Shown: one piece after another, positions 1 through 64,000 of the stretch
Position numbering within the stretch: the stretch's first letter is position 1
Layout of the letters: every line of letters begins with the position of its first letter
Source of the DNA: Sphingobacteriales bacterium
Lineage (GTDB): Bacteria; Bacteroidota; Bacteroidia; Chitinophagales; CAIOSU01
Assembly (NCBI GenBank): GCA_027486795.1
Contig: JAIXOI010000038.1
Location: 1 to 64,000 of the forward strand
Direction of reading: 5' to 3'
DNA: 64,000 bases
Translations under genes and position numbers: made by a program
The notes under the pieces: generated by a model
What the model was told of the DNA's origin: nothing
Seen by the model: the letters and a program-made list of their open reading frames with translations, nothing else
The model's database searches: none

Positions 1-120
1 CTAAGGCGGAAAGTAAGCAAATGCTTACAACATGAAAAGGCACAAGTAGGAAATATACTTGCGTCTGAAGACGCGGTGTCCGTTTCATCCTCGTCAAAAG
101 AAGACGAGGACGAGGGGGGG
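1..120. repeat. Multi-hairpin repeat, copy 1 (cut by window edge)
   Basis: This is nearly identical to 2618-2738, and its first half recurs at 4485-4547. It strings together four short inverted repeats: GTAAGC-AAAT-GCTTAC, CAAGTA-GGAAATA-TACTTG, CGTC-TGAA-GACG and CCTCGTC-AAAAGAA-GACGAGG, and ends in a run of G. Such chains of small stems look like REP-type elements. The repeat runs directly into the middle of a T9SS cargo gene at 121. An open frame passes through it from a TTG at 59, but that stretch is repeat, not protein. The left end is beyond the window. Confidence 0.8.
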
Positions 121-997
121 ATTAAATGCCCCACACAGTAATATCATATGGAAAGAAGTAAAGCGTATAGCGAATGAATTTGATTCTGATAGCCTGACAT
201 TATTGGAACAATTTCAAGACAGCACATCGGCAAGAAAACCGATTGTTGATGAAATATATAGCTATAGCCATAGAATTGCTATTAACTATGGGGAGCTTTT
301 CTATTGGCAAGGGCGTGACACAACCTTGATGTTAGAGAGAATTATTGATAGCCTAGCAAGAGAAACCGATGTGCAATTACAGTTATTGCTAGCGGATTAT
401 TATGTTGCAGACTCCATGTATAGCAATGCTGCGAACATTCATAACAACCTATCCGTTTATAATCAGGATTTGATAAAACTGGTGCAACTTAAGAAACATG
501 CCCTTACTTTTGCACAAAATGGTTGGACTTGGTTTGATCTTGTAGGTGAAGGACAAGCCACAGAATATATGGACAGCATCTCTGCTATTGCTAGCTCGGA
601 TAGTTCGATAGCTGCCTTCCAAGCACAGGTGATAATGGAATTGGTTGGGGCAGATACCATAGTGCGCGTGTACGAAGAAAAATCTGGCAGTAGCAAATGG
701 GACGGCAATATTGAAAATGAACAGCCGAAAACAGCGCAAGTGTTATCATCTAATATCCGTATCTATCCTAATCCTGCCCAAAATGAATTGATACTGGAAT
801 ACAAATCGTTAAACGAAAACAACCCGACCACCGTTTTCACTATCTTTAATTTGATGGGTGCCAAACAATACGAAATAACATTATCAAAAGCGACTACGCA
901 CATTGATGTGTCTATGCTATCCAATGGTATGTATCTGTTTGTCGTTTCAGAAAACGGAGCACATACAAATAACGGAAAGCTGTCAATAATCAAGTAA
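121..997 (+). pseudogene. 3' fragment of a T9SS-exported protein gene, 5' part lost at a repeat
   Basis: The open frame encodes about 290 residues after the repeat and ends in a clear T9SS type-A sorting domain: IRIYPNPAQNELILEYK, then a beta-rich stretch, 'MLSNGMYLFVV' and a basic tail. The part before the sorting domain is mostly helical and has no recognised family. There is no signal peptide and no ATG near the front; the only in-frame start is a TTG inside the hairpin repeat. A T9SS cargo without a signal peptide cannot be exported, so I read this as a gene whose 5' half was lost or replaced at the repeat. The frame is otherwise intact, so the event may be recent. The next gene starts 5 bases downstream. 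Confidence 0.65.
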
Positions 998-1002
998 TAA
1001 AA

Positions 1003-2505
1003 ATGAAAGCATTTCAGTTACTAATATACGCAATTCTATATCTTGGGTCCATAACGACAAAGGCTCAGGGTACGTTTAATAGGGCGTATGACATAGATAG
1101 CGGCCTTGAGCTTGGCGCAGCCATTAGTATTTTGGACGACGGCTATTTGCTGTTCGGTACGGGATCTGCATCTATAAATGATTTTACCTACATCCTTAAA
1201 GTTGCCAAATTGGACACGGCAGGCAACCTGCTCTGGACCAAAAAGTATGGAGCAGAAGCCGTTTCTTTTTCAATCAATTACCTAGCGTCGGGATTGACCA
1301 TCGACAATAGTGGAAACTATTATGCGTCGGGTGTATTTGGTGATACTGTTGGACAACAAGACTTATTGGTAACAAAGATTAATGATGAAGGTGATACTTT
1401 ATGGACGAGGAGCTTTGGTGGCCCAGGACAGGAAGTAGGCTATTCTATTTACTACGATTCCACAGAACAGCATCTATATGTTACGGGTGGATCAGCGTCT
1501 TTCGGACCAGGCTTGACAAATGTTGCAGTATGGGTTTTGGATACTATGGGTAATACTATTAGCACCAGGTTTTATGGGGGTGGTGATTATGATTATGGTA
1601 GGTCGATCGTTAAAATTGAAGATACCCTATATGTATCTGGTTATACTAGCAGCTATGGTAAGGAAACCGAACCGTTCTTAATGAAACTTGATACGGCTGG
1701 CAATGTTGCCGATTTGAGGTTTTATGGCACAAATGGCCAAGATAGCTATGCAGGGTTAAACACAAACGCTACAAATGACCGATTAGTGATGTGGGGCAGG
1801 TTGGACACTTTGCAAAAAGCGGTATTTATATCACAACTGGACTTAACAGGGGAAGTTATCTGGCGAAAGGTACTAAACTGGTTTGGTTTTGTTTATCAAG
1901 CAAAGTTTTTAAGCGACAATAGTTTGATTGTTGTTGGTACAAGCAAAGGCAATCCAGTTAATGGTAGCATTATTAAACTGGATAGTTTGGGAAATGTATT
2001 GTGGAGCAGGAAATATTACTTTAACGACCCCGATATTTCCAGTGTATACAGTATTTGTTATTTATATGATTTTGAAGTGGAGGAGCAAAATGGCAATATA
2101 TTGTGTTTTGGAAACACCCTTCGCAACCCAGCCATTGGCGATTCAACGGGAAGCGACTTCTGGCTCTTAAAACTCGACAACATGGGCTGCCTTGTACCGG
2201 GCTGCGATACTATTACCGAGGTGGGCATACAGCCCATTGAAACCACAGGTGCGCAAGTAACCGTTTACCCCAACCCCGCCACATACAAAGCAACGGTACT
2301 GCTCAACCACGGCACGCCCAATGCTGAGATAGACTTTACACTATTTGGCCTATCCGGCCAAGCAATCATCACTCAAAAGCACTCACTCAACCCCTACGGC
2401 TTCGGTGAATGGGCCATCGATTTAGCAGGCCTACCCCCTGGCCTATACCTCTACCGCATTGGCAGCGGCGGCAAGGCCGTTAATGGCAAGCTGCTGGTAG
2501 AGTAG
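1003..2505 (+). CDS. Secreted T9SS cargo with repeated propeller-like 'LDTAGN-x-LW' units
   Basis: A 500-residue protein. It has an N-terminal signal peptide (MKAFQLLIYAILYLGSITTKAQ). About eight repeats of the form 'KLDTAGNLLWTKKYG' / 'DDGYLLFGT' follow, typical of Bacteroidota proteins predicted to fold as beta-propellers with PQQ- or delta-60-like repeats. The last ~80 residues are a T9SS type-A sorting domain (VTVYPNPATYKATV ... LPPGLYLYRI). Export to the cell surface or medium is inferred; the ligand is unknown. The last 75 bases of the gene and 175 bases after it are repeated at the end of the gene at 2849-4372, so the two genes probably share an origin or have exchanged 3' ends. Confidence 0.85.
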   Translation: MKAFQLLIYAILYLGSITTKAQGTFNRAYDIDSGLELGAAISILDDGYLLFGTGSASINDFTYILKVAKLDTAGNLLWTKKYGAEAVSFSINYLASGLTIDNSGNYYASGVFGDTVGQQDLLVTKINDEGDTLWTRSFGGPGQEVGYSIYYDSTEQHLYVTGGSASFGPGLTNVAVWVLDTMGNTISTRFYGGGDYDYGRSIVKIEDTLYVSGYTSSYGKETEPFLMKLDTAGNVADLRFYGTNGQDSYAGLNTNATNDRLVMWGRLDTLQKAVFISQLDLTGEVIWRKVLNWFGFVYQAKFLSDNSLIVVGTSKGNPVNGSIIKLDSLGNVLWSRKYYFNDPDISSVYSICYLYDFEVEEQNGNILCFGNTLRNPAIGDSTGSDFWLLKLDNMGCLVPGCDTITEVGIQPIETTGAQVTVYPNPATYKATVLLNHGTPNAEIDFTLFGLSGQAIITQKHSLNPYGFGEWAIDLAGLPPGLYLYRIGSGGKAVNGKLLVE

Positions 2506-2680
2506 GGGTTATTTACGATTTTAGATTTACGAGGTACGATTGGAAAAAGGATAGCAAGCGTTTTGATTACAAGTAAATTATGGGTAATTTGTAACTTCGT
2601 ATTTACCCATGTTTCCACTAAGGCGTAAAGTAAGCAAATGCTTACAACATGAAAAGGCACAAGTAGGAAATATACTTGCG
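2431..2680 (+). repeat. 250-bp direct repeat covering a T9SS gene 3' end and its downstream DNA, copy 1
   Basis: The segment matches 4298-4547 base for base in length and differs at only a small number of positions. It begins in codons for the final strand of the sorting domain (LPPGLYLYRI), crosses the stop codon, includes a 7-bp tandem array (2512-2539) and ends inside the multi-hairpin repeat. Identity continues across coding and non-coding DNA, so this is recent duplication or gene conversion, not protein-level constraint. Confidence 0.85.
2512..2539. repeat. Heptamer tandem array
   Basis: Four 7-bp units follow the stop codon by 6 bases: TTTACGA / TTTTAGA / TTTACGA / GGTACGA. The same array is present at 4379-4406. 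The TACGA core is also used in the arrays either side of the sucD-fabG gap. Confidence 0.7.
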
Positions 2681-2738
2681 TCTGAAGACGCGGGGTCCGT
2701 TTCATCCTCGTCAAAAGAAGACGAGGACGAGGGGGGGG
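2618..2738. repeat. Multi-hairpin repeat, copy 2
   Basis: Same four stem-loops as at 1-120, with one base more in the terminal G run and a few substitutions. As with copy 1, the right end abuts the interior of a T9SS cargo gene, here within its sorting domain at 2739. Confidence 0.85.
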
Positions 2739-2879
2739 ACTGTTAAAGCATATAATTTGGATAATGCACAAGGGGAAATCCTTATGGATATAAGCAATCT
2801 TTCCAACGGAATATACTTATGTAATCTAAGTACAAAAGGTAAAAAATTATGGCAAGAAAAGCTGGTTATTGTACGCTGA
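2739..2879 (+). pseudogene. Remnant of a T9SS sorting domain
   Basis: After the repeat, the frame reads 46 residues that are the second half of a T9SS type-A sorting domain ('VKAYNLDNAQ', 'ISNLSNGIYLCNL', a basic tail and a stop). Nothing upstream belongs to it: the frame is open back to a TTG at 2676 only because it passes through the repeat. This is the tail of a lost gene. Its last 31 bases overlap the start of the next gene in another frame. Confidence 0.75.
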
Positions 2880-4372
2880 TATGCGTCTTGTTTATGGTAT
2901 TCCTGCTGCCACATGCTTGCGCGGCACAGGATACCGTCACTTTCAATGGGACATATGATTTTAATTACGGGTATGAATCTGGATCAACAGTTGTATCACT
3001 TGATGACGGTTATCTTGTATGTGCCTCTGGTTATGCCACGGAGTATAACGGTTGGTGGTCATTAAAGCTTTTGCGTACTGACTTGAACGGCAATGAACTC
3101 TGGCGAAAAGTCTATGGCCAAGAAAAGTATGGTTTTAGGAATAGCTGGTATGGGGGAATGATAAAAGTTGAGGGGGGATATTGCCTTGCGGCAGGGATAC
3201 TTGACTCGGGCAATGTTGACGGCAAGGGAGTATTGTATCTTTTCGATGAGTATGGGGATACCTTATGGACCAGAGTTTATGATAAACCTGGGTTTTCTTA
3301 TTTCCATAGTGTACGGCAAACGTTGGATAAAGGCTATATCATAATTGGCAACCAAAACATATCAGGTACGCGGCACTATTGGCTAATGAAAACAGACAGT
3401 ATGGGAATAGCGGTCTGGGATACAACATTGGGGATCGGCTATGCCACTACCATTGAGATCACCCAAGATGGAGGATATTTAATTGGTGGAGCCGGAGGTG
3501 CTGCTTTGTCAAGTGCACGAATAGTAAAGACTGATAATATGGGAAACATTGAATGGTCAAGGAACCATTTTGCAGGGAACCAACAAGGTTGTTATTGGTC
3601 GGCAGGAGTTGCTTCAGATGGCGGATATTACATATGGGGTTGTTCGGACACCGTTATCAATCCAACAGATTTTTTTCTAGTTGCCGTTTTGTCTAAGCTC
3701 GATAGTGCTGGTAATAAGGTATGGACGAATTTTTTTAACAATGCCAATGGAAAACTTATCATGATTTATCAAGCTAAGGAACTACCAGATGGAAAAGTAA
3801 TCGTTACAGGAGAAAGGGATGATATAGATCCCATGTTAGCCTCTGGGGGATGGGTTGCTAAAATGGAAAGTGGAGGAAGTGTCATATGGGACAAAATACA
3901 TGCATCTACCCAAGACTCTACAATTATCATAGGCCCAAATGTAGCGAACGATTTCAACTTGACACAAGATGGAGGAATAATCATAACTGGATACGGTTAT
4001 AATGATATTGACCCGGGGCCAAATTTTAATACTAATCAAGATATCTGGCTCCTTAAACTTGACAGCCTGGGCAACTGGTATGACCCGTTCGATACCACCT
4101 GCCCACCACCTTGTGATACGGTAGGCATCACCGAAACCACCAACCTACAAGCCAAACTCTACCCCAACCCCACCACGGGCACACTCACCATTGAGCTGCC
4201 CGGCGGGCAAGGCGGCAGCATGGCGCTGTATAACCTCTTGGGGCAAAGCGTGTACCAAGCCACCCTTGCGGGCGGGCAAACCACCCTAACATTAAACCTA
4301 CCCCCCGGCCTATACCTCTACCGCATAAGCAGCGGCGGCAAGGCCGTTAATGGCAAGTTGTTGGTGGAGTAG
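2849..4372 (+). CDS. Secreted T9SS cargo, paralogue of the gene at 1003
   Basis: 507 residues. The ATG at 2849 gives a signal peptide ending near HACAAQD. The body has repeated 'TDLNGNELWRKVYG' / 'DGGYYIWG' units like those of the upstream paralogue, suggesting a propeller. A linker with paired cysteines (TTCPPPCDTVG) precedes a T9SS type-A sorting domain (AKLYPNPTTGTLTIELP ... LPPGLYLYRI). The start overlaps the gene remnant before it, so the promoter region may come from that older gene or from the repeat. Surface location is inferred; the ligand is unknown. Confidence 0.85.
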   Translation: MARKAGYCTLICVLFMVFLLPHACAAQDTVTFNGTYDFNYGYESGSTVVSLDDGYLVCASGYATEYNGWWSLKLLRTDLNGNELWRKVYGQEKYGFRNSWYGGMIKVEGGYCLAAGILDSGNVDGKGVLYLFDEYGDTLWTRVYDKPGFSYFHSVRQTLDKGYIIIGNQNISGTRHYWLMKTDSMGIAVWDTTLGIGYATTIEITQDGGYLIGGAGGAALSSARIVKTDNMGNIEWSRNHFAGNQQGCYWSAGVASDGGYYIWGCSDTVINPTDFFLVAVLSKLDSAGNKVWTNFFNNANGKLIMIYQAKELPDGKVIVTGERDDIDPMLASGGWVAKMESGGSVIWDKIHASTQDSTIIIGPNVANDFNLTQDGGIIITGYGYNDIDPGPNFNTNQDIWLLKLDSLGNWYDPFDTTCPPPCDTVGITETTNLQAKLYPNPTTGTLTIELPGGQGGSMALYNLLGQSVYQATLAGGQTTLTLNLPPGLYLYRISSGGKAVNGKLLVE

Positions 4373-4547
4373 GGGTTATTTACGATTTTAGATTTACGAG
4401 GTACGATTGAAAGATGGATAGCAAGCGTTTTGATTACAAGTAAATTATGGGCAATTTGTAACTTCGTGTTCACCCATGTTTCCGCTAAGGCGTAAAGTAA
4501 GCAAATGCTTACAACATGAAAAGGCACAAGTAGGAAATATACTTGCG
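4298..4547 (+). repeat. 250-bp direct repeat at a T9SS gene 3' end, copy 2
   Basis: Partner of 2431-2680. It includes the 7-bp array at 4379-4406 and the first two stem-loops of the hairpin repeat (4485-4547). It then diverges into unrelated G/C-rich DNA rather than into a gene fragment. Confidence 0.85.
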
Positions 4548-4652
4548 CCAGATAGGGGTGGCAGGTTGCGGCATGCTAGTACATGCAAGCATTGGTGCAA
4601 ATGAGCTGCCCGCCTTTTCGCATTCCCCGCCCAATTCCCTATTTTAGCATAG

Positions 4653-4687
4653 TACTTGATACTTGATACTCAATACTTGATACTGAA
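4653..4687. repeat. Heptamer tandem array touching a start codon
   Basis: Five 7-bp units: TACTTGA / TACTTGA / TACTCAA / TACTTGA / TACTGAA. The last base is directly followed by the ATG of the EVE-domain gene, so the whole ribosome-binding region of that gene is made of repeat. Confidence 0.8.
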
Positions 4688-5092
4688 ATGAATTACTGGC
4701 TTGTGAAATCGGACCCGGAGACCTACGGTTGGCCGGAAATGAAAAAGGATAAAACCACTTTTTGGAACGGGGTGCGCAACCACGCTGCCCGCCTCAATTT
4801 GCTGGGCATGAAAAAGAGCGATACCGTGCTGTTTTACCACAGCAACACCGACAAGGCCATAATGGGCACCGTAAAGGTTGCCAAAGAAGCCTACCATGAC
4901 CACACCAGCGACGAAGAGCGCTGGGTAATGGTAGACCTTACCTACGATAGCGAGTTTAAGACCATGGTTACCCTGGCCGATATGAAGCAAGTACCTGCAT
5001 TAGCCGAAATCGGCCTCATCCGCCAAAGCCGCTTATCGGTAATGCCAATAACAAAGGCGGAGTATGACTTTATTGTGAAAATGGGCAGTTAG
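4688..5092 (+). CDS. EVE (PUA-like) domain protein
   Basis: 134 residues, nearly all one EVE domain: start MNYWLVKSDPETYGW, then 'FWNGVRNHAARLNLLGMKKSD' broken by a short turn, 'VLFYHS' and 'GTVKV'. This matches the thymocyte nuclear protein 1/EVE family, whose members bind modified bases in DNA or RNA in an aromatic pocket; the specific ligand here is unknown. Length is normal. The gene stands alone, with a heptamer array against its start and another (different units) 4 bases after its stop, so it sits like a cassette between two arrays. Confidence 0.9.
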   Translation: MNYWLVKSDPETYGWPEMKKDKTTFWNGVRNHAARLNLLGMKKSDTVLFYHSNTDKAIMGTVKVAKEAYHDHTSDEERWVMVDLTYDSEFKTMVTLADMKQVPALAEIGLIRQSRLSVMPITKAEYDFIVKMGS

Positions 5093-5096
5093 TTGA

Positions 5097-5117
5097 CAGT
5101 CCACGGTCCACAGTCCA
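5097..5117. repeat. Heptamer tandem array after the EVE gene
   Basis: Three units: CAGTCCA / CGGTCCA / CAGTCCA. The same CAGTCCA unit is used at 30032-30059, 25 kb away. Confidence 0.7.
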
Positions 5118-5149
5118 CAGCTGGATTATGTGATTTAGCCATAATGATT

Positions 5150-5180
5150 CCCTCCTAGAAAGGAGGGGGTAGGGGAGGTG
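5150..5180. repeat. Purine/pyrimidine hairpin (CCCTCCT-AGAA-AGGAGGG)
   Basis: A perfect 7-bp stem followed by 'GGTAGGGGAGGTG'. A similar element in the other orientation lies at 19250-19284. I recall this style of intergenic repeat from other Bacteroidota, but cannot cite a family name. Confidence 0.55.
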
Positions 5181-5262
5181 TCGCATGGGGCAAGTACAAC
5201 TTTGCATACCTATGCTGTAATTTAGTTTGGCGAACCCACTTGTACTATGCTCGTGTTATGTG

Positions 5263-5416
5263 GCGAGCAGTATGCTCGCAGTTAGTCAATCCTCGCTAAA
5301 AGCAAGGATTAGTGGCATACCACTTGTCCGCGCTTCCAGCGCGGATAATGTAACGTAGAGCTTCCAGCTCTAATTTGGTATACCAGTCAACAAATAAACC
5401 CTCGCCCGAGGCGAGG
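5263..5416. repeat. REP-like hairpin cluster 1
   Basis: The 428-bp gap between the EVE and PIG-L genes holds no ORF but five stem-loops in a row: GCGAGC-AGTAT-GCTCGC (5263), AATCCTCGCT-AAA-AGCAAGGATT (5288, one mismatch), TCCGCGC-TTCCA-GCGCGGA (5327), TAGAGC-TTCCA-GCTCTA (5356) and CCTCGCC-CGA-GGCGAGG (5400). Stems differ but are self-complementary, and the TTCCA loop recurs, also in cluster 3. Compensated stems with a conserved loop are the mark of REP-type elements. Confidence 0.8.
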
Positions 5417-5556
5417 CAAGCAATAACGAATCAACCAAACCAATATCTGTTAAAACTTCTTAATTCCTGAGCGTTGAAAGATGCTTTATACCATCATTTT
5501 CCTTAGTTTCATGGGCTTTAATGCCTTTACGTAATTACATCGTTTTTCAACGCTCC

Positions 5557-8046
5557 ATGATAAGATTTACCTTTTTAGCCTTACTAATAGTTTCTCTTTT
5601 TGCGCCAGTCAAGGCACAGAAAGCCCCGCAGCCCAATGCTGCCGAAATACAACACCAGCTAAAAAAGCTGACCGTATTGGGCAGCGCCCTGTATATTGCG
5701 GCCCACCCCGACGATGAAAATACCCGGCTGATAACCTACTTGGCCAACCAAGAACTGATGCGCACGGCGTACATATCGCTTACACGCGGCGATGGCGGGC
5801 AAAACCTCATTGGCCCCGAGATACGCGAGCTGCTGGGTCTCATACGCACCCACGAGTTGTTGGAGGCAAGGAAGGTGGATGGTGGCATGCAGTTTTTTAG
5901 CCGCGCCAACGATTTCGGCTTTTCTAAAACCCCGGCGGAAACCTTTAGGATATGGGATAGGGATCAGGTATTGGCCGATTTGGTGTTCACCATCCGCCAG
6001 TTTAAGCCCGATGTGCTGATTACCCGCTTTCCTCCTGCCAAATACAACTACGATACCCACGGGCACCACTCGGCCTCGGCTATATTGGCCGAAGAGGCGT
6101 TTAAGGCCGCGGGCGATGCAACCCGTTTCCCGGAGCAACTGAAGGACGTTACCGTTTGGCAGCCCAAGCGCCTGTATTGGAATACCTCCACTTGGTTTTA
6201 TAAAAGCCAAGGCGTAGAATTGGATACGGCTGGCAAATTGAAACTGAACGTAGGCGCCTACAATCCGTTACTAGGCTGCTCGTATACCGAGTTGGCTGCG
6301 CAAAGCCGCAGCAAGCATGCCAGCCAGGGTTTCGGTACGGCCGAGGTGCGTGGCGATGAAATGGAATACCTAGAGTACGTGGCGGGCGATATGGCCCAAA
6401 ATAGCATGTTTGAGGGCGTGAATACTACTTGGGATAGGTTGCCAGGCGGCAAGGCTATTGGTAAGCTGCTGAACGACGTGTATGCCAGCTACAACCCTAC
6501 CAACCCATCCGCATCGGTGGTGCAGTTGTTAGAGGCGCGCAGGCTGGTAGAGGCATTGCCCAAAGATTATTGGCGCAATGTAAAGCTGGCTGATCTTGAT
6601 GCGGTTATCAAATCGTGCTTAGGCTTGTATCTGGAGGCTATTTCACCAGAGGAGTTTTTGACGGTAGGGCAATTTTTCAACGTAAAACTAGAGGCCATCA
6701 ACCGCTCGGGCGTGCCGCTTAAATTGACCAAAGTGAGTTTCCCGTTTGTAGCTAAAGACACGGTGCTAAACCTTGCGCTTGTTGCCAACAAAGGCTACAG
6801 TTTTAGCAATACGGTTGCCGTGCCGCTCAATATGGCCACCACGCAACCGCACTATTTGCGCAACGATGGCACAGTGGGCATGTTCAGGGTTGATGAACAG
6901 GCGCTGCGCAACCAGCCTATGGCTGAAGCGCCGCTGCAGGTAATGCTGCATATTGAGGTGGCTGGGCAATTGCTTACGTATGTGGTACCGGTGCTTTACA
7001 AGTTTACTGAGCCATCAGCAGGTGAGATATACCGTAATATTGCCATTACACCGCCCGTTACGGCCAATTTGAAAGACCAAGTGCTGGTATTTGCCGATAA
7101 CAAAGCAAAGAAAGTAACCGTATCGGTAAAAGGCTGGACCGATAACGTGGAGGGTGAAGTAAGGCTAAAATTGCCGAAGGGCTGGACTTCGGTACCTGAA
7201 GTGCAAACCGTGAAGCTGGGTGCCAAAGGCTCGGAGACGATGGTGGAGTTTGAGGTACTACCGCCCCCTGGCGAAAGCAATGGCGAGCTGGAAGTGGTGG
7301 TGCAAACCCCTGCGGGCTTTTTCAACCATAGTTCCATTGTTATCGATTATCCGCATATACCGCGTTTAGTGGTTTTCCCTAAGGCTACGGCCAAATTGGT
7401 GCGGCTGGATTTGAAAATGAAAGGCCAAAAGATAGGCTACCTAGCCGGTGCTGGCGACGATGTGCCGAGCAGCTTAACCCAAATTGGCTATCAAGTAACC
7501 CTATTGCAAGGCCAAGAAATTGCCCCAGAAAACCTTAAACAGTTTGATGCCGTGATATTGGGCGTGCGGGCATTGAATACCATTGATGAGCTTAAATTTC
7601 AGATGCCGATTATACTGGGGTATGCCAAAGCTGGCGGCACGGTGGTAATGCAATACAACACCAACCACCGCCTGGTAACCGAAGACTTTGCGCCGTATAA
7701 ACTGACCCTATCGCGATTGCGTGTAACCGAAGAAGATGCAGAAGTGCGCATCCTCGACCCGAAGCACCCGATATTGAACAGCCCCAACAAAATAACCGAA
7801 AAGGACTTTGCCAATTGGGTACAAGAGCGTGGCCTATATTTCCCGAGCGAATGGGCAGCCGAATACAAGGCCATCCTAAGTTGCAACGATACAGGAGAGA
7901 AGCCCAACGACGGTAGCCTATTGGTAGCCCGGTATGGCAATGGCTGGTTTGTGTATACGGGTCTGTCGTTTTTTAGAGAGTTGCCAGCCGGTGTGCCTGG
8001 GGCTTATCGTTTGTTCGCCAACTTAATATCGGTAGGGAAGGAGTGA
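5557..8046 (+). CDS. Large exported PIG-L family deacetylase
   Basis: I chose the ATG at 5557 (829 residues) because it directly gives a signal peptide (MIRFTFLALLIVSLFAPVKAQ); an ATG at 5521 adds 12 residues. The PIG-L/LmbE domain follows: AHPDDE at residues ~48-53 and HGHH at ~168 are the zinc ligands and catalytic Asp region of this metal-dependent N-deacetylase family, which acts on GlcNAc-type amides. The long remainder is beta-rich with a C-terminal region resembling a class-I glutamine amidotransferase-like fold ('VILGVRALNT', 'GGTVVMQYN'). At 829 residues it is far larger than the ~230-residue BshB-type enzymes. It precedes a sodium symporter, so extracytoplasmic deacetylation followed by uptake is a reasonable inference. 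Substrate unknown. Confidence 0.85.
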   Translation: MIRFTFLALLIVSLFAPVKAQKAPQPNAAEIQHQLKKLTVLGSALYIAAHPDDENTRLITYLANQELMRTAYISLTRGDGGQNLIGPEIRELLGLIRTHELLEARKVDGGMQFFSRANDFGFSKTPAETFRIWDRDQVLADLVFTIRQFKPDVLITRFPPAKYNYDTHGHHSASAILAEEAFKAAGDATRFPEQLKDVTVWQPKRLYWNTSTWFYKSQGVELDTAGKLKLNVGAYNPLLGCSYTELAAQSRSKHASQGFGTAEVRGDEMEYLEYVAGDMAQNSMFEGVNTTWDRLPGGKAIGKLLNDVYASYNPTNPSASVVQLLEARRLVEALPKDYWRNVKLADLDAVIKSCLGLYLEAISPEEFLTVGQFFNVKLEAINRSGVPLKLTKVSFPFVAKDTVLNLALVANKGYSFSNTVAVPLNMATTQPHYLRNDGTVGMFRVDEQALRNQPMAEAPLQVMLHIEVAGQLLTYVVPVLYKFTEPSAGEIYRNIAITPPVTANLKDQVLVFADNKAKKVTVSVKGWTDNVEGEVRLKLPKGWTSVPEVQTVKLGAKGSETMVEFEVLPPPGESNGELEVVVQTPAGFFNHSSIVIDYPHIPRLVVFPKATAKLVRLDLKMKGQKIGYLAGAGDDVPSSLTQIGYQVTLLQGQEIAPENLKQFDAVILGVRALNTIDELKFQMPIILGYAKAGGTVVMQYNTNHRLVTEDFAPYKLTLSRLRVTEEDAEVRILDPKHPILNSPNKITEKDFANWVQERGLYFPSEWAAEYKAILSCNDTGEKPNDGSLLVARYGNGWFVYTGLSFFRELPAGVPGAYRLFANLISVGKE

Positions 8047-8059
8047 TACCCAATTAGAG

Positions 8060-8088
8060 AATTTGTTAATTTGAAGATTTGAAAATGG
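8060..8088. repeat. Octamer tandem array, solo
   Basis: Units AATTTGTT / AATTTGAA / GATTTGAA / AATGG. It has the same style and period as the inverted ends around the four-helix-bundle gene at 28694-29161, but no such gene is here, so it may be a solo end. Confidence 0.5.
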
Positions 8089-8124
8089 CAGATACTGTGC
8101 GATTGAACCGCTAAGAATACAAAA

Positions 8125-8156
8125 AGCACTAAGCACACAAATTAATACTTAGTGCT
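8125..8156. repeat. Stem-loop inside an AACCACAGAG-type intergenic repeat
   Basis: AGCACTAAG and CTTAGTGCT form a perfect 9-bp stem with a 14-base loop. The flanks (AACCGCTAAGAATAC on the left; complement of AACCACAGAGAACACC on the right) extend the symmetry imperfectly. No T-run follows, so it is not an obvious terminator for the gene that ends at 8046. Confidence 0.5.
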
Positions 8157-8202
8157 CCCTGGGTAAATTTCTTGGTGTTCTCTGTGGTTAAAAGATTTGA
8201 TA

Positions 8203-8316
8203 ATGGAAAACCAAAACAAACCATCCTATAACTGGCCTTGGCTATATACCTTAGTGCTGCTGTTTTTGCTGGCACAGATAGGAGTATTCTATTGGCTTAC
8301 AATGAGGTGGACATGA
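8203..8316 (+). CDS. 37-residue single-span membrane protein coupled to the symporter
   Basis: Starts MENQNKPSYNWPWLYTLV, continues with one strongly hydrophobic segment (roughly residues 14-32) and ends MRWT. Its TGA overlaps the ATG of the symporter as ATGA, the usual arrangement for translational coupling. Some solute:sodium symporters are accompanied by small membrane subunits (DUF4212/DUF485 types, larger and with two spans); this one is shorter and I cannot assign it to those families. It could instead be a leader peptide only. The coding appearance (amphipathic start, clean span) and the overlap are what support it. Confidence 0.65.
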   Translation: MENQNKPSYNWPWLYTLVLLFLLAQIGVFYWLTMRWT

Positions 8317-10007
8317 GCATAATCGACTGGCTGGTTCTGCTGGGTACCTTGCTTTTTATTGCAGTATATGGTGCTTGGAAAACCCGAGGCAGTACCAATA
8401 TTGAAGGCTACCTGCGTGGCGACAGTAATCTTAAATGGTGGAGCATTGGCCTCTCGGTAATGGCTACACAAGCCAGCGCTATTACTTTCCTATCCACACC
8501 TGGGCAAGCTTATGAGTCGGGTATGGGCTTTGTGCAGTTCTACTTTGGGCTGCCCATAGCCATGGTTATCATCTGTTTGTTCTTCATTCCGCTTTACTTT
8601 AAGCTCAAGGTATATACCGCATACGAGTTTCTAGAGAAGCGTTTCGATTTAAAGACCCGTTGGCTTACGGCTTTTCTCTTTTTGATACAGCGCGGCTTGG
8701 CGGCGGGTATTACTATTTACGCCCCAGCCATTATCTTGTCTAGCATCTTTGGATGGCCGTTATTGCCTATCAATATACTATTAGGGGCTACGGTTATTAT
8801 CTACACCGTATCGGGGGGCAGTAAAGCGGTGAGCGTTACCCAAAACCAACAGATGGCCATTATGATTGGCGGCATGGCGGTGGCGTTTTTTGTGTTGCTT
8901 AATAAGTTGCCCGATGCCAGTTTTGGTACCTTGATGGAGGCCGCCGGCCAGCTCGGCAAAATGGATATAGTTAAAACTGATTTCGACCTATCAGACCGCT
9001 ACAACATCTATGCAGGCATTATAGGTGGAGGCTTCTTGGCACTTTCCTACTTCGGTACCGACCAGAGCCAAGTGGCCCGTTATTTAGGTGGCAAATCCAT
9101 TGCCGAAATGCGGTTGGGGTTGTTGTCCAATGGCATTTTCAAGATACCCATGCAGTTTTTTATATTGCTCACGGGCATATTGGTGTTTCTGTTTTATCAA
9201 TTCAACCAACCCCCTGTATTCTTTAATGGAGCGGAGCTGCGCAAAGTGGAACAGAGTGTAAACGCCCCTCGCCTAACAACGCTTACCGCCGAGTACGAAA
9301 CCTTGTTTAAAGAAAATGAACAGCAGATGCAGCTAATGCTGAGCGGTATCGAAAATGACGCACAAGAGGATATCAGCAGCGCTAAAGACATAATACTTGC
9401 TAATCAAAAACAACAACAGTCAGTAAGAGATTCGGTAAAGGCTTTGGTAACCAAAACCGATGCCACGGCCAAGGTAAAAGATACGGACTATGTGTTTATC
9501 ACTTTCGTGATGGATCACTTGCCCGTGGGCGTAGTGGGGTTGATTTTCGCTAGTGTGTTTTGCGCGGCCATGTCGTCTACGTCATCAGAGTTGAATGCGC
9601 TGGCCTCTACCACCTGTGTCGATTTTTATAAACGGTCAGTTAATACCGATGGCACCGAACAGCATTATGTTACGGCATCTAAGTGGTTCACTCTGCTGTG
9701 GGGCTTGTTGGCCATTGTTTTTGCCTCAATTGCACCGCTATTCGAAAACTTGATTCAGTTAGTAAACATTGTTGGCTCCATCTTCTATGGCACTATCTTA
9801 GGTATATTTTTGGTTGCATTTTTAATGAAATGGATAAAAGGTAATGCTGTATTTTTAGCGGCCATCATTGCAGAGTCGTTAGTAGTGTACCTTTACCTGT
9901 TCCACGAGGAAATCAGCTTCCTGTGGTTCAATGTTATCGGTTGTATGGCGGTAATGTTTATTGCTGCACTTTTGCAGCCTTTTATGCCTGCCCAAACCGA
10001 TAAATAA
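8313..10007 (+). CDS. Sodium:solute symporter (SSS family)
   Basis: 564 residues from the ATG at 8313 (MSIIDWLVLLGTLLFIAVYG); an upstream in-frame start at 8238 would run through the small coupled ORF and is unlikely. Many membrane spans in the SSS pattern: 'NLKWWSIGLSVMATQASAITFLSTPG' region near residue 45 (the unwound TM1 motif of SSS proteins), 'YTAYEFLEKRF', 'FGTDQSQVARYLGGKS' and 'VFCAAMSSTSSELNALAST' with the Na2-site Ser/Ser/Thr. An insert of ~100 polar residues (about 310-410) between spans is larger than in simple sugar symporters. It probably imports a product of the PIG-L enzyme before it. Confidence 0.9.
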   Translation: MSIIDWLVLLGTLLFIAVYGAWKTRGSTNIEGYLRGDSNLKWWSIGLSVMATQASAITFLSTPGQAYESGMGFVQFYFGLPIAMVIICLFFIPLYFKLKVYTAYEFLEKRFDLKTRWLTAFLFLIQRGLAAGITIYAPAIILSSIFGWPLLPINILLGATVIIYTVSGGSKAVSVTQNQQMAIMIGGMAVAFFVLLNKLPDASFGTLMEAAGQLGKMDIVKTDFDLSDRYNIYAGIIGGGFLALSYFGTDQSQVARYLGGKSIAEMRLGLLSNGIFKIPMQFFILLTGILVFLFYQFNQPPVFFNGAELRKVEQSVNAPRLTTLTAEYETLFKENEQQMQLMLSGIENDAQEDISSAKDIILANQKQQQSVRDSVKALVTKTDATAKVKDTDYVFITFVMDHLPVGVVGLIFASVFCAAMSSTSSELNALASTTCVDFYKRSVNTDGTEQHYVTASKWFTLLWGLLAIVFASIAPLFENLIQLVNIVGSIFYGTILGIFLVAFLMKWIKGNAVFLAAIIAESLVVYLYLFHEEISFLWFNVIGCMAVMFIAALLQPFMPAQTDK

Positions 10008-10534
10008 TGGACAATATTATCATCCGCACCGAAAAGCCCCACGAGTATGAGGCTATTATAGCAGTGCATACCCTAGCTTTTGGCCAGCCTAACGAAGCTA
10101 ATTTAGTAGAGTTGTTGAGGGACAGCCCTGCCTTTATCCCCGAACTGAGCATTGTAGCCGTGCAAGGCAACGCTGTGGTAGGCCATATCTTGTTTACTAT
10201 TGCTACCATCAAAAAAAAGGATGGAAGCAGCTTTAAGGTCTTGGCTTTAGCACCTATGGCCGTAATACCATCATTTCAGCAAGAAGGCATTGGCAGTATG
10301 ATGGTGGAGGAAGGATTGAAACGTGCCGCTTTGATGTCGTACCCGGGGGTTGTGGTTTTGGGCCATGCGGAGTATTTCCCAATGTTTGGGTTTTTGCCAG
10401 CTGTTAATTGGGGTATCCGCTGCCCTTATGATGATGTGGAAGATGAAAACTGGATGGCGCTTGAACTTAAACCCAACGGTCTGGCTAATGCTCGTGGAGT
10501 AGTGGTGTACCCTAAGGAGTTTGATGCCTTGTAG
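10007..10534 (+). CDS. GNAT family N-acetyltransferase
   Basis: 175 residues. The ATG overlaps the symporter stop (TAATG), so it is the last gene of the operon. The GNAT core is visible: 'GHILFTIATI', 'LAPMAVIPSFQQEGIGSMM' (motif A, the Q-x-x-G-x-G/A acetyl-CoA pyrophosphate loop) and 'VVVLGHAEYFPMFGFLPA', as in the YhbS-like subgroup. It would transfer acetyl from acetyl-CoA to a small amine. An acetyltransferase together with a deacetylase and an importer suggests handling of an amino compound; the substrate is not shown by sequence. Confidence 0.9.
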   Translation: MDNIIIRTEKPHEYEAIIAVHTLAFGQPNEANLVELLRDSPAFIPELSIVAVQGNAVVGHILFTIATIKKKDGSSFKVLALAPMAVIPSFQQEGIGSMMVEEGLKRAALMSYPGVVVLGHAEYFPMFGFLPAVNWGIRCPYDDVEDENWMALELKPNGLANARGVVVYPKEFDAL

Positions 10535-10575
10535 TGTTAACAATGCTCAACACCAAAAGCATTATCGACCATGCA

Positions 10576-10727
10576 AACCGTTAAAACGGTTAATATAGGC
10601 GTGTTTATATTTCCCATGGTTGAAACCATGGGCTATTTTAAGATAATGGGCTGTTTATGAATAGCCCACGTTTTTAAACGTGGGAAGTTGAAAGTACCGC
10701 CGAATAATAACAACCGTTTCAACGGTT
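10576..10727. repeat. REP-like hairpin cluster 2
   Basis: Five stem-loops in a 200-bp gap: AACCGTT-AA-AACGGTT (10576), CCCATGGTT-GA-AACCATGGG (10613), TGGGCT...AGCCCA (10647-10668), CCCACGTTT-TT-AAACGTGGG (10665) and AACCGTT-TC-AACGGTT (10712). The outer two share a stem, so the cluster is bracketed by the same palindrome. GGGCTAT at 10630 can also pair with ATAGCCC at 10661, giving alternative folds. The stems differ from clusters 1 and 3 and loops are very short, so this is a separate family. Confidence 0.75.
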
Positions 10728-10754
10728 TAGATACTAATGCCTTATATTTACGTT

Positions 10755-11468
10755 ATGGTTAAGTTTCTATCATTGTTTGTGTGTTTGTGTTGGTCAGTTA
10801 ACCTGTTTGCACAAACCAGCTTTACGCCCGATAGTTTTCGGGTTTCGGCCAGTTATCCATCTAACTCTATGGTTTTTTATCCTTGGATAGAACTGACCAA
10901 CAATACGGGCCAATTGCTCGAAATGCGCTGCGTAAAAGTACTCGACCAAAAACCCGCTGCTTGGGAAACTTGGTTGGAAGATTTGGACAGTGCCTACACC
11001 TATGTGCCCGATACCACTACCTTTTACCTGCCAGCCGTCAATCAGCAGGCGCAGTACATGATTGTGAGTTTCCACCCGCACAATACCGTTGGCAGGTCAA
11101 CAGTGGTGCTTAAGCTATATCCCGCCAACGACCCAACCGATAGCGTGCTACTTACCTTTGCAGGCAATGCCTATGCATCGCCAATAGATACAAACACGGC
11201 TATACTTGATCCGAACGCATGGTTGGCCAATGTTAGCCTATATCCGCAGCCAAGTGCGCATACTTTGCACATTAAGGCCAATAGCTTAGAGGGTGTTGAG
11301 CAATTGTTTGCGGTAGATATTTTGGGCAGACAAATACCACTGCTTTGGCAGTTGGTTGATGCATCGCTCATCGAGGTTTCGCTTCAGGATTTGGAGCAAG
11401 GAACTTACCTTTTGGTATTGCAAGACCGCACAGGTAGAAGCTTTACTAAGGCTTTTGTTAAGCAATAG
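10755..11468 (+). CDS. Small T9SS-exported protein
   Basis: 237 residues from the ATG at 10755, which gives a signal peptide (MVKFLSLFVCLCWSVNLFAQ); an ATG at 10737 would add six residues inside the hairpin-rich DNA. The middle part is a beta-sandwich-like region with no recognised family. The last ~75 residues form a T9SS-type sorting domain: VSLYPQPSAHTLHI in place of YPNP, then 'LEQGTYLLVL' and a basic end. Surface or secreted location inferred. It is convergent with the lipoprotein gene that ends at the next base. Confidence 0.75.
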   Translation: MVKFLSLFVCLCWSVNLFAQTSFTPDSFRVSASYPSNSMVFYPWIELTNNTGQLLEMRCVKVLDQKPAAWETWLEDLDSAYTYVPDTTTFYLPAVNQQAQYMIVSFHPHNTVGRSTVVLKLYPANDPTDSVLLTFAGNAYASPIDTNTAILDPNAWLANVSLYPQPSAHTLHIKANSLEGVEQLFAVDILGRQIPLLWQLVDASLIEVSLQDLEQGTYLLVLQDRTGRSFTKAFVKQ

Positions 11469-12629
11469 TTAATTGCCCACTGCGCAGCCAGGAATGTTAG
11501 GTATGGTTATTATTTTAACAGCCATAAACGAACCCTCGTCCTCGGATTCGTAAGTGCCTGCAAGATATATTTTATTTTGCGCTCGTTTCATATCGCTAAT
11601 GAGGAAGTTTGCTTGGCCAGTATGGTTGTATTCCCATTCCACTTGGTTATCGGGGTTAAGCAACACTAAGTTGGCAGAGGTACTATTGATACTATCAGCG
11701 GCATTGAATGCTAATAACGAGCAATCGCCATACCGCAACGCTTTGGTGCTACCATGCATTGGCCAATAAGCCAAGCAGGTTACTTCGCCAAACAATGAAT
11801 CAGGTATCGACAGATTATACATACAGGGTCCTTGTTCGTTTTTTGAGGTGGTAATCAATTGGTACTTAAGTGGAACAGTTTCAAGTACATCGTTCACCAT
11901 GTATTTGTAACATAAGCCTGGCACGGCAAGGTTTAATATAGAGTCAGAGTCTTTTATTATGTTTACCACTTCGGTAATGCCAATGGGTCCCCAAAAGGAT
12001 ATATACATGCTATCGTTTAATATTCGGGCGCAACTAATATCGCCTTCAATACAGTAATTTGGGTTTAGTGTGTAGCCGTTTACAGCATCGTTGTTACGCT
12101 TGCTTATGCACGTGCCAGATGGACCTTTAAGCGCCCTTGATATGATAACGGTAAACTGTTCTTGAGCATTCAATTGGCAATCAAAAAGCAACTGTGGGAT
12201 GGTATCATCTTCTCTGTAATTGTACAATAGCTTTCCGTTGCTCGATTCGGCATTGTAATACTCAGCTACATAATTCGTGAGCGGCGAGCTTATCTTGCCA
12301 TACATATAAAGTACACCTTGGTTGTTGTCTATCGCCAACCAACGGGTATAGTCGGGTTCGCGGGTAAATTTTTCCCACAATAGATTGCCATTAGTATCAA
12401 CGGCGGCATAGTAGGAGTGCACCAACTGTATTTGGGCATTAGGGTCTTCATCTGCCAGATATGAGCCTGCAATAAACACCGTATCGCCATTTATGGCTAT
12501 TGCCCCAAGTTGGCAGAAGTGGCCCGGTTTGAGGGTAATAAAACCTTCGATGGGTTGGCCGTCATCAAAAAAGCGGCACGATGTAGCCAAAAATGTGATA
12601 ACAATTGTTAAAAATAGGCCGTTGCGCAT
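11469..12629 (-). CDS. Putative outer-membrane lipoprotein of unknown function
   Basis: 386 residues beginning MRNGLFLTIVITFLATSC, a lipoprotein signal with a lipobox (LATSC) and a Cys at residue 18. The body has repeated short strands such as 'NGDTVFIAGSYL' and 'DTNGNLLWEKF' that recall the propeller-like repeats of the T9SS proteins at 1003 and 2849, but there is no sorting domain. A lipid-anchored propeller is a guess from the pattern. It ends one base after the stop of its convergent neighbour, with no visible terminator between them. Confidence 0.7.
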   Translation of the reverse strand: MRNGLFLTIVITFLATSCRFFDDGQPIEGFITLKPGHFCQLGAIAINGDTVFIAGSYLADEDPNAQIQLVHSYYAAVDTNGNLLWEKFTREPDYTRWLAIDNNQGVLYMYGKISSPLTNYVAEYYNAESSNGKLLYNYREDDTIPQLLFDCQLNAQEQFTVIISRALKGPSGTCISKRNNDAVNGYTLNPNYCIEGDISCARILNDSMYISFWGPIGITEVVNIIKDSDSILNLAVPGLCYKYMVNDVLETVPLKYQLITTSKNEQGPCMYNLSIPDSLFGEVTCLAYWPMHGSTKALRYGDCSLLAFNAADSINSTSANLVLLNPDNQVEWEYNHTGQANFLISDMKRAQNKIYLAGTYESEDEGSFMAVKIITIPNIPGCAVGN

Positions 12630-12837
12630 AAGGCTGATACTTGAAAATGGGCGTTTTTCGTTAAAAGTACAATATTCCCTATTTACTTGTATTTCAGTTG
12701 GTTTTGATGTTCATTGATTGAGGTTTTTGGCTTATTGCAGTAGCTTTTTATATACTTAGACTTCCTAAAAATGACAAAGATTGCGTTGGCATTGAAAAAT
12801 GGTGTACCGATATTTATACAAAATAAGGAAACAGGAG

Positions 12838-13029
12838 ATGAGCTACGGACAAGAAGATATCATGGTGCACCTGATTCGCAACAGGTTTTATACGTATTGC
12901 AGGCAGGAGCAGTTTTCGTTAGCTGAAGAAATGCGCAACATTGCCGATGCACAAGACCTGCATGAGTTGGTGTACGAGTTCGATGAATATCTATCAGAAA
13001 ACAGGCAAAGGTACCAACATAGTGCCTAA
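12838..13029 (+). CDS. Small hypothetical protein
   Basis: 63 residues from the ATG at 12838 (MSYGQEDIMVHLIRNRF), preceded by AAGGAAACAGGAG; the longer frame from 12799 starts inside AT-rich DNA. The protein is charged and probably helical ('YCRQEQFSLAEEMRNIADAQ', 'ELVYEFDEYLSENR'). No family is recognised. It lies between divergent and convergent minus-strand genes, so it has its own promoter if real. Codon use looks like that of its neighbours. Confidence 0.5.
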   Translation: MSYGQEDIMVHLIRNRFYTYCRQEQFSLAEEMRNIADAQDLHELVYEFDEYLSENRQRYQHSA

Positions 13030-13072
13030 ATGGTACTCATACAGGTATCAGAAAAGAGCACTAGACCTACTA

Positions 13073-13891
13073 TCAATATGCCTTCAACACCGATTTACGG
13101 ATAGAGTCTTTTTGCGCTGGCGAAAGTTCATGGTTATAGTTGTACAAGGCCACTTCCCACTCACCATAAATAGCATTGGGTAGCACAATATATTCAGCAC
13201 CAAATTTACCTTTCAAGCTATCGGTAAGCTCATGCCTGCGCTCGTTGTTTTGTTTCTCAAAGTCTTTAGCAAAATCGTTCAAGTTATCGCCTAAGTACAA
13301 TGCTACCTCGTAGCCTTGTGCATAAATGGCTTGCCGGCGTTCTTCTTTGCCGCTGGTGGTGGTTTTAAGGTAAAAGTGGCTGCTGTCCAATTGTGGTAGT
13401 CCAAGCGCCTGCAAGTTGGCTAAGGTAGCATCGTATTCATCAACGCCACGGTTACTCACATAAAATATGGTTACGCCTAATGAGTCGGCAAGGTCAAAGA
13501 ACGCTTTGCTGCCCGGTACTATGGTGGCTTTGCGCTGTGCTGTCCATTCTTTCCAAGTTTCGGGGTTGTAGCCGCTGCCTTGGCTTACCAACCAAGCATT
13601 GTAATAGCTATTGTCTACCACGGTTTCATCAAGGTCGGTAATAATGGCAAGTTTGCTTTTTGGGTTGGCTTTTACCTTGGCCAATAATCTTTCGGTGGCT
13701 AGGTTGTACGCTTGGTAACAAAGTGCTCTGTACTCTGAGCCAAACTGATGATACAATATAGCTTGCACATTGTACTCGGCATCTTTGTAAGTGTTGGCAG
13801 GTGCCACTTCAGCTACAGGGGCTGGGGCCGGTTGGGCGCAACTGGCAATGGTAAATATTATTGCCAATAGGGCAAAGCGAACTGGGTTCAT
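13073..13891 (-). CDS. 5'-nucleotidase, lipoprotein e(P4)-type acid phosphatase (HAD superfamily)
   Basis: 272 residues with a lipoprotein signal (FTIASC, Cys at residue 18). The HAD motif I is AIITDLDETVVDNSYY, the DxDxT pattern of class C acid phosphatases; 'VTIFYVSNRG' is motif II and 'YLGDNLNDFAKDF' carries the acidic motif IV. In this family the membrane-anchored enzyme removes phosphate from nucleotides outside the inner membrane to allow nucleoside uptake. Length is typical. It appears monocistronic. Confidence 0.9.
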   Translation of the reverse strand: MNPVRFALLAIIFTIASCAQPAPAPVAEVAPANTYKDAEYNVQAILYHQFGSEYRALCYQAYNLATERLLAKVKANPKSKLAIITDLDETVVDNSYYNAWLVSQGSGYNPETWKEWTAQRKATIVPGSKAFFDLADSLGVTIFYVSNRGVDEYDATLANLQALGLPQLDSSHFYLKTTTSGKEERRQAIYAQGYEVALYLGDNLNDFAKDFEKQNNERRHELTDSLKGKFGAEYIVLPNAIYGEWEVALYNYNHELSPAQKDSIRKSVLKAY

Positions 13892-14046
13892 GTGGTTGAT
13901 TTAGGATGGGGGCAAAGATAAGCAAGCTGCTTGAATACCGCCGATGCGAGCAAACAGAAATAACATTTTGGCAATATCGTAAAGGTAAAAGCATATTAGT
14001 TGGCCTGCTGCTATTGCGCTGTTGCCTTTATGCCAATAGGTGGGCA

Positions 14047-14607
14047 CTACTTATTATTAGCCAAGTCCCTTAAAATTCCAATATCCTCATTTATCGATTG
14101 ATAAAGCCCTTCCTTACCTGCTATATCAATATACAATACGAGGCGCTTGTCTTTTCTCACAGTGCCATCAGCATCAACAATCTCTATGCAATCGCAATCG
14201 GTGGAAAATAAAGCTTCAGTTGGGCCGTTCCATTCACAACCATCAAAGAATTCAGTTGTCATTCCTAATCCCATAATGTATTTCATAGGGATTATGGCCT
14301 TATACGCTTCGCTGCTCTCGCTCACCTTACTTTTTCCCTTTTGCCTATTAAGGGTCTCAAACTTAGAGTTAAGCTTTACATCCACTTGCAGCAAATGCTT
14401 TACTGTATCATAAGAGAAGATAAGCGATTGGTCGCGGGTGATAGTCATCTTTTCGTCAGGGCAATCCTTTACCAGTACTGTAGTTCCTTTATAGGCATAC
14501 TTATTTAAATTGCTCACCAGCACATCGCTCACTTTATCTTTTGTAGGCGATACAGATAATAACTGAGTTGACAATAGTAGAAAACTTGCAAGTAGGAGCG
14601 ACTTCAT
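14047..14607 (-). CDS. Exported hypothetical protein
   Basis: 186 residues with a signal peptide (MKSLLLASFLLLSTQLLS). The mature part is a mixed alpha/beta region with 'KMTITRDQSLIFSYDTVKHLLQVDVKLNS' split over strands, two Cys in 'DCDC' and no motif I can place. It may be a small periplasmic protein. It has short gaps to both minus-strand neighbours but does not overlap them. Confidence 0.6.
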   Translation of the reverse strand: MKSLLLASFLLLSTQLLSVSPTKDKVSDVLVSNLNKYAYKGTTVLVKDCPDEKMTITRDQSLIFSYDTVKHLLQVDVKLNSKFETLNRQKGKSKVSESSEAYKAIIPMKYIMGLGMTTEFFDGCEWNGPTEALFSTDCDCIEIVDADGTVRKDKRLVLYIDIAGKEGLYQSINEDIGILRDLANNK

Positions 14608-14683
14608 GGTGCGATAAGTTTTGGGCAGTAAAGCTAAGATATGCTTACCCTGCGAACTAAAAAAACGCCCTCTGAAAGAATGG

Positions 14684-15466
14684 TTATAAGCCGTGGCCTA
14701 ACTGCATGTTTCGCATTCTACGCAGATGCTCCCAAAGCATTAAGCCTAGGCTAAAGGCCATGCTGATAATGGGTATGGCTATACCCACAGGCCCTATCAC
14801 AGCCTGCACCAATATACCCGGCAACAATGCCAATGAGCCTATTAATACCACGGTTGCCTGGTTGCCCATGTAGTCCAGTTTTTGGGTAGGCATCCACATG
14901 ATACCAGGCAACAATGCTAGTGCCCAGCTACTGCCCACCAGCACCCATACTTGCAAAGTACTAATGGCCACTGTCAAATATGCCAACAAGCTACCCGCAA
15001 AACCAAACCCGATAACCAGCGACACCATAAACGCAAATACGAAGTAAGCGGTGCGATAAGTAAGGTTCACATCAGGGGTGCAATCAATGCCTACTTTAGA
15101 TTTGGCCGTGCCTGCAATCACTCTACGGTTGTAAGAAATGAAATGGTAAAACTGCTTGAAAAAGGCATTAACAGGCTTAATACCCAACATCCACTTCACC
15201 AACGGAAAGCGGCTACCGATGATATGCGACATAGCATCTAAGCCATAAAGCGTTTCGCCGCCGTTGGTATCCACGAGCGGTATTTCGTGGCGGGCGCGGT
15301 TAAGGTCGAGTTGTGGGAGAAGGTTGCTGTGAGCCACTTCCGTAAAGCCCATTCGGCCATCGGGCGGCAGCATTTGGTTATTCACAAAAATGCCCGTGTA
15401 CCAAGCGCACATCGGGCAACTATCATCATAAATAATGACTTTGTTATCGGTAGCTCTGGTGTCCAT
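14684..15466 (-). CDS. DCC (DUF393) thiol-disulfide-like protein with C-terminal membrane segments
   Basis: 260 residues. The N-terminal ~125 residues match the DCC family: 'VIIYDDSCPMCAWYTG' carries the CxxC of a thioredoxin-like fold, followed by 'LYGLDAMSHII'. Residues ~135-250 hold about four hydrophobic spans, so the CxxC domain is tied to the membrane. DCC proteins are presumed redox proteins without a fixed substrate. The combination with a multispan tail is known in Bacteroidota; the role is unknown. Confidence 0.75.
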   Translation of the reverse strand: MDTRATDNKVIIYDDSCPMCAWYTGIFVNNQMLPPDGRMGFTEVAHSNLLPQLDLNRARHEIPLVDTNGGETLYGLDAMSHIIGSRFPLVKWMLGIKPVNAFFKQFYHFISYNRRVIAGTAKSKVGIDCTPDVNLTYRTAYFVFAFMVSLVIGFGFAGSLLAYLTVAISTLQVWVLVGSSWALALLPGIMWMPTQKLDYMGNQATVVLIGSLALLPGILVQAVIGPVGIAIPIISMAFSLGLMLWEHLRRMRNMQLGHGL

Positions 15467-15553
15467 AGCTGATGTGTTTTGCTATATTAAAGCTAAGGAT
15501 TTGTTTTGTAAGTTTCAAATTTTATTGAAAGATTTATTTGGGAGGTTGCTATT

Positions 15554-16003
15554 TTATTTACTTCTTAACGATTTATTCCATTTGGGCAGACTACCATTAA
15601 CTGCGTTGTAATAATCCAACAATTCCAATTCTACATCGCATGGACAATCCTTGTGGTTTTCATCATAAGTAACCCACCAATAAATATCCAACGCTTCAAT
15701 ACCCTCTGCCATCATTTGGATAGGCCAAGCATATTTACGTGCTATTTTCCCAAAATGATGCCCATTTACTAGTCTGTCTTTCATACCGCCTAAACCGGCT
15801 TTGCGATTCTGAATTGTTCCATCTGCTAACCTTTTGCCGGAGCGACCTATATAAATTAGTTCTATCTTGCCGTTCTTCAAAGCATAAACTAAATAAACAC
15901 CGCTTTTATCGGTTGGGGCATTACAAACTTTGGACAAACCATCGTCGGGTTGAAAAAAGAAGTGATCTTTGTTCTTATACTTATTTAACTGTGGAGGTAG
16001 CAT
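15554..16003 (-). CDS. GIY-YIG-like nuclease domain protein
   Basis: 149 residues. 'SGVYLVYALKNGKIELIYIG' contains the paired GIY (GVYLVY) and YIG motifs, followed by an Arg in 'RSGKR', as expected for the GIY-YIG catalytic core. A later acidic stretch ('CPCDVELELLDYY') may supply the metal-binding Glu of this fold. The gene stands alone, without a methylase or mobile partner, so it is probably a stand-alone nuclease of the UPF0213/hypothetical type. The substrate cannot be told from sequence. Confidence 0.7.
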   Translation of the reverse strand: MLPPQLNKYKNKDHFFFQPDDGLSKVCNAPTDKSGVYLVYALKNGKIELIYIGRSGKRLADGTIQNRKAGLGGMKDRLVNGHHFGKIARKYAWPIQMMAEGIEALDIYWWVTYDENHKDCPCDVELELLDYYNAVNGSLPKWNKSLRSK

Positions 16004-16144
16004 TCAAGTAAGATTTACTGAAGATATACAAATATCCACTATCATTTGGAAAAAGTTATAACTATTGCGACGCCAAAGCATTCATAAACAACTTTAACGC
16101 AATAATTTAAATACAATTATATTTTTATATATTTTATTATAACA

Positions 16145-16261
16145 TTATTTAAATCCACATCCCTTACTTTTGCTCACATCGTTGACGACATAACTCACAG
16201 GGAAACAATCAAGCTGTTTGTATTCTCTATTAGTAATCGCATGCTTTCTCAACTGTCCCAT
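16145..16261 (-). CDS. Possible micro-ORF B (38 aa)
   Basis: ATG at 16261 to TAA at 16145-16147. It is preceded on the minus strand by GGGAG spaced 7 bases before the ATG, one of the better ribosome-binding sequences in the window. The peptide begins MGQLRKHAITNREY, has Cys residues in 'LDCFPV' and 'KGCGFK' and ends basic. It follows micro-ORF A after 33 bases. Random occurrence is quite possible at this length; no homology can be judged. Confidence 0.3.
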   Translation of the reverse strand: MGQLRKHAITNREYKQLDCFPVSYVVNDVSKSKGCGFK

Positions 16262-16294
16262 CGACTCACTCCCAACCCCCTCAGTCTGCAGAAA

Positions 16295-16423
16295 TTACAC
16301 TTCCGCAGCACTAGAGGTAACAGGCTGAGCCTCGCTCATACAACCTTCATCAATATTCACTTCTTGAACGACAAAACTCAATAAATTTGTACTCAGTGGC
16401 TTGTGGTCCATTAACTGCAGCAT
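16295..16423 (-). CDS. Possible micro-ORF A (42 aa)
   Basis: ATG at 16423, stop at 16295. The peptide starts MLQLMDHKPLSTNLL, then 'VVQEVNIDEGCMSEAQPV' and a Ser/Ala/Val end. It lies 37 bases downstream of the PsbP/DcrB-like gene on the same strand and just ahead of micro-ORF B, so the three could be co-transcribed. The layout (acidic centre, small-residue tail) is peptide-precursor-like, but no modifying enzyme is nearby. The rest of the 16004-16460 gap is AT-rich DNA without features I can support. Confidence 0.3.
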   Translation of the reverse strand: MLQLMDHKPLSTNLLSFVVQEVNIDEGCMSEAQPVTSSAAEV

Positions 16424-16460
16424 ATATCAAAACTGTACTGACGCAGCTCCAATCTTCCTT

Positions 16461-16961
16461 TTATTTGGTAAACATAAAGCTGTTCATCAGGGTGGTAGCC
16501 AGGGGCTCGTAATTGGCAAACTCGGCTTCGGCGGCCGTGTAGGTTATTAGGTAGGCGGCCTTATTCTTCACAAACCACATTTGCTTAAGCTTTAATTGGG
16601 TGCCGTAGTAGTTCATTTTCAATACGGCCTTTTTGGTTGGTTGCCCAGCTAGTTTCATGTCTTCAATAGATATAAAATCCACGGTGCCTTTCATCTGTTT
16701 ATACTGATCCACGCTCAGTTCGGTAAACTGCTCCAAGGTTAGGGGCTGGCTGGTGAGGTCTTGTATTACCACGTTTACGTTTTCCTGAAACTTATCGGCA
16801 GCATCGGTAAGAGGGCTTTTGAAAATCAAGATACCCTGTTCGGTACCAGCCGTCCAAGTGTCGGGGTATTGCATTTTTATGTGGTTTTGGGTATCGTTAA
16901 ACTCCAACCAACCGGTTTGGATGGTAAAAATGGAGACAAAAGCGACTAGTAGAGCGTGCAT
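16461..16961 (-). CDS. PsbP/DcrB-like exported protein
   Basis: 166 residues with a short hydrophobic N-terminus (MHALLVAFVSIFTIQTG) that may be an export signal. The pattern 'HIKMQYPDTWTA' followed by 'SPLTDAADKFQENVNVVIQD' is that of the PsbP/DUF1795 (DcrB) fold, where the 'YPxxW' strand opens the domain. These are small periplasmic or lipid-linked proteins of unclear role. Length is normal for a single domain. Confidence 0.7.
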   Translation of the reverse strand: MHALLVAFVSIFTIQTGWLEFNDTQNHIKMQYPDTWTAGTEQGILIFKSPLTDAADKFQENVNVVIQDLTSQPLTLEQFTELSVDQYKQMKGTVDFISIEDMKLAGQPTKKAVLKMNYYGTQLKLKQMWFVKNKAAYLITYTAAEAEFANYEPLATTLMNSFMFTK

Positions 16962-17208
16962 ATCAGGTTGTTTTGTGCCGTAAAGCTAGTTATTAAAGGC
17001 TGAGAATTCTAAAACGGAGTTATGGATACCTTAATTAATAAGTATGTTAAGCCAATGTGCATAATTGTGGCAAACGTGAATTTCAGGCTGCGATTTTCAC
17101 TTTTCAACTTTTAATTAACGCTTCCCATTTCCAATTCACCCTGCTTTCCTGTAAATTTGGGCGAACTTTAAAATGACGTGTCGAGAGCCACGCACTTAAA
17201 TAGAAACC

Positions 17209-18096
17209 ATGAGCGTATTAGTGAACAAAGACAGCCGTGTAATTGTGCAGGGCTTTACCGGTAAGGAAGGTTCTTTCCATGCGGAACAAATGATTGAATA
17301 TGGCACCAATGTAGTAGGTGGCATTACCCCGGGCAAAGGTGGTACCGAGCACTTGGGCCGCCCGGTGTTCAATACCGTAGCCGATGCCGTGGCGCAAGCC
17401 AAGGCCAATGTGTCTATCATTTTTGTACCACCGGCTTTTGCCGCTGATGCTATTATGGAAGCTGCCGAAGCAGGTATTAAGGTGGTTATTTGCATTACCG
17501 AAGGTATCCCAACACAGGATATGGTAAAGGTAAAAGCCTACCTAAGCGACAAAGACGTTACCCTTATCGGCCCTAACTGCCCAGGTGTAATGACCCCAGG
17601 CGAGGCTAAAGTAGGTATCATGCCGGGCTTCATCCACAACCCTGGTACTATTGGTATCGTTTCTCGCTCAGGCACCTTGACCTACGAAGCGGTTGACCAA
17701 GTAACCAAAGCTGGCCTAGGCCAAAGCACTTGCATCGGTATTGGTGGCGACCCTATTATTGGCACTACTACTTTGCAAGCCGTGAAGTTGTTAATGGAAG
17801 ACCCTGCTACCGAAGGCATTATCATGATCGGTGAAATTGGCGGAAGCATGGAAGCCGACGCTGCCCGTTGGATTAAAGCCCATGGTACTAAACCAGTTGT
17901 AGGCTTTATTGCTGGCCAAACGGCCCCTCCAGGACGCCGCATGGGTCACGCTGGTGCTATCATTGGTGGTGCTGACGATACAGCGGCTGCCAAAATGAAA
18001 ATCATGCGCGAGTGTGGTTTGTTTGTGGTAGAGAGCCCAGCCGTAATTGGCGAAACCATGGCCAAAGCCTTGAAAGAAGCGAAAGCCGCAGTATAA
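17209..18096 (+). CDS. sucD: Succinate--CoA ligase subunit alpha
   Basis: 295 residues, full length. It makes succinyl-CoA from succinate in the TCA cycle, with nucleotide synthesis or hydrolysis, together with a beta subunit that is not in this window. N-terminal CoA-binding Rossmann domain ([20 protein letters not shown]), '[16 protein letters not shown]', and GHAGAIIGG near residue 245 with the phosphorylated His. TAAATTTG at 17152-17159 fits a Bacteroidota -7 element about 50 bases upstream, though the -33 TTG is not clear. Heptamer arrays start directly after its stop. Confidence 0.97.
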
Positions 18097-18124
18097 TGTA
18101 CGAAGTACGATGTACGAAGTACGA
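18097..18124. repeat. Heptamer array directly after the sucD stop
   Basis: Four units with no gap after the stop codon: TGTACGA / AGTACGA / TGTACGA / AGTACGA. It points the opposite way to the array at 18192-18219. Confidence 0.8.
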
Positions 18125-18191
18125 TTTTTAAATAAATAGTATCTAGTGCAAAGTATTAAGTACGATTTTGCGAGTTTGATTGGTTTTGCAA

Positions 18192-18219
18192 TCGTACTTC
18201 GTACCTCTAAAATCGTAAA
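18192..18219. repeat. Heptamer array ending 3 bases before the fabG-type start
   Basis: Units TCGTACT / TCGTACC / TCTAAAA / TCGTAAA, the reverse complement of the TACGA family seen at 18097 and 2512. It occupies the place of the ribosome-binding site of the next gene. Confidence 0.75.
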
Positions 18220-18222
18220 TAA

Positions 18223-18969
18223 TTGAAGTTACTAGCCGGCAAAACCGCTTTGATAACTGGTGCCTCTAGGGGTATTGGTGAGGGTATTGCCCGTAAGTTT
18301 GCCGAGCAGGGAGCCAATGTAGCGTTTACCTATGCCCGCTCTGCCGAGAAGGCACTGGCATTGGCCGCGGAGTTAAGTGCCTTGGGCGTAACCGTAAAGG
18401 CATACCAAAGCGATGCGGCCGATTATGCCGCAGCCGAGCAACTTACCGAGCAGGTAGTGCAAGATTTTGGAAGGATTGACGTTCTTGTAAATAACGCGGG
18501 TGTAACCAAGGATAATCTGTTGCTTCGCATGAGCGAAAACGAATGGGATACCGTGGTAGATACCAATTTGAAATCGGTGTTTAACCTTACCAAGCAAGTA
18601 AGCCGCATCATGCTCAAGCAACGCAGTGGTAGCATTATCAACCTGAGTTCGATAGTGGGCATGAAGGGTCAAGCTGGGCAAAGCAATTATGCGGCCAGTA
18701 AGGCAGGTATAATTGGTTTCAGTAAGTCGGTGGCCGATGAGCTGGGCACACGTAGCATACGTTGCAACGTGATTGCGCCTGGCTTTATTCAAACCGATAT
18801 GACCGATGCGCTAGGGGAGACATTGAAAGCGGAGTATTTGAAAAGCATACCCATGAAGCGCCTTGGCACTGCCGAGGAGGTAGCCAATGTGGCTCTTTTT
18901 TTGGCTAGTGATTTGAGCAGCTACGTAAGCGGCCAAGTGTTGAGTGTTTGTGGGGGGATGAATAGGTAG
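18223..18969 (+). CDS. fabG: 3-oxoacyl-[acyl-carrier-protein] reductase-type SDR
   Basis: 248 residues from a TTG start at 18223 (MKLLAGKTALITGASRGIGE); no ATG fits the expected N-terminus. Classical SDR: TGASRGIG nucleotide loop, 'NNAG', catalytic Ser in 'INLSSIVG', Tyr and Lys in 'NYAASKAG', and 'PGFIQTDMTDAL' as in FabG. It reduces 3-oxoacyl-ACP with NADPH in fatty acid synthesis. Another SDR role cannot be excluded because the gene is not next to other fab genes. Its 5' side is built of heptamer repeat and its 3' side leads into a REP cluster. Confidence 0.88.
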   Translation: MKLLAGKTALITGASRGIGEGIARKFAEQGANVAFTYARSAEKALALAAELSALGVTVKAYQSDAADYAAAEQLTEQVVQDFGRIDVLVNNAGVTKDNLLLRMSENEWDTVVDTNLKSVFNLTKQVSRIMLKQRSGSIINLSSIVGMKGQAGQSNYAASKAGIIGFSKSVADELGTRSIRCNVIAPGFIQTDMTDALGETLKAEYLKSIPMKRLGTAEEVANVALFLASDLSSYVSGQVLSVCGGMNR

Positions 18970-18972
18970 GTA

Positions 18973-19118
18973 GCGGATTGCAAATCCGCCTTACTAGTCC
19001 TCGTTTCCAACGAGGACTTTATAACTGCGAGCTTCCAGCTCGGCACAGCGTGTGGAGCTTTTACATGTTGTGTGCGAGCCACAGGCTCGGAGTTATAGCA
19101 TCCTCGCTGTAAGCGAGG
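18973..19118. repeat. REP-like hairpin cluster 3
   Basis: The 336-bp gap after fabG has no gene. It holds GCGGATT-GCA-AATCCGC (18973), AGTCCTCGT-TTCCA-ACGAGGACT (18996), CGAGC-TTCCA-GCTCG (19028), CGAGCC-ACA-GGCTCG (19075) and CCTCGCT-GTA-AGCGAGG (19102). All stems are perfect. TTCCA loops match cluster 1, and the CCTCG-type stem recurs in clusters 1 and 3 and in the hairpin repeat at 1-120. Confidence 0.85.
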
Positions 19119-19163
19119 ACGAGGGGAAGCATTGAGTAAGAAATTTAAGCGGAAGCAAGCGTG

Positions 19164-19184
19164 TCATCCTGAGCCTGTCGAAGG
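19164..19184. repeat. TCCTGAGCCTGTCGAAGG-type element
   Basis: The sequence ATCCTGAGCCTGTCGAAGG is a short partly palindromic motif that I recall as a very common dispersed repeat in many bacterial genomes. One copy here, in the same gap as cluster 3. Confidence 0.5.
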
Positions 19185-19249
19185 GTGCGCGTTTGGGCTG
19201 TTCAGATGAGCATGAAGCTTGAATTTCAAGCGCACCACTCAACGGCACA

Positions 19250-19284
19250 ACCCCCTCCCGACCGCCCCCTAAAAAGGGGAGGAG
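19250..19284. repeat. Purine/pyrimidine hairpin, second copy
   Basis: CCCCT-AAAA-AGGGG with a flanking CCCTCCCGACC; in reverse orientation it resembles the element at 5150-5180. It lies 22 bases before the start of the VWA gene. Confidence 0.5.
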
Positions 19285-19305
19285 CTAAACAAGCTAAAAC
19301 AAACT

Positions 19306-21435
19306 ATGACCCTATTAGCTGCCAGCCTTTCTTTCGAGCTTTCCACATGGTGGATATTGGGTTGTATTGCTCTAGGTGCAGGTGTGGCTGGCATCTTGTA
19401 TTTCCGCAATAGTTTCATCAAAAGCCCATCTAGCCGCCAGCAATTGGTTTTCAGGGCATTGGCTGTGGTGCGGTTTACCGTCATTACCTTGTTGGCTTTG
19501 TTGTTGTTGGCGCCGCTGTTTCGTAGCGAGTTTACCGAAACCCGCAAGCCAGTGGTGGTGGTGCTGCAAGACAATAGCCAGAGTGTAACATACGGCTTTG
19601 CTGAAGGCGACTCGGCCAAATATGTTGATGACCTAGCCAAACTGCAAGCCAAGCTTGGCGATAAGTTTGATGTAAAATCTTATGGCTTTAGCCAAGAACT
19701 GCTAGAGAACCTCAACCCCGACTTCAAAGGCGAAATAACCGACCTTAGCCGCGCCTTGGGCGATGTATATAACCTTTATGGTAACCAAACCGTTGGTGGT
19801 ATTATCCTCGCTACCGATGGTATTTACAACCAAGGCTCGAACCCATTTTACATTGCCCAAAACTACCCATCCATACCGGTGTATAGTGTGGCCTTAGGTG
19901 ACACTACCCCGCAGCGCGATTTAAAGATTGACCGCGTGTTGTACAACGATTTGGTATATCTCAATGACCGATTCAAGATTTCCGTTGAAATGGTATCGCA
20001 AAATCTAACTCCTGCCAACACCAAGGTAGAGGTGCTGAACATGAGCAACCGTGGCAACCCAACCAAGCTGGAAGATAGAGCCGTAACTTTTGCCAATACG
20101 GGCGAGGTGGTTACTGCCGATTTTGTGCTGGATGCCAAAACTGCAGGTTTGCAGCATTACCGCGTGCGCTTGGTGCCTGTGGCAGGCGAGTTTACCGAGG
20201 CCAACAACTATAGGGATATTTTTGTGGATGTGCTGGATAGCCGCCAGCGCATCTTGATACTAGCCAACTCGCCCCACCCCGATATAGCAGCCTTAAGAGA
20301 AGCTGCTGAAAGTAATAAGAACTATGAGGTAGAGGTTAAGTTTGTGCAAAACACGACTAGCATTGCCGTAAAAGATTACAACCTCATCATACTGCACCAA
20401 TTACCTTCGGCCAAGTTTGGCTCGCAAAGCGTGATTGATGAAGCCAAGAAAAACGGCATTGCCTTATGGTATATATTGGGCTCGCAAAGCTCATTGGAGC
20501 TGTTTAATGGCATGCAGGGTGCGGTGCAGATATCGGGCAAGGGCCGAAGCCTTAACGAAGCCATGGGCTCGCTAAGCCCCGATTTTTCGTTGTTTACTAC
20601 CTCTGAGCAATTCAAGCAGCAGTTGCCAAAGTTGCCGCCGTTGTTTGTGCCGTTTGGTCAGTTTAAAACTTCGCCATCAAGCCGGGTATTGATGCGCCAG
20701 CGCATAGGTTCGGTTAGTACCGAGTACCCCTTATTGGTGTTTGAGGAAAACACGGGCAACAAAACCGCCGTATTGCTAGGGGAGGGGATATGGCGCTGGA
20801 AATTGTACGATTATCGTTTGAACAGCTCGCACGAAGCCTTTAACGAGTTAGTAGGCAAAACCATACAATACCTAGCCGTAAAGCAAGACAAACGCCAGTT
20901 TAGGGTAAAACCATTGAAGAACATCTTCCTCGAAACAGAATCGGTGGACTTTACTGGCGAACTGTATAATGCTAGCTACGAGTTGGTAAACGAGCCTGAA
21001 GTATCGGTTACCATTACCGACGAGAGCGGCAAGGAGTTCCCGTTCCAAATGAACAAGACCTCAAAGGCATACGATTTGCGTGCAGGCACCTTCCCAGAGG
21101 GCAACTATACATACGCTGCCATAACCAACTACAATGGCAAGCAACTCACCCAAGACGGTAAGTTTACCATCAGCCCATTAGAATTGGAATCATCCAATAC
21201 CGTTGCTGACCACAAACTGTTGTTTCAAATCAGCGACAACTCTGGCGGCCAGCTTTATGCCCCAACCCAGTTGGATAAACTTGCCGAAGACATACTGGCT
21301 GGCAACCAAGCCAAGCCCGTGCTTTACAGCACCTTCAAAACGCTTCCCTTCATCAACTTGAAGTGGATATTCGCCATCCTTATCTCCCTATTTGCCTTGG
21401 AGTGGTTTGTAAGGAAGTATATGGGTGGGTATTGA
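19306..21435 (+). CDS. Membrane protein with VWA-like region
   Basis: 709 residues. Two spans at the N-terminus (residues ~13-33 and ~48-68), one at the C-terminus ('LKWIFAILISLFALEWFV'), and a large extracytoplasmic part. 'VVVVLQDNSQSV' supplies a DxSxS MIDAS-like motif and 'GGIILATDGIYNQGSNP' the later Thr/Asp part, so a von Willebrand A-type fold is likely. The layout (paired N-terminal spans, VWA, C-terminal span) is like Bacteroidota proteins near Bat or MoxR genes, but those genes are not here. Function unknown. Confidence 0.75.
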   Translation: MTLLAASLSFELSTWWILGCIALGAGVAGILYFRNSFIKSPSSRQQLVFRALAVVRFTVITLLALLLLAPLFRSEFTETRKPVVVVLQDNSQSVTYGFAEGDSAKYVDDLAKLQAKLGDKFDVKSYGFSQELLENLNPDFKGEITDLSRALGDVYNLYGNQTVGGIILATDGIYNQGSNPFYIAQNYPSIPVYSVALGDTTPQRDLKIDRVLYNDLVYLNDRFKISVEMVSQNLTPANTKVEVLNMSNRGNPTKLEDRAVTFANTGEVVTADFVLDAKTAGLQHYRVRLVPVAGEFTEANNYRDIFVDVLDSRQRILILANSPHPDIAALREAAESNKNYEVEVKFVQNTTSIAVKDYNLIILHQLPSAKFGSQSVIDEAKKNGIALWYILGSQSSLELFNGMQGAVQISGKGRSLNEAMGSLSPDFSLFTTSEQFKQQLPKLPPLFVPFGQFKTSPSSRVLMRQRIGSVSTEYPLLVFEENTGNKTAVLLGEGIWRWKLYDYRLNSSHEAFNELVGKTIQYLAVKQDKRQFRVKPLKNIFLETESVDFTGELYNASYELVNEPEVSVTITDESGKEFPFQMNKTSKAYDLRAGTFPEGNYTYAAITNYNGKQLTQDGKFTISPLELESSNTVADHKLLFQISDNSGGQLYAPTQLDKLAEDILAGNQAKPVLYSTFKTLPFINLKWIFAILISLFALEWFVRKYMGGY

Positions 21436-21506
21436 AAATAGTTTACGCTATTTCATTAATAAACTATCTCTTCCTATCTTAGGTTAGTTATACAAAAGCA
21501 AGAAAG

Positions 21507-21689
21507 ATGCTCACTAAGGAGAAATTAATACAAACCATAGAGACACTTCCAGATAACTTTACTACGGAAGATGTTATTGACAGGATAATCCTACTAAGCA
21601 AAATTGATATCGGTTCAGCCCAGATTGACAATGGCCAGACATATACTACAGAAGAAGCTAGGGAACACCTTCAGAAATGGTTAAAGTAA
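21507..21689 (+). CDS. Antitoxin of a ParE-type toxin-antitoxin pair
   Basis: 60 residues: MLTKEKLIQTIETLPDNF, 'TTEDVIDRIILLSKID', then a tail ending 'EEAREHLQKWLK'. This helical N-terminal dimerisation segment plus a C-terminal toxin-binding tail is the usual shape of small Bacteroidota antitoxins paired with RelE/ParE toxins. It overlaps the toxin start by 13 bases, so the two are translated together. It probably also represses its own promoter in complex with the toxin. Confidence 0.8.
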   Translation: MLTKEKLIQTIETLPDNFTTEDVIDRIILLSKIDIGSAQIDNGQTYTTEEAREHLQKWLK

Positions 21690-22267
21690 TTTGGTCGCCC
21701 CAAGCACTGGATGATATTGATTCCATCGCTCAATATATTGAGCATAGTTCTCCCAAATTTGCTAAACAGCAGGTTCAAAAGTTTTTTACTAAAGCCAAAC
21801 AGCTGGAAGAATTTCCTATGCCGGGCAGAATGGTTCCAGAAGTTGATAATCCTATCTTTAGGGAACTGGTTTTGGATAATGTTTATAGAATTATCTATCG
21901 AATCATTAACAATGAAACTTTAGGTATCATTACTGTGCATCATTCTAGCCGACCGCTAAACCTCAAGAACATGAGTTTGGATTCAGATCCGTTGCATTTC
22001 TTGATACACGAAATCTTCCCTATTACCCAAAGGCCTTATTTCGTAATAGCTGGCGAACTAGGATTCGGAACTATAAAATCTGGAATGTGGGTGAAACATA
22101 AGGACCACCAAGTAAAGATAAAAAGTATAGAAATGCTTGACTCAAGCAAATTAAGGCAAGGTATGATGGCCTTTATTCTTGAATTTCAAAATGACATTGA
22201 AAAGGATTTATTCAACACCCTATTTTTGAAAGGTGATATAATTGAAATTTTTTCGTCAATAGAATGA
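21677..22267 (+). CDS. ParE/RelE-family toxin fused to an EF-Tu domain-2-like barrel
   Basis: 196 residues, twice the normal ParE length. Residues 1-97 are a standard ParE toxin: MVKVIWSPQALDDIDSIAQYI, 'FPMPGRMVPE', 'YRIIYRI' and 'IITVHHSSRPL', where such toxins end. Residues ~105-196 continue as a beta-barrel-like domain: 'LIHEIFPITQRPYFVIAGEL', 'GTIKSGMWVK', 'VKIKSIEML', 'KGDIIEI'. The order and spacing match domain II of EF-Tu (IEDVF-I-GRG-VV-G-I--G-IK-G---I, GVEM, G-VL). ParE targets gyrase and RelE relatives act on the ribosome, so an added translation-factor-like domain is suggestive. An internal ATG at 21971 (MSLDSD) could give the barrel alone. Confidence 0.75.
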   Translation: MVKVIWSPQALDDIDSIAQYIEHSSPKFAKQQVQKFFTKAKQLEEFPMPGRMVPEVDNPIFRELVLDNVYRIIYRIINNETLGIITVHHSSRPLNLKNMSLDSDPLHFLIHEIFPITQRPYFVIAGELGFGTIKSGMWVKHKDHQVKIKSIEMLDSSKLRQGMMAFILEFQNDIEKDLFNTLFLKGDIIEIFSSIE

Positions 22268-22420
22268 TAATCAGAGTCGAGTAAACTCCTTAACACTCTT
22301 TAACACACATTTTACATAAAAATATAAAACCCCATGCAACATAATGATGGGTGGCTATATCATTGTGGTAAGTCTTATCTTTAGCCCTTAAATTACCTCC
22401 CTTTAAACCTTACCCCCATT

Positions 22421-24496
22421 ATGAAGCGTATAGCGCTGCTTTTGCTATTATTGGTCCATGTAGCAGCATGGGCCCAAATTGATGTTTCGCGTATTGATAT
22501 TGTTCGCGACAAATGGGGTGTACCCCACATTTTTGCCCCCACCGATGAGGAAGTAGCCTATGGTCTGGCTTGGGCTACCGGCGAAGATGATTTTAAAACC
22601 GCACAAGAACTGCTACTTAGCGTGCGCGGCAAATTGGGCGAAGTGAATGGCAAGGACGGCGCGGTGCTCGATTTTATGTATTACGTATTGGATGTAGACC
22701 ACGTGGTGGAAGAACAATACGAGACGGCATTCTCGCCCAAGTTCAAAAAGGTGTTAGGGTATTATGCCGATGGACTGAACGCCTATGCCGCGGCTTTCCC
22801 TAAAGAGGTATTGCACAAAGATTTGTTTCCGGTTACCGGCAAAGATTTGGTGAAAAGCTACTCGCTTACTTCGGCGCTTTTGGCTAATATATACATTGAT
22901 ATCCAAAAGATTTTCGGGGGGTTCATCGCCGATTACGAAGGCAGTTTGCCCGATGGCTCCAATGCTTTTGCGTTCAGCAGCAAAAAAACCACCGATGGCA
23001 AAGCTTATTTGATAGTAAATAGCCACCAACCATTGGAAGGTTTGTTCTCTTGGTACGAAGTGCACGTGTGCAGCAAAGAGGGTTGGAATTTTCTGGGTGG
23101 TACGTTCCCAGGTGGGGCTGCACCTTTTTTGGGTACTAACGAAAACTTGGGTTGGGCCAACACCCTCAATCACCCCGATTTTTGCGATGTGTACAAATTG
23201 CAAATGCACCCCAAAGATAAGCTCAAATATAAGTTTGATGATGGCTGGGAAACCTTGGAGCCTTATGTAGCCAAAGTGAAGGTAAAGGTGGGTTTTGTAA
23301 AAATACCGATTAAAAAGACCTTTTACCGCAGCAAATATGGACCAACCATAAAGAACAAGGATGGATATTATTCGCTTCGTTTCCCTGCCGGATTGGATAT
23401 TCGCGCCCCGGAGCAAACCTACAAAATGAATAAAGCCCGCAACTACGGCGAGTTTATGGATGCTTACCGGATGCAGGCGCACCCTTGCACCAACCTTATA
23501 TATGCCGATAGGGAGGATAATATCTACTACATCAGCAACGGGCTTTTCCCGAAACGCAACCCTAAGTACGATTGGTTTAACGTATTGCCGGGCAATACTT
23601 CCGAAACGCTCTGGAAACCGGAATACTATCCTTTGGATTCGTTGCCGCAATACTTAAACCCTAAGTCGGGGTACCTCTTCAATTGTAACAACACACCCTT
23701 TGATGCAACGGGCCCAGGCGAAAACCTAAATCCATACGACTTTAACCCGACATTCAATTTCGACCTAGAGGATAATAACCGCAGCATACGTGCCCAAGAG
23801 CTTATTGCCCAATACGATAGGGTAAGCTATGAAGATGTGAAGCGCATTAAGTTCGACAATATTTTCAACCAAGAAATTTTTACTTCTGGTTGCGAAAACT
23901 TGATAATGCTTACCGAGCTTGACCCTACTAAATACCCTGATATTGCCGATGCCATTGCGGTAGCCAAAGACTGGAACCGGGTAGCCGATGTGGATAATAA
24001 AGAAGCCGCGCTGCTGTTTTTTGCTTTCTACGAAATAGCGGAGGGTATGACAGAACGGGCAGTACAATATGAATGCAATGCATTTTACGAAGAAGAGTAT
24101 GTAGCTGCCATGCGTGCTGCCAAAAAGCATATGATGAAGCATTTTGGTAGCTTGCGCGTGCCGCTGGGCGATGTGCAAAAGCTAGTGCGTGGCGACAAGG
24201 AACTACCTGTAGGTGGTGGCCCCGATGTGTTGGGTGCTGTAATGACAGGGCCGTACAAAGACGGTATGCGCAAAACATTGGTTGGCGACTCCTACATTAT
24301 GATGTGCCGGTATAACAAAGCGGGTGTTGAGATAGAGACCATCCATAGTTATGGCGCTTCGGCAAAGCCTGATAGCCCGCATTACACCGACCAGATGGAG
24401 TTGTTTGTGAGCAAAGGGTTTAAACCCATGACCCTCGATAAGCAAACCATTTATACCAATGCCGAGAGTATAACTCACCCTGGCCCTAAAAAGTAA
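22421..24496 (+). CDS. Penicillin acylase family Ntn-hydrolase
   Basis: 691 residues with a signal peptide (MKRIALLLLLLVHVAAWAQ). Alpha part: 'DIVRDKWGVPHIFAPTDEEV'. The maturation site is 'LPDG-SNAFAFS' near residue 190, where the chain would be cut to expose Ser as the N-terminal nucleophile; downstream 'GGTFPGGAAPFLGTNENLGWA' and the Asn in 'NCNNTPF' fit the oxyanion and catalytic positions. Members hydrolyse amide bonds in penicillins, acyl-homoserine lactones or other acylated compounds; the substrate cannot be chosen here. A strong terminator follows. Confidence 0.9.
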   Translation: MKRIALLLLLLVHVAAWAQIDVSRIDIVRDKWGVPHIFAPTDEEVAYGLAWATGEDDFKTAQELLLSVRGKLGEVNGKDGAVLDFMYYVLDVDHVVEEQYETAFSPKFKKVLGYYADGLNAYAAAFPKEVLHKDLFPVTGKDLVKSYSLTSALLANIYIDIQKIFGGFIADYEGSLPDGSNAFAFSSKKTTDGKAYLIVNSHQPLEGLFSWYEVHVCSKEGWNFLGGTFPGGAAPFLGTNENLGWANTLNHPDFCDVYKLQMHPKDKLKYKFDDGWETLEPYVAKVKVKVGFVKIPIKKTFYRSKYGPTIKNKDGYYSLRFPAGLDIRAPEQTYKMNKARNYGEFMDAYRMQAHPCTNLIYADREDNIYYISNGLFPKRNPKYDWFNVLPGNTSETLWKPEYYPLDSLPQYLNPKSGYLFNCNNTPFDATGPGENLNPYDFNPTFNFDLEDNNRSIRAQELIAQYDRVSYEDVKRIKFDNIFNQEIFTSGCENLIMLTELDPTKYPDIADAIAVAKDWNRVADVDNKEAALLFFAFYEIAEGMTERAVQYECNAFYEEEYVAAMRAAKKHMMKHFGSLRVPLGDVQKLVRGDKELPVGGGPDVLGAVMTGPYKDGMRKTLVGDSYIMMCRYNKAGVEIETIHSYGASAKPDSPHYTDQMELFVSKGFKPMTLDKQTIYTNAESITHPGPKK

Positions 24497-24519
24497 TTTA
24501 TTCATTCATTGCAATTTAT

Positions 24520-24553
24520 AAGCGCCTGCGGTATTTACTGTGGGCGCTTTTTT
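24520..24553 (+). terminator. Rho-independent terminator of the acylase gene
   Basis: AAGCGCC and GGCGCTT form a 7-bp stem with a 16-base loop, followed by TTTTTT, 24 bases after the stop. Confidence 0.8.
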
Positions 24554-24564
24554 ATGACCTTGAA

Positions 24565-24647
24565 AGTGGTCTGACCAATACCCGTCATTTGGGTTGTATT
24601 GCTCAGTTTTAGGTTTAGGGTTGTAGCAATGCGTTGGTCGGACCACT
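24565..24647. repeat. Nested inverted element 1 (TTGGTCNGAC family)
   Basis: Outer arms AGTGGTCTGACCAA (24565) and TTGGTCGGACCACT (24634) pair at 13 of 14 positions; inner arms ATTGCT (24598) and AGCAAT (24625) pair fully. The 371-bp convergent gap holds this, its relative at 24701, and two terminators, and no gene. Confidence 0.7.
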
Positions 24648-24700
24648 ATTGTATTGAACATCGAATGCCCAATAGCGTTGGTTTATCTATGTTTTGTTTA

Positions 24701-24778
24701 TTGGTCAGACGAGCGCTTTTACAGAGGCTTTTGCGCAAATTGTATTTAGCTCAATTTGCATGATACTCGTCCGACCAA
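24701..24778. repeat. Nested inverted element 2 (TTGGTCNGAC family)
   Basis: Outer arms TTGGTCAGACGAG (24701) and CTCGTCCGACCAA (24766) pair at 12 of 13 positions, and inner arms GCAAATTG (24735) and CAATTTGC (24752) pair fully. Both elements have the same design but opposite outer orientation, like two REPIN-type units. Confidence 0.7.
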
Positions 24779-24807
24779 TTCGATGCAAATGCACCTCCCT
24801 AAAACAA

Positions 24808-24839
24808 AAAGAGGCGCCTACCTAGTAAGCGCCCCCTTT
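24808..24839 (-). terminator. Terminator of the minus-strand T9SS gene
   Basis: On the minus strand AAAGGGGGCGC and GCGCCTCTTT form a G/C-rich stem followed by TTGTTTT. It lies 28 bases after the stop of the gene at 24868. Confidence 0.65.
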
Positions 24840-24867
24840 GGTTCATCAGCCACCGATTTTGCCCGTC

Positions 24868-27051
24868 CTAATGACTGATGTTCCTGACAATCCGACAAAT
24901 TCTAGCCTGTCCGGCCATATCTTCAACTCGCGCGGTGTAAATACCGGCAGCAAGGTTGTTTATGTTTATTTGGTCTTGGTTGGTGCCATTTAGTTCTTCA
25001 TGCATCACTAAAGCGCCAAGCGTGTTATAAATTGCTATCGATTTCAGTTGCCCTCCCGGTGCCGAAATATGCAGGCTGTTTGTTGCAGGAGTTGGGTAAA
25101 CTTTGGCATCCAGCAAGTTTCCTATCTCATTTACACCCGTAAATTGTTTGGCGGTAATGATTAGGTCTTCGGTGGCAACGGTCAACTCTACACCCGATGC
25201 ATTAATCATTCTAGTGTTTCCGAAAGCAAAAGTCATTGGGGCAGTTATAAAATCTTTGCCCGTAATGTCGTCTTGCATTACAATGTTTACTTGGCAAATT
25301 TCGCCATTGCCATTTACAGCGCCTTGCGTTGTGCGCGTAATGCCAATGTCAATTTGGCCGGCAATAGGTATGTTATACTCCAGCGTAATGGCCTCATTGC
25401 CTGTGCTGTTCAGCCAATTGTTGGGGTAGGCAACAGTTATGCTATCGGGCACTACCAGCGTTGGGTCATAAAAAACGCTAAAGGCAATACCGTAAACATC
25501 CTCGGCGGGCTGTGCCACGGTTCCTAAATTAATCGGAATCGTGATATTGGACCCCGCCACTACCGTATCATCAAAAGCGATGAACTGCAGGACGGGGTCC
25601 GTTACAGAACCACGTAGACCTTCTTGTTTCGCATGCACTTGGCCATAATTTTGCACTATAGCCAACGTGTCATTTATATCTACCACACCGTTGCCATCGC
25701 AATCGGCGTGTTTAAAGTTTACACCATTTATAAAATCCCAGGCCCAATCATTGCCAGCTTGCGCGGTCCAATTGGTGGTTGCGAACGGCCGATTTGGTCC
25801 AGTATATCCAAAAGCAAGGCCAACGGGCAACAAATCGTACATGTTGGCATTAAAATCGCTATTGGCATCACCGGGCCAAACCGGCGCCCCGCAATTTGTA
25901 ACGTACAGCTTAAACACCCGTGTTTGGCTAAAATAAACCGGACACCCGTTATCCGTAACTTTTAGCCTCAGCAGGTATGGCAGCGCCGATACGTTACTTG
26001 TATCTACAATCCAAAAGAAATCTAAAGATGGGTGCGCACCGCCGTTAATGGTGATGCTAGCACCTGGTATTGTTTGCAAGGTATCTAAAGCCAGCAACTG
26101 CGCGGTGTCTTGGTCGTCGGTATATATCCTAAACGAAAAGGTATCTCCAACACAAACGTATTGGGTTATCACATTAGTACTATCAAATCCGCTCAAGGTT
26201 GGCGGGGTATTGTAGGGTACCAGGTTGCGCACAAATAAATGCACATCTCTTAAGGTAGTGCCTACCAGCACCCCACCGCGATATTCCCTAACCCTTACGG
26301 CCAGCAAAGCATCTTGCACGGTGGTGGGTGTAATACTCAATATACCTGTTATGGCATCAATGGTAGCAGGTGGTAAAGAGTTCATAGGGTTGCCGACTGT
26401 AAACGGAGGGTTGTATGGGTTGGTGGTGCTGGCCGTTCTAAAAGGCTCTACCACTTCATATACCAGCGAGTCGCCGTCAACATCGGTGGCGCTAAAATCT
26501 AAATAATAAGTTTGCCCAGCAGTAAGGTAAAAACTTGGCGGTGCATTAAACGAGGCAGAGTTGTTAAAGTTAACGGTGCCCGTATTTAACTGCGATTGCA
26601 GCGCAAAGCTGGATGAGGTAATGGACAAGTTGCTAATGGCCCCGCTGCGGCAACATTCGCTTACCGATAGTATGTAATCGGTGCAGTGCTGGGGCAACGC
26701 AATGGTATCTCGATATACTTCTTCAAAAATACCACTAAAAGTAGAGCCGCCTTGGCAATCGGATAGGTTTTGGTTTGCAGGGCAAAGTGGAGTAACCTCT
26801 CCACTCGATACCAAACTCATGGTATAAATGGTACCACTGATACCGCACGAGCTCGATTGTACCAATAAATCGCTAATACCAGTACCCGAAAAACTTTGGC
26901 AATCCCTATAAAACCGCAGGGTTACCTCATAGTCGTTCCCCCCAAGATAGCGGTAACTAAGGTCGCCGCCCATAGGTACTAAGTGCGATGCTTTGGCCGT
27001 AAAGCCAGCAAAGCTTAGTAGGATGAATAATATGAGGTTCAATTTTTTCAT
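24868..27051 (-). CDS. T9SS-exported protein with dockerin-like and cohesin-like regions
   Basis: 727 residues. Signal peptide MKKLNLILFILLSFAGFTAKA. N-terminal domain 'GGDLSYRYLGGNDYEVTLRF' with 'YRDCQSFSG' is a common start in large Bacteroidota surface proteins. Residues ~390-470 contain two dockerin-type Ca-binding loops ('GDANSDFNANMYDLL' and 'HADCDGNGVVDINDTLAIV'). Residues ~490-620 ('VAGSNITIPINLGTVAQPAE', 'VYGIAFSVFYDPTLV') look like a cohesin-type jelly roll. A T9SS sorting domain ends the protein (AKVYPTPATNSLHI ... 'LAAGIYTARV'). Having both partner types in one chain suggests self-association or intramolecular packing. TACATTTG on the minus strand (27083-27090) could be a -7 element. 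Confidence 0.8.
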   Translation of the reverse strand: MKKLNLILFILLSFAGFTAKASHLVPMGGDLSYRYLGGNDYEVTLRFYRDCQSFSGTGISDLLVQSSSCGISGTIYTMSLVSSGEVTPLCPANQNLSDCQGGSTFSGIFEEVYRDTIALPQHCTDYILSVSECCRSGAISNLSITSSSFALQSQLNTGTVNFNNSASFNAPPSFYLTAGQTYYLDFSATDVDGDSLVYEVVEPFRTASTTNPYNPPFTVGNPMNSLPPATIDAITGILSITPTTVQDALLAVRVREYRGGVLVGTTLRDVHLFVRNLVPYNTPPTLSGFDSTNVITQYVCVGDTFSFRIYTDDQDTAQLLALDTLQTIPGASITINGGAHPSLDFFWIVDTSNVSALPYLLRLKVTDNGCPVYFSQTRVFKLYVTNCGAPVWPGDANSDFNANMYDLLPVGLAFGYTGPNRPFATTNWTAQAGNDWAWDFINGVNFKHADCDGNGVVDINDTLAIVQNYGQVHAKQEGLRGSVTDPVLQFIAFDDTVVAGSNITIPINLGTVAQPAEDVYGIAFSVFYDPTLVVPDSITVAYPNNWLNSTGNEAITLEYNIPIAGQIDIGITRTTQGAVNGNGEICQVNIVMQDDITGKDFITAPMTFAFGNTRMINASGVELTVATEDLIITAKQFTGVNEIGNLLDAKVYPTPATNSLHISAPGGQLKSIAIYNTLGALVMHEELNGTNQDQININNLAAGIYTARVEDMAGQARICRIVRNISH

Positions 27052-27247
27052 GTTGAAGTTGCTCTTTGGGCTTCTTACAATACAAATGTAATGGGTACTA
27101 TGCTAGATAAAAAAGACATTTTTTGGCAATCGTGGAATCGGTATTATGTTAATGTTTGTGAGTTAATTGTTTTAAATGCTCGTAAATACTTAGTTTTGGT
27201 TTAAATGGTTTTGGTTGATTTTATCAAAATCGTGGAATTGAGGTGAT

Positions 27248-28696
27248 ATGAGGAATAGTAAATTGCTTGATATTATTCAATTGCTGACACCTAAAGAACG
27301 ATTTAGGTTGCAGGAGTTAGTATATTCTCCATACTATAACAAGCACCAAAACAGCCAAAAACTCCTAAGCTACTTGCTGGAAATTATTGATACCGATGCC
27401 GACAGCGTTTTGTATAGCAAAGAGGCGGCATTTGCACATTTGTTCCCTAATGAGTCTTATGATGTACAACGGATTAAAGATGTAATGAGTTTGCTTACCA
27501 AGCTGGTAGAGCAATACCTGCAATTGGTAAATTATGAAAAAGAGCCCATTGCGGGGCAATTATATCTGCTGCGTGAGCTTAGGAGCCGCAATGCCGGAAA
27601 GTACTTTGAGCAAGCCGAACGCCTAATGCGCCAGAGCCTAGAAAAAACCAAAGACGATAGCGAACGACACCGCTGGGGCTTTGAACTGGAGAGCGAGGCA
27701 GATACCTATTTTATGTCTCAATCGGCAAGGGCGCAGCATGAAAGCATCCAGCATCGCTCCAATCATTTGGATAGGTATTATTTGCTAAACAAGCTCAGGG
27801 TAAGCTGCGAAATGATAAACCGCAGCAACATTGTTAAGGTGAAATACGAGATGCCTTTTTTGGATGAAGCTTGTCAGCACTTGGATGCGCATCCCGAACT
27901 GTATGCCGATGAAAAACTGTTGTTGGCCTACTACCGCATACTTAAAGCCTTAATCGAACCCGACAACGAAGCTCATTACATTGCCTTAATAGATTACCTA
28001 AACGATAACGTAATGGCTTTTGATGCCAACGAGGCCCGTGGCATGTATGATTATGCCAAGAACTACTGCATCAAGAAAATAAACAGCGGCAAAAGCGAGT
28101 ACTTGCAGCGTTTGTTTGAGGTATACAAAGCCTTGCTGCACAACAAGGTCATCTATCAAAATGGCATACTCACCGAGTGGGATTACAAGAACATTGTAAC
28201 CGTTGCCACGCGCCAAAAGGAGTACGATTGGTGCCACGAGTTTATAGAATACAACCGCCCCTTGCTTGACCCTGCCCAACGCGACAATGCTTATACCTAC
28301 AACCTGGCCATGTTGCATTACAGCCGCAACCAACTAAAGGAGGCCATGACCTTGCTTCGCGATGTAGAGTTTACCGACCTTTATTACGGTTTAGGTGCAA
28401 AAACCACGCTACTGAAAACCTACTACGAACTGGACGAACTGGATGCGTTTTTTAATATGATCGATACGTTCCGAACTTTCCTAAAGCGCAACAAGCTTAT
28501 CAGCGAGTATCAGTTTAAGGTAAATAGCAATCTCTTAAAGTTTGCCAAAAAACTAGCCACGCTCAAAAACAAGAAGGGCGTAATTTCCAACAATGCCTTT
28601 GAAAAAGAGCTGCAAGCCCTCCGAAAAGCTATTACCTCAACCAAGGAAATAACGAATGTAGATTGGCTGAAACAGAAGATGGGGGAGCTGAGTTAA
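27248..28696 (+). CDS. Conserved helical protein of unknown function
   Basis: 482 residues, no signal peptide. It is rich in Leu, Tyr, Glu and Arg with repeated helix pairs ('LLDPAQRDNAYTYNLAMLHY', 'ELDELDAFFNMIDTFRTFL') that look like TPR-type solenoid helices. I recall similar ~480-residue proteins in Bacteroidota but know no function. The stop codon TAA is itself the first three bases of the octamer inverted repeat that bounds the four-helix-bundle cassette. Confidence 0.75.
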   Translation: MRNSKLLDIIQLLTPKERFRLQELVYSPYYNKHQNSQKLLSYLLEIIDTDADSVLYSKEAAFAHLFPNESYDVQRIKDVMSLLTKLVEQYLQLVNYEKEPIAGQLYLLRELRSRNAGKYFEQAERLMRQSLEKTKDDSERHRWGFELESEADTYFMSQSARAQHESIQHRSNHLDRYYLLNKLRVSCEMINRSNIVKVKYEMPFLDEACQHLDAHPELYADEKLLLAYYRILKALIEPDNEAHYIALIDYLNDNVMAFDANEARGMYDYAKNYCIKKINSGKSEYLQRLFEVYKALLHNKVIYQNGILTEWDYKNIVTVATRQKEYDWCHEFIEYNRPLLDPAQRDNAYTYNLAMLHYSRNQLKEAMTLLRDVEFTDLYYGLGAKTTLLKTYYELDELDAFFNMIDTFRTFLKRNKLISEYQFKVNSNLLKFAKKLATLKNKKGVISNNAFEKELQALRKAITSTKEITNVDWLKQKMGELS

Positions 28697-29161
28697 TTTG
28701 GAAATTTGGAAATGTGTTAATTTGGAAATGGGAATTCAATTATTTTAAGTTAAATAGACTTTATGAGAGGAGATAAAGAAAACCCAATAGTGAGTATCAC
28801 TTTTACTTTTGCTCTTGAAATAATTCGGTTTTGCGAGGAGCTGGAAAATAACAGGAAGTTTGTTATCTCAAAGCAATTATTAAAGTCTGGAACCTCAATA
28901 GGTGCGCAGGTTCGTGAAGCGCAGAATGCCGAAAGTAGAGCTGATTTTGTTCATAAAATGAAAATTGCAGCAAAGGAATGTGACGAAACAATATATTGGC
29001 TCAGCTTGTGTAAAGAAGCCTATCCATTAGCTAACTGTGACATCCTAATTGCCAAGGCTAAGGAAATTACTTTGATACTCTCCAAAATCATTTCAACTTC
29101 GAAAAAATCATTGTAGCATTTTTCCATTTTCAAATTGGTACATTTCCAAATTTCCAAATTA
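28694..29161. mobile_element. Candidate cassette: four-helix-bundle gene between 41-bp inverted ends
   Basis: 28694-28734 and 29121-29161 are inverted copies, 36 of 41 positions identical by my alignment. Each end is an 8-bp tandem array (units AATTTGGA / AATTTGGA / AATGTGTT / AATTTGGA). Between them is only the gene at 28763-29116. The left end overlaps the stop codon of the previous gene and the right end stops 40 bases before the next start. Similar single arrays without a gene are at 8060-8088. Mobility is inferred from the structure. Confidence 0.6.
28763..29116 (+). CDS. Four-helix-bundle protein (23S rRNA intervening-sequence family)
   Basis: 117 residues. The family pattern is clear: 'FALEIIRFCEEL', 'VISKQLLKSGTSIGAQVREA' with 'QNAESRADFVHKM', 'AAKECDETIYWL', and a Leu/Ile-rich last helix. 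Relatives include proteins encoded in intervening sequences of 23S rRNA genes and the Avd accessory protein of diversity-generating retroelements, which bind nucleic acid through a basic pentameric surface. The stand-alone role is unknown. No rRNA or retroelement is near; instead the gene is tightly enclosed by inverted octamer arrays. Confidence 0.9.
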   Translation: MRGDKENPIVSITFTFALEIIRFCEELENNRKFVISKQLLKSGTSIGAQVREAQNAESRADFVHKMKIAAKECDETIYWLSLCKEAYPLANCDILIAKAKEITLILSKIISTSKKSL

Positions 29162-29201
29162 TCATTTGGTATTTTTGCCAAAGCAACAACCAACACCCAT
29201 C

Positions 29202-30029
29202 ATGACCTTATACACCCGCGAGCAAGCATTGCAATTAAAACAACAGACTTTTGCTTACCTAAAAGTGGAGGAGCACGATCATGTGCTTACCATGACCTTG
29301 AACCGCCCCGAAAAGAAAAATGCCATGAACCCGGTGTTCATGAACGAGATAGTATATACCTTGAACTATGCCCATTACAATAATGATGTGTGGGCGGTGG
29401 TGTTGCGCGCCGAGGGTAATGTATTTTGTGCCGGTGCCGATTTAAAATCGTTTGCTGGCCAAGGTGCTGATGCGCCCGTAAGCACCATACCCGAGCCATC
29501 GCATGGTGCCGTATTGGGCGATGCGTTCAATGGTTTGCACAAGCCTTGCATTGCCCGTGTGCATGGCAACGTTTATGCTGGTGGGTTTTTGTTGGTATGT
29601 GGCTGCACCCACGTAATTGTAGCCGAAGGCGTGCAATTCAGTTTGCCAGAAGTGAAGCGCGGTATTTGGCCCATGCAGGTAATGGCTAGTTTGAAACCGA
29701 TAATGCCCGCCCGCAAGTTGTTAGACTTATGTATGCGTGCCCGCGCCATTGAAGCTGCCGAAGCATTAGAGCTTGGCCTAGCCACCCAAGTGGTAGCTGC
29801 CGATAAGCTGGACGAAGCGGTAGTTGGCCTGGTAGCCGAGTTGAAAACCCTAAGCCCAACGGCCATCCGTTTAGGTTTGAAAGCTTGGAATGAATTGAAA
29901 TCGGTGCCAGAGGCAGAACACCATCCCTATCTAATTAGCCAATTGCAAGAGATTCTGGGCACCCAAGATGCCGCCGAAGGTTTGACCGCCTTCATAGAAA
30001 AACGCCCTCCGGTGTGGACGGGGAAGTAG
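29202..30029 (+). CDS. Enoyl-CoA hydratase/isomerase family protein
   Basis: 275 residues from the ATG at 29202 (MTLYTREQALQLKQQTF); an earlier in-frame start at 29166 runs through repeat-like DNA. Crotonase fold signatures: 'MTLNRPEKKNAMNPVF', oxyanion-hole segments 'FCAGADLKSF' and 'VYAGGFLLVCGCTHVIV', and 'FSLPEVKRGIWP', where the Glu is a usual catalytic position. It hydrates or isomerises enoyl-CoA in fatty or amino acid breakdown; the exact substrate is unclear. 83 bases of heptamer arrays separate it from folD. Confidence 0.88.
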   Translation: MTLYTREQALQLKQQTFAYLKVEEHDHVLTMTLNRPEKKNAMNPVFMNEIVYTLNYAHYNNDVWAVVLRAEGNVFCAGADLKSFAGQGADAPVSTIPEPSHGAVLGDAFNGLHKPCIARVHGNVYAGGFLLVCGCTHVIVAEGVQFSLPEVKRGIWPMQVMASLKPIMPARKLLDLCMRARAIEAAEALELGLATQVVAADKLDEAVVGLVAELKTLSPTAIRLGLKAWNELKSVPEAEHHPYLISQLQEILGTQDAAEGLTAFIEKRPPVWTGK

Positions 30030-30031
30030 AT

Positions 30032-30059
30032 TGGTCCACAGTCCATAGTCGATAGTCCA
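30032..30059. repeat. Heptamer array (CAGTCCA family)
   Basis: Units TGGTCCA / CAGTCCA / TAGTCGA / TAGTCCA, starting two bases after the hydratase stop. It shares CAGTCCA with 5097-5117. Confidence 0.7.
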
Positions 30060-30069
30060 TAGAAAAATG

Positions 30070-30104
30070 ATAACCAATAACTAATAACCAATAACCAATA
30101 ACTA
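30070..30104. repeat. Heptamer array (ATAACCA family)
   Basis: Five units: ATAACCA / ATAACTA / ATAACCA / ATAACCA / ATAACTA, ending 8 bases before the folD start. ATAACCA recurs at 61762-61775. Confidence 0.8.
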
Positions 30105-30112
30105 GTTAACAA

Positions 30113-30991
30113 ATGCATATACTCGACGGTAAAGCCCTATCAATTATCATTAAAGAACGCGTAAAAGCGGAAGTGGAAACCATAAAAGCTGCTGGTGGCA
30201 AAGTGCCTCATTTGGCTGCTGTGCTGGTGGGCAATGATGGTGGTAGCGAAACATACGTGGGCCATAAGGTAAAGGCTTGCGAATATGTAGGCTTTAACTC
30301 AACCTTGGTGCGCCGAGACGATAACTGCACCGAAGCGGAGTTATTGGATATTGTAAAAGAGCTAAACCAAAACCCGGATATTGACGGCTTCATTGTGCAG
30401 CTTCCGTTGCCAAAGCACATCAATGGCGAGAAGGTGCTGCAAGCTGTTGACCCGAAGAAGGATGTAGACGGTTTCCACCCGATAAACGTGGGCCGCATGA
30501 TGCAGGGGCTAGATGCTTATTTGCCAGCTACCCCTTATGGCATTTTGCAGTTGTTGGAGCATTATCATATCGAAACCAGCGGTAAGCACTGCGTGGTGAT
30601 TGGCCGCAGCAATATTGTGGGTTCGCCTATTAGTGTGCTTTTAGCGCGCAATGCCTACCCAGGCAATTGCACTGTAACGCTTTGCCATAGCCGCACTAGC
30701 AACCTTCGCGATTTCACCTTACAAGCCGATATTATTGTAGCCGCCCTAGGTAAGCCCGGATTTGTAACCGCTGATATGGTAAAGGACGGTGCCGTAGTTA
30801 TTGACGTGGGAACCACCCGCGTTGATGACGCCACCAAAAAAGCAGGTTGGCGCTTAAGCGGCGATGTCGATTTTGATAACGTTGCCCCAAAGTGCAGCTA
30901 CATAACCCCCGTTCCTGGCGGTGTGGGCCCGCTTACGGTTACCTCGCTGTTGATGAATACGCTCAGAGCTGCTAAGGGTGAGGTTTATTGA
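30113..30991 (+). CDS. folD: Methylenetetrahydrofolate dehydrogenase/cyclohydrolase
   Basis: 292 residues, full length. The bifunctional enzyme oxidises 5,10-methylene-THF and hydrolyses the product to 10-formyl-THF for purine and formyl-Met synthesis. Catalytic Tyr and Lys in '[12 protein letters not shown]', the '[12 protein letters not shown]' folate loop, '[17 protein letters not shown]', and the nucleotide-binding '[13 protein letters not shown]'. End '[18 protein letters not shown]' is typical. The start is preceded by heptamer repeat and GTTAACAA rather than a ribosome-binding site. Confidence 0.97.
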
Positions 30992-30995
30992 GGTA

Positions 30996-31214
30996 CTAGA
31001 GATTTGCGAGCAGGTAGTAAAATAGCCTGATGCCCGGATACCAGAGTGCGATGGGGAGAATGGTCCAAAGCACCTTGGCTAGCAATTTTAAGTCGCTCAT
31101 CCAAATAAAGACAACGCCTACTAGGTACAACATCCAAATGTAAATAAACATATACGGGTACAGCGAAACCAGATATGAGATAATGATAATGGTGATGCCA
31201 ATTTTACCTTTCAT
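30996..31214 (-). CDS. Small multispan membrane protein
   Basis: 72 residues, almost wholly hydrophobic (MKGKIGITIIIISYLVSLYP, 'FIYIWMLYLVGVVFIWM', 'LLAKVLWTILPIALWYPGI'), about three spans. No family is recognised. It ends 4 bases after the convergent folD stop. It follows the orphan antitoxin gene by 64 bases on the same strand but is not toxin-like by pattern. Confidence 0.55.
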   Translation of the reverse strand: MKGKIGITIIIISYLVSLYPYMFIYIWMLYLVGVVFIWMSDLKLLAKVLWTILPIALWYPGIRLFYYLLANL

Positions 31215-31278
31215 GGTTGCAATATAGGCAAGGAGTTGGTGTTACTGTACTACCTATGGTTAGGTATATTGCAATTTG

Positions 31279-31521
31279 CTAATTGTATTTCTCCTTAATG
31301 CTATTCATAACCTCATTATGAGAATGAACCCTGCCGGCCTCAACATCGGCCAGACCTCGCTCAATACTAGCTTTTTCTTCATCATTTAATTGATCCCAAA
31401 AGTCTTGTTCCCGTTTTTGCTCGCGCTCCAATATTTGTTTGCAGATGGCGAGTGCCGATTCATCATCCACGGTATCAATTAAACCATGTAAACCCTTACG
31501 TAATTTATCTAGCGAAGCCAT
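31279..31521 (-). CDS. Orphan antitoxin-like protein (addiction-module component type)
   Basis: 80 residues: MASLDKLRKGLHGLIDTVDD, 'ICKQILEREQKREQDFWDQL', 'ASIERGLADVEAGRVHSHNE', 'VMNSIKEKY'. The C-terminal 'ERGLADVEAGRVHSHNEVM' is the typical tail of antitoxins paired with ParE-type toxins in Bacteroidota. No toxin follows; the next gene downstream is a membrane protein. It may be a solitary regulator or the survivor of a broken pair. Confidence 0.65.
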   Translation of the reverse strand: MASLDKLRKGLHGLIDTVDDESALAICKQILEREQKREQDFWDQLNDEEKASIERGLADVEAGRVHSHNEVMNSIKEKYN

Positions 31522-31574
31522 AGCAGCGTGTTTAACATAAAACTAGCAATTTTGGGATGTAGTTCAAAAACAAT

Positions 31575-32282
31575 TTATTCGAACCCAGAGATAACCTGCT
31601 CCCCACTCAATAAATCCTCATAAATCATCTCTGCCCCTTTTAGAGTATGCACCACGCAAGTAATGCTCACGGTTTGGACTAGGCCTTCGCGGTTCATCAC
31701 TATGTCGTTGTACTTGTTGCCTTCGCCGCCAGTGTGATGGAACTCCATAATGGTTTTGGGCTCGTAGGTTGGGTGTGTTTTTAGCCATTCATCAAACCAT
31801 TGCTTGCGCTTGGCTACATACTCCGGTGTATATAAGGTTGCCGATGCCCAGATGTGCGGTTTTGCGGGGTCGGGGAAGGTGTAGTAGGTTTGTGTGCCGT
31901 CCCAGCGTAATTCGTTCACCTCGTTTTTATGCAGAAACAATAGCGTAAAGGGCTCTATGTCCGTAAAATCATATTCCGCCGCAAACTCACTAAAGCTATC
32001 ATAAGCAAAGGCATCTACCAGCACCAGCCCGCGACTGCGGCGGTAGGGCGGTTTACGGGTGTGGCGCTCAAAGGCACCATTGAGCAAGCATGCCGTTGCG
32101 CCATTGCTCGATATCGCTATCCAACTACCACCGGCCATGCCATCAGTAGGGTAGAGGAGGGTATACCCGTTGGGCCCCTCATGCCTAATGGGTGTTGAAG
32201 TGGGTCTTCCTGGCCATTCATCGCGGTTGCTGGTAAGTATATATTGGCCATCAAGGGCAGGCAGGTAGGTTACGGTGCACAT
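31575..32282 (-). CDS. NRDE (TANGO2-like) protein
   Basis: 235 residues with an N-terminal Cys after Met (MCTVTYLPALDGQYILTSNRDE), containing the name-giving NRDE motif, then 'GGSWIAISSNGATACLLNGA'. The N-terminal Cys followed by NRDE resembles the Ntn-type fold of the TANGO2 family, which has been linked to heme and lipid handling; the bacterial role is not settled. Its start codon is 8 bases from a heptamer array. Confidence 0.85.
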   Translation of the reverse strand: MCTVTYLPALDGQYILTSNRDEWPGRPTSTPIRHEGPNGYTLLYPTDGMAGGSWIAISSNGATACLLNGAFERHTRKPPYRRSRGLVLVDAFAYDSFSEFAAEYDFTDIEPFTLLFLHKNEVNELRWDGTQTYYTFPDPAKPHIWASATLYTPEYVAKRKQWFDEWLKTHPTYEPKTIMEFHHTGGEGNKYNDIVMNREGLVQTVSITCVVHTLKGAEMIYEDLLSGEQVISGFE

Positions 32283-32289
32283 GGTAGCA

Positions 32290-32324
32290 AATTGAAAATT
32301 TAAAATTTAAAATTCAAAATTGAA
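32290..32324. repeat. Heptamer array (AATTNAA family)
   Basis: Five units: AATTGAA / AATTTAA / AATTTAA / AATTCAA / AATTGAA, between the divergent NRDE and acs genes, so it lies in both promoter regions. Confidence 0.8.
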
Positions 32325-32443
32325 GTAGGATAAAAAGTGAATTGTTATTAAAAAAGTACAAATGGGCTGCAACTAGTTTTGGCTTTTCCAACATCCTTTC
32401 GAAGGCATTTATTAGCTTAGAAGACTTGAAATTCGTTATACCT

Positions 32444-34345
32444 ATGATATACGCTATAAATACCCTGCAAGAATACCACGAAGCCTACCAAGAAAGCATT
32501 GATAACCCTGAACATTTTTGGCACCAATTGGCCCGGAAGTTTATTTGGCGCAGGCCTTGGCATACGGTATTGGAATGGGATTTTACCAAGCCTGAAATTA
32601 AGTGGTTTGATGGGGGCGGTTTGAACATAACCGAAAACTGCTTAGATAGGCACCTAGAAACCCAACCCAACAAAACAGCCATCATTTGGGAAAGCAACGA
32701 CCCCAATGAAGCCAGTGTAACCTATACTTATAAAGAACTGCACGCCAAAGTATGCGAGCTGGCCAATGTGCTTAAAAATTTGGGTGTGCAAAAAGGCGAC
32801 CGTGTATGTATCTACATGCCCATGATACCTGAACTCACCATGGCCTTACTGGCCTGTGCGCGCATTGGTGCCGTGCATTCGGTGGTGTTTGCGGGTTTTT
32901 CGTCACGCTCTTTAAGCGATAGGATTAACGATGCCGATGCTAAGGTAGTGCTTACTACCGATGGCTCTTACCGTGGTGCCAAAGCCATTGATTTGAAAGG
33001 TATTGTAGATGAAGCTTTGCTCGATTGCCCTAATGTGCAAAGTGTACTGGTGTATAAGCGCACCAATACTCCGGTAAACATGCAAGGTGGCCGCGACCTT
33101 TGGTGGCACGATGAAATTGCCAAAGTGGATACCCATTGCGACCCAGTAACCATCGGCAGCGAAGACCCTTTGTTTATACTCTACACCAGCGGCTCTACCG
33201 GCAGGCCGAAGGGTATTTTGCACACCGCAGGTGGGTATATGGTTTACACGGCCTATACGTTCAAAAACGTGTTCCAGCAGCAAGATGATGATATTTATTG
33301 GTGCACTGCCGATATAGGTTGGGTTACGGGGCATAGCTATATTGTATATGGTCCGTTATTGAACGGTGCCACCGTATTGATGTTCGAGGGCATACCTACT
33401 TGGCCCGATAATGGCCGCTTTTGGGATGTGATAGACAAGCACCAAGTAACCATCTTTTATACCGCCCCTACGGCTATACGCTCGCTTATGGCGGGCGACC
33501 ATAGTCCCAAGAGTACTCATAACCTCAACAGCCTGCGCATACTGGGCACGGTTGGCGAGCCCATCAACGTAGAGGCATGGGAGTGGTACCATGAGCACGT
33601 GGGCCGCGGCAACTGCCCGATAGTGGATACTTGGTGGCAAACCGAAACAGGCGGTATGATGATTTCGCCATTGGCGGGCATTACACCTACCAAACCGGGC
33701 TTTGCTACCTTGCCATTGCCGGGTGTGCAGCCGGCTTTGTTGGATGAGAACGCAAAGGAAATTGAAGGCAATGGTGTTGAAGGTAGGCTGTGCATCAAGT
33801 TTCCGTGGCCGGGTATGGCCCGCACTATTTGGGGCGACCACAACCGTTTCCGTGAAACCTACTTTGCTGCTTTTCCGGGCTATTACTTTACGGGCGATGG
33901 CTGCCGAAGGGATGCCGATGGCTACTACCGAATTACAGGTAGGGTTGATGATATTATCATCGTATCGGGCCACAACCTAGGCACTGCCGAAATTGAGAAC
34001 GCCATTGATGAGCACGAATTGGTAAACGAAACCGCCGTGGTAGGCTATCCGCACCCAGTGAAGGGTTTTGCAGTGTATGCCTATGTGGTACTATTTGCCG
34101 AAGCTGCTGGTAAGGACCACGATGCACTGCGAAAAGAGATAAACGAATCCATATCGACCATCATTGGGCCCATAGCAAAGGCTGATAAGATACAGTTTGT
34201 AACCGGCCTGCCGAAAACCCGCAGCGGCAAAATTATGCGCCGAATCCTTCGCAAAATAGCCGAGGGCGAAACCGACAACCTAGGGGATACGAGTACTTTG
34301 CTTGACCCAGGCGTGGCGGAAGAGATTATGCGGGGGAAGATTTGA
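32444..34345 (+). CDS. acs: Acetate--CoA ligase (acetyl-CoA synthetase)
   Basis: 633 residues from the ATG at 32444, which matches the usual N-terminus; the frame is open 34 codons further to 32342 but that part is unlike the family. It activates acetate with ATP and CoA. ANL motifs in order: 'LYTSGSTGRPKGILHTAG' (P-loop), 'WWQTETGGMMISPLAG', 'YFTGDGCRRD', 'GRVDDIIIVSGHNLGTAEIE' (hinge) and 'LPKTRSGKIMRRILRKIA' with the catalytic Lys that is a known acetylation site. Its stop codon lies inside a heptamer array. Confidence 0.95.
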   Translation: MIYAINTLQEYHEAYQESIDNPEHFWHQLARKFIWRRPWHTVLEWDFTKPEIKWFDGGGLNITENCLDRHLETQPNKTAIIWESNDPNEASVTYTYKELHAKVCELANVLKNLGVQKGDRVCIYMPMIPELTMALLACARIGAVHSVVFAGFSSRSLSDRINDADAKVVLTTDGSYRGAKAIDLKGIVDEALLDCPNVQSVLVYKRTNTPVNMQGGRDLWWHDEIAKVDTHCDPVTIGSEDPLFILYTSGSTGRPKGILHTAGGYMVYTAYTFKNVFQQQDDDIYWCTADIGWVTGHSYIVYGPLLNGATVLMFEGIPTWPDNGRFWDVIDKHQVTIFYTAPTAIRSLMAGDHSPKSTHNLNSLRILGTVGEPINVEAWEWYHEHVGRGNCPIVDTWWQTETGGMMISPLAGITPTKPGFATLPLPGVQPALLDENAKEIEGNGVEGRLCIKFPWPGMARTIWGDHNRFRETYFAAFPGYYFTGDGCRRDADGYYRITGRVDDIIIVSGHNLGTAEIENAIDEHELVNETAVVGYPHPVKGFAVYAYVVLFAEAAGKDHDALRKEINESISTIIGPIAKADKIQFVTGLPKTRSGKIMRRILRKIAEGETDNLGDTSTLLDPGVAEEIMRGKI

Positions 34346-34374
34346 AATTTGAAATAAGAAATGTGAAATAGAAA
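34340..34374. repeat. Heptamer array overlapping the acs stop codon
   Basis: Five units: ATTTGAA / ATTTGAA / ATAAGAA / ATGTGAA / ATAGAAA. The TGA of acs is within the first unit, so repeat growth has reached coding DNA. Confidence 0.75.
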
Positions 34375-34380
34375 ACGACA

Positions 34381-34708
34381 CTGGCGCGGAAGTTACTTCC
34401 GTGACAGTGGACAAAGCAGAGGCAAGCGCCAAGCACCAGAAGTACCAAGTTTGGCAAGATGGCTATCATCCCATAGATTTGTTTGACGCCGAACGGCTTG
34501 CCCAGCGGTTAAAATACCTACATGAGAACCCCGTAAGAGCGCTTGCCTCGTCTTAGGCGATGGGGCTGGGTATGGAAACCCGAGGATTACAGGTATAGCA
34601 GTGCGATGGTATATTATATAGGTATGGTGGACGAACGTTTGCCGTTGGTGTTGCTGTAAAACGCGTTGGAACTAAGTTCCCTATGCACGGAAGTAACTTC
34701 CGCGCCAG
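34381..34708 (+). mobile_element. RAYT remnant between a 23-bp perfect inverted REP pair
   Basis: 34381-34403 (CTGGCGCGGAAGTTACTTCC plus GTG) is the exact reverse complement of 34686-34708. Each copy itself holds the hairpin CGGAAGT-ACTTCCG. The space between contains only the C-terminal part of a REP-associated tyrosine transposase. RAYT genes flanked by inverted REPs are the known arrangement for this family. The element fills most of the 412-bp gap after acs. Confidence 0.8.
34404..34659 (+). pseudogene. REP-associated tyrosine transposase (RAYT), truncated and frameshifted
   Basis: Frame 1 (to a TAG at 34554) reads 'KYQVWQDGYHPIDLFDAERL' and 'LKYLHENPVRA'. After a shift, frame 2 (34570-34659) reads 'VWKPEDYRYSSAMVYYIG' and ends 'LPLVLL' with a TAA. 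These are, in order, the C-terminal signatures of the Y1/IS200-like RAYT family (WQ-GYHP, LxYIHxNPVRA, PEDYxYSSAxxY). The N-terminal ~110 residues, including the HUH metal site, are missing. The sequence at the break (TGCCTCGTCTTAGGCGA) has palindromic arms and may be a small insertion. It cannot be active. Confidence 0.85.
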
Positions 34709-34712
34709 AGGG

Positions 34713-34727
34713 TTCTCGAAACGCACC
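34713..34727. repeat. 15-bp direct repeat TTCTCGAAACGCACC, copy 1
   Basis: The second copy is at 35303-35317. The pair encloses only the gene at 34758-35222. Confidence 0.6.
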
Positions 34728-34757
34728 CTCGTTGAGGAGGTTACAGTGCTCTTTTTA

Positions 34758-35222
34758 TTAGTTTGGCTTGCAAAGCTTAGATTGATTGCGAGATTTTTGC
34801 CAATACGAAGCGTTCATTTCTTCTTCCCCACCAAGGTTATCCCAAAACAAGGTTTTGGTTAAGTTAGATTGATATGCAAAGTAAAAATGCCACTGGAATA
34901 GGTATGCAGCATAGCTTCTATCTACCTCAAACTCTTCTAAATAAAGTGAAACTTCTTCAAGCAGCACTAAATACTTCAACTTTACGGCAGGGCTGGTATT
35001 CGACAATTGTGCTTGAAGTTCGTGTTTGCCAAGCTCAATATCATTCATGGTTGAAAAAAGTGCTATTAGCTCTTGGTCTGCACTAAAGTTCTTCCAAAGG
35101 GAAGACAAGTTTTGTAACCTTTTAAATTTTTGTTGTTTTCCATATTGATACAAGGCAAAGCCACCGCCAAAAAAAATTGCCAGTGGCTGTAGTATATCTT
35201 TCAAAAGGGTGCTTATTTCCAT
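34758..35222 (-). CDS. Hypothetical protein with one N-terminal membrane span
   Basis: 154 residues. A probable span at the N-terminus (LLKDILQPLAIFFGGGFALY) is followed by a basic turn (KQQKFKRLQNLSSLW) and a helical cytoplasmic part with 'LVLLEEVSLYLEEFEVDRSY' and Trp/Phe-rich 'YLFQWHFYFAYQ'. No family is recognised. Similar small anchored proteins are often found as accessory genes in Bacteroidota. It lies between a RAYT remnant and a GH43 gene and is enclosed by a 15-bp direct repeat. Confidence 0.6.
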   Translation of the reverse strand: MEISTLLKDILQPLAIFFGGGFALYQYGKQQKFKRLQNLSSLWKNFSADQELIALFSTMNDIELGKHELQAQLSNTSPAVKLKYLVLLEEVSLYLEEFEVDRSYAAYLFQWHFYFAYQSNLTKTLFWDNLGGEEEMNASYWQKSRNQSKLCKPN

Positions 35223-35302
35223 AGCTCAATATTTTCAATCGTACTTCTTGCGCAAAAAGTGTGCCTACTGCTTGATTTGCCTTATTACAAATATCATAAT
35301 AA

Positions 35303-35317
35303 TTCTCGAAACGCACC
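35303..35317. repeat. 15-bp direct repeat TTCTCGAAACGCACC, copy 2
   Basis: Perfect match to 34713-34727, located upstream of the start of the hypothetical gene between them. Confidence 0.6.
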
Positions 35318-35368
35318 ATCTGCAGTAACTAATTGGCAGTGGTAATTATCTTTATTCACTTATTTTAG

Positions 35369-36310
35369 TTATTCCACCTTCCCAACCCCACGTTTAGTTT
35401 GCTTCACTTTCTGTATGCTGCCATCGGGGTTGTAGTGTAGCTTATCCACGCAAATGGAGCGGCGGTACCAGCGCTTTAACAAGCCTATACGCATGGCCCA
35501 AGGGTGCTTTTTAAAGAACAGTGCTGAGTTGTGATAGAATATGTACCACTGTCCCTTGTACTGCACTATGCTATGGTGGTTGTTGCCGCTGCTCACCTTT
35601 CCCAGCACCACGCCTTGGTATTCAAAAGGCCCGAAAGGGCTATCGCTGGTGGCGTATAGTATTTTGCGGTTGCCAGAGTAGCTCAGGTAGTATTTGCCAT
35701 TGTGCTTGTGCATCCAGGCTGCTTCAAAAAAATCTTTGGCTCCTTCAACAATTCGCACGGTATCATTAAACGAAACCATGTCGTCGTTGAGCTTTACAAT
35801 GTTCACGTGGTTTTGTCCGAATACTAAATAGGGTGTGCCGTCATCATCAATAAAAATGGTTGGGTCAATGAGGCCGTTGGTGGCAACTACTCCGGGCGTT
35901 TCGCGGCTGATGAGCGGTTTGCCCAACGCATCGGTAAAGGGGCCCGTAGGCTTATCGCTTACTGCTACGCCAATGTAATTTTTATCAGTAGGGAAGTAGA
36001 AATAGTATTTGCCATTGCGGAACTGGCAATCGGGAGCCCAAGCCCACTTAGTTGCCCACGATATGCTATCTAAAGATAGCGCCACACCATGGTCCGTCCA
36101 GTTAACCATATCGGTGGTGCTGTACACATGCCAATCGTCCATCGTAAACCAGCGCGCATCGTCCTTATCATGCGAGGGGTAAACGTACAGCGTATCATTA
36201 AACACATGCGCCGATGGGTCGGCGGTATACAGGTCGGTGATGAAAGGGTTTTGCGCGAAACATGGCACTGCACCGCATAGGGTAATTATAATGGCAAATA
36301 TGCGTCTCAT
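35369..36310 (-). CDS. Exported glycoside hydrolase family 43 enzyme
   Basis: 313 residues with a signal peptide (MRRIFAIIITLCGAVPCFAQ). Five-bladed GH43 features: 'TADPSAHVFNDTLYVYPSHD' (catalytic base Asp), 'NGLIDPTIFIDDDGTPYLVF' (pKa-modulating Asp) and 'KDFFEAAWMHKHNGKYYLSY' (catalytic acid Glu). The family cleaves arabinose- and xylose-containing polymers. There is no sorting domain, so it is probably periplasmic. No other polysaccharide-utilisation genes are next to it. Confidence 0.88.
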   Translation of the reverse strand: MRRIFAIIITLCGAVPCFAQNPFITDLYTADPSAHVFNDTLYVYPSHDKDDARWFTMDDWHVYSTTDMVNWTDHGVALSLDSISWATKWAWAPDCQFRNGKYYFYFPTDKNYIGVAVSDKPTGPFTDALGKPLISRETPGVVATNGLIDPTIFIDDDGTPYLVFGQNHVNIVKLNDDMVSFNDTVRIVEGAKDFFEAAWMHKHNGKYYLSYSGNRKILYATSDSPFGPFEYQGVVLGKVSSGNNHHSIVQYKGQWYIFYHNSALFFKKHPWAMRIGLLKRWYRRSICVDKLHYNPDGSIQKVKQTKRGVGKVE

Positions 36311-36463
36311 AAAGCTTGGCCAAAAATGTTATTAGAAAAAGTAAAGTTAAGCGATAAGTGCGGTTCAATTTTTCAAGGAGTCTAAGGCTCTCAAAAAAAT
36401 TACCAAGGAATGTTGCGTTACTTAACCCTCAATCAAAACCCAAATTCAAATTTACTAGGAACG

Positions 36464-36493
36464 TTTGTTTTCCACAGGAAATTACTATCTTGT
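36464..36493 (+). promoter_or_regulatory. Possible promoter of the 2249-residue surface protein
   Basis: TTTG (36464) and TATCTTGT (36486) are 18 bases apart, close to the Bacteroidota TTG-N19-TAnnTTTG form, and leave a 5' leader of about 65-70 bases. Confidence 0.4.
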
Positions 36494-36564
36494 TTTCTCA
36501 ATAGGTCAATTTATTAAACACGCTATTTAATATTGCCACCCAAAAACAAAAAAAAGAAACCCCT

Positions 36565-39500
36565 ATGAATTCTTTTGTTCTCCGCTTAATTGTGGTAGTC
36601 TGTACCGCGTGGCTTGCAGGTGTAAGCCAAGTAAATGCACAATGTACAGAGCTATCAAGAGTAATACAGACACCTCAGCCATCGCGTTGCCAAACCGCAC
36701 CCAGCGCGGGTAACATCGTGCCTTATTTTTCTCAATGTCGCACTATTTGCCTAAACAATACCGGCACTGGCCCGAGTAACCAAGTTTCCAACAAGTCTTG
36801 CGTTGGTGGCACACAGCCGGCGAACGATTTGTATTTATATGCTAACAACCCATATGCACAAATTCCGGGCTACGATGGTTCGTTGGTGTTCCGTTGGGTC
36901 GATTGGCCAGGTAAAGCACAAGGAGTGTTTCCGCCATACTTTGCCGTACACGGCGAAGTGCGTGCGCAGTTGGGGGCCATTACTGCCCAAAGCATAGATT
37001 GTACCGATGGATTTGCTCTCGAAAACGCTATTTGCCTTGATCCTGCCGATACGGAAGGCAATCAGTTTTTTGCCCCACCCGGCACCATCCCAACGTTGGC
37101 ACAGCTAGATCCGATTGTGGATGCTATAGCTGGTGTAAACGTAAGCACCACCGACGTTTCTTTTTGGATAAACATAGCAACCAGCAATGGTGCCCAAGGC
37201 CCCATCTGCTATGAGGTATCGCCTTACAAGTCGGGCTACCTTTGCGGCGACGCCACTAACGTAGCCTTGACTGGCACAGGCAGCACACGCAGCGGTACTG
37301 CACCACAACAGTGTTTGTGCGGCTCGGCCCTATATGGTGGCATTGGCAATGTAAACAATGGTTTTACGCCGCCATGCGGCACCGAATCTTCTTCGGCAGC
37401 TTGGTATAAAATAAACGTTCCTTTTGGTTGCAACAATATTACCGCTAGCCTTAGTAACTGGGGAGGCGCTGGCCAATACAATATTGCTATACTGAGTGGT
37501 GTAAGCTGCCCAGCAACAGCAGGTACTAACCCAATTACAGGTGCAGCGGTTAGCACGCCCAACCAAACACTCGACCCAGGTGCCGCTATTGTTGGCTCAG
37601 GTTGTACTGGTCCGGCTTCTACTGCTTGCACACCTGTACCTGCTGGCGAATACTATATCGTGGTTTCGGGTGTAACCGAGCGCCCAACCTTTACCCTAAA
37701 TGTAACCGTGCAGGATGCATCGGTTACGGTTGGTACTGCAAGTTCGGCGCAAAACGGCGGCAATGTATGCTCTGCAGGTACTGTGGTAGTAGGTACTACT
37801 GGCACCGTATTGCCTGCTTCGGGCTCATGCGGACAGAATATTGCTTGGTTTTATAGCACCAATTTAGCTTTTAACCCTTACCAAGGCGCTGGCACTTATG
37901 CCGCATCGGGCACCAGCAATGTAAATATACCTTTGCCTGCCAACACTACTTGCCAACCGCGCACTTACTACATCAAAGGTGTGGTTTCTGATAACGGCAC
38001 TACCGCCGTGGCTGGTTGCAAAGGCACTACCAATACTATTAGTGTAACGGTTTATCCTGAAATTGGAAGCATTACCGTTAACAATGTTCAATGCTTAATT
38101 ACCGTAGCAACCCGTTGTGCATCGTTTACCGTTAACGGCAACCCAGGTATTAATACCTTTATTGCCAGCTTTGCCGACGATGGGTTGGTAAAAGACTTCT
38201 TGGTAAGTAATGGTTTGCCCGCTTGCGATGTTTTGATACAAGATACCGTTAGTTGCAGTGGTAACTGTACCCAGCCAACAGTAAGCGGCGTGAGCAAATG
38301 CGACCCCAATGACCCTTTCAACTTTTATGTTGATGTTACGGTTGCCCCAGGTTCTGCGGCCACATACTTTATTGAGGATAGCGATGGAGGAGCCAAAGCG
38401 GTTAGTAGCGCAGGTACTTACACAGTAGGACCTTTTGGTAATGGTTCAAGTACCTTTATCAATTTAACCAACACCGACGATGCCGCTTGTAACTTGCCAG
38501 TAGGTAACTTTAGCGATGATTGTAACAACGTGGTTTGCCCGAACCTAACCAACGCCAGCACCAATACCAATGGCGACCGTTGTGAAGGTGCACAAACTAT
38601 TCTTCAAGCTTTTGTTGATAGAGGCACATTGGGCACTGACTATCGTGTTGAATGGTTTAAAGATGGAGTGCCAATTCCGAACTCAAACTCGTTGAGCGTT
38701 ATTCATACCTTTAGTACCACACAAGGTTGTGGTGCCGAGGCACAAGAGTTTACCATTCGCCTAACCTGTTTGTTGCCAACCGGTAGCCCTTCAACTACCA
38801 GCTTTTTAACTGCCGGAACAGTAGTAGTTTATCCAAAACCTGATGCGGGTATCGATTTTACCCAAGATCCAGCAAACTGTACCTTGGCCCCAATAGATGC
38901 TTGTGGTAGCTTGAGTATTTCTTACAGCCCTACTACCAATCCTGCCCCAGGTGCTGCACCTACTTCGGTAAACTATACTATTGCGGTGCCAGGTGCACCT
39001 AGCGGTTGCTCGGCAACGGGCACTTACGTGGTAAACTGCCCAGCGGCTTCGTGCACCAATTCGGCTGGTGAGGGAGTTGCATTGCAAGACGATGTATTGT
39101 GTTTTGGCGAAAGCTTCAACGTGGCTACCAACAACGCCAACCTTGACAATGGTTATGCATTAGGTTGGGCCGTAACACAAACCAATCCTTACGGCAACCT
39201 TAACCAAGCAGTTTCCTCGGCCATATCAAGCAACAGCTTTTTTGGCCAAGATACCGTAGGCAACCAAAGCTTTAACTTTACCAACGGCAACCAATATGGT
39301 CCGGGCCAATACTATTTTGTGCCGTTTGTGGCCATGCGCAATATTAACGCGGCTAACCCTGTGGTAGTAATTAGCGGCACACTTGCTGCGCCAATTTTTG
39401 GTGCGATAGTTTCAACAACCATTACGGTTCCTAATATCCCATATTGCAGCGGTTTAACTGCATTCGACATCAACTTTGTGGCCAACCGCGCCAGTGGAGT

Positions 39501-42500
39501 GGGCAACCCTATAGATGCAGTGTCGGGCTTGGTAACTTATTCTGGAGCTGCTACAGCAAACGTAAACCTTAACAATAACAACTTTACTGGTAACCCAAGC
39601 GGACAAACCATTACCTTACGCGGTTCAAGTACTTTTGGTGCCAATATAAACTATACCCTTACCATTAGGTACCGCAGCTCTATTACTTATCCAACTATTT
39701 GCCCATCGTGTAACGATGTAGGTACCCCGGTTGCTGTTAATTTGCTTCCAAATGTACAGTTGAGTTCTATTCCTGCTCAAACAGCTTGCAACGGTGCTAC
39801 GGTAAACTTGGTTAACCTAAACCCTACAGCAAACGTTGCCGGCTCATACCGCTGGTACGATGGCAACCCAACTGCAGGCGGTAACGTAATTACCGATCCA
39901 ACAAGTGTTTCGCTTACGGCTGCTACTACGTTTTTTGTGCAGTTTTTGCCATTTGCTGATAGCACTTGTGGCAAAACAACCAGCGTAGCTTATACTCTTA
40001 CCCCAAAACCAGTTTTGAATACCATACCGGCTCAGGCACCTATTTGCTTTGGTGCATCGGTAAATTTAACCGCTTTGAACAGCAGTGTCACCTCAGCCGC
40101 TGGCACCTTTACTTGGTACATTGGCGATCCTGATAGTAATGGTATAAGGTTGCCAAATGCATTTGCGCAAAACTTGGCTCCGGTAAATGGCCGCAACTAT
40201 TTCGTGGTGTTTACCGATAATAGTACCGGTTGTAGTAACAAAACCAGCGTTACTTACACTGTAAATCCATTGCCATCGTTGGCCGCAGTGCCCGATCCGA
40301 AACTTTGCACAGGCGATAGTTATGACTTAACCGCTACCGAGCAAGATTTTACTTCAGCACCTGGTACCTTTACTTGGTACAATGGCGACCCTAATAACGG
40401 CGGTGTAGCTATTACCCCAGTGCAAGCTGCAAACGTAACCCCGGCAGATGGCGATACTTATTTTGTAGTGTTCTTAGACCAAGCTTCGGGTTGCACGGCT
40501 ACAGGTAACATTTCGTTTATTGTTAACCCATTCCCAACCCTGGTTGCGCCTGTTGTTGCGCCAGTGTGTGCTGGCGAAACAATTGACCTTACCAGTCTTG
40601 AGCAAGGTATTACTTCCGACCCTGGTACGTTTGTTTGGTACCTAGGCAATCCTAACACTGGTGGTGTTCAATTAAATTTGGGCCAAGCACAAGCACAAAC
40701 GCCAACCAATGGCGCTGTTTATTTCGCGACATTTACCAACATTATTACCACTTGCGCTGCTACTACTAGTTTTACCGTTACCGTAAATCCTAAGCCATCG
40801 CTAAGCCAAGTAACCCCAGTAACCTGTGCAGGCACTCCAGTAGATTTGGCTAGCCTTGAAAGCGATTTGTTGAATGGTGCTACCGGCACATTCACCTACT
40901 ATTTGGGCAATCCTGATACTGGTGGTTTGGCATTGAGCCCAAGCCAAGTGAGCGCACAATTGCCCACTGGTAACGAAACATACTTTGTGGTGTATACCAG
41001 TAACCAAAACTGCACCGATACCGCCAGCTTTGACTTTACAGTTAATGCTACACCAGTATTGAATGCTATTGCACCGCTTGGATTGCAGTGTGCTGGTTTT
41101 AGCACTAGCCTTACGGCATTGCAAGCAGGCATAACCACCACCGCTGGCACCTTTACTTGGTACTTGGGTAGCCCCGACACGGGCACCGTGGTTGCCAACC
41201 CTTCGGCTATTGTGCCAGTAAGTGGCGATGAATATTTTGCCGTGTTTACTGAAAGCGCAAATGGATGTTCGGCGCAAGTAAGCACCAGCTTCGATGTTGC
41301 TGCTCCGGTAGCAAGCAATGGAGTGAGCTATGATTGTATTGCCAATGTGCTGGTAGTAAGCCTTACAGGCACCACCGGTGGTGCAGGTGGCTACTCGGTT
41401 AGCAGCTCATCGCCTAACAATGCTGGCGATGTATTGACCCCTGGCACCAGCTACACCGTTATTATAACTGATACCATTGGTTGTACCGATACCATTACTG
41501 GCACTCAGTCTTGTATTATTTGCGATGCCGGCGATGCGGGCACCATTGCCAACAATGTATTCTGCTGCAACGATACCGCATTTATTAGCAACTCTGGGCC
41601 TACTTTGGATGTGGCTCGTGTGGTAGCATGGGGCTTAACTCCTCAGGCCGATGGTCCGATTACTGATTCGGCTAGTGCATTGAGTGCTACTGATGTTTTC
41701 CGTAGCAATGCAGATGGTAGTTTAAGTTTTGATGCTGGCTGCAGCGATTACCCAGCAGGTAATTACTTCCTTACCCCGTTCATTTCCATTAAGCCAAACG
41801 ATAACGTGCCAATTCTTTGGGACCCAGCAAACGGTTGTAACCCTGTTGCCGAAATTTGCCCAACTATTAGTGGTACTGGTTGGGTGCTAAACCCAATGAT
41901 TATTACCTTCCCTGATGGAACTACCTACAACGTAAACCAAGAAATTGCATTTGGTTTGCCTATTGACCAAGCCCTGCTTGATGCGGCTACTGGTGGGTCG
42001 TTGCCTTGTATTAAAATCACAGATTTGTATACTGGCGACCCTAATGGAACTTGGAGTGTAAGTATAACCAATACCGGTACCGGTGCCATTACGTTTACTG
42101 TTCCTCAATTTAATGTGGTGGTTGAAGCCGATAGTTGCTCATTGCTTACTACCGACCAAGTGTACAGCGTGCCTACCATTGCAGGTACTATAAGCGCTGG
42201 TGCCACCAATAACGTCGATTTCGATTTGCCTCCAACTTCGTTAACAGCTCCTCCGGTTACTTACAACCCAGCTGCAGGTTGTAACCCAATTGCTGAAATT
42301 TGCCCTACTTTGGTAGGAACTGGTTGGGTATTGAATCCGATGATTATTACTTTCCCTGACGGTAGCACTTATAACGTAAACCAAGAAATTGCATTCGGTT
42401 TGCCAATCGACCAAGCGTTGTTGGATGCTGCAACAGGCGGTGTATTGCCATGTATCAATCTTACCGATTTGTATACTGGCGACCCTAACGGTACTTGGAC

Positions 42501-43314
42501 AGTGAGCATAACCAACACTGGCACAGGAGCCATTACGTTTACAATACCTCCATTCAATATCGTTGTTGATTCGGATAGTTGTACGTTGTTGACGCAAGAC
42601 GAGATTACTCCAATGGCTTCGGTTACGGGAACAGTTCAACCCAACGGTGGCTCAGCTTCAGTGCTGATTAATATTCCTCCGCCAGTTCGCGATTTCCCTA
42701 CCATTGATAGTCGTTGCGAAGATTATGGTACACCAGCCGAAATAGTAATTTTGAGCCCAATAAGCTACGCAAGTGCTACAGCTACTTGTTTAGATACTGC
42801 TACTGGCGACTTTAAACTGGTAGTGAAAGGTTTAACTGGCGGTGCGCCTGAGGTGTTTACTGCAGAAAGTTATGTGTTCTCAGAAGTCGCTACATACGAT
42901 GCTACTAACGATGAGTACACCGTGAACGTGCCGGGCAATACTACCTTCCCTTATACTCTAACGGTAGGCAATGATGGTTTGAGCGCAGGTGGTACCAATT
43001 GCTCAGCAAACATTGTAGTTAATGGCACCCCTTGTACCGTAGGTATTAACGAAGTGGCCAGTGCCATGTTTGTAAGCATTTACCCTAACCCTTCGAATGG
43101 TAAGTTTACCGTTAAGGCAACTTTGCCAGAAGCTGGCAACATTAGTATTAAAGTGTTGAATATGCTAGGTCAGGAGATAATGAACCAAGAGGTTTATAGC
43201 CCTGTGGCCGATTTTAACACTACTGTTGACCTTACCGAAGCTGCTGAAGGTACTTACTTTATTTACTTACAAAGTGGTGACCACCAAGTTATGCGTCGTG
43301 TAGTTAAGCAATAG
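36565..43314 (+). CDS. Giant T9SS surface protein with Ig-like and P-domain-like repeats
   Basis: 2249 residues. Signal peptide ends near 'VSQVNAQ'. The N-terminal ~450 residues are Cys-rich with a pre-peptidase-C-like part ('GSALYGGIGNVNNGF', 'AGEYYIVVSGVTERPTFTL'). Six Ig-like repeats of ~86 residues run from about 1070 to 1580 (39772-41310), each with a central Cys and 'GTFTWYxGxPxxGG'. Then two ~147-residue copies resembling a proprotein-convertase P domain ('PMIITFPDGTTYNVNQEIAF', 'LYTGDPNGTWSVSITNTG'), 441 bases apart and nearly identical in DNA. It ends in a sorting domain (VSIYPNPSNGKFTV). Probably an adhesin or surface filament protein. Confidence 0.85.
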   Translation: MNSFVLRLIVVVCTAWLAGVSQVNAQCTELSRVIQTPQPSRCQTAPSAGNIVPYFSQCRTICLNNTGTGPSNQVSNKSCVGGTQPANDLYLYANNPYAQIPGYDGSLVFRWVDWPGKAQGVFPPYFAVHGEVRAQLGAITAQSIDCTDGFALENAICLDPADTEGNQFFAPPGTIPTLAQLDPIVDAIAGVNVSTTDVSFWINIATSNGAQGPICYEVSPYKSGYLCGDATNVALTGTGSTRSGTAPQQCLCGSALYGGIGNVNNGFTPPCGTESSSAAWYKINVPFGCNNITASLSNWGGAGQYNIAILSGVSCPATAGTNPITGAAVSTPNQTLDPGAAIVGSGCTGPASTACTPVPAGEYYIVVSGVTERPTFTLNVTVQDASVTVGTASSAQNGGNVCSAGTVVVGTTGTVLPASGSCGQNIAWFYSTNLAFNPYQGAGTYAASGTSNVNIPLPANTTCQPRTYYIKGVVSDNGTTAVAGCKGTTNTISVTVYPEIGSITVNNVQCLITVATRCASFTVNGNPGINTFIASFADDGLVKDFLVSNGLPACDVLIQDTVSCSGNCTQPTVSGVSKCDPNDPFNFYVDVTVAPGSAATYFIEDSDGGAKAVSSAGTYTVGPFGNGSSTFINLTNTDDAACNLPVGNFSDDCNNVVCPNLTNASTNTNGDRCEGAQTILQAFVDRGTLGTDYRVEWFKDGVPIPNSNSLSVIHTFSTTQGCGAEAQEFTIRLTCLLPTGSPSTTSFLTAGTVVVYPKPDAGIDFTQDPANCTLAPIDACGSLSISYSPTTNPAPGAAPTSVNYTIAVPGAPSGCSATGTYVVNCPAASCTNSAGEGVALQDDVLCFGESFNVATNNANLDNGYALGWAVTQTNPYGNLNQAVSSAISSNSFFGQDTVGNQSFNFTNGNQYGPGQYYFVPFVAMRNINAANPVVVISGTLAAPIFGAIVSTTITVPNIPYCSGLTAFDINFVANRASGVGNPIDAVSGLVTYSGAATANVNLNNNNFTGNPSGQTITLRGSSTFGANINYTLTIRYRSSITYPTICPSCNDVGTPVAVNLLPNVQLSSIPAQTACNGATVNLVNLNPTANVAGSYRWYDGNPTAGGNVITDPTSVSLTAATTFFVQFLPFADSTCGKTTSVAYTLTPKPVLNTIPAQAPICFGASVNLTALNSSVTSAAGTFTWYIGDPDSNGIRLPNAFAQNLAPVNGRNYFVVFTDNSTGCSNKTSVTYTVNPLPSLAAVPDPKLCTGDSYDLTATEQDFTSAPGTFTWYNGDPNNGGVAITPVQAANVTPADGDTYFVVFLDQASGCTATGNISFIVNPFPTLVAPVVAPVCAGETIDLTSLEQGITSDPGTFVWYLGNPNTGGVQLNLGQAQAQTPTNGAVYFATFTNIITTCAATTSFTVTVNPKPSLSQVTPVTCAGTPVDLASLESDLLNGATGTFTYYLGNPDTGGLALSPSQVSAQLPTGNETYFVVYTSNQNCTDTASFDFTVNATPVLNAIAPLGLQCAGFSTSLTALQAGITTTAGTFTWYLGSPDTGTVVANPSAIVPVSGDEYFAVFTESANGCSAQVSTSFDVAAPVASNGVSYDCIANVLVVSLTGTTGGAGGYSVSSSSPNNAGDVLTPGTSYTVIITDTIGCTDTITGTQSCIICDAGDAGTIANNVFCCNDTAFISNSGPTLDVARVVAWGLTPQADGPITDSASALSATDVFRSNADGSLSFDAGCSDYPAGNYFLTPFISIKPNDNVPILWDPANGCNPVAEICPTISGTGWVLNPMIITFPDGTTYNVNQEIAFGLPIDQALLDAATGGSLPCIKITDLYTGDPNGTWSVSITNTGTGAITFTVPQFNVVVEADSCSLLTTDQVYSVPTIAGTISAGATNNVDFDLPPTSLTAPPVTYNPAAGCNPIAEICPTLVGTGWVLNPMIITFPDGSTYNVNQEIAFGLPIDQALLDAATGGVLPCINLTDLYTGDPNGTWTVSITNTGTGAITFTIPPFNIVVDSDSCTLLTQDEITPMASVTGTVQPNGGSASVLINIPPPVRDFPTIDSRCEDYGTPAEIVILSPISYASATATCLDTATGDFKLVVKGLTGGAPEVFTAESYVFSEVATYDATNDEYTVNVPGNTTFPYTLTVGNDGLSAGGTNCSANIVVNGTPCTVGINEVASAMFVSIYPNPSNGKFTVKATLPEAGNISIKVLNMLGQEIMNQEVYSPVADFNTTVDLTEAAEGTYFIYLQSGDHQVMRRVVKQ

Positions 43315-43339
43315 TTTAGTTTTAACTATTAATAATATT

Positions 43340-43374
43340 AAGCCGCTACGTATTTTGCGTGGCGGCTTTTTTTT
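43340..43374 (+). terminator. Rho-independent terminator
   Basis: AGCCGCTACG and CGTGGCGGCT pair over 10 bp (one G-T) around TATTTTG, followed by eight T. Confidence 0.85.
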
Positions 43375-43432
43375 AGAGGTTAATGCGCTTTATGTAATGA
43401 TGGATTTTGTATGCCTGTAATTAGGCACGAAA

Positions 43433-43461
43433 TTGGGTATCGTGCAAATTGGCTAACTTTG
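43433..43461 (+). promoter_or_regulatory. Promoter of amn
   Basis: TTG at 43433 and TAACTTTG at 43454 are spaced 18 bases, an almost ideal match to the Bacteroidota sigma-A consensus. The start codon is 20 bases downstream. Confidence 0.55.
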
Positions 43462-43480
43462 AACAGTAATTGAATTTCCT

Positions 43481-44251
43481 ATGAAAACGAAAGAAGACAT
43501 TGTAACCAATTGGTTGCCCCGATATACAGGCCTTGAACTAGCCGAGTTTGGCCATTATATATTGCTTACCAATTTTACCAATTACGTGCAAATGTTTGCC
43601 GAATTGCATGGGGTGCCTATAAGAGGGCTCGATAAACCCATGCCAAGTGCAACAGCCGAAGGCATTACCATCATCAATTTTGGTATGGGGAGTGCTAATG
43701 CTGCAACAGTAATGGACTTGTTAAGCGCCATAAAGCCCAAAGCTTGCTTATTTATTGGCAAGTGCGGTGGCCTAAAAGATAAAAATAGTTTGGGCGATTT
43801 GATTTTGCCCATAGCAGCGATAAGAGGAGAAGGAACAAGTGATGATTATTTCCCTAAAGAGGTGCCGGCACTGCCTTCGTTTGCTTTGCAGAAAGCCATT
43901 TCGACAACGATAAGAGACTACCAGCGCGACTATTGGACCGGAACCGTATATACTACCAACCGACGCGTTTGGGAGCATGACGAGCGATTTAAGAAATACC
44001 TCAAAAAAATACGCGCCATGGCCATTGATATGGAAACGGCCACGATTTTTATGACGGGCTTTGCCAATAAAATTCCTTGCGGTGCGCTGCTCTTAGTATC
44101 GGACCAACCGATGACACCCGATGGTGTAAAAACTGCCGAGAGCGACGCGCGGGTTACCAAAGAGTATGTTGATTTGCACCTTAAAATTGCAATCGACTCG
44201 CTAAAGCAGCTCATCAACGGCGGTTTAACGGTTCGGCATCTTAAATTTTAG
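43481..44251 (+). CDS. amn: AMP nucleosidase (nucleoside phosphorylase fold)
   Basis: 256 residues. PNP/UDP-phosphorylase fold: 'TIINFGMGSANAATVMDLL', 'LFIGKCGGLKDKNSLGDLIL' and 'IRAMAIDMETATIFMTGFA', where the Met-Glu-Thr region binds the ribose. This short form is annotated in Bacteroidota as AMP nucleosidase, which splits AMP to adenine and ribose 5-phosphate; a related nucleoside phosphorylase activity is the alternative. The gene has its own promoter and lies between a terminator and aat. Confidence 0.88.
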   Translation: MKTKEDIVTNWLPRYTGLELAEFGHYILLTNFTNYVQMFAELHGVPIRGLDKPMPSATAEGITIINFGMGSANAATVMDLLSAIKPKACLFIGKCGGLKDKNSLGDLILPIAAIRGEGTSDDYFPKEVPALPSFALQKAISTTIRDYQRDYWTGTVYTTNRRVWEHDERFKKYLKKIRAMAIDMETATIFMTGFANKIPCGALLLVSDQPMTPDGVKTAESDARVTKEYVDLHLKIAIDSLKQLINGGLTVRHLKF

Positions 44252-44339
44252 GTAGCCCATAAAGGAAACGTTGAAACAGAACAGCCAAAACTAATGTTGG
44301 GTCAGGTGGCCTTTGTTAGGCAAGTGTTACTTTTGCGTT

Positions 44340-45023
44340 ATGCCTATTTTTCAGCTAGATGAGCAGTTGTGGTTTCCGCCCGTGGAGTATGCCGAAGCCG
44401 ATGGCCTTTTGGCTGTTGATGGAGACCTCTCGCCCGAGCGGTTGTTGCTTGCCTACCAATCCGGAATTTTCCCTTGGTACAATGAGGAGGACCCGATACT
44501 TTGGTGGTCGCCAAACCCACGCATGGTGCTTTATCCAAGCGAGCTCAAGGTTTCGAAAAGTATGGCCCAAATACTTCGCGGCAATAAGTTTAGTATAACT
44601 GTTGATACCGCCTTTGAGCAAGTTATAGCCGCCTGCGCCAGCACACTCCGCGATGGCCAGCCAGGTACTTGGATTGTGCCCGAAATGATAGAGGCCTATA
44701 CCAAGCTGCACCAAATAGGCTATGCCCACTCTGTGGAAGTATGGAGAAACACCCGATTGGTTGGCGGCTTATATGGCTTAGGGTTGGGTAAGGTTTTTTG
44801 CGGCGAGTCGATGTTTAGTTTGGAGAGTAATGCAAGCAAAGCGGGGTTTATTACTTTGGTTCAATGGTTGCAACAACAAGGCTACCATTTTATTGATTGC
44901 CAAACGCATACACCACATTTAGAGAGCTTGGGTGCTAGGCAAATACCCAGAGCGCAGTTTTTGCAAGAACTATCGCTGGCCTTGCATTCAGGGCTCGAAC
45001 CAGCCAAGTGGGTTTTTCCTTAA
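44340..45023 (+). CDS. aat: Leucyl/phenylalanyl-tRNA--protein transferase
   Basis: 227 residues from the ATG at 44340 (MPIFQLDEQLWFPPVEYAEA); the frame is open 9 codons upstream but those are not family-like. Signatures: 'GLLAVDGDLSPERLLLAYQS', 'GIFPWYNEEDPILWWSPNPR', 'GGLYGLGLGKVFCGESMFS', 'FIDCQTHTPHLESLGAR'. The enzyme adds Leu or Phe to N-terminal Lys/Arg, marking proteins for ClpAP. It overlaps dprA by 4 bases, tail to tail. Confidence 0.96.
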   Translation: MPIFQLDEQLWFPPVEYAEADGLLAVDGDLSPERLLLAYQSGIFPWYNEEDPILWWSPNPRMVLYPSELKVSKSMAQILRGNKFSITVDTAFEQVIAACASTLRDGQPGTWIVPEMIEAYTKLHQIGYAHSVEVWRNTRLVGGLYGLGLGKVFCGESMFSLESNASKAGFITLVQWLQQQGYHFIDCQTHTPHLESLGARQIPRAQFLQELSLALHSGLEPAKWVFP

Positions 45024-46123
45024 ACCAGTTTATATGCCTTACCAGGTAAGGTGCGCACAATACCTTTCAATTCAAGCCCCAATAGTGCAGCAGCTACTTG
45101 GCTAGCCGGTATCCGGGCACGGTAAGTAAGTTCATCAATGGCCAGTTGGTTGTGTTGCTGCAGCAATTGCACAATTGCTTCTTCGTCGGGTTCTAGGTCG
45201 GCAATTAAAAGAAGTTGGCGGGCTGGGGTAGGGGTATTTTCCTTGTCGGCCCAGCGCATTACCTCCAAAAACTCATCAACGCTATCCAATATTGCCGCTC
45301 GGTTGGTTCTTATAAGGTAGTTGCACCCTTCTGAGCATATTTGGCCAATATTACCTGGCACTGCAAACACGTCGCGGTCATAGCTATTGGCCAGTGTGGC
45401 CGTTATCATGCTGCCACCCTTTATTTTGGTTTCAATTACAATGGTGGCATCGCTCATGCCCGCTACAATTCGGTTTCTGCGCGGGAAGTTTTCCCGGTCG
45501 GGCATAGTGCCCGAGGGAAACTCAGTTAGCAGCCCACCTTGTTCGTACATTTTATCGGCAGTGCTTTTATGTTGCGATGGATACAACCTATCAAGCCCAT
45601 GAGCCAAAACGCCAATAGTTGGCAGGCCTTGTTTCAGTGCAGCTTTGTGGGCTATGATATCAATACCAAAGGCCATACCGCTAAGCACTAGTATGTTGTG
45701 GGCTTTTAGTTTTTCAAGCAGCATTTCGGTCACCATGCGTCCGTAATCGGTTGCATTTCGGGTACCTACTATGCTAATTATGCGTTGCATATTTAAGTCA
45801 GCATTACCTTTGTAGTATAGCATTACTGGGCTATCATGGCACTGCAACAATCGCTTCGGGTAATCCGCATCGAGATAAAATAGCGGTTTAATGTTGTGTT
45901 TGGTAATAAACTTAAGTTCGTCGGCTGCCCGGTCAAGGGCTTTGCTATCCAGTATCTCTTTGGCCCTTATGTCGCCAATACCTGGTGCTCTTTTCAACTT
46001 AGCGTGGCTAGCATCAAAAACTTCTTTTACCCCGCCACAGTAACTTACAAGACCTTTAATTAAAACATCGCCAACGGATGGTAAAAAAGTTAGTGCAACT
46101 TGATGTAGCAACCTGTCGTTCAT
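45020..46123 (-). CDS. dprA: DNA-processing protein DprA
   Basis: 367 residues. N-terminal helix-hairpin-helix-like part ('APGIGDIRAKEIL'), Rossmann core 'RIISIVGTRNATDYGRMVTE', 'VLSGMAFGIDIIAHKAALKQ', 'FPRRNRIVAGMSDATIVIE', 'YDRDVFAVPGNIGQICSEGC', and a C-terminal winged-helix (DprA_WH). It loads RecA on incoming single-stranded DNA during transformation. The presence of the gene alone does not prove competence. Confidence 0.95.
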   Translation of the reverse strand: MNDRLLHQVALTFLPSVGDVLIKGLVSYCGGVKEVFDASHAKLKRAPGIGDIRAKEILDSKALDRAADELKFITKHNIKPLFYLDADYPKRLLQCHDSPVMLYYKGNADLNMQRIISIVGTRNATDYGRMVTEMLLEKLKAHNILVLSGMAFGIDIIAHKAALKQGLPTIGVLAHGLDRLYPSQHKSTADKMYEQGGLLTEFPSGTMPDRENFPRRNRIVAGMSDATIVIETKIKGGSMITATLANSYDRDVFAVPGNIGQICSEGCNYLIRTNRAAILDSVDEFLEVMRWADKENTPTPARQLLLIADLEPDEEAIVQLLQQHNQLAIDELTYRARIPASQVAAALLGLELKGIVRTLPGKAYKLV

Positions 46124-46332
46124 TTTCTTAGTTGAATTGCAAAACTAAATAAATTAGTTAAATCAACCTAAAATTACCAACGTACAATTCTATGTTATTG
46201 CTCCAATAAATTACCATTAAACTTATGTATAATACAGATTTTAATTTTTAATAACGGCCATTTTTATCTCAAATTTTTCAGTAGTTTTGGGTATAAGAAA
46301 TATAAAAAGTTTTAAAATGACTTGGCCCAAAA

Positions 46333-47895
46333 ATGAAAACAGTTAAGTCAAATTACAGCGATTTCTTTCGAGAGCAATTTATTGCCATTTTAGACCAAAC
46401 CGATGAGTTTGTTTGGACGCTGGATGCCGATTTAAATATAATTGACTACAACAAAGCCTTTTACGAGCGGTTCAGCAAATTAGTAGGGCTCGAAGATATC
46501 CAATATACTTCAATAGTAAACCCAGTATTAGGTAATTCTGTTACCGATACTTGGAAGCGTTACATAGCTGAAACTATTACAGCAGGTGCTCCACAATTTT
46601 TCAAAATTGTAAACGATAATCCTCAAGAGGGAATGTCGAAGTATAGCGAAACACAAATAAGCCCTATATATAACGAACGCGGTGAGCTATATAGGTTCTT
46701 TGTAAGATCGAGGGATTTATCCAATACCTTTAACCTTCAACGCGACTTGGAGCGAGCCAATGAAGAATTACTCCGTTTAATGGATCTTTACCGAATTTTG
46801 GCAACCCAAGTGCCTAATTTTGGTATTGTAATTTTTGATAAAGACTATCGATTTTTATTATGCGAAGGTACTGCCTTGGCAACGGTTGGGCTAAGCAAAG
46901 AGCAATATGAAGGGCGAACTATGCTCGAGGCTATGGATGAAAAGGAAATTAGTATTTTAAAACCACAGTACGATGCGGCATTGAGAGGAGAGTTAATTGC
47001 TTTTGAATACGAAACCAGAGACCGTTATTATTATACCCAAATAGTACCTATTAAAGAGTTAGCTGGCGAGGTAACTCGTGGAATGGTGCTAATAAGTGAT
47101 ACTACGGACATAAAAAAGACCGAGCATTTGTTGGCCAATGCTAATAAAGTATTAGAAGAAGAAGTTTTAGCGCGCACCGCCGAGCTTAAAAGTACTAATC
47201 AGGAACTTAGGGAGATAAACCAATACCTTGATGATTTTGTACATGCGGCAGCCCACGATTTGCGCTCGCCAATTATCAATCTCAAAACAATCCTTCATTT
47301 GTTGGAGACTATTGATAACAAGCAAGAAAGGGAAGGGCTGATTGCCATGCTGCCTTCGCTGGTGCAAGATATTGGCAATACTTTGGATGGCATGATAAGA
47401 ATGGTTGAGTATCAGAAAAAGGACCAATTGCTAGTTTCGTTGCTCAATTTCAATGACGTGTTTTCGAATGCCTTGAAGGTATTTGAATATAGTAATCAGA
47501 TACAATTGGCCGAGATAGATTTTGATTTTAGTAAGGCTAATAGTATTTGGTATATAGCCCCCAAATTGCAGAGTCTGTTTTATAACTTATTGAGCAATGC
47601 GTTGAAATATGCTTCTCCTAAACGAAATTTAAAATTTAAGGTTACTTCGCATGCGGAAGGTGAATTTGTAAGATTGGACTTTCTTGACAACGGGATAGGG
47701 ATCGACTTAAACCAAAATCGAAACAACTTGTTCAAGCCATTTAAGCGTTTCGCTAGCGAAGGTATTACAGGTACTGGTTTAGGTTTAAGTTTGGTAAAAA
47801 GTATAGTTGAGAAAAATGGGGGCAGTATTGAAGTTGAAAGTGTAATAGATGAGTATACATTGTTTAAGGTTAGGCTAATGCCATATCCGCATTGA
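46333..47895 (+). CDS. PAS-domain sensor histidine kinase
   Basis: 520 residues, no membrane span, so cytoplasmic. A PAS-like domain at ~15-135 ('FVWTLDADLNIIDYNKAFYE'), a second at ~150-265 ('FGIVIFDKDYRFLLCEGTAL'), a coiled coil (~270-305), H-box 'HAAAHDLRSPIINLKTILHL' with the phospho-accepting His near 308, and the ATPase boxes 'NLLSNALKYAS', 'FLDNGIGIDL' and 'GTGLGLSLVKSIVEKNGG'. The response regulator follows after 6 bases, so they form one system. The signal is unknown; soluble PAS domains suggest redox, light or a small ligand. Confidence 0.92.
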   Translation: MKTVKSNYSDFFREQFIAILDQTDEFVWTLDADLNIIDYNKAFYERFSKLVGLEDIQYTSIVNPVLGNSVTDTWKRYIAETITAGAPQFFKIVNDNPQEGMSKYSETQISPIYNERGELYRFFVRSRDLSNTFNLQRDLERANEELLRLMDLYRILATQVPNFGIVIFDKDYRFLLCEGTALATVGLSKEQYEGRTMLEAMDEKEISILKPQYDAALRGELIAFEYETRDRYYYTQIVPIKELAGEVTRGMVLISDTTDIKKTEHLLANANKVLEEEVLARTAELKSTNQELREINQYLDDFVHAAAHDLRSPIINLKTILHLLETIDNKQEREGLIAMLPSLVQDIGNTLDGMIRMVEYQKKDQLLVSLLNFNDVFSNALKVFEYSNQIQLAEIDFDFSKANSIWYIAPKLQSLFYNLLSNALKYASPKRNLKFKVTSHAEGEFVRLDFLDNGIGIDLNQNRNNLFKPFKRFASEGITGTGLGLSLVKSIVEKNGGSIEVESVIDEYTLFKVRLMPYPH

Positions 47896-47901
47896 TGTGT
47901 T

Positions 47902-48306
47902 ATGAAGAATTATAAGGTGCTTTTTATTGATGATAGGGAAATGGATAATATGCTTAACCGCCTAATGGTGCGCGAAGAGCAATTACCTTTTGATGCTACT
48001 TACATTACTAGCGGAGAGGAGGCACTGGAGTTTTTGAACGATCAAACCGAGGAAGATTTCCCCCAAATTATTTTTATCGACATTAATATGCCTGTGATGA
48101 ATGGCTTTGATTTTGTTGATGAATACAATGCCCAACTAGCTAAGCAGCCCAAAGCCATTAATACAACATTATGTTTCCTTACCTCTTCCAGCAGCGACTC
48201 GGAAAAGGAAAGGGCCTTGGGTATGCAGAATATTTCGGCTTTCTATAACAAGCCTATAACGATGGCCATATTTGCCGATTTGCAAAGTCGTTTAAACAAC
48301 CAATAA
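47902..48306 (+). CDS. Stand-alone response regulator receiver protein
   Basis: 134 residues, a single CheY-like receiver: acidic pair 'LFIDDREMDN', phosphorylated Asp in 'IIFIDINMPVMNGF', Thr/Ser in 'CFLTSSSS' and Lys in 'FYNKPITM'. No output domain, so it must act by protein contact or pass phosphate on. It is the partner of the kinase directly upstream. An 18-bp palindrome follows 29 bases after the stop. Confidence 0.93.
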   Translation: MKNYKVLFIDDREMDNMLNRLMVREEQLPFDATYITSGEEALEFLNDQTEEDFPQIIFIDINMPVMNGFDFVDEYNAQLAKQPKAINTTLCFLTSSSSDSEKERALGMQNISAFYNKPITMAIFADLQSRLNNQ

Positions 48307-48335
48307 GGCACCTAATTTTATCTGTACTTTTTTAA

Positions 48336-48353
48336 CTACGTAATATTACGTAG
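48336..48353. promoter_or_regulatory. Perfect 18-bp palindrome CTACGTAATATTACGTAG
   Basis: Fully self-complementary, with no loop, in the 219-bp gap between the response regulator and a large surface protein gene. It has the size and symmetry of an operator for a dimeric regulator. No T-run follows, so it is not a terminator. Confidence 0.45.
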
Positions 48354-48525
48354 CAGTAGCTATTTGCAGTATTTGTTTTGGTTACGTTGAAATACTCGGT
48401 TGATGATTTTAAAAATAGGTTTAAGTGCTGAAACATTATAAGTAAAAGTGCGTAGAATGAGACAATCGGGTTTGACAACGGCACATTGGCAGCTCGATTA
48501 ACAAAAAAACCTCATTCTCAAAGCC

Positions 48526-51500
48526 ATGAAACACTTAAAACTAATTGCACTATTTGTGTGCACTATCTTATTGCCTGCTTTAGCATTTGGGCAAACTTAC
48601 ACTTGGACTGGTGCAACTAACTCAAGTTGGACCACTTCGTCGAACTGGACACCGGTAGGTATACCAGGTGCGGGCGCTACCGTAAATATTACTAATCCGA
48701 CGCCGCCCAACCATCCTACATTAGCAGGGAATACTACCATAGCTAATATTACGGTAACTGGCGGTAGGCTTTTTTTAAATACCAGTACATTAACGGTTAC
48801 AGTTGCTGCCCGTTTTACTAATGCAATTGTAGATAATGGCCGAATAAATGCGGTAGATTTTACAACGGTTACTGGTACTACGTTTTCTACTAGCATTATT
48901 TTGAACAAAACATCGGGTATTGACAATACTTGGGCTGGGGGTAATACTTTCAATAATCTTACCCTCATAAACAATGATAACAACTGGATACGCATGGCCG
49001 GTACCACGGCCGATGTATTTAATGGCTCAACACAGTTTACTACCACCAACCAGTATATAGATGTAGCATATACACGCAATGCAACTTTTAACGGCAATGT
49101 TACCATAAATGCAACTGGTGGCAACGGTATTAGGTTTGGGCAAAACGGTGGCGCTAGCACTATTGCCTCGGGCTTTGCACTTTTAACTACAGGCTATACC
49201 TCGGGCCAGCTAACGCTCCGTAATATTACCCAAAGCGGTACTGCCGCCAACGGCACTTTTACCCCCACCAACTTTACCCCTACCAACTGTATTTTCGGTG
49301 GAAATTTTACCTGCACTACAACCACCGCTAGTATTACCACCTCACAATTTAGAGCTACTAACAGTTTTACGGCTACCAACCTTAGTATTGTGCGCGAATC
49401 AACTTTTAGCAGCGTATCGGGCACTACTACTTTTACAAAGACCGCTGGTGCGGGCAACACTTGGTACGGTGGTAATAGCTTTTACAATACTACCATATTC
49501 AACAACAGTACTAACCAAACTATTAGCTTGGGCAGCACAGCCGCCGATGCTTTTTTTGGTACCACCAGGTTTGTAACTTCAGGTACTAACCGCATTAATA
49601 TAGCAGTTACCCAAAATGCTGCGTTCAATGGTAACGTATTCATTGATAATACCAGCACCGCTGGCATTTACTTTGGTGCCACTGGCGGTAGCACAACCAT
49701 AGCTTCAGGTTTTAGTTTACTTACCAATGGCTATACTGCGGGTACACTTTCATTGCTTAGGGTTACGCAAAGTGGCACTGCAGCCAACGGAAGTTTTGCA
49801 CCAATCACTTTTATATCAACCAACAGTTCTTTTGGGGGTAATTTTACGCTGGCATCGGCTACCACCGCTACCATTACTGGTTCAACTTTTAGCAGAACCA
49901 ATAGTTTTAGGGCCACCAATATATCTAACATAAGCACCAGTGTGTTTAGTAACCTTGCGGGTGCAACTACCATAACCAAGACAGCCGGAACAACCAACAC
50001 TTGGACGGGCGGAAACACTTACACTAACTGTACATTTACCAATAGCAGCACCAACGTATTGATACGCATGGGCACCACTACTGCCGATACTTACAACGGC
50101 ACCACACGTTTTATAGCTAGTGGCAGCAATTATTTTGAGATTGCCTATACCAGTAATGCTACTTTCAATGGCAACGTATTTGTTGATTGTACGAGCAGTA
50201 ATGGTATCTATTTTGGGGTATCAACAGGTACTACTAGCATAGCTTCGGGTTCTGCGTTGCTTACCAATGGCTTTAGCAGCGGTACCCTTTCGTTGAGAGG
50301 GGTTACCCAAAACGGTTCTGCTGCCAACGGCTCGTTTAGTCCTACTACTTTTGTAGCCACCAATACTACTATGCGTGGTAATTTTACGGCAACAGTAAGT
50401 GGCACCAGCACCATAACTAACTCAATCTTTCAGCGTACCAATAGTTTTACATCAGGTACATTTGCCACCATGAGCGGCAACAACTTTAGCGCTACCAGCG
50501 GTACCACTACCTTTACCAAAACGGCTAATACTGCGGAAATATGGAACGGTAACAATACTTTTTATAATACTACGGTGATAAACAATAGTACATCGCAATA
50601 CATCCGGTTGGCAGGTGTCAACGGCGATGCTTTCCTAGGCACCACCCGCTTTGCAGTTAGCAATGCAGCTACAATACAAGCGGCCTATAATTTGGCCACC
50701 ACTTTTGCTGGCAACGTTTATCTTGATTGCACCGGTACGGGCGGCATAACCATGGGTGCAGGCACTGGCACTGCAGCTATAGCAACTGGATTCTCGCTCA
50801 AAACCAATGGCTATACAGGTGCACCACTCAATATTGATGCATTTACGCAAACCGATGTGGCTGCAAATGATAGCTTTAGTGCTACTACCCTTACCATCAC
50901 TAACAGCAGCATCGCTGGCAGCCTTACTTGCAATGCCAGTACCGTTAGTTTAAGTAACAACAGCTTCACTGGCAATAATAAATTTTATGCCAATACTTAT
51001 TCAACTGTTACAGCTTGTACTTTTAGCCAAGGCAGTGCTTCAACTGTTTTTACTAAAAGAGGAGCAACTAATGATACTTGGGTAGGTGGCAATACATTTG
51101 GCAACGTAACTTTTCGCAACCGCTCAAACGGACGCATACGGTTGGCCAATACCAACCCCGATACGCACAATGGCACTGTTATTATAGTTCAAGATTCTAC
51201 TGGTGCCATTGAGGTGGCTTATAACGGTGCTAACAGTTTCAGAGAAAATATATCAATATTAGGAAGCACCACTGCAGTAACCTTGGGTGCTGGCACGGGT
51301 ACTATCCAAATTAATGGCAACACAGCACAAAGCATATTGGGTAATGGTTCGGTGGCTTTAAATATAAGCAGGCTTTTAATGAGCACTTCAGGTAGCTTGA
51401 CTTTGAATACGCCAGTAACCATTTTAACCAATGCACAATTTGTAAATGGCAGAATATTGACTGATGCCACTAATTTTATAACTTTCAATGACAATGCAAC

Positions 51501-52527
51501 GGCAACAAATGCAAACATTGCAAGTTGCGTGTCAGGGCCGGTAAGAAAAATTGGTAACGATTTATTTGAGTTCCCAATTGGCAACCTAACTTACTATGCT
51601 CCTATAGCTATATCGGCCCCATTAAGTGCTACCGATCATTTCACGGCTCAGTATTTCCGTAGCAACCCCGATGATGCTGGTTTTGATGCTAGTAGCCTTG
51701 AGTCAACCATTGAATCGGTTTCTAGCGCTGAGTACTGGAACCTTGACCGCACCAATGGCACCTCGGCAGTAGAAGTAACTATGAGCTGGGGCGCCCACAG
51801 TAGCCAAATCTTTAACATGACTGCGCTTAGGGTTGCTCACTGGGATGCCACTGGCCAAATATGGAACGACCTTGGTTTCAAAAACTTTATTGGCACAGAG
51901 GCCGCAGGTTCTGTAACAACGGCGAATGCCGTGACAAGCTTCAGCCCATTTAGCTTTGGCTCGGCTGCTGGTGGTGGTGCATTGCCTGTTGAAATGACTT
52001 CTTTTACTGGTCATGTGGTGCCAGAAGGTGTGGCCTTGAATTGGACTACCCAAATTGAAATAAACAACGACCGCTACAATGTTGAGCGCTCTTTGGATGG
52101 CGTAACTTTTGAAACCATTGGTGAGGTAAGCGGTGCTGGCAACTCAAGTGTTGAAAAGCATTACGAATACATTGATACCGACCCTAAACAAGGTTTGCTA
52201 TACTACCGCTTGAAACAAGTAGATATTGATGGAGCATTTGAAAACAGCGAGTTGGTTTCAGTGCTGATTAAAGGCAACGATGCACCAACAGTTACTTGGG
52301 CTATATACCCTAACCCTGCACAAAGCAAGATAGAAATATCGGGTGGCGAAACAGGGAAACTGGTTGAGGTAGAGATAACCGACCAAACCGGCAGAAGCAT
52401 AAGCCATGCATCAGTTACTTTCGGCAACAACGAAAGCCTTGATGTAAGCAGCCTAAGCCCCGGAATGTACATACTAAAATTGGTTAGCGCCGATGGCGTA
52501 AGTAGCCAACGATTTATAAAGCAATAA
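48526..52527 (+). CDS. T9SS surface protein with five ~179-residue repeats
   Basis: 1333 residues with a signal peptide (MKHLKLIALFVCTILLPALAFG). It opens with 'YTWTGATNSSWTTSSNWTP', as in many Bacteroidota proteins predicted to form beta-helices. Five units, each beginning near 'TKTxGxxNTWxGGNTF' (DNA positions about 48904, 49433, 49977, 50515, 51052), carry 'FNGNVFIDNTSTAGIYFGAT' and 'ASGFSLLTNGYTAGTLSL'; a parallel beta-helix is likely. Then the common 'LPVEMTSFTGHV' FnIII-like module and a sorting domain (WAIYPNPAQSKIEI). Probably an adhesin. Confidence 0.85.
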   Translation: MKHLKLIALFVCTILLPALAFGQTYTWTGATNSSWTTSSNWTPVGIPGAGATVNITNPTPPNHPTLAGNTTIANITVTGGRLFLNTSTLTVTVAARFTNAIVDNGRINAVDFTTVTGTTFSTSIILNKTSGIDNTWAGGNTFNNLTLINNDNNWIRMAGTTADVFNGSTQFTTTNQYIDVAYTRNATFNGNVTINATGGNGIRFGQNGGASTIASGFALLTTGYTSGQLTLRNITQSGTAANGTFTPTNFTPTNCIFGGNFTCTTTTASITTSQFRATNSFTATNLSIVRESTFSSVSGTTTFTKTAGAGNTWYGGNSFYNTTIFNNSTNQTISLGSTAADAFFGTTRFVTSGTNRINIAVTQNAAFNGNVFIDNTSTAGIYFGATGGSTTIASGFSLLTNGYTAGTLSLLRVTQSGTAANGSFAPITFISTNSSFGGNFTLASATTATITGSTFSRTNSFRATNISNISTSVFSNLAGATTITKTAGTTNTWTGGNTYTNCTFTNSSTNVLIRMGTTTADTYNGTTRFIASGSNYFEIAYTSNATFNGNVFVDCTSSNGIYFGVSTGTTSIASGSALLTNGFSSGTLSLRGVTQNGSAANGSFSPTTFVATNTTMRGNFTATVSGTSTITNSIFQRTNSFTSGTFATMSGNNFSATSGTTTFTKTANTAEIWNGNNTFYNTTVINNSTSQYIRLAGVNGDAFLGTTRFAVSNAATIQAAYNLATTFAGNVYLDCTGTGGITMGAGTGTAAIATGFSLKTNGYTGAPLNIDAFTQTDVAANDSFSATTLTITNSSIAGSLTCNASTVSLSNNSFTGNNKFYANTYSTVTACTFSQGSASTVFTKRGATNDTWVGGNTFGNVTFRNRSNGRIRLANTNPDTHNGTVIIVQDSTGAIEVAYNGANSFRENISILGSTTAVTLGAGTGTIQINGNTAQSILGNGSVALNISRLLMSTSGSLTLNTPVTILTNAQFVNGRILTDATNFITFNDNATATNANIASCVSGPVRKIGNDLFEFPIGNLTYYAPIAISAPLSATDHFTAQYFRSNPDDAGFDASSLESTIESVSSAEYWNLDRTNGTSAVEVTMSWGAHSSQIFNMTALRVAHWDATGQIWNDLGFKNFIGTEAAGSVTTANAVTSFSPFSFGSAAGGGALPVEMTSFTGHVVPEGVALNWTTQIEINNDRYNVERSLDGVTFETIGEVSGAGNSSVEKHYEYIDTDPKQGLLYYRLKQVDIDGAFENSELVSVLIKGNDAPTVTWAIYPNPAQSKIEISGGETGKLVEVEITDQTGRSISHASVTFGNNESLDVSSLSPGMYILKLVSADGVSSQRFIKQ

Positions 52528-52662
52528 TCTTTATAAGGGTTCCTCCCCTTGGTCAAATGAAGATTAATATTTTTTCACCCTCAAAAAAATGTGCACTTCC
52601 TCTATGAATGTTATGCTATTTTAACTCAACCTTCCTCCGAGTTAAATAGAAATTGGTCAACG

Positions 52663-52698
52663 AAAGCCATCGGATTCCTTCCCGATGGCTTTCTTTTT
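52663..52698 (+). terminator. Rho-independent terminator
   Basis: AAAGCCATCGG and CCGATGGCTTT form a perfect 11-bp stem with an 8-base loop, followed by CTTTTTT. A second weaker hairpin (TTAACTC/GAGTTAA) lies at about 52620-52645. Confidence 0.85.
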
Positions 52699-52706
52699 TA
52701 AGGTGT

Positions 52707-53132
52707 TTATCCCTCAATATGGTTTTTGGTGCGCATGTAATGCACCGATTCGGCAATTAATTGCCTGAGCACTTCCATATTCACATCGCTCAGGCTTTTG
52801 AGATACAAGCATGATTTGCCGGTCTTGTATTTTCCCAATTTCGACAAAAGCACATCATAGTTGCTGAAACCATCCATAATATACAGGGTAAGGTTTTGTT
52901 TTCGTGGCGAAAACCCAACTATCAAAAAGTCGCCTTCGCGGCCACTTGCATATTTATAGTGGTATTGGCCAAAGCCCACTATGGCCGGCCCCCACATAAC
53001 CGGTGGCTCACCGGTTATCTCTTCCATTAAGGCCGCAATGGTTTTGCAGTCTTTTCTGCTTTGCTCGTTTTCGATAGCCGCAAAAAAGCTTGTTACTGTT
53101 AATTGGCTAGGTTGGGTTTTGTTTTCGGCCAT
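52707..53132 (-). CDS. DUF1801 domain protein
   Basis: 141 residues. 'MWGPAIVGFGQYHYKYASGR' and 'FLIVGFSPRKQNLTLYIMDG', with 'LKSLSDVNMEVLRQLIAESV' at the end, are typical of the DUF1801/YdhG-like fold, a small cytoplasmic alpha/beta protein of unknown role. It lies 12 bases after the phosphoesterase gene on the same strand, so gpmI, phosphoesterase and this gene look like one operon. Confidence 0.8.
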   Translation of the reverse strand: MAENKTQPSQLTVTSFFAAIENEQSRKDCKTIAALMEEITGEPPVMWGPAIVGFGQYHYKYASGREGDFLIVGFSPRKQNLTLYIMDGFSNYDVLLSKLGKYKTGKSCLYLKSLSDVNMEVLRQLIAESVHYMRTKNHIEG

Positions 53133-53144
53133 GGCGGTATGTTG

Positions 53145-53831
53145 TTATTTGGGTAATTGCACGCCTTCCTCATTCTTCTGCACCACCAATTCAAAGGTAT
53201 CTAGGTTTAGCGCAATTAGGTTGCCCATACCTTCGGCTTTATAAACGCAGCCAGCATCAATGCTAATGGAGTAATTTTTCAACCGCTTAAGGGCTGCCCT
53301 AATGGTGTTAAGCTTAGTAGGAGTATGGCCATGAATAATCCGCCTAAATTGTATTTTGGCTGGTATAATGCGGTTGTTACGGCTCCAGAGCATGGCGTGG
53401 CGGTCGGTAAAGGGGTTCTTGTCAATGAAATTAAGCCCAGCATGCACCAGCACAAAATCTTCCAGCTCAATATAATACTCTAAGCTATGAAAGAAGTTGA
53501 TATACTCGGTTGGTATATCGCTCACTGTTTTTACCTTAAAGCTCTTCAACGTCTCTTTACCTCCTTGCTGATTGAAGGTTGGCAGTAAGAGTGGGTCTTC
53601 CAGGCATTTCAGCAATAAATCTTCATGGTTACCCATAAGGCAGCGCACCTTGAACCCTTCTTCGCGTAGTTTCAAAATGGTATTGATAACTTTCCTGCTC
53701 CTGGGTCCCTTGTTAATATAATCGCCAAGCAAATATAACTGGTCATCGGGTTGCAAAGCCAATCGCTCAAGCAATAGCTTAAAAGTGCGGTTGCACCCAT
53801 GTATATCGCTTATTACCCACCGTTTAGGCAT
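53145..53831 (-). CDS. Serine/threonine phosphatase-type metallophosphoesterase
   Basis: 228 residues. PPP-family signatures: 'VISDIHGCNRTF' (D-x-H), 'LLGDYINKGPRSRKVI' (GDxxxxGxxS; usual RG replaced by KG), 'CLMGNHEDLLL' (GNHE), 'LVHAGL' and 'RRIIHGHTPTKL'. It would hydrolyse phosphate esters with two metals; both protein phosphatase and ApaH-like dinucleotide activity are possible. It overlaps gpmI by 8 bases. Confidence 0.9.
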   Translation of the reverse strand: MPKRWVISDIHGCNRTFKLLLERLALQPDDQLYLLGDYINKGPRSRKVINTILKLREEGFKVRCLMGNHEDLLLKCLEDPLLLPTFNQQGGKETLKSFKVKTVSDIPTEYINFFHSLEYYIELEDFVLVHAGLNFIDKNPFTDRHAMLWSRNNRIIPAKIQFRRIIHGHTPTKLNTIRAALKRLKNYSISIDAGCVYKAEGMGNLIALNLDTFELVVQKNEEGVQLPK

Positions 53832-55377
53832 GTACTGCAGGCTTAATAGGGTGCAATAAGGAGGTTCCGGTCATTTCCTTGGGCTTGTCTATGCCCATAA
53901 GCTCTAAAATGGTAGGTGCCAAATCGCCTAGCCGGCCACTGGTTAGGGGCTGGTTATAGGTATCATTAACCAAAATCAGGGGCACTAAATTAGTAGTATG
54001 GGCTGTGTTTGGCGTACCATCGGGGTTTATCATGCAGTCGCTATTGCCATGGTCGGCAATTATGAGGGTAGTATAGCCGCCCTTTTGGGCCGCATCAACC
54101 ACGTCGTGAGCGCATGCATCAACCACTTCGCAGGCTTTCACGGCAGCCTCAAAAATACCGGTGTGCCCTACCATGTCTGCATTGGCAAAGTTTAAGCATA
54201 CAAAGTCGGCCTTACCTTCTAAAAGCTTTGGCACCAATGCATCTCTAAGGTCGTATGCGCTCATTTCGGGTTTTAAATCGTAGGTGGCTACTTTGGGCGA
54301 TGGGCACATAATGCGTTCCTCACCAACAAAAGGCTCTTCTCTGCCGCCATTGAAAAAGAAGGTAACGTGTGGGTATTTTTCAGTTTCGGCAATGCGAATT
54401 TGTGTTTTGCCATGTTGCGCCAACACTTCGCCAAGGGTATGGTTTAGGTTATCGGTTTCGAACAATACCTCCACGTTTTTATACGATTCGTCGTAGGCGG
54501 TCATGGTAAGGTAGCGCAAGGGTAGGGGTGCCATGTTTTGCTCATGGAAAGTTTGCTGCGTTAAAGCCATGGTCAGTTCGCGGCCCCTGTCGGTGCGGAA
54601 GTTGAAGAATAGCACTACATCTCCTTCGTGTATGGTAGCTAATGGTTTTCCGGCATTATCGGATATGGCAACAGGTTTAACAAATTCGTCGGTAACCCCC
54701 GCTGCGTAAGATTGTTCCAATGCTTTTACCGGGTCGGTGGCATGTTCGCCAGTGCCGTGCACCAAAAGGTCGTAAGCGAGTTTCACCCGTTCCCATCGTT
54801 TGTCCCTATCCATAGCATAGTACCTGCCAATTAAAGAGGCTACTTTGGCATCGTTGGTTTCCAGAAACGATTGCAAATCATTTAGGTACTTTACTCCATT
54901 GTGTGGGTCGGTATCGCGGCCATCGGTAAAGGCATGCACAAAAACATCTTTTAGGCCGTGGGCTTGCGTTACCCTCAATAAGCCTTTCAGGTGTTCAATA
55001 TGCGAGTGCACACCTCCGTCGCTTACTAGACCCAGCAGGTGTACTTTTTTGTTGTTGGTTTTAGCATATTGCAGCGCATCAAGCAGCACGGGGTTTTGGT
55101 TTATCTCACCATCTTCAATACTCTTGTTAATGCGCACCAGCATTTGGTATACTACTCGGCCAGCGCCAATGTTCATATGGCCAACCTCGCTATTGCCCAT
55201 TTGCCCATCAGGTAGGCCAACGTCTAACCCAGAAGTGCTGAGGGTGGCATGAGGATATTTTGTATACAGCGAATCGATAAATGGGGTGTTGGCTTGGTCG
55301 ATGGCCGACACTTTTGGGTCGGTAGCAATGCCCCACCCATCCAATATCATCAATAATACTTTCTGTTTCATACTCAC
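53824..55377 (-). CDS. gpmI: 2,3-bisphosphoglycerate-independent phosphoglycerate mutase
   Basis: 517 residues, full length. 'LLMILDGWGIATDPKVSAID' at the N-terminus, 'GQMGNSEVGHMNIGAGR' with the Ser that carries phosphate, 'HAFTDGRDTDP', 'IGRYYAMDRDKRWER', and 'LIIADHGNSDCM' with the metal ligands. It interconverts 3- and 2-phosphoglycerate in glycolysis with two Mn ions. First gene of a three-gene minus-strand operon. Confidence 0.97.
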   Translation of the reverse strand: MSMKQKVLLMILDGWGIATDPKVSAIDQANTPFIDSLYTKYPHATLSTSGLDVGLPDGQMGNSEVGHMNIGAGRVVYQMLVRINKSIEDGEINQNPVLLDALQYAKTNNKKVHLLGLVSDGGVHSHIEHLKGLLRVTQAHGLKDVFVHAFTDGRDTDPHNGVKYLNDLQSFLETNDAKVASLIGRYYAMDRDKRWERVKLAYDLLVHGTGEHATDPVKALEQSYAAGVTDEFVKPVAISDNAGKPLATIHEGDVVLFFNFRTDRGRELTMALTQQTFHEQNMAPLPLRYLTMTAYDESYKNVEVLFETDNLNHTLGEVLAQHGKTQIRIAETEKYPHVTFFFNGGREEPFVGEERIMCPSPKVATYDLKPEMSAYDLRDALVPKLLEGKADFVCLNFANADMVGHTGIFEAAVKACEVVDACAHDVVDAAQKGGYTTLIIADHGNSDCMINPDGTPNTAHTTNLVPLILVNDTYNQPLTSGRLGDLAPTILELMGIDKPKEMTGTSLLHPIKPAVHA

Positions 55378-55537
55378 TTAATCGAAATATAACTATCTAG
55401 GTTCAACAAAGATAAGGTTAAGTTACCTTTTTACTTTTAGAAACATGTACCACGCTTTTACAAGCTGGTACCGGGGTTGAATAAACTATTGATCGCTGAT
55501 TAGGAAGCGCTATCTTACAAATGATAAATGTATGTAT

Positions 55538-56107
55538 ATGGGCAAAAAACACCAACGCTTTGTTTTGATAACCGAACAAGCCGATATTGAACAGGTTATT
55601 TTGCTCAATCAGATTCATTTGGGTAAAGATTTGGAGCGATACAAAAACCATGTGTACCGCATGTATAACTATACGGCCTGGTATCTTGATTATGCCGAAA
55701 GTGAAATGCGTAAATTGGCTATTGCTGCTGTATATCACGATTTGGCCATCTGGACGCACCAAACTTTCGACTACCTAGGCCCCAGCCAACAACTGGCGAT
55801 GCAGTATTTACAATTGCATCACTTGCCCGAAAGTTGGCATCTTGAGGTGGGTTTGATAATTGAACGGCACCATCAATTGCAAAAGTATGTAGGTGTTTAT
55901 CATCCTACGGTGGAGGCATTCCGTAAAGCTGATTTGGCCGATCTTACTTTTGGTTATACCAGAGGTAAAATGCCCTTTGCCGCTATTCAACAGGCAATAT
56001 TGCGTTTTCCGTACTTGGGCTTTCAGGGCAGGTTGGTGCGTTTTGCAGCCCGTCGGTTTTTGCACTCGCCACTAAACCCATTGCCCATGCTGCGATGGAA
56101 AAACTAG
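55538..56107 (+). CDS. HD-domain-like protein
   Basis: 189 residues from the ATG at 55538; an ATG two codons upstream (55532) is equally possible. 'YKNHVYRMYNYTAWYLDYAE' then 'LAIAAVYHDLAIWTHQTFDY' gives the H ... HD pattern, with 'GLIIERHHQLQKYV' later, so a metal-dependent phosphohydrolase fold is likely. The substrate is unknown. Divergent from gpmI and convergent with the acyl-CoA dehydrogenase. Confidence 0.75.
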   Translation: MGKKHQRFVLITEQADIEQVILLNQIHLGKDLERYKNHVYRMYNYTAWYLDYAESEMRKLAIAAVYHDLAIWTHQTFDYLGPSQQLAMQYLQLHHLPESWHLEVGLIIERHHQLQKYVGVYHPTVEAFRKADLADLTFGYTRGKMPFAAIQQAILRFPYLGFQGRLVRFAARRFLHSPLNPLPMLRWKN

Positions 56108-56134
56108 TAGGGTAGGCGAAGGGGTCGATAAACA

Positions 56135-56166
56135 AACAGCCCCTTGGCAAATACCAAAGGGCTGTT
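56135..56166. terminator. Bidirectional terminator between convergent genes
   Basis: AACAGCCCCTTGG and CCAAAGGGCTGTT form a 13-bp stem with one mismatch. The minus strand continues TTGTTTAT, the plus strand only a weak T-rich stretch. Confidence 0.6.
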
Positions 56167-56189
56167 GTACTTATTATAGTGCCGTTTTA

Positions 56190-57374
56190 TTATACCGCTT
56201 GTCCGCGGGCTTTCAAAAACTGGCGCTTGTATTGTTTATCGTCTACTATCATTTTGCTAATTATTTCGTGCATTACTTCGGTAGTGCCGGCACCAATGGT
56301 CATCAGTCGCGTATCGCGCCAAGCACGGGCCAGGCCGTAATCTTCGTGGTAGCCCCAACCGCCGTGTATCTGTATGGCATCGTGAATCACTTTTAGGGCT
56401 TCTTCGCTCACAAAAGCTTTGGCCATGCTTATGGTTTGTATGGCTTCTGGGCCTACCTCAATAAACTCTGCAACAGCGCGGAAGGCGAACGAACGGCACG
56501 CCTCAACGGTAATGGCCATTTGGGCCATTTTGTGGCGCAATACTTGGAACTTGCCAATTTGACGGCCAAAAGCTTCGCGCTCTTTGCTATATTGTATGGC
56601 TTTGCCCAGTGCCCACTCGGCGGCATAGGTGCCCATTACCGAGGCTATCAAACGTTCTTCTTGTATGTTGTTCATCAGGTAGTAAAACCCAAAATCTTTC
56701 TCGCCCAATAGGTTGGCTTTAGGCACTTTACAGTTTTCGAAATAAAGCTGGCCAGTATCGGAAGTATGCATGCCCAACTTATTCTCCACTCTCACCGCCG
56801 AAAAGCCAGGGGTATCGGTATCGAAAATCAAAAGGCTAAGATTGTGGCCGGGGCCAGTGCGGGTAACCAATACAATAAAATCGGCCATGGTGCCATTGGT
56901 AATCCACATTTTGGCACCGTTCACCAAAAAGTGGTCGCCCATATCTTCGGCTTTGGTAATAATGCCCCCTACATCGCTACCGGCATTTGGCTCGGTAATG
57001 CCCAGTGCAGCTACCTTTTTGCCTTCCAACGCTGGGCGAAGGTACTTTTCTTTTTGCTCGGGTGTGCCTATGGCATTTATTAGTGGCAGTGGCAAATAGG
57101 TGTGCGCATACAACGACATGGCTAAGCCACCCAAGTTGGTATACGCCAGCTCCGATGCTATAGTAACCGCGGCCCATAAGTCCATACCGCTGCCACCTAC
57201 TTCGGTCGGGAAACTAACACCAAAAAATCCTTGCTCGCCCATTTTCTCGAAAATGTGCCTGGGGCAACTGTGGTTTTTCTCCCACTCATCGGCATAGGGC
57301 AACATTTCTATTTCAATAAATTTCCTAAACGATTGGCGCAACAAGTCGTGCTCTTCTGTAAATGGATTGGCCAT
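56190..57374 (-). CDS. Acyl-CoA dehydrogenase
   Basis: 394 residues with the full FAD fold: 'GFFGVSFPTEVGGSGMDLWA', 'ALGITEPNAGSDVGGI', 'KMWITNGTMADFIVLV', 'IHGGWGYHEDYGLARAWRDT', 'GAGTTEVMHEIISKMI'. The Glu found before 'GTxE' in medium-chain enzymes is Ala here; instead 'NNIQEERLIASV' supplies the Glu position used by long-chain and isovaleryl-CoA type enzymes. So it is probably active, in fatty or branched amino acid breakdown. No electron-transfer flavoprotein gene is near. Confidence 0.92.
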   Translation of the reverse strand: MANPFTEEHDLLRQSFRKFIEIEMLPYADEWEKNHSCPRHIFEKMGEQGFFGVSFPTEVGGSGMDLWAAVTIASELAYTNLGGLAMSLYAHTYLPLPLINAIGTPEQKEKYLRPALEGKKVAALGITEPNAGSDVGGIITKAEDMGDHFLVNGAKMWITNGTMADFIVLVTRTGPGHNLSLLIFDTDTPGFSAVRVENKLGMHTSDTGQLYFENCKVPKANLLGEKDFGFYYLMNNIQEERLIASVMGTYAAEWALGKAIQYSKEREAFGRQIGKFQVLRHKMAQMAITVEACRSFAFRAVAEFIEVGPEAIQTISMAKAFVSEEALKVIHDAIQIHGGWGYHEDYGLARAWRDTRLMTIGAGTTEVMHEIISKMIVDDKQYKRQFLKARGQAV

Positions 57375-57519
57375 TGATGTATATTTTTCGGGTTCTTTTG
57401 TATTATAAATAACGTACCATGAAGTTAGCGATTCATTGCCAATAATAAAATTTCATAGTAGCCGTTCCAGAATATTCATTATTTTTAAAGAATCTCCTCA
57501 TTGTCAAATTATTACCACC

Positions 57520-59013
57520 ATGCGTTTTGCCATATTTGTTGTAGCAAGTTTATGCAGTCTTTTATCATATGCCCAGCAGCGGGGCGAAATTGTAAGTTAT
57601 ACTTTGGTTGAAACCCTTACGGCCGATAGTTTTGGTGTTGAAGTAGAGCAGTATACTGGTTTTCCGGGCTCCGTATTGGGCTTAGAGTATGACTTTAAAG
57701 TGTTCAAAGTGCAATATTATACAGAGGATTATCGTCCCGACTCGTTGACTATTGCAACCGGGCTGGTTACTTTACCCATTGGCTATCCTTGTGCATCGGG
57801 TATTATGACCTTTGGGCACGGTTTCTGTTTAAAAGATGGTGAGGTGCCTTCTAACCCAGGTAGCATATATGGTATGATTACTAAAGGCATTGCTAGTAAT
57901 GGTTTTGTAGGTATTGCACCCGATTACATCCATTTGGGCGTTGATGCTTCGCCGGGCTACCAAGCTTTTATGAATGCCAAAACCGAGGCCACGGCTACAG
58001 TTGACTTAATTAGGGCTGCCAAAACCATCGCTCAGATTGAGGGTGTATACTTAACCGATCAGTTGTTTTTGTCAGGATATTCGCAGGGCGGGCATTCATC
58101 GTTTGCTACTGCCAGAGAAATACAATTGTACCATGCTGGTGAGTTCACTGTAACGGCTGTTGCGCCGGGTGGTGGTACTTTTGATTTGGCCGGCGTAGCC
58201 GCCGATAGCCTGGCATCGAACACCCGAGTAACGCCTGAACCTCATGCGCTGTGCATGATTGTACGCACCTACTCCGAAGTTTACCGAGATAGCCTATTCA
58301 ACCTTAACCTGCCGAACGACCCTGCTGTTGCATTTGATTCCGTTTTCAAACATCCGTATGACTCGCTGTTAGCATTGATATTGGACAGAAATACCAATGA
58401 ATTTCCAAACGGTAGGCTCGACTCCATACCAGTGCGTATGCTTACCGATACATTCCGTGCGCAGTTTCAAACCGACCCGAACTTTTATTTCCGAAAACTA
58501 CTAGCATACAACAGCCTTTACGATTGGACTCCGCAAATGCCGGTTAATTTTTACCATAGTACTGCCGATATTGAGAATCCGGTGAGCAATGTTCAGTTTG
58601 TCATGCAAGTGTTTGAAGATAATAATGCTCCCGATGTACAACTCACCGTTATCTCTACCGAGTTATCGCATAATGCAGCGGGCTTACCTTATGTTATTTT
58701 GTCGTTGAACTACATGCGCAGCAAACGGGTTGATTGCTTAACTGGCACCGAGAGCGTTGCCATGGGCCAAGAAATTGAATGGAGCATTTATCCGAACCCG
58801 ACACAAGATTTTGTAAACCTGAGTTTTGGGGCGGGCTTGACGGGTGCAACTGTTAACGTATACACACCTAAAGGCGAGGTAGTGAGCACTATTACCCTAA
58901 GCACGAACACCACCCAGGCAAAACTTGATTTGGCCAAACTTACCGCTGGCACTTATGTGGTTGAGGTGGTTACCGAGAGCCAGCGCCTTTATCGCAAGAT
59001 AGTTAAGATGTAA
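57520..59013 (+). CDS. T9SS-exported alpha/beta hydrolase
   Basis: 497 residues from the ATG at 57520, which starts a good signal peptide (MRFAIFVVASLCSLLSYAQ); the frame is open to 57436 but that part is not signal-like. 'LFLSGYSQGGHSSFATAREI' contains the GxSxG nucleophile elbow; the Asp ('FYHSTADIENPV') and His ('STELSHNAAG') fit a catalytic triad, as in secreted lipase/esterase families. A sorting domain ends it (WSIYPNPTQDFVNLSFG). It overlaps the sulfotransferase gene by 11 bases tail to tail. Confidence 0.85.
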   Translation: MRFAIFVVASLCSLLSYAQQRGEIVSYTLVETLTADSFGVEVEQYTGFPGSVLGLEYDFKVFKVQYYTEDYRPDSLTIATGLVTLPIGYPCASGIMTFGHGFCLKDGEVPSNPGSIYGMITKGIASNGFVGIAPDYIHLGVDASPGYQAFMNAKTEATATVDLIRAAKTIAQIEGVYLTDQLFLSGYSQGGHSSFATAREIQLYHAGEFTVTAVAPGGGTFDLAGVAADSLASNTRVTPEPHALCMIVRTYSEVYRDSLFNLNLPNDPAVAFDSVFKHPYDSLLALILDRNTNEFPNGRLDSIPVRMLTDTFRAQFQTDPNFYFRKLLAYNSLYDWTPQMPVNFYHSTADIENPVSNVQFVMQVFEDNNAPDVQLTVISTELSHNAAGLPYVILSLNYMRSKRVDCLTGTESVAMGQEIEWSIYPNPTQDFVNLSFGAGLTGATVNVYTPKGEVVSTITLSTNTTQAKLDLAKLTAGTYVVEVVTESQRLYRKIVKM

Positions 59014-60151
59014 CACCTTTGGTTGTGAGTATCTCTATGTCTTCGGGCACAATGTACTGGTATTGCTCCATAGCAAACCCAAGGTGGCGGTATATTTTTT
59101 CGATTTTCTCGTCAGAAATTTGATGGGTATTAACCTTGAATTTCTTTTGCGAATCAATGTATTTTACGAACCGTTCTTTGGTGATGTTAAAATTAGGAAG
59201 GTTGAGCTGCTGGTATATGTGCTCCAGGTTTTCTAGTGGTTCGTGCTCAAAATCCTCGTACTTTATTTCAATCAAGTTTCCAGCCGGTATTAGTGCTTTG
59301 TCGCTTTCGTACTTTCTCAGCATCTGCTCGTATACATAGAGTATGTTGTCTTCCATTTCAAGGTCGCTAATTGCTTGAAACTGAAGTGGCGGAATGGTCT
59401 TTGTGAAAAAGTTGAATGTAGAGAGAAATACCGAAATAGGATTGCGATAGATATAGATAAACTTGGCATTCGGAAACAGCTCTAGCAACACCGGTATGCG
59501 TCCCGTGTGTGGTGGGTTTTTTGATAAGAAACGGGAAGATGGGGTTTGGTTTACCAAAGTCTTTTTCACAAACAGTTCGTAGTCGTTTTTCCAACGTTGC
59601 TGCTCGGCTTTGCTGAAGTTTTTTAACAAAATGAACTTGTCAAAATACTCGCGTGTGTGTCTCGGGAAATACCAGAAGTTATAAAGGCTGTAAGGGTTAA
59701 TATCGCCTAAAGCAAATTCTTCTTCTTGCGGGTAGTCAGCGTTGAGTTCTACATTATCCGCAGGGCGCCTTTTAGGCATTTTGGCATTCATTAAGGTGCG
59801 GAAAAGCCACCGGCTGCTCAACAACTGATTCGGGAAAACACTCTGGTAGGTGGTAACATAAGCCATTTCTAAATCTTGGCTAAGCAGGTTGTGCAGGTAG
59901 GTAGTGCCACTGCGCCAATGGCCCAGTATGAACACTGGGTCTTGTGTTATTTGTGTTTCTTTTACCACCTTGCCATACTTCCAATTCTCTACCCACCTAA
60001 ACGGCTCAGATACAAGCGATACCAGCATTGACTTTACGTACCGACTACGGTATGCCGTGTCAATTTTCACATCTCTGGTCATTTCCCTGAAATTGGGGAA
60101 CGAGCTACCGGAAATGGTAGAAACCGCAGTTTCAAATTTCTTTATCGCCAT
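59003..60151 (-). CDS. Sulfotransferase family protein
   Basis: 382 residues. 'PVFILGHWRSGTTYLHNLLS' is the 5'-phosphosulfate-binding loop, and 'AKFIYIYRNPISVFLSTFNF' the 3'-phosphate-binding segment (RxP/RNP ... S) of PAPS-dependent sulfotransferases. A later 'YEDFEHEPLENLEHIYQQL' is typical. It would sulfate a glycan or lipid; the acceptor is unknown. The 311-bp gap from 60152 to 60462 upstream holds no gene I can support. Confidence 0.88.
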   Translation of the reverse strand: MAIKKFETAVSTISGSSFPNFREMTRDVKIDTAYRSRYVKSMLVSLVSEPFRWVENWKYGKVVKETQITQDPVFILGHWRSGTTYLHNLLSQDLEMAYVTTYQSVFPNQLLSSRWLFRTLMNAKMPKRRPADNVELNADYPQEEEFALGDINPYSLYNFWYFPRHTREYFDKFILLKNFSKAEQQRWKNDYELFVKKTLVNQTPSSRFLSKNPPHTGRIPVLLELFPNAKFIYIYRNPISVFLSTFNFFTKTIPPLQFQAISDLEMEDNILYVYEQMLRKYESDKALIPAGNLIEIKYEDFEHEPLENLEHIYQQLNLPNFNITKERFVKYIDSQKKFKVNTHQISDEKIEKIYRHLGFAMEQYQYIVPEDIEILTTKGVTS

Positions 60152-60462
60152 GCAAACTCCATTCTTACGGGCACGAAATTACATATTCGGTATGAATAAG
60201 AAAGGGGGCGTCTGAAGTTATTCGCTGGGTTTCCTACAATTGCAGTCGTGTCATTATTTTGTCATAAAAAATAGTTGGTCAGTTTCCTTAGGCGGTGTAT
60301 GCTGCATTTGCAGTACTACAAACTATTACCCATGCTGCAAGCTACCCATTACATACCTTTTAAGCCTACGGTGTTTTCATTGGTATTTACCAACATAGTG
60401 TTTCAACATCGGCTCAAAAAAATAGCCTTTGTTTGTTTTGGTAGATGTTTGGTAGTGCTGGT

Positions 60463-61134
60463 TTATGGGTTGGGTACCTTGGCCATTTGCTTTAATATGT
60501 TGTTTGCATTGGGACCTTCGTTAAACAGCAAATCCCAGGCACACATATTGGCCAAAAAGCCATGCCTATCTTGAAACACTTGATAGTATTCCGCAATTTT
60601 CACAATTGCATTGCTATGGTCTTTTTCAGGGTTGGGGTGTATAGCATTTCTTGCATCTAGCCATGTTTCGGGGGCTGGATTGTAATAGTCGGTTGTAAAT
60701 TCAACAGTCGGTTTTATGCCTAGCAATCGCCAAGTTGTTTGCATTACCTTCCAATTAAAATCAAACAATAATTCGCCTGGGTGCTCAAATAGCGACTTTA
60801 AATCGTGCTCGTAATACTCAAAATAGGGTGAACGACCATACGCAGCCACTAAAGCACCCCAATGCAACTTGGGCCAACGGTGCGCGTATGATATCTGCAC
60901 TTTGTTTATTTGCCTTCTTAAACCTCTTCCTTCTTCAATAGGTATGCTCAAGCGCTCTAGACCATTGGGGCCAACAATATGCGCACGGTTGCGGTAAGTG
61001 GCTTTCTGGAAATTTTCGCACACCTCTATATATATAGGTGTATGGGCCAATACTACCGCATGAAAAGCTATGCTGCCAATATAGGGCAAATCAATGAGCA
61101 ACGGTTGTGTAAGAGTAGGGTAGGCTTCAGTCAT
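60463..61134 (-). CDS. WbqC family protein
   Basis: 223 residues: 'LLIDLPYIGSIAFHAVVLAH', 'YIEVCENFQKATYRNRAHIV', 'GPNGLERLSIPIEEG', 'YFEYYEHDLKSLFEHP'. This is the WbqC-like pattern (named from an O-antigen cluster gene) found across Bacteroidota; biochemical activity is not established. It overlaps the Lrp-type regulator by 8 bases and is co-transcribed with it. Confidence 0.85.
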   Translation of the reverse strand: MTEAYPTLTQPLLIDLPYIGSIAFHAVVLAHTPIYIEVCENFQKATYRNRAHIVGPNGLERLSIPIEEGRGLRRQINKVQISYAHRWPKLHWGALVAAYGRSPYFEYYEHDLKSLFEHPGELLFDFNWKVMQTTWRLLGIKPTVEFTTDYYNPAPETWLDARNAIHPNPEKDHSNAIVKIAEYYQVFQDRHGFLANMCAWDLLFNEGPNANNILKQMAKVPNP

Positions 61135-61606
61135 TTTCTGTAAGCAGTTGCAACGGGCGATTTATACTTTCCTCCAGCGAAATTAAGGTCTCTGTTCGAT
61201 TAATGCCCTCAATGTACTGCAATTTATCGTGTAACACTTTTTTAAGGTGGTTGGTATCGCGGCACAATATTTTCACAAACATGCTATAAGTGCCCGTAGT
61301 ATAGTTGCAACCCACTACTTCTGGTATGGCCTTCAGTGCATCAACCACGCTGTCGTACATAGAGCTTTTGTTCAGGAAAATGCCAATAAAAGCAGTAAGA
61401 CCATAGCCCAACATTTCGGGCTCAATATTTACTTGGCTACCTTTTATGAGACCCATATCGGTAAGTTTTTTTACCCTTACGTGCACGGTACCCCCCGAAA
61501 CGAACACTTTTTTGGCTATTTCGGTAAACGGAATTTGCGCATCGCTCATCAATATGGAAAGTATTTCCATATCTAGTTTGTCAATTTCTAAATTTTGGGC
61601 GGCCAT
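61127..61606 (-). CDS. Lrp/AsnC family transcriptional regulator
   Basis: 159 residues. N-terminal helix-turn-helix: 'LDMEILSILMSDAQIPFTEI' followed by 'AKKVFVSGGTVHVRVKKLTD'; C-terminal RAM domain 'GYGLTAFIGIFLNKS' ... 'EVVGCNYTTGTYSMFVKILC' that binds amino acids and forms the octamer. Usually regulates amino acid metabolism. Targets unknown. Confidence 0.93.
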   Translation of the reverse strand: MAAQNLEIDKLDMEILSILMSDAQIPFTEIAKKVFVSGGTVHVRVKKLTDMGLIKGSQVNIEPEMLGYGLTAFIGIFLNKSSMYDSVVDALKAIPEVVGCNYTTGTYSMFVKILCRDTNHLKKVLHDKLQYIEGINRTETLISLEESINRPLQLLTEND

Positions 61607-61761
61607 AACTACTCAGATTTAGCTTATTTTCTTTAAAAAGTGCTTTTTTATAAAAATATGCTAAACTTTTTTAAAAAAGAAACAAAATATTGCAAGGAAA
61701 AGTATAAGGTATTAAATTTGTTGCAGTTAATTGATTAGTTGATTGATTTATTGGCAATTCA

Positions 61762-61782
61762 ATAACCAATAACCAGTTAACC
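61762..61782. repeat. Short heptamer array upstream of the tRNA-like gene
   Basis: ATAACCA / ATAACCA / GTTAACC. The unit is that of the folD array (30070). It ends 11 bases before the tRNA-like RNA. Confidence 0.55.
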
Positions 61783-61793
61783 ATACACAAAAT

Positions 61794-61920
61794 TGTTGGG
61801 TGATGAAACAGGCAGACGTGCCCTCCCGTCCCGGGGGTGAGGAGCTTGGAACAAATCCTGGATTTGCTTGCAAAACCAAGGGCTAACCACCTCATGAAGG
61901 TTCGAATCCTTCCCCAACAG
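61794..61920 (+). tRNA. tRNA-like RNA: class II cloverleaf with oversized variable arm and no U33
   Basis: Acceptor stem TGTTGGG/CCCAACA (7 bp), U8, D arm ATG-AAACAGGCAGA-CGT as in tRNA-Leu, anticodon stem CCCTC/GGGGG, loop CCGTCCC, T arm GAAGG-TTCGAAT-CCTTC and discriminator G; no CCA encoded. The anticodon position would read GUC (Asp), but position 33 is C, not the invariant U. The variable region is 57 bases (61838-61894), closed by TGAGG/CCTCA with an inner CAAATC-CTG-GATTTG hairpin and a CTTGG/CCAAG stem. A terminator follows. It may be a tRNA-derived RNA with another job, or an unusual tRNA. Confidence 0.6.
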
Positions 61921-61942
61921 CATAGCGGGTTTCATTAATGGC

Positions 61943-61975
61943 AAAAGGCCGTATCTTCTAGGTACGGCCTTTTGT
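61943..61975 (+). terminator. Terminator of the tRNA-like RNA
   Basis: AAAAGGCCGTA and TACGGCCTTTT form a perfect 11-bp stem with a 9-base loop, then TTTTT after a single G. It starts 22 bases after the RNA and supports independent transcription from the plus strand. Confidence 0.85.
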
Positions 61976-62562
61976 TTTTGTTTTTTACTGCCCCTGATAG
62001 ATAAATTTACACAAGCTTAACACCTAATTATTTGTCACAATTGAGCAAATCTGGCGTGCTGGAAGGATTGTTTTTACATGCTTAATAAATTATTTCTTCA
62101 TGTGTTTTGTTTGGCTAATTAACAGGGTGTGCAAAATTTAGTTGACAACACAATTTTATCTTCGTATTTTGAAATCGATATTAAGCCTATACCCTAGTTA
62201 TTTATTGATCGTGAAAAAATCCAATTGACAGATTGGTTTTTGAAAAGGTGGTGAGGTCTTATGGTTGTAATGAAAAAAGGGAGATTGGCTGTTTGTAATT
62301 ATGGATTAAACACGATTTAACGGAACAAAACCATGTAGGTTACGTATAGGTGCGAGTAGGTGTTTTTGCTTACAAGTGCTGTATTTTATAATGAACATTT
62401 TTATTTTAGTTACTAATTAATAGACACTGGGTCTTGACAAAGTGTTAAATTGTTTATAAATTGAGCCGTATTTTAGAATTTACCCAATTTCTGTTTGCCA
62501 ACAACCGGACAAAAGGAACAACGATGGTTGAGAAAGAAGGTAGCCCCAAAACAATTTTTTTT
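61976..62562. other. AT-rich intergenic region, no gene seen
   Basis: 587 bases between the terminator and the adhesin-like gene. No ORF of convincing quality, no hairpin cluster and no tandem array. TTG (62142) and TATTTTG (62165) are 20 bases apart and could be a weak promoter, but the leader would be about 390 bases. The length suggests regulation of the surface protein gene. Confidence 0.5.
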
Positions 62563-64000
62563 ATGAGAAACGTTAACTTATTCTCGGTTGCAACCACAGC
62601 CCCGCCATCGTGGCCGGAGAAATTAACAAGAACGAAAAAAACCTTTTCGGTCTTAGCAGGAATCGCATTCCTGCTATTGTTGTTTGTGGCGCCTACTAAC
62701 CTTATGTCGCAATGTGCCTACCCGAACTGGGCCGGGCAAGGAACTACTTATTTTTTGAGTCAGCCTACTCGAGTTCCGTGTGGTTCATTCTCGCCAAACC
62801 AAAGTGTAGGTAGTGGTACGTACAACTATTGGTATGCTTACAATGGTATAAGCTATACCGTAAGTACATGTGGTACTTCGTTTGATACACAAATAACAGT
62901 GTATGACGAAAACCCAGGATGGACGAGGAAAGCCTATCAAGATGATAACGGCCCAGCTTGTACTGGTAACAATGGATCGACAACATTTACCTCAACGTAC
63001 ACGGGTAACCATCTTGCTGTTGTTAACCGCTTTTCTTGTCAAAACCATGACTTTACAGGTGTTTCGGCAGTATTGTCAATTCGTGAAAACCTTGGCGCCG
63101 CTCCAGGCACGCCTTCAGGTGGTGGTTCGTTTTGTGCTGCTAGCGCTACACTTACCCGTGCTGCAGGCCCACCAACAGGTTATACTTACTATTGGCAAAA
63201 TACCTCTGGTGGTACCAGCACCGCTTTAGGTAGTGGCGCAACTTATAACGTAACTACTACAGGTACCTATTATCTTCGTCCACTAAGTACAAATGGATGT
63301 TGGGGCGATCAGAGTAGCGGTGTAGCTGTTACACTTAACCCAGATGCAGGTGCTACTACCGTAACTGGTGGCACTACCCAGTGCGGTGGCACGGTTACGC
63401 TTAATGCATCAGGTGGTAGTGGTGGTACTATATACTACCAAGGTACTACATCTGGAGGTACCAGCACCGCAACGCCAGCTACAAGTATTGGAATAACTTC
63501 AACAGGCACTTATTATTTCCGTGCCCGCACGGCTGCTGGCTGTTGGGGCACTGAAGGTAGCCAAGCGGTTACTATCAATTCGGTTCCTGCAGCGGTAAGC
63601 GTAAATGGTGGTACTACCCAATGCGGTGGTTCAGTAACTTTAACCGCTTCTGGTGGTGCTGGTGGTACCATTTACTACCAAGGTACTACTTCTGGTGGCA
63701 CTAGCACCGCTACGGCATCAACCAGTCAAAGCGTATCCTCTTCTGGAACGTATTATTTTAATTCTCGCAGCGCACAAGGCTGTTGGGGTCCTCAAGGTAG
63801 TTCTGCTGTTACCATCAATACAGTACCTGGTAGCATCAGCGTAGCAGGCGGCGGTACTTTCTGTGGCGGCTCAACTACCTTAACTGCTACCGGCGGTTCA
63901 GGCGGTACTATTTACTATCAAGGCACAGATCCAAGCGGCACCAGCACATCATTGGGCGGCGCATCTGCTACCGTATCTGTCACGGGTGCATATTACTTCC
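62563..64000 (+). CDS. Adhesin-like surface protein with 80-residue repeats (3' end beyond window)
   Basis: 479 codons are visible with no stop. From the ATG at 62563: a basic N-terminal extension (to 'PEKLTRTKKTFSVL'), a hydrophobic core 'AGIAFLLLLFVAPTNLMS' and CAYPNW, so an extended signal peptide; an in-frame ATG at 62524 adds 13 residues. An N-terminal domain with 'YAYNGISYTVSTCGTSFDTQ' resembles a PPC-type module. Then repeats of exactly 80 residues (240 bases; GGTTQCGG at 63367, 63607, with a variant at 63847), each with two Cys and 'GGTIYYQGTTSGGTSTAT'. A T9SS sorting domain is expected at the unseen end. Confidence 0.8.
   Translation, partial: MRNVNLFSVATTAPPSWPEKLTRTKKTFSVLAGIAFLLLLFVAPTNLMSQCAYPNWAGQGTTYFLSQPTRVPCGSFSPNQSVGSGTYNYWYAYNGISYTVSTCGTSFDTQITVYDENPGWTRKAYQDDNGPACTGNNGSTTFTSTYTGNHLAVVNRFSCQNHDFTGVSAVLSIRENLGAAPGTPSGGGSFCAASATLTRAAGPPTGYTYYWQNTSGGTSTALGSGATYNVTTTGTYYLRPLSTNGCWGDQSSGVAVTLNPDAGATTVTGGTTQCGGTVTLNASGGSGGTIYYQGTTSGGTSTATPATSIGITSTGTYYFRARTAAGCWGTEGSQAVTINSVPAAVSVNGGTTQCGGSVTLTASGGAGGTIYYQGTTSGGTSTATASTSQSVSSSGTYYFNSRSAQGCWGPQGSSAVTINTVPGSISVAGGGTFCGGSTTLTATGGSGGTIYYQGTDPSGTSTSLGGASATVSVTGAYYF

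What the first reader, a model, noticed from the sequence alone, without database searches (positions are those of the whole stretch)
28694..29161. Four-helix-bundle gene enclosed by 41-bp inverted octamer arrays
The gene is bounded on both sides by inverted copies (36/41) of an 8-bp tandem array, starting at the stop codon of the previous gene and stopping just before the next. That is the geometry of a minimal mobile cassette, yet the only protein is a relative of the rRNA intervening-sequence and Avd proteins, with no known transposase. A solo array of the same style is at 8060. A protein that binds nucleic acid and has no known function in free-standing form could be the mobility factor or depend on these ends.
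Basis: partly seen in the sequence, partly recalled or inferred. Interest (0 to 1): 0.75.

Follow-up and report, generated by a model that had tools for sequence, protein, structure and literature searches.

The report
Gene cassettes with inverted heptamer ends
A small gene of unknown function, known mainly from inserts in bacterial ribosomal RNA, also occurs in many bacteria as a patchy cassette between genes of an operon, closed by mirror-image short repeats whose sequence differs from copy to copy; it may be the source of a long-unexplained class of bacterial repeats.

Summary
In detail: 41-nt arms (36/41 complementary) enclose a PF05635 (23S_rRNA_IVP, four-helix-bundle) gene; 0 of 2000 shuffles reach the arm score. 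It is one copy of a general architecture. The five IVP genes of this genome all have inverted arrays, each with its own unit. In the order, 91 of 128 dereplicated IVP genes have such arms (score 30 or more) against 124 of 1409 non-adjacent ORFs and 2 of 29 ORF6N genes; in named genomes 63 of 77 loci; on plasmids 7 of 7 fetched. Units are locus-specific yet agree between both arms of a locus, and the inward strand is C-poor. Cassettes mostly lie in sense inside operons (67 of 68 named loci follow a same-strand gene) and are patchy: most relatives lack them at scoA^scoB, paaB^paaC and aceB^aceA, and two of these junctions hold different cassettes in sister species. Solo arrays share units with cassettes. 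Best reading: a mobile, transposase-less intervening-sequence element. How it moves is unproven; a wobble test showed no selection on an RNA stem.

The parts
28694..28734 (+). left arm, period-8 array (AATTTGGA units), supplies the stop codon of the upstream gene
28763..29116 (+). IVP gene, 117 aa, PF05635 / TIGR02436 four helix bundle protein; nearest solved structure 2rld_A (E 1e-21)
29121..29161 (-). right arm, inverted copy of the left arm (36/41)
27248..28696 (+). upstream neighbour, 482 aa, no Pfam or NCBIfam match at E 0.001
29202..30029 (+). downstream neighbour, enoyl-CoA hydratase/isomerase family
18098..18124 (.). solo period-7 array GTACGAA; closest own-genus arm is the aceB^aceA cassette of this genome (L039, similarity 0.78)
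30034..30062 (.). solo period-7 array GTCCATA; closest own-genus arm L050 of G004 (0.66)
30070..30102 (.). solo period-7 array ATAACCA; closest own-genus arm L049 of G004 (0.76)
32289..32321 (.). solo period-7 array AAATTGAAAATTTA; closest own-genus arm L042 of G002 (0.76), same arms as the paaB^paaC cassette of this genome
4653..4684 (.). solo period-7 array TACTTGA; poor match to own-genus arms (0.34)
5099..5120 (.). solo period-7 array GTCCACG/GTCCACA; closest own-genus arm L050 (0.68)
34340..34369 (.). solo period-7 array ATTTGAA; closest own-genus arm L047 of G003 (0.52)

Best explanation
The locus is one copy of a small selfish element made only of an IVP gene and two inverted, polar 7-8-bp tandem arrays: the free-standing counterpart of the rRNA intervening sequence (IVS). 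Shown: the architecture, its association with IVP genes, its spread over several phyla, mostly sense position between genes of operons, patchy presence at conserved junctions with different cassettes at the same junction, arms that stay with closely related genes and diverge fast, and solo arrays with similar units. Inferred: gene and arms move together without an encoded transposase; the IVP oligomer recognises the array ends and brings in host enzymes; because copies lie almost always in sense inside operons, the mobile form probably passes through, or is templated by, the operon transcript, in which the arms close the ORF in one hairpin; the two arms are kept alike by fold-back copying of one from the other, so that the unit drifts from copy to copy while the arms still match; solo arrays are ends left behind.
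For: Arms: 91 of 128 IVP against 124 of 1409 controls at score 30 or more; ORF6N 2 of 29; named genomes 63 of 77; plasmids 7 of 7 fetched. Matching only within a locus: randomly paired arms reach 30 in 7.8% of 16256 pairs; direct orientation 24 of 128. Polarity: G>C in 75 left arms against 4, in 73 right arms against 6. Sense position: 112 of 121 and 67 of 68 against 918 of 1249 ordinary ORFs. Patchiness and different cassettes at one junction. Arm similarity falls with protein identity, and two loci of one genome (L062, L064) share gene and arms. Solo arrays share units. Coxiella rRNA IVS has a terminal stem and three tandem heptamers before the S23p ORF (PMC4990558, passages).
Against: No movement has been seen; no clean nucleotide-level empty site and no target duplication was found, and the window site has no clean empty site. 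Arm mismatches show no excess of G-U-compatible changes (156 against 162 at score 32 or more; not significant at any of five thresholds). 37 of 128 IVP genes fall below score 30 and 14 of 77 named loci. Sense bias could merely reflect a need for read-through expression; two of seven plasmid loci follow an opposite-strand gene, one of them antisense between cas2 and cas1. IVP has no known catalytic domain. Nine of 33 control hits at 36 or more are also heptad-type.
Confidence: 0.6

Rival explanations
1. Passenger gene: the heptamer arrays are the spreading or slippage-prone entity, as REP sequences are, and the IVP gene is cargo or a host gene caught between two convergent arrays.
For: Solo arrays without the gene are common (73 period-7 and 20 period-8 arrays outside IVP surroundings in 1857 kb); one DUF1016-like gene (L066) also has inverted 7-8-bp arrays; ORF-less inverted arrays at scoA^scoB in G024 (by eye).
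Against: Arms accompany IVP genes far more often than other ORFs and not ORF6N genes; more arrays where IVP copies are many (19 in 162 kb of genomes with 4 or more, 2 in 230 kb of genomes with 0-3, at the loosest of the thresholds tried).
Confidence: 0.17
2. mRNA-processing module: the arms form a stem in the polycistronic transcript that RNase III cuts, as in rRNA IVS, and the cassette serves the operon rather than itself.
For: Sense position inside operons; the window transcript folds with the arms paired (z -3.56); rRNA IVS are cut by RNase III (PMC4990558, passages).
Against: No wobble excess; patchy, with different cassettes or none at the same junction in sister species.
Confidence: 0.13
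3. Ordinary host gene with fast-changing flanks, vertically inherited and often lost.
For: Window copy shared by G000, G002, G003 and, by its first 90 nt, G004.
Against: Operon junctions are tight (25 nt or less) in 12 of 20 and 18 of 25 IVP-free relatives at scoA^scoB and paaB^paaC, and different cassettes occupy one junction in sister species.
Confidence: 0.06
4. Chance pairing of AT-rich intergenic DNA.
For: Arms are AT-rich in this order.
Against: 0 of 2000 shuffles; 1409 control ORFs; GC-rich arms such as ACGGTGG in a Planctomycetota MAG and AAGTCGC on a Nostoc plasmid.
Confidence: 0.01

Closest known systems
rRNA intervening sequences (IVS) with an S23p/IVP ORF (Coxiella paper PMC4990558, passages)
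   Same: Same protein family in a loop closed by complementary ends; in Coxiella three tandem heptamers before the ORF, varying among strains.
   Different: Here the cassette lies between protein genes, not in rRNA; ends are arrays on both sides with a unit peculiar to each locus.
Intergenic heptamer arrays: STRR of cyanobacteria (PMC2670836), GGGAATC of Xanthomonas (PMC4692102), TAACTGA of Beggiatoaceae (PMC4679880), passages seen
   Same: Period 7, intergenic; 70 and 75 convergent pairs of GGGAATC arrays in two Xanthomonas genomes.
   Different: The two array papers hold none of the searched terms 'four helix', 'S23' or 'intervening'; here the arrays are the two ends of a gene cassette.
REP sequences and RAYT transposases (recalled)
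   Same: A single gene between inverted repeats plus dispersed copies of the repeat.
   Different: RAYT is a Y1 transposase with one repeat family; IVP has no known catalytic domain and the repeat differs at each locus.
Avd of diversity-generating retroelements (recalled)
   Same: Related four-helix-bundle protein family (recalled).
   Different: The only PF00078 match of this genome is on contig C40, not C17.

Membership tests
rRNA intervening sequence (IVS) | encodes PF05635 / S23p (in ORF-bearing IVS) | tested here: met
rRNA intervening sequence (IVS) | complementary ends closing the ORF | tested here: met
rRNA intervening sequence (IVS) | lies inside an rRNA gene | tested here: not met
   no Rfam match in 28400-29500 up to E 0.1
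rRNA intervening sequence (IVS) | excised from the transcript by RNase III | not testable with these tools
   needs RNA data
DNA transposon / IS | encodes a transposase | tested here: not met
   the one long ORF between the arms matches only PF05635 in Pfam, TIGR02436 and a sub-cut-off NF008912 in NCBIfam, and nothing in PHROGs
DNA transposon / IS | terminal repeats constant between copies | tested here: not met
   randomly paired arms of different loci reach score 30 in 7.8% of pairs; arms alike only between close relatives
DNA transposon / IS | target-site duplication | tested here: inconclusive
   no clean empty site close enough
DGR accessory protein Avd | reverse transcriptase nearby | tested here: not met
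   only PF00078 match of the genome is on C40
REP / RAYT system | Y1 transposase between the repeats | tested here: not met
   Pfam finds only PF05635
Heptamer (STRR-type) arrays | tandem units of 7 bp in intergenic DNA | tested here: inconclusive
   window arms have period 8; of 82 cassettes, best period 7 in 33, 14 in 23, 8 in 18

The most novel reading that the evidence does not exclude
Free-standing IVP cassettes are a bacteria-wide class of mobile element with no transposase, whose ends are self-renewing inverted heptamer arrays. They enter operons in sense by an RNA-linked route; rRNA intervening sequences are copies that landed in rRNA; and the unexplained heptamer repeats of cyanobacteria, Xanthomonas and Beggiatoaceae are, at least in part, their solo ends.
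Probability: 0.35. Interest if true: 0.93.

Novelty: new variant of a known kind. Interest (0 to 1): 0.82.

Why it matters
Two old puzzles meet here: what the rRNA-intervening-sequence protein does outside rRNA, and where intergenic heptamer arrays come from. If the link holds, a common 'four helix bundle protein' of unknown function is the core of a mobile element class whose ends change sequence at every locus, which would explain why repeat-family searches do not show it. It also supplies sites and arms with which to test the proposal (Ralph and McClelland 1993, as cited in PMC4990558) that the IVS ORF is a mobility component.

Tried and rejected
RNA-stem selection: wobble-compatible against incompatible transitions at five thresholds (28, 32, 36, 40, 50), none significant. 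Reverse transcriptase in trans: PF00078 in 19 of 60 genomes, own included, while PF05635 is in 52 of 60. Solo arrays as 3'-end remnants: G-rich strand antisense 37 against 30 in the order and 22 against 16 in named loci, no clear bias. Defence or phage family: no PADLOC or PHROGs match up to E 0.01. Known RNA family at the locus: none. Array density by IVP count: planned on blind regions, not possible; done on held loci of 52 genomes (6 of the 8 IVP-free ones) at four score thresholds, Spearman p .008.011 and .07 and .07, without correction for kinship. GIY-YIG genes, meant as a negative control, have repeats of their own: 6 of 27 reach 36 inverted and 14 of 27 direct. Fold prediction was not run because the Pfam, NCBIfam and PDB sequence matches were clear.

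Rows dropped before counts: one search used 28 of 30 GIY-YIG loci (L277 and L283, ORFs over 900 aa, left out; 27 scored) and 29 of 30 ORF6N loci (L312, under the cut-off, left out). One search scored 77 of 80 loci (L337, L407, L408 skipped). One search used 68 of the 80 named loci (12 left out by hand: L336, L337, L349, L352, L355, L357, L360, L367, L382, L389, L403, L408), scored 121 of the 128 order representatives (one per locus), 19 of 25 GIY-YIG and 26 of 29 ORF6N. For aceB^aceA, 4 of the 15 rows (L171, L179, L180, L181; downstream match 31-33% identical) were not counted as the same junction. Seven of the 25 plasmid records with a match were fetched. The IVP set includes some broken ORFs (for example in L056 and L063).

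Full report
Observation. The window copy is real: two 41-nt arms, 36/41 complementary, enclose a 117-aa PF05635/TIGR02436 gene. The arm score is 62; the best of 2000 shuffles is 38. The left arm starts on the stop codon of the upstream gene. Its period is 8. The array at 8060 is weak, but seven other period-7 arrays lie in the window.

Own genome. G000 (3.9 Mb, 59 contigs; the window is C17:1-64000) has five PF05635 genes. All five have inverted repeats on both sides, each with its own unit: AATTTGGA (C17), TGTACCAA (C38), AAAATTGAAAATTC (C11), GTACGA (C30) and a GAGATGACAAATAAC-type arm (C21; score 42, the least array-like). Three lie between genes that I read from their sequences as scoA^scoB, paaB^paaC and aceB^aceA (names recalled, not tested by family search).

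Specificity. PF05635 is in 52 of 60 genomes of the order, own included. From 263 fetched loci, 139 IVP genes with full flanks gave 128 clusters at 80% identity. Inverted-arm score of 30 or more: 91 of 128; of 36 or more: 68 of 128. ORFs of the same DNA not adjacent to an IVP: 124 and 33 of 1409; ORFs adjacent to an IVP, which can share its arrays: 41 and 15 of 268 (Fisher 4e-56 and 5e-57 against the non-adjacent set). In direct orientation 24 of 128 IVP genes reach 30. Arms of different IVP loci paired at random reach 30 in 7.8% of 16256 pairs, so the match is between the two arms of one locus. Of hits at 36 or more, 59 of 68 IVP but 9 of 33 control hits are heptad-type. Among the strongest controls, by my reading of their sequences, are other single-gene repeat systems: RAYT, GIY-YIG, one DUF1016-like and one AAA-ATPase gene. 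ORF6N genes have no such arms (0 of 29 at 36, 2 of 29 at 30).

Form of the arms. In 82 cassettes the best period is 7 (33), 14 (23) or 8 (18). Read inwards, left arms have G>C in 75 and G<C in 4; right arms 73 and 6. C is 8-9%, against 18% in control flanks. On the sense strand this makes the left arm C-poor and the right arm G-poor, so transcription-linked deamination does not explain it (inference).

Spread. A scan of named genomes gave 80 loci, 77 usable: 49 of 62 Bacteroidota/Ignavibacteria and 14 of 15 loci labelled with other phyla reach 30; in 56 cassettes the left arm has G>C in 50 against 4 and the right in 47 against 9. Some of the other-phyla loci are short MAG contigs and could be mis-binned. 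No rRNA was found on those 15 loci. On complete plasmids 7 of 7 fetched loci (six Nostocales, one Treponema) have inverted heptad arms, for example AAGTCGC, GAGGTCGG and TAATTCG; the Treponema locus has a still higher direct score (90 against 57) because arrays of both orientations stand before the gene.

Orientation. The IVP gene has the strand of the gene before it in 112 of 121 order loci and 67 of 68 named loci; both neighbours share it in 103 of 121 and 64 of 68. Ordinary ORFs: 918 and 702 of 1249. ORF6N: 19 and 16 of 26; GIY-YIG: 14 and 7 of 19. On the plasmids 5 of 7 have the strand of the gene before; L422 follows an opposite-strand transposase and L427 stands antisense between cas2 and cas1.

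Patchiness. scoA^scoB: 23 loci with both genes in line, 3 with an IVP (G000, G002, G003); 12 of the other 20 have a gap of 25 nt or less. paaB^paaC: 28 loci, 3 with an IVP; 18 of the other 25 have a gap of 25 nt or less. aceB^aceA: 11 comparable loci, 3 with an IVP; 5 of the other 8 have gaps of 36-65 nt. At scoA^scoB, G000 has a TGTACCAA cassette while G002 and G003 have an AATTTGAAAATG cassette with another IVP; at paaB^paaC, G000 and G002 have AAAATTGAA arms and G003 has GTTGCGA arms with another IVP. In G014 an IVP gene with weak arms (score 28) lies just upstream of paaB. G001, of the same genus, has other repeats at the first two junctions and a RAYT at the third. C21 is occupied only in G000; G002 and G003, 99% identical in the upstream protein, have unrelated filler there. 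G024 has ORF-less inverted heptad arms at scoA^scoB, seen by eye. At the window site the cassette is in G000, G002 (cut by the contig end) and G003, and its first 90 nt are in G004; G001 lacks it, but there the next gene differs too. No clean nucleotide-level empty site was found, so nothing can be said on target duplication.

Arms and gene. Median arm similarity is .83 for protein pairs of 90% identity or more (n 7).39 at 70-90 (12).32 at 55-70 (156).29 at 45-55 (458) and .24 below 45 (2534). L062 and L064, two loci of one genome with 83% identical proteins, share arms at .90. Solo arrays (130) resemble arms of their own genus more than random arms (.479 against .380, p 9e-9; 47 of 130 at p .05 or less) and more than the same arms reversed (.377, p 8e-10). 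Outside IVP surroundings, 1857 kb hold 73 period-7 and 20 period-8 arrays, against 0-14 for each other period from 5 to 13, and 72 of 93 are outside ORFs of 100 aa or more.

Mechanism. Shown: a gene-plus-arms unit, patchy, mostly sense-oriented, with fast-diverging but mutually matching ends. Inferred: mobility, IVP as the factor that recognises the ends, an RNA-linked route and fold-back copying between arms. The window transcript folds with the arms paired (z -3.56), but arm mismatches are not biased towards G-U. I therefore think the arms are kept alike by a DNA-level copying process rather than by selection on RNA pairing. Most IVP proteins are net positive (114 of 128, median +3; small controls 229 of 433, median +1), compatible with nucleic-acid binding. 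The nearest solved structure by sequence is 2rld_A (E 1e-21, five chains in one entry).

Known work. The Coxiella rRNA IVS paper (PMC4990558, passages) reports a 28-bp terminal stem, three tandem heptamers (GACAGAT) before the S23p ORF that vary in number among strains, likely loss of function of that ORF, and older proposals that IVS are mobile. Heptamer arrays are described in PMC4692102 and PMC4679880 (the latter: 'no mechanism is evident' for their transfer) and as STRR of unknown function in PMC2670836 (passages). PMC11270868 notes IVP ORFs inside rRNA insertions of CPR bacteria (one passage). In ten searches of the held library I saw no listing that links free-standing IVP genes with heptamer arrays; most subscription papers are not held.

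Noticed in passing
L040 about 6881 (+); L264, L267, L269, L278, L286: GIY-YIG genes enclosed by long dispersed repeats (GTCATCCTGAGCCTGTCGAAGG, GTCATTGCGA and similar): 6 of 27 scored loci reach 36 inverted and 14 of 27 direct. Looks like a separate single-gene repeat system.
   Followed up: partly
L169 (G001, aceB^aceA) and L039 11962-12516: A RAYT-like gene with inverted repeats stands at aceB^aceA in G001, while in the window's genome a similar gene lies after aceA and the junction holds an IVP cassette.
   Followed up: partly
L139 (G001, paaB^paaC): The junction that holds IVP cassettes in sister species carries GTCATTGCGAGGAACGA-type inverted repeats here; operon junctions of this genus seem to be common landing sites.
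   Followed up: no
L066 7391-8485: A DUF1016-like gene (name recalled) between inverted 7-8-bp arrays TAGTTATTAGTTGTGAG, score 64; another gene family may share these ends.
   Followed up: no
L185 16333-17487: An AAA-ATPase-like gene (name recalled) with a near-perfect inverted repeat of a palindrome (GACAAATTCGGAATCTAATTCCGAATTTGTC), score 83.5.
   Followed up: no
L427 2489-2845 (Nostoc sp. TCL26-01 plasmid): An IVP cassette stands antisense between cas2 and cas1. A CRISPR survey (PMC10910872, one legend passage) names 23S rRNA IVP among its abbreviations; such insertions might explain that.
   Followed up: no
G021:C24 (L239, L328): Two IVP-family genes lie beside a reverse transcriptase, possibly a diversity-generating retroelement with Avd-type proteins.
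   Followed up: no
window 63360-63800: A 240-bp tandem repeat, 1.8 copies, 73% matches.
   Followed up: no
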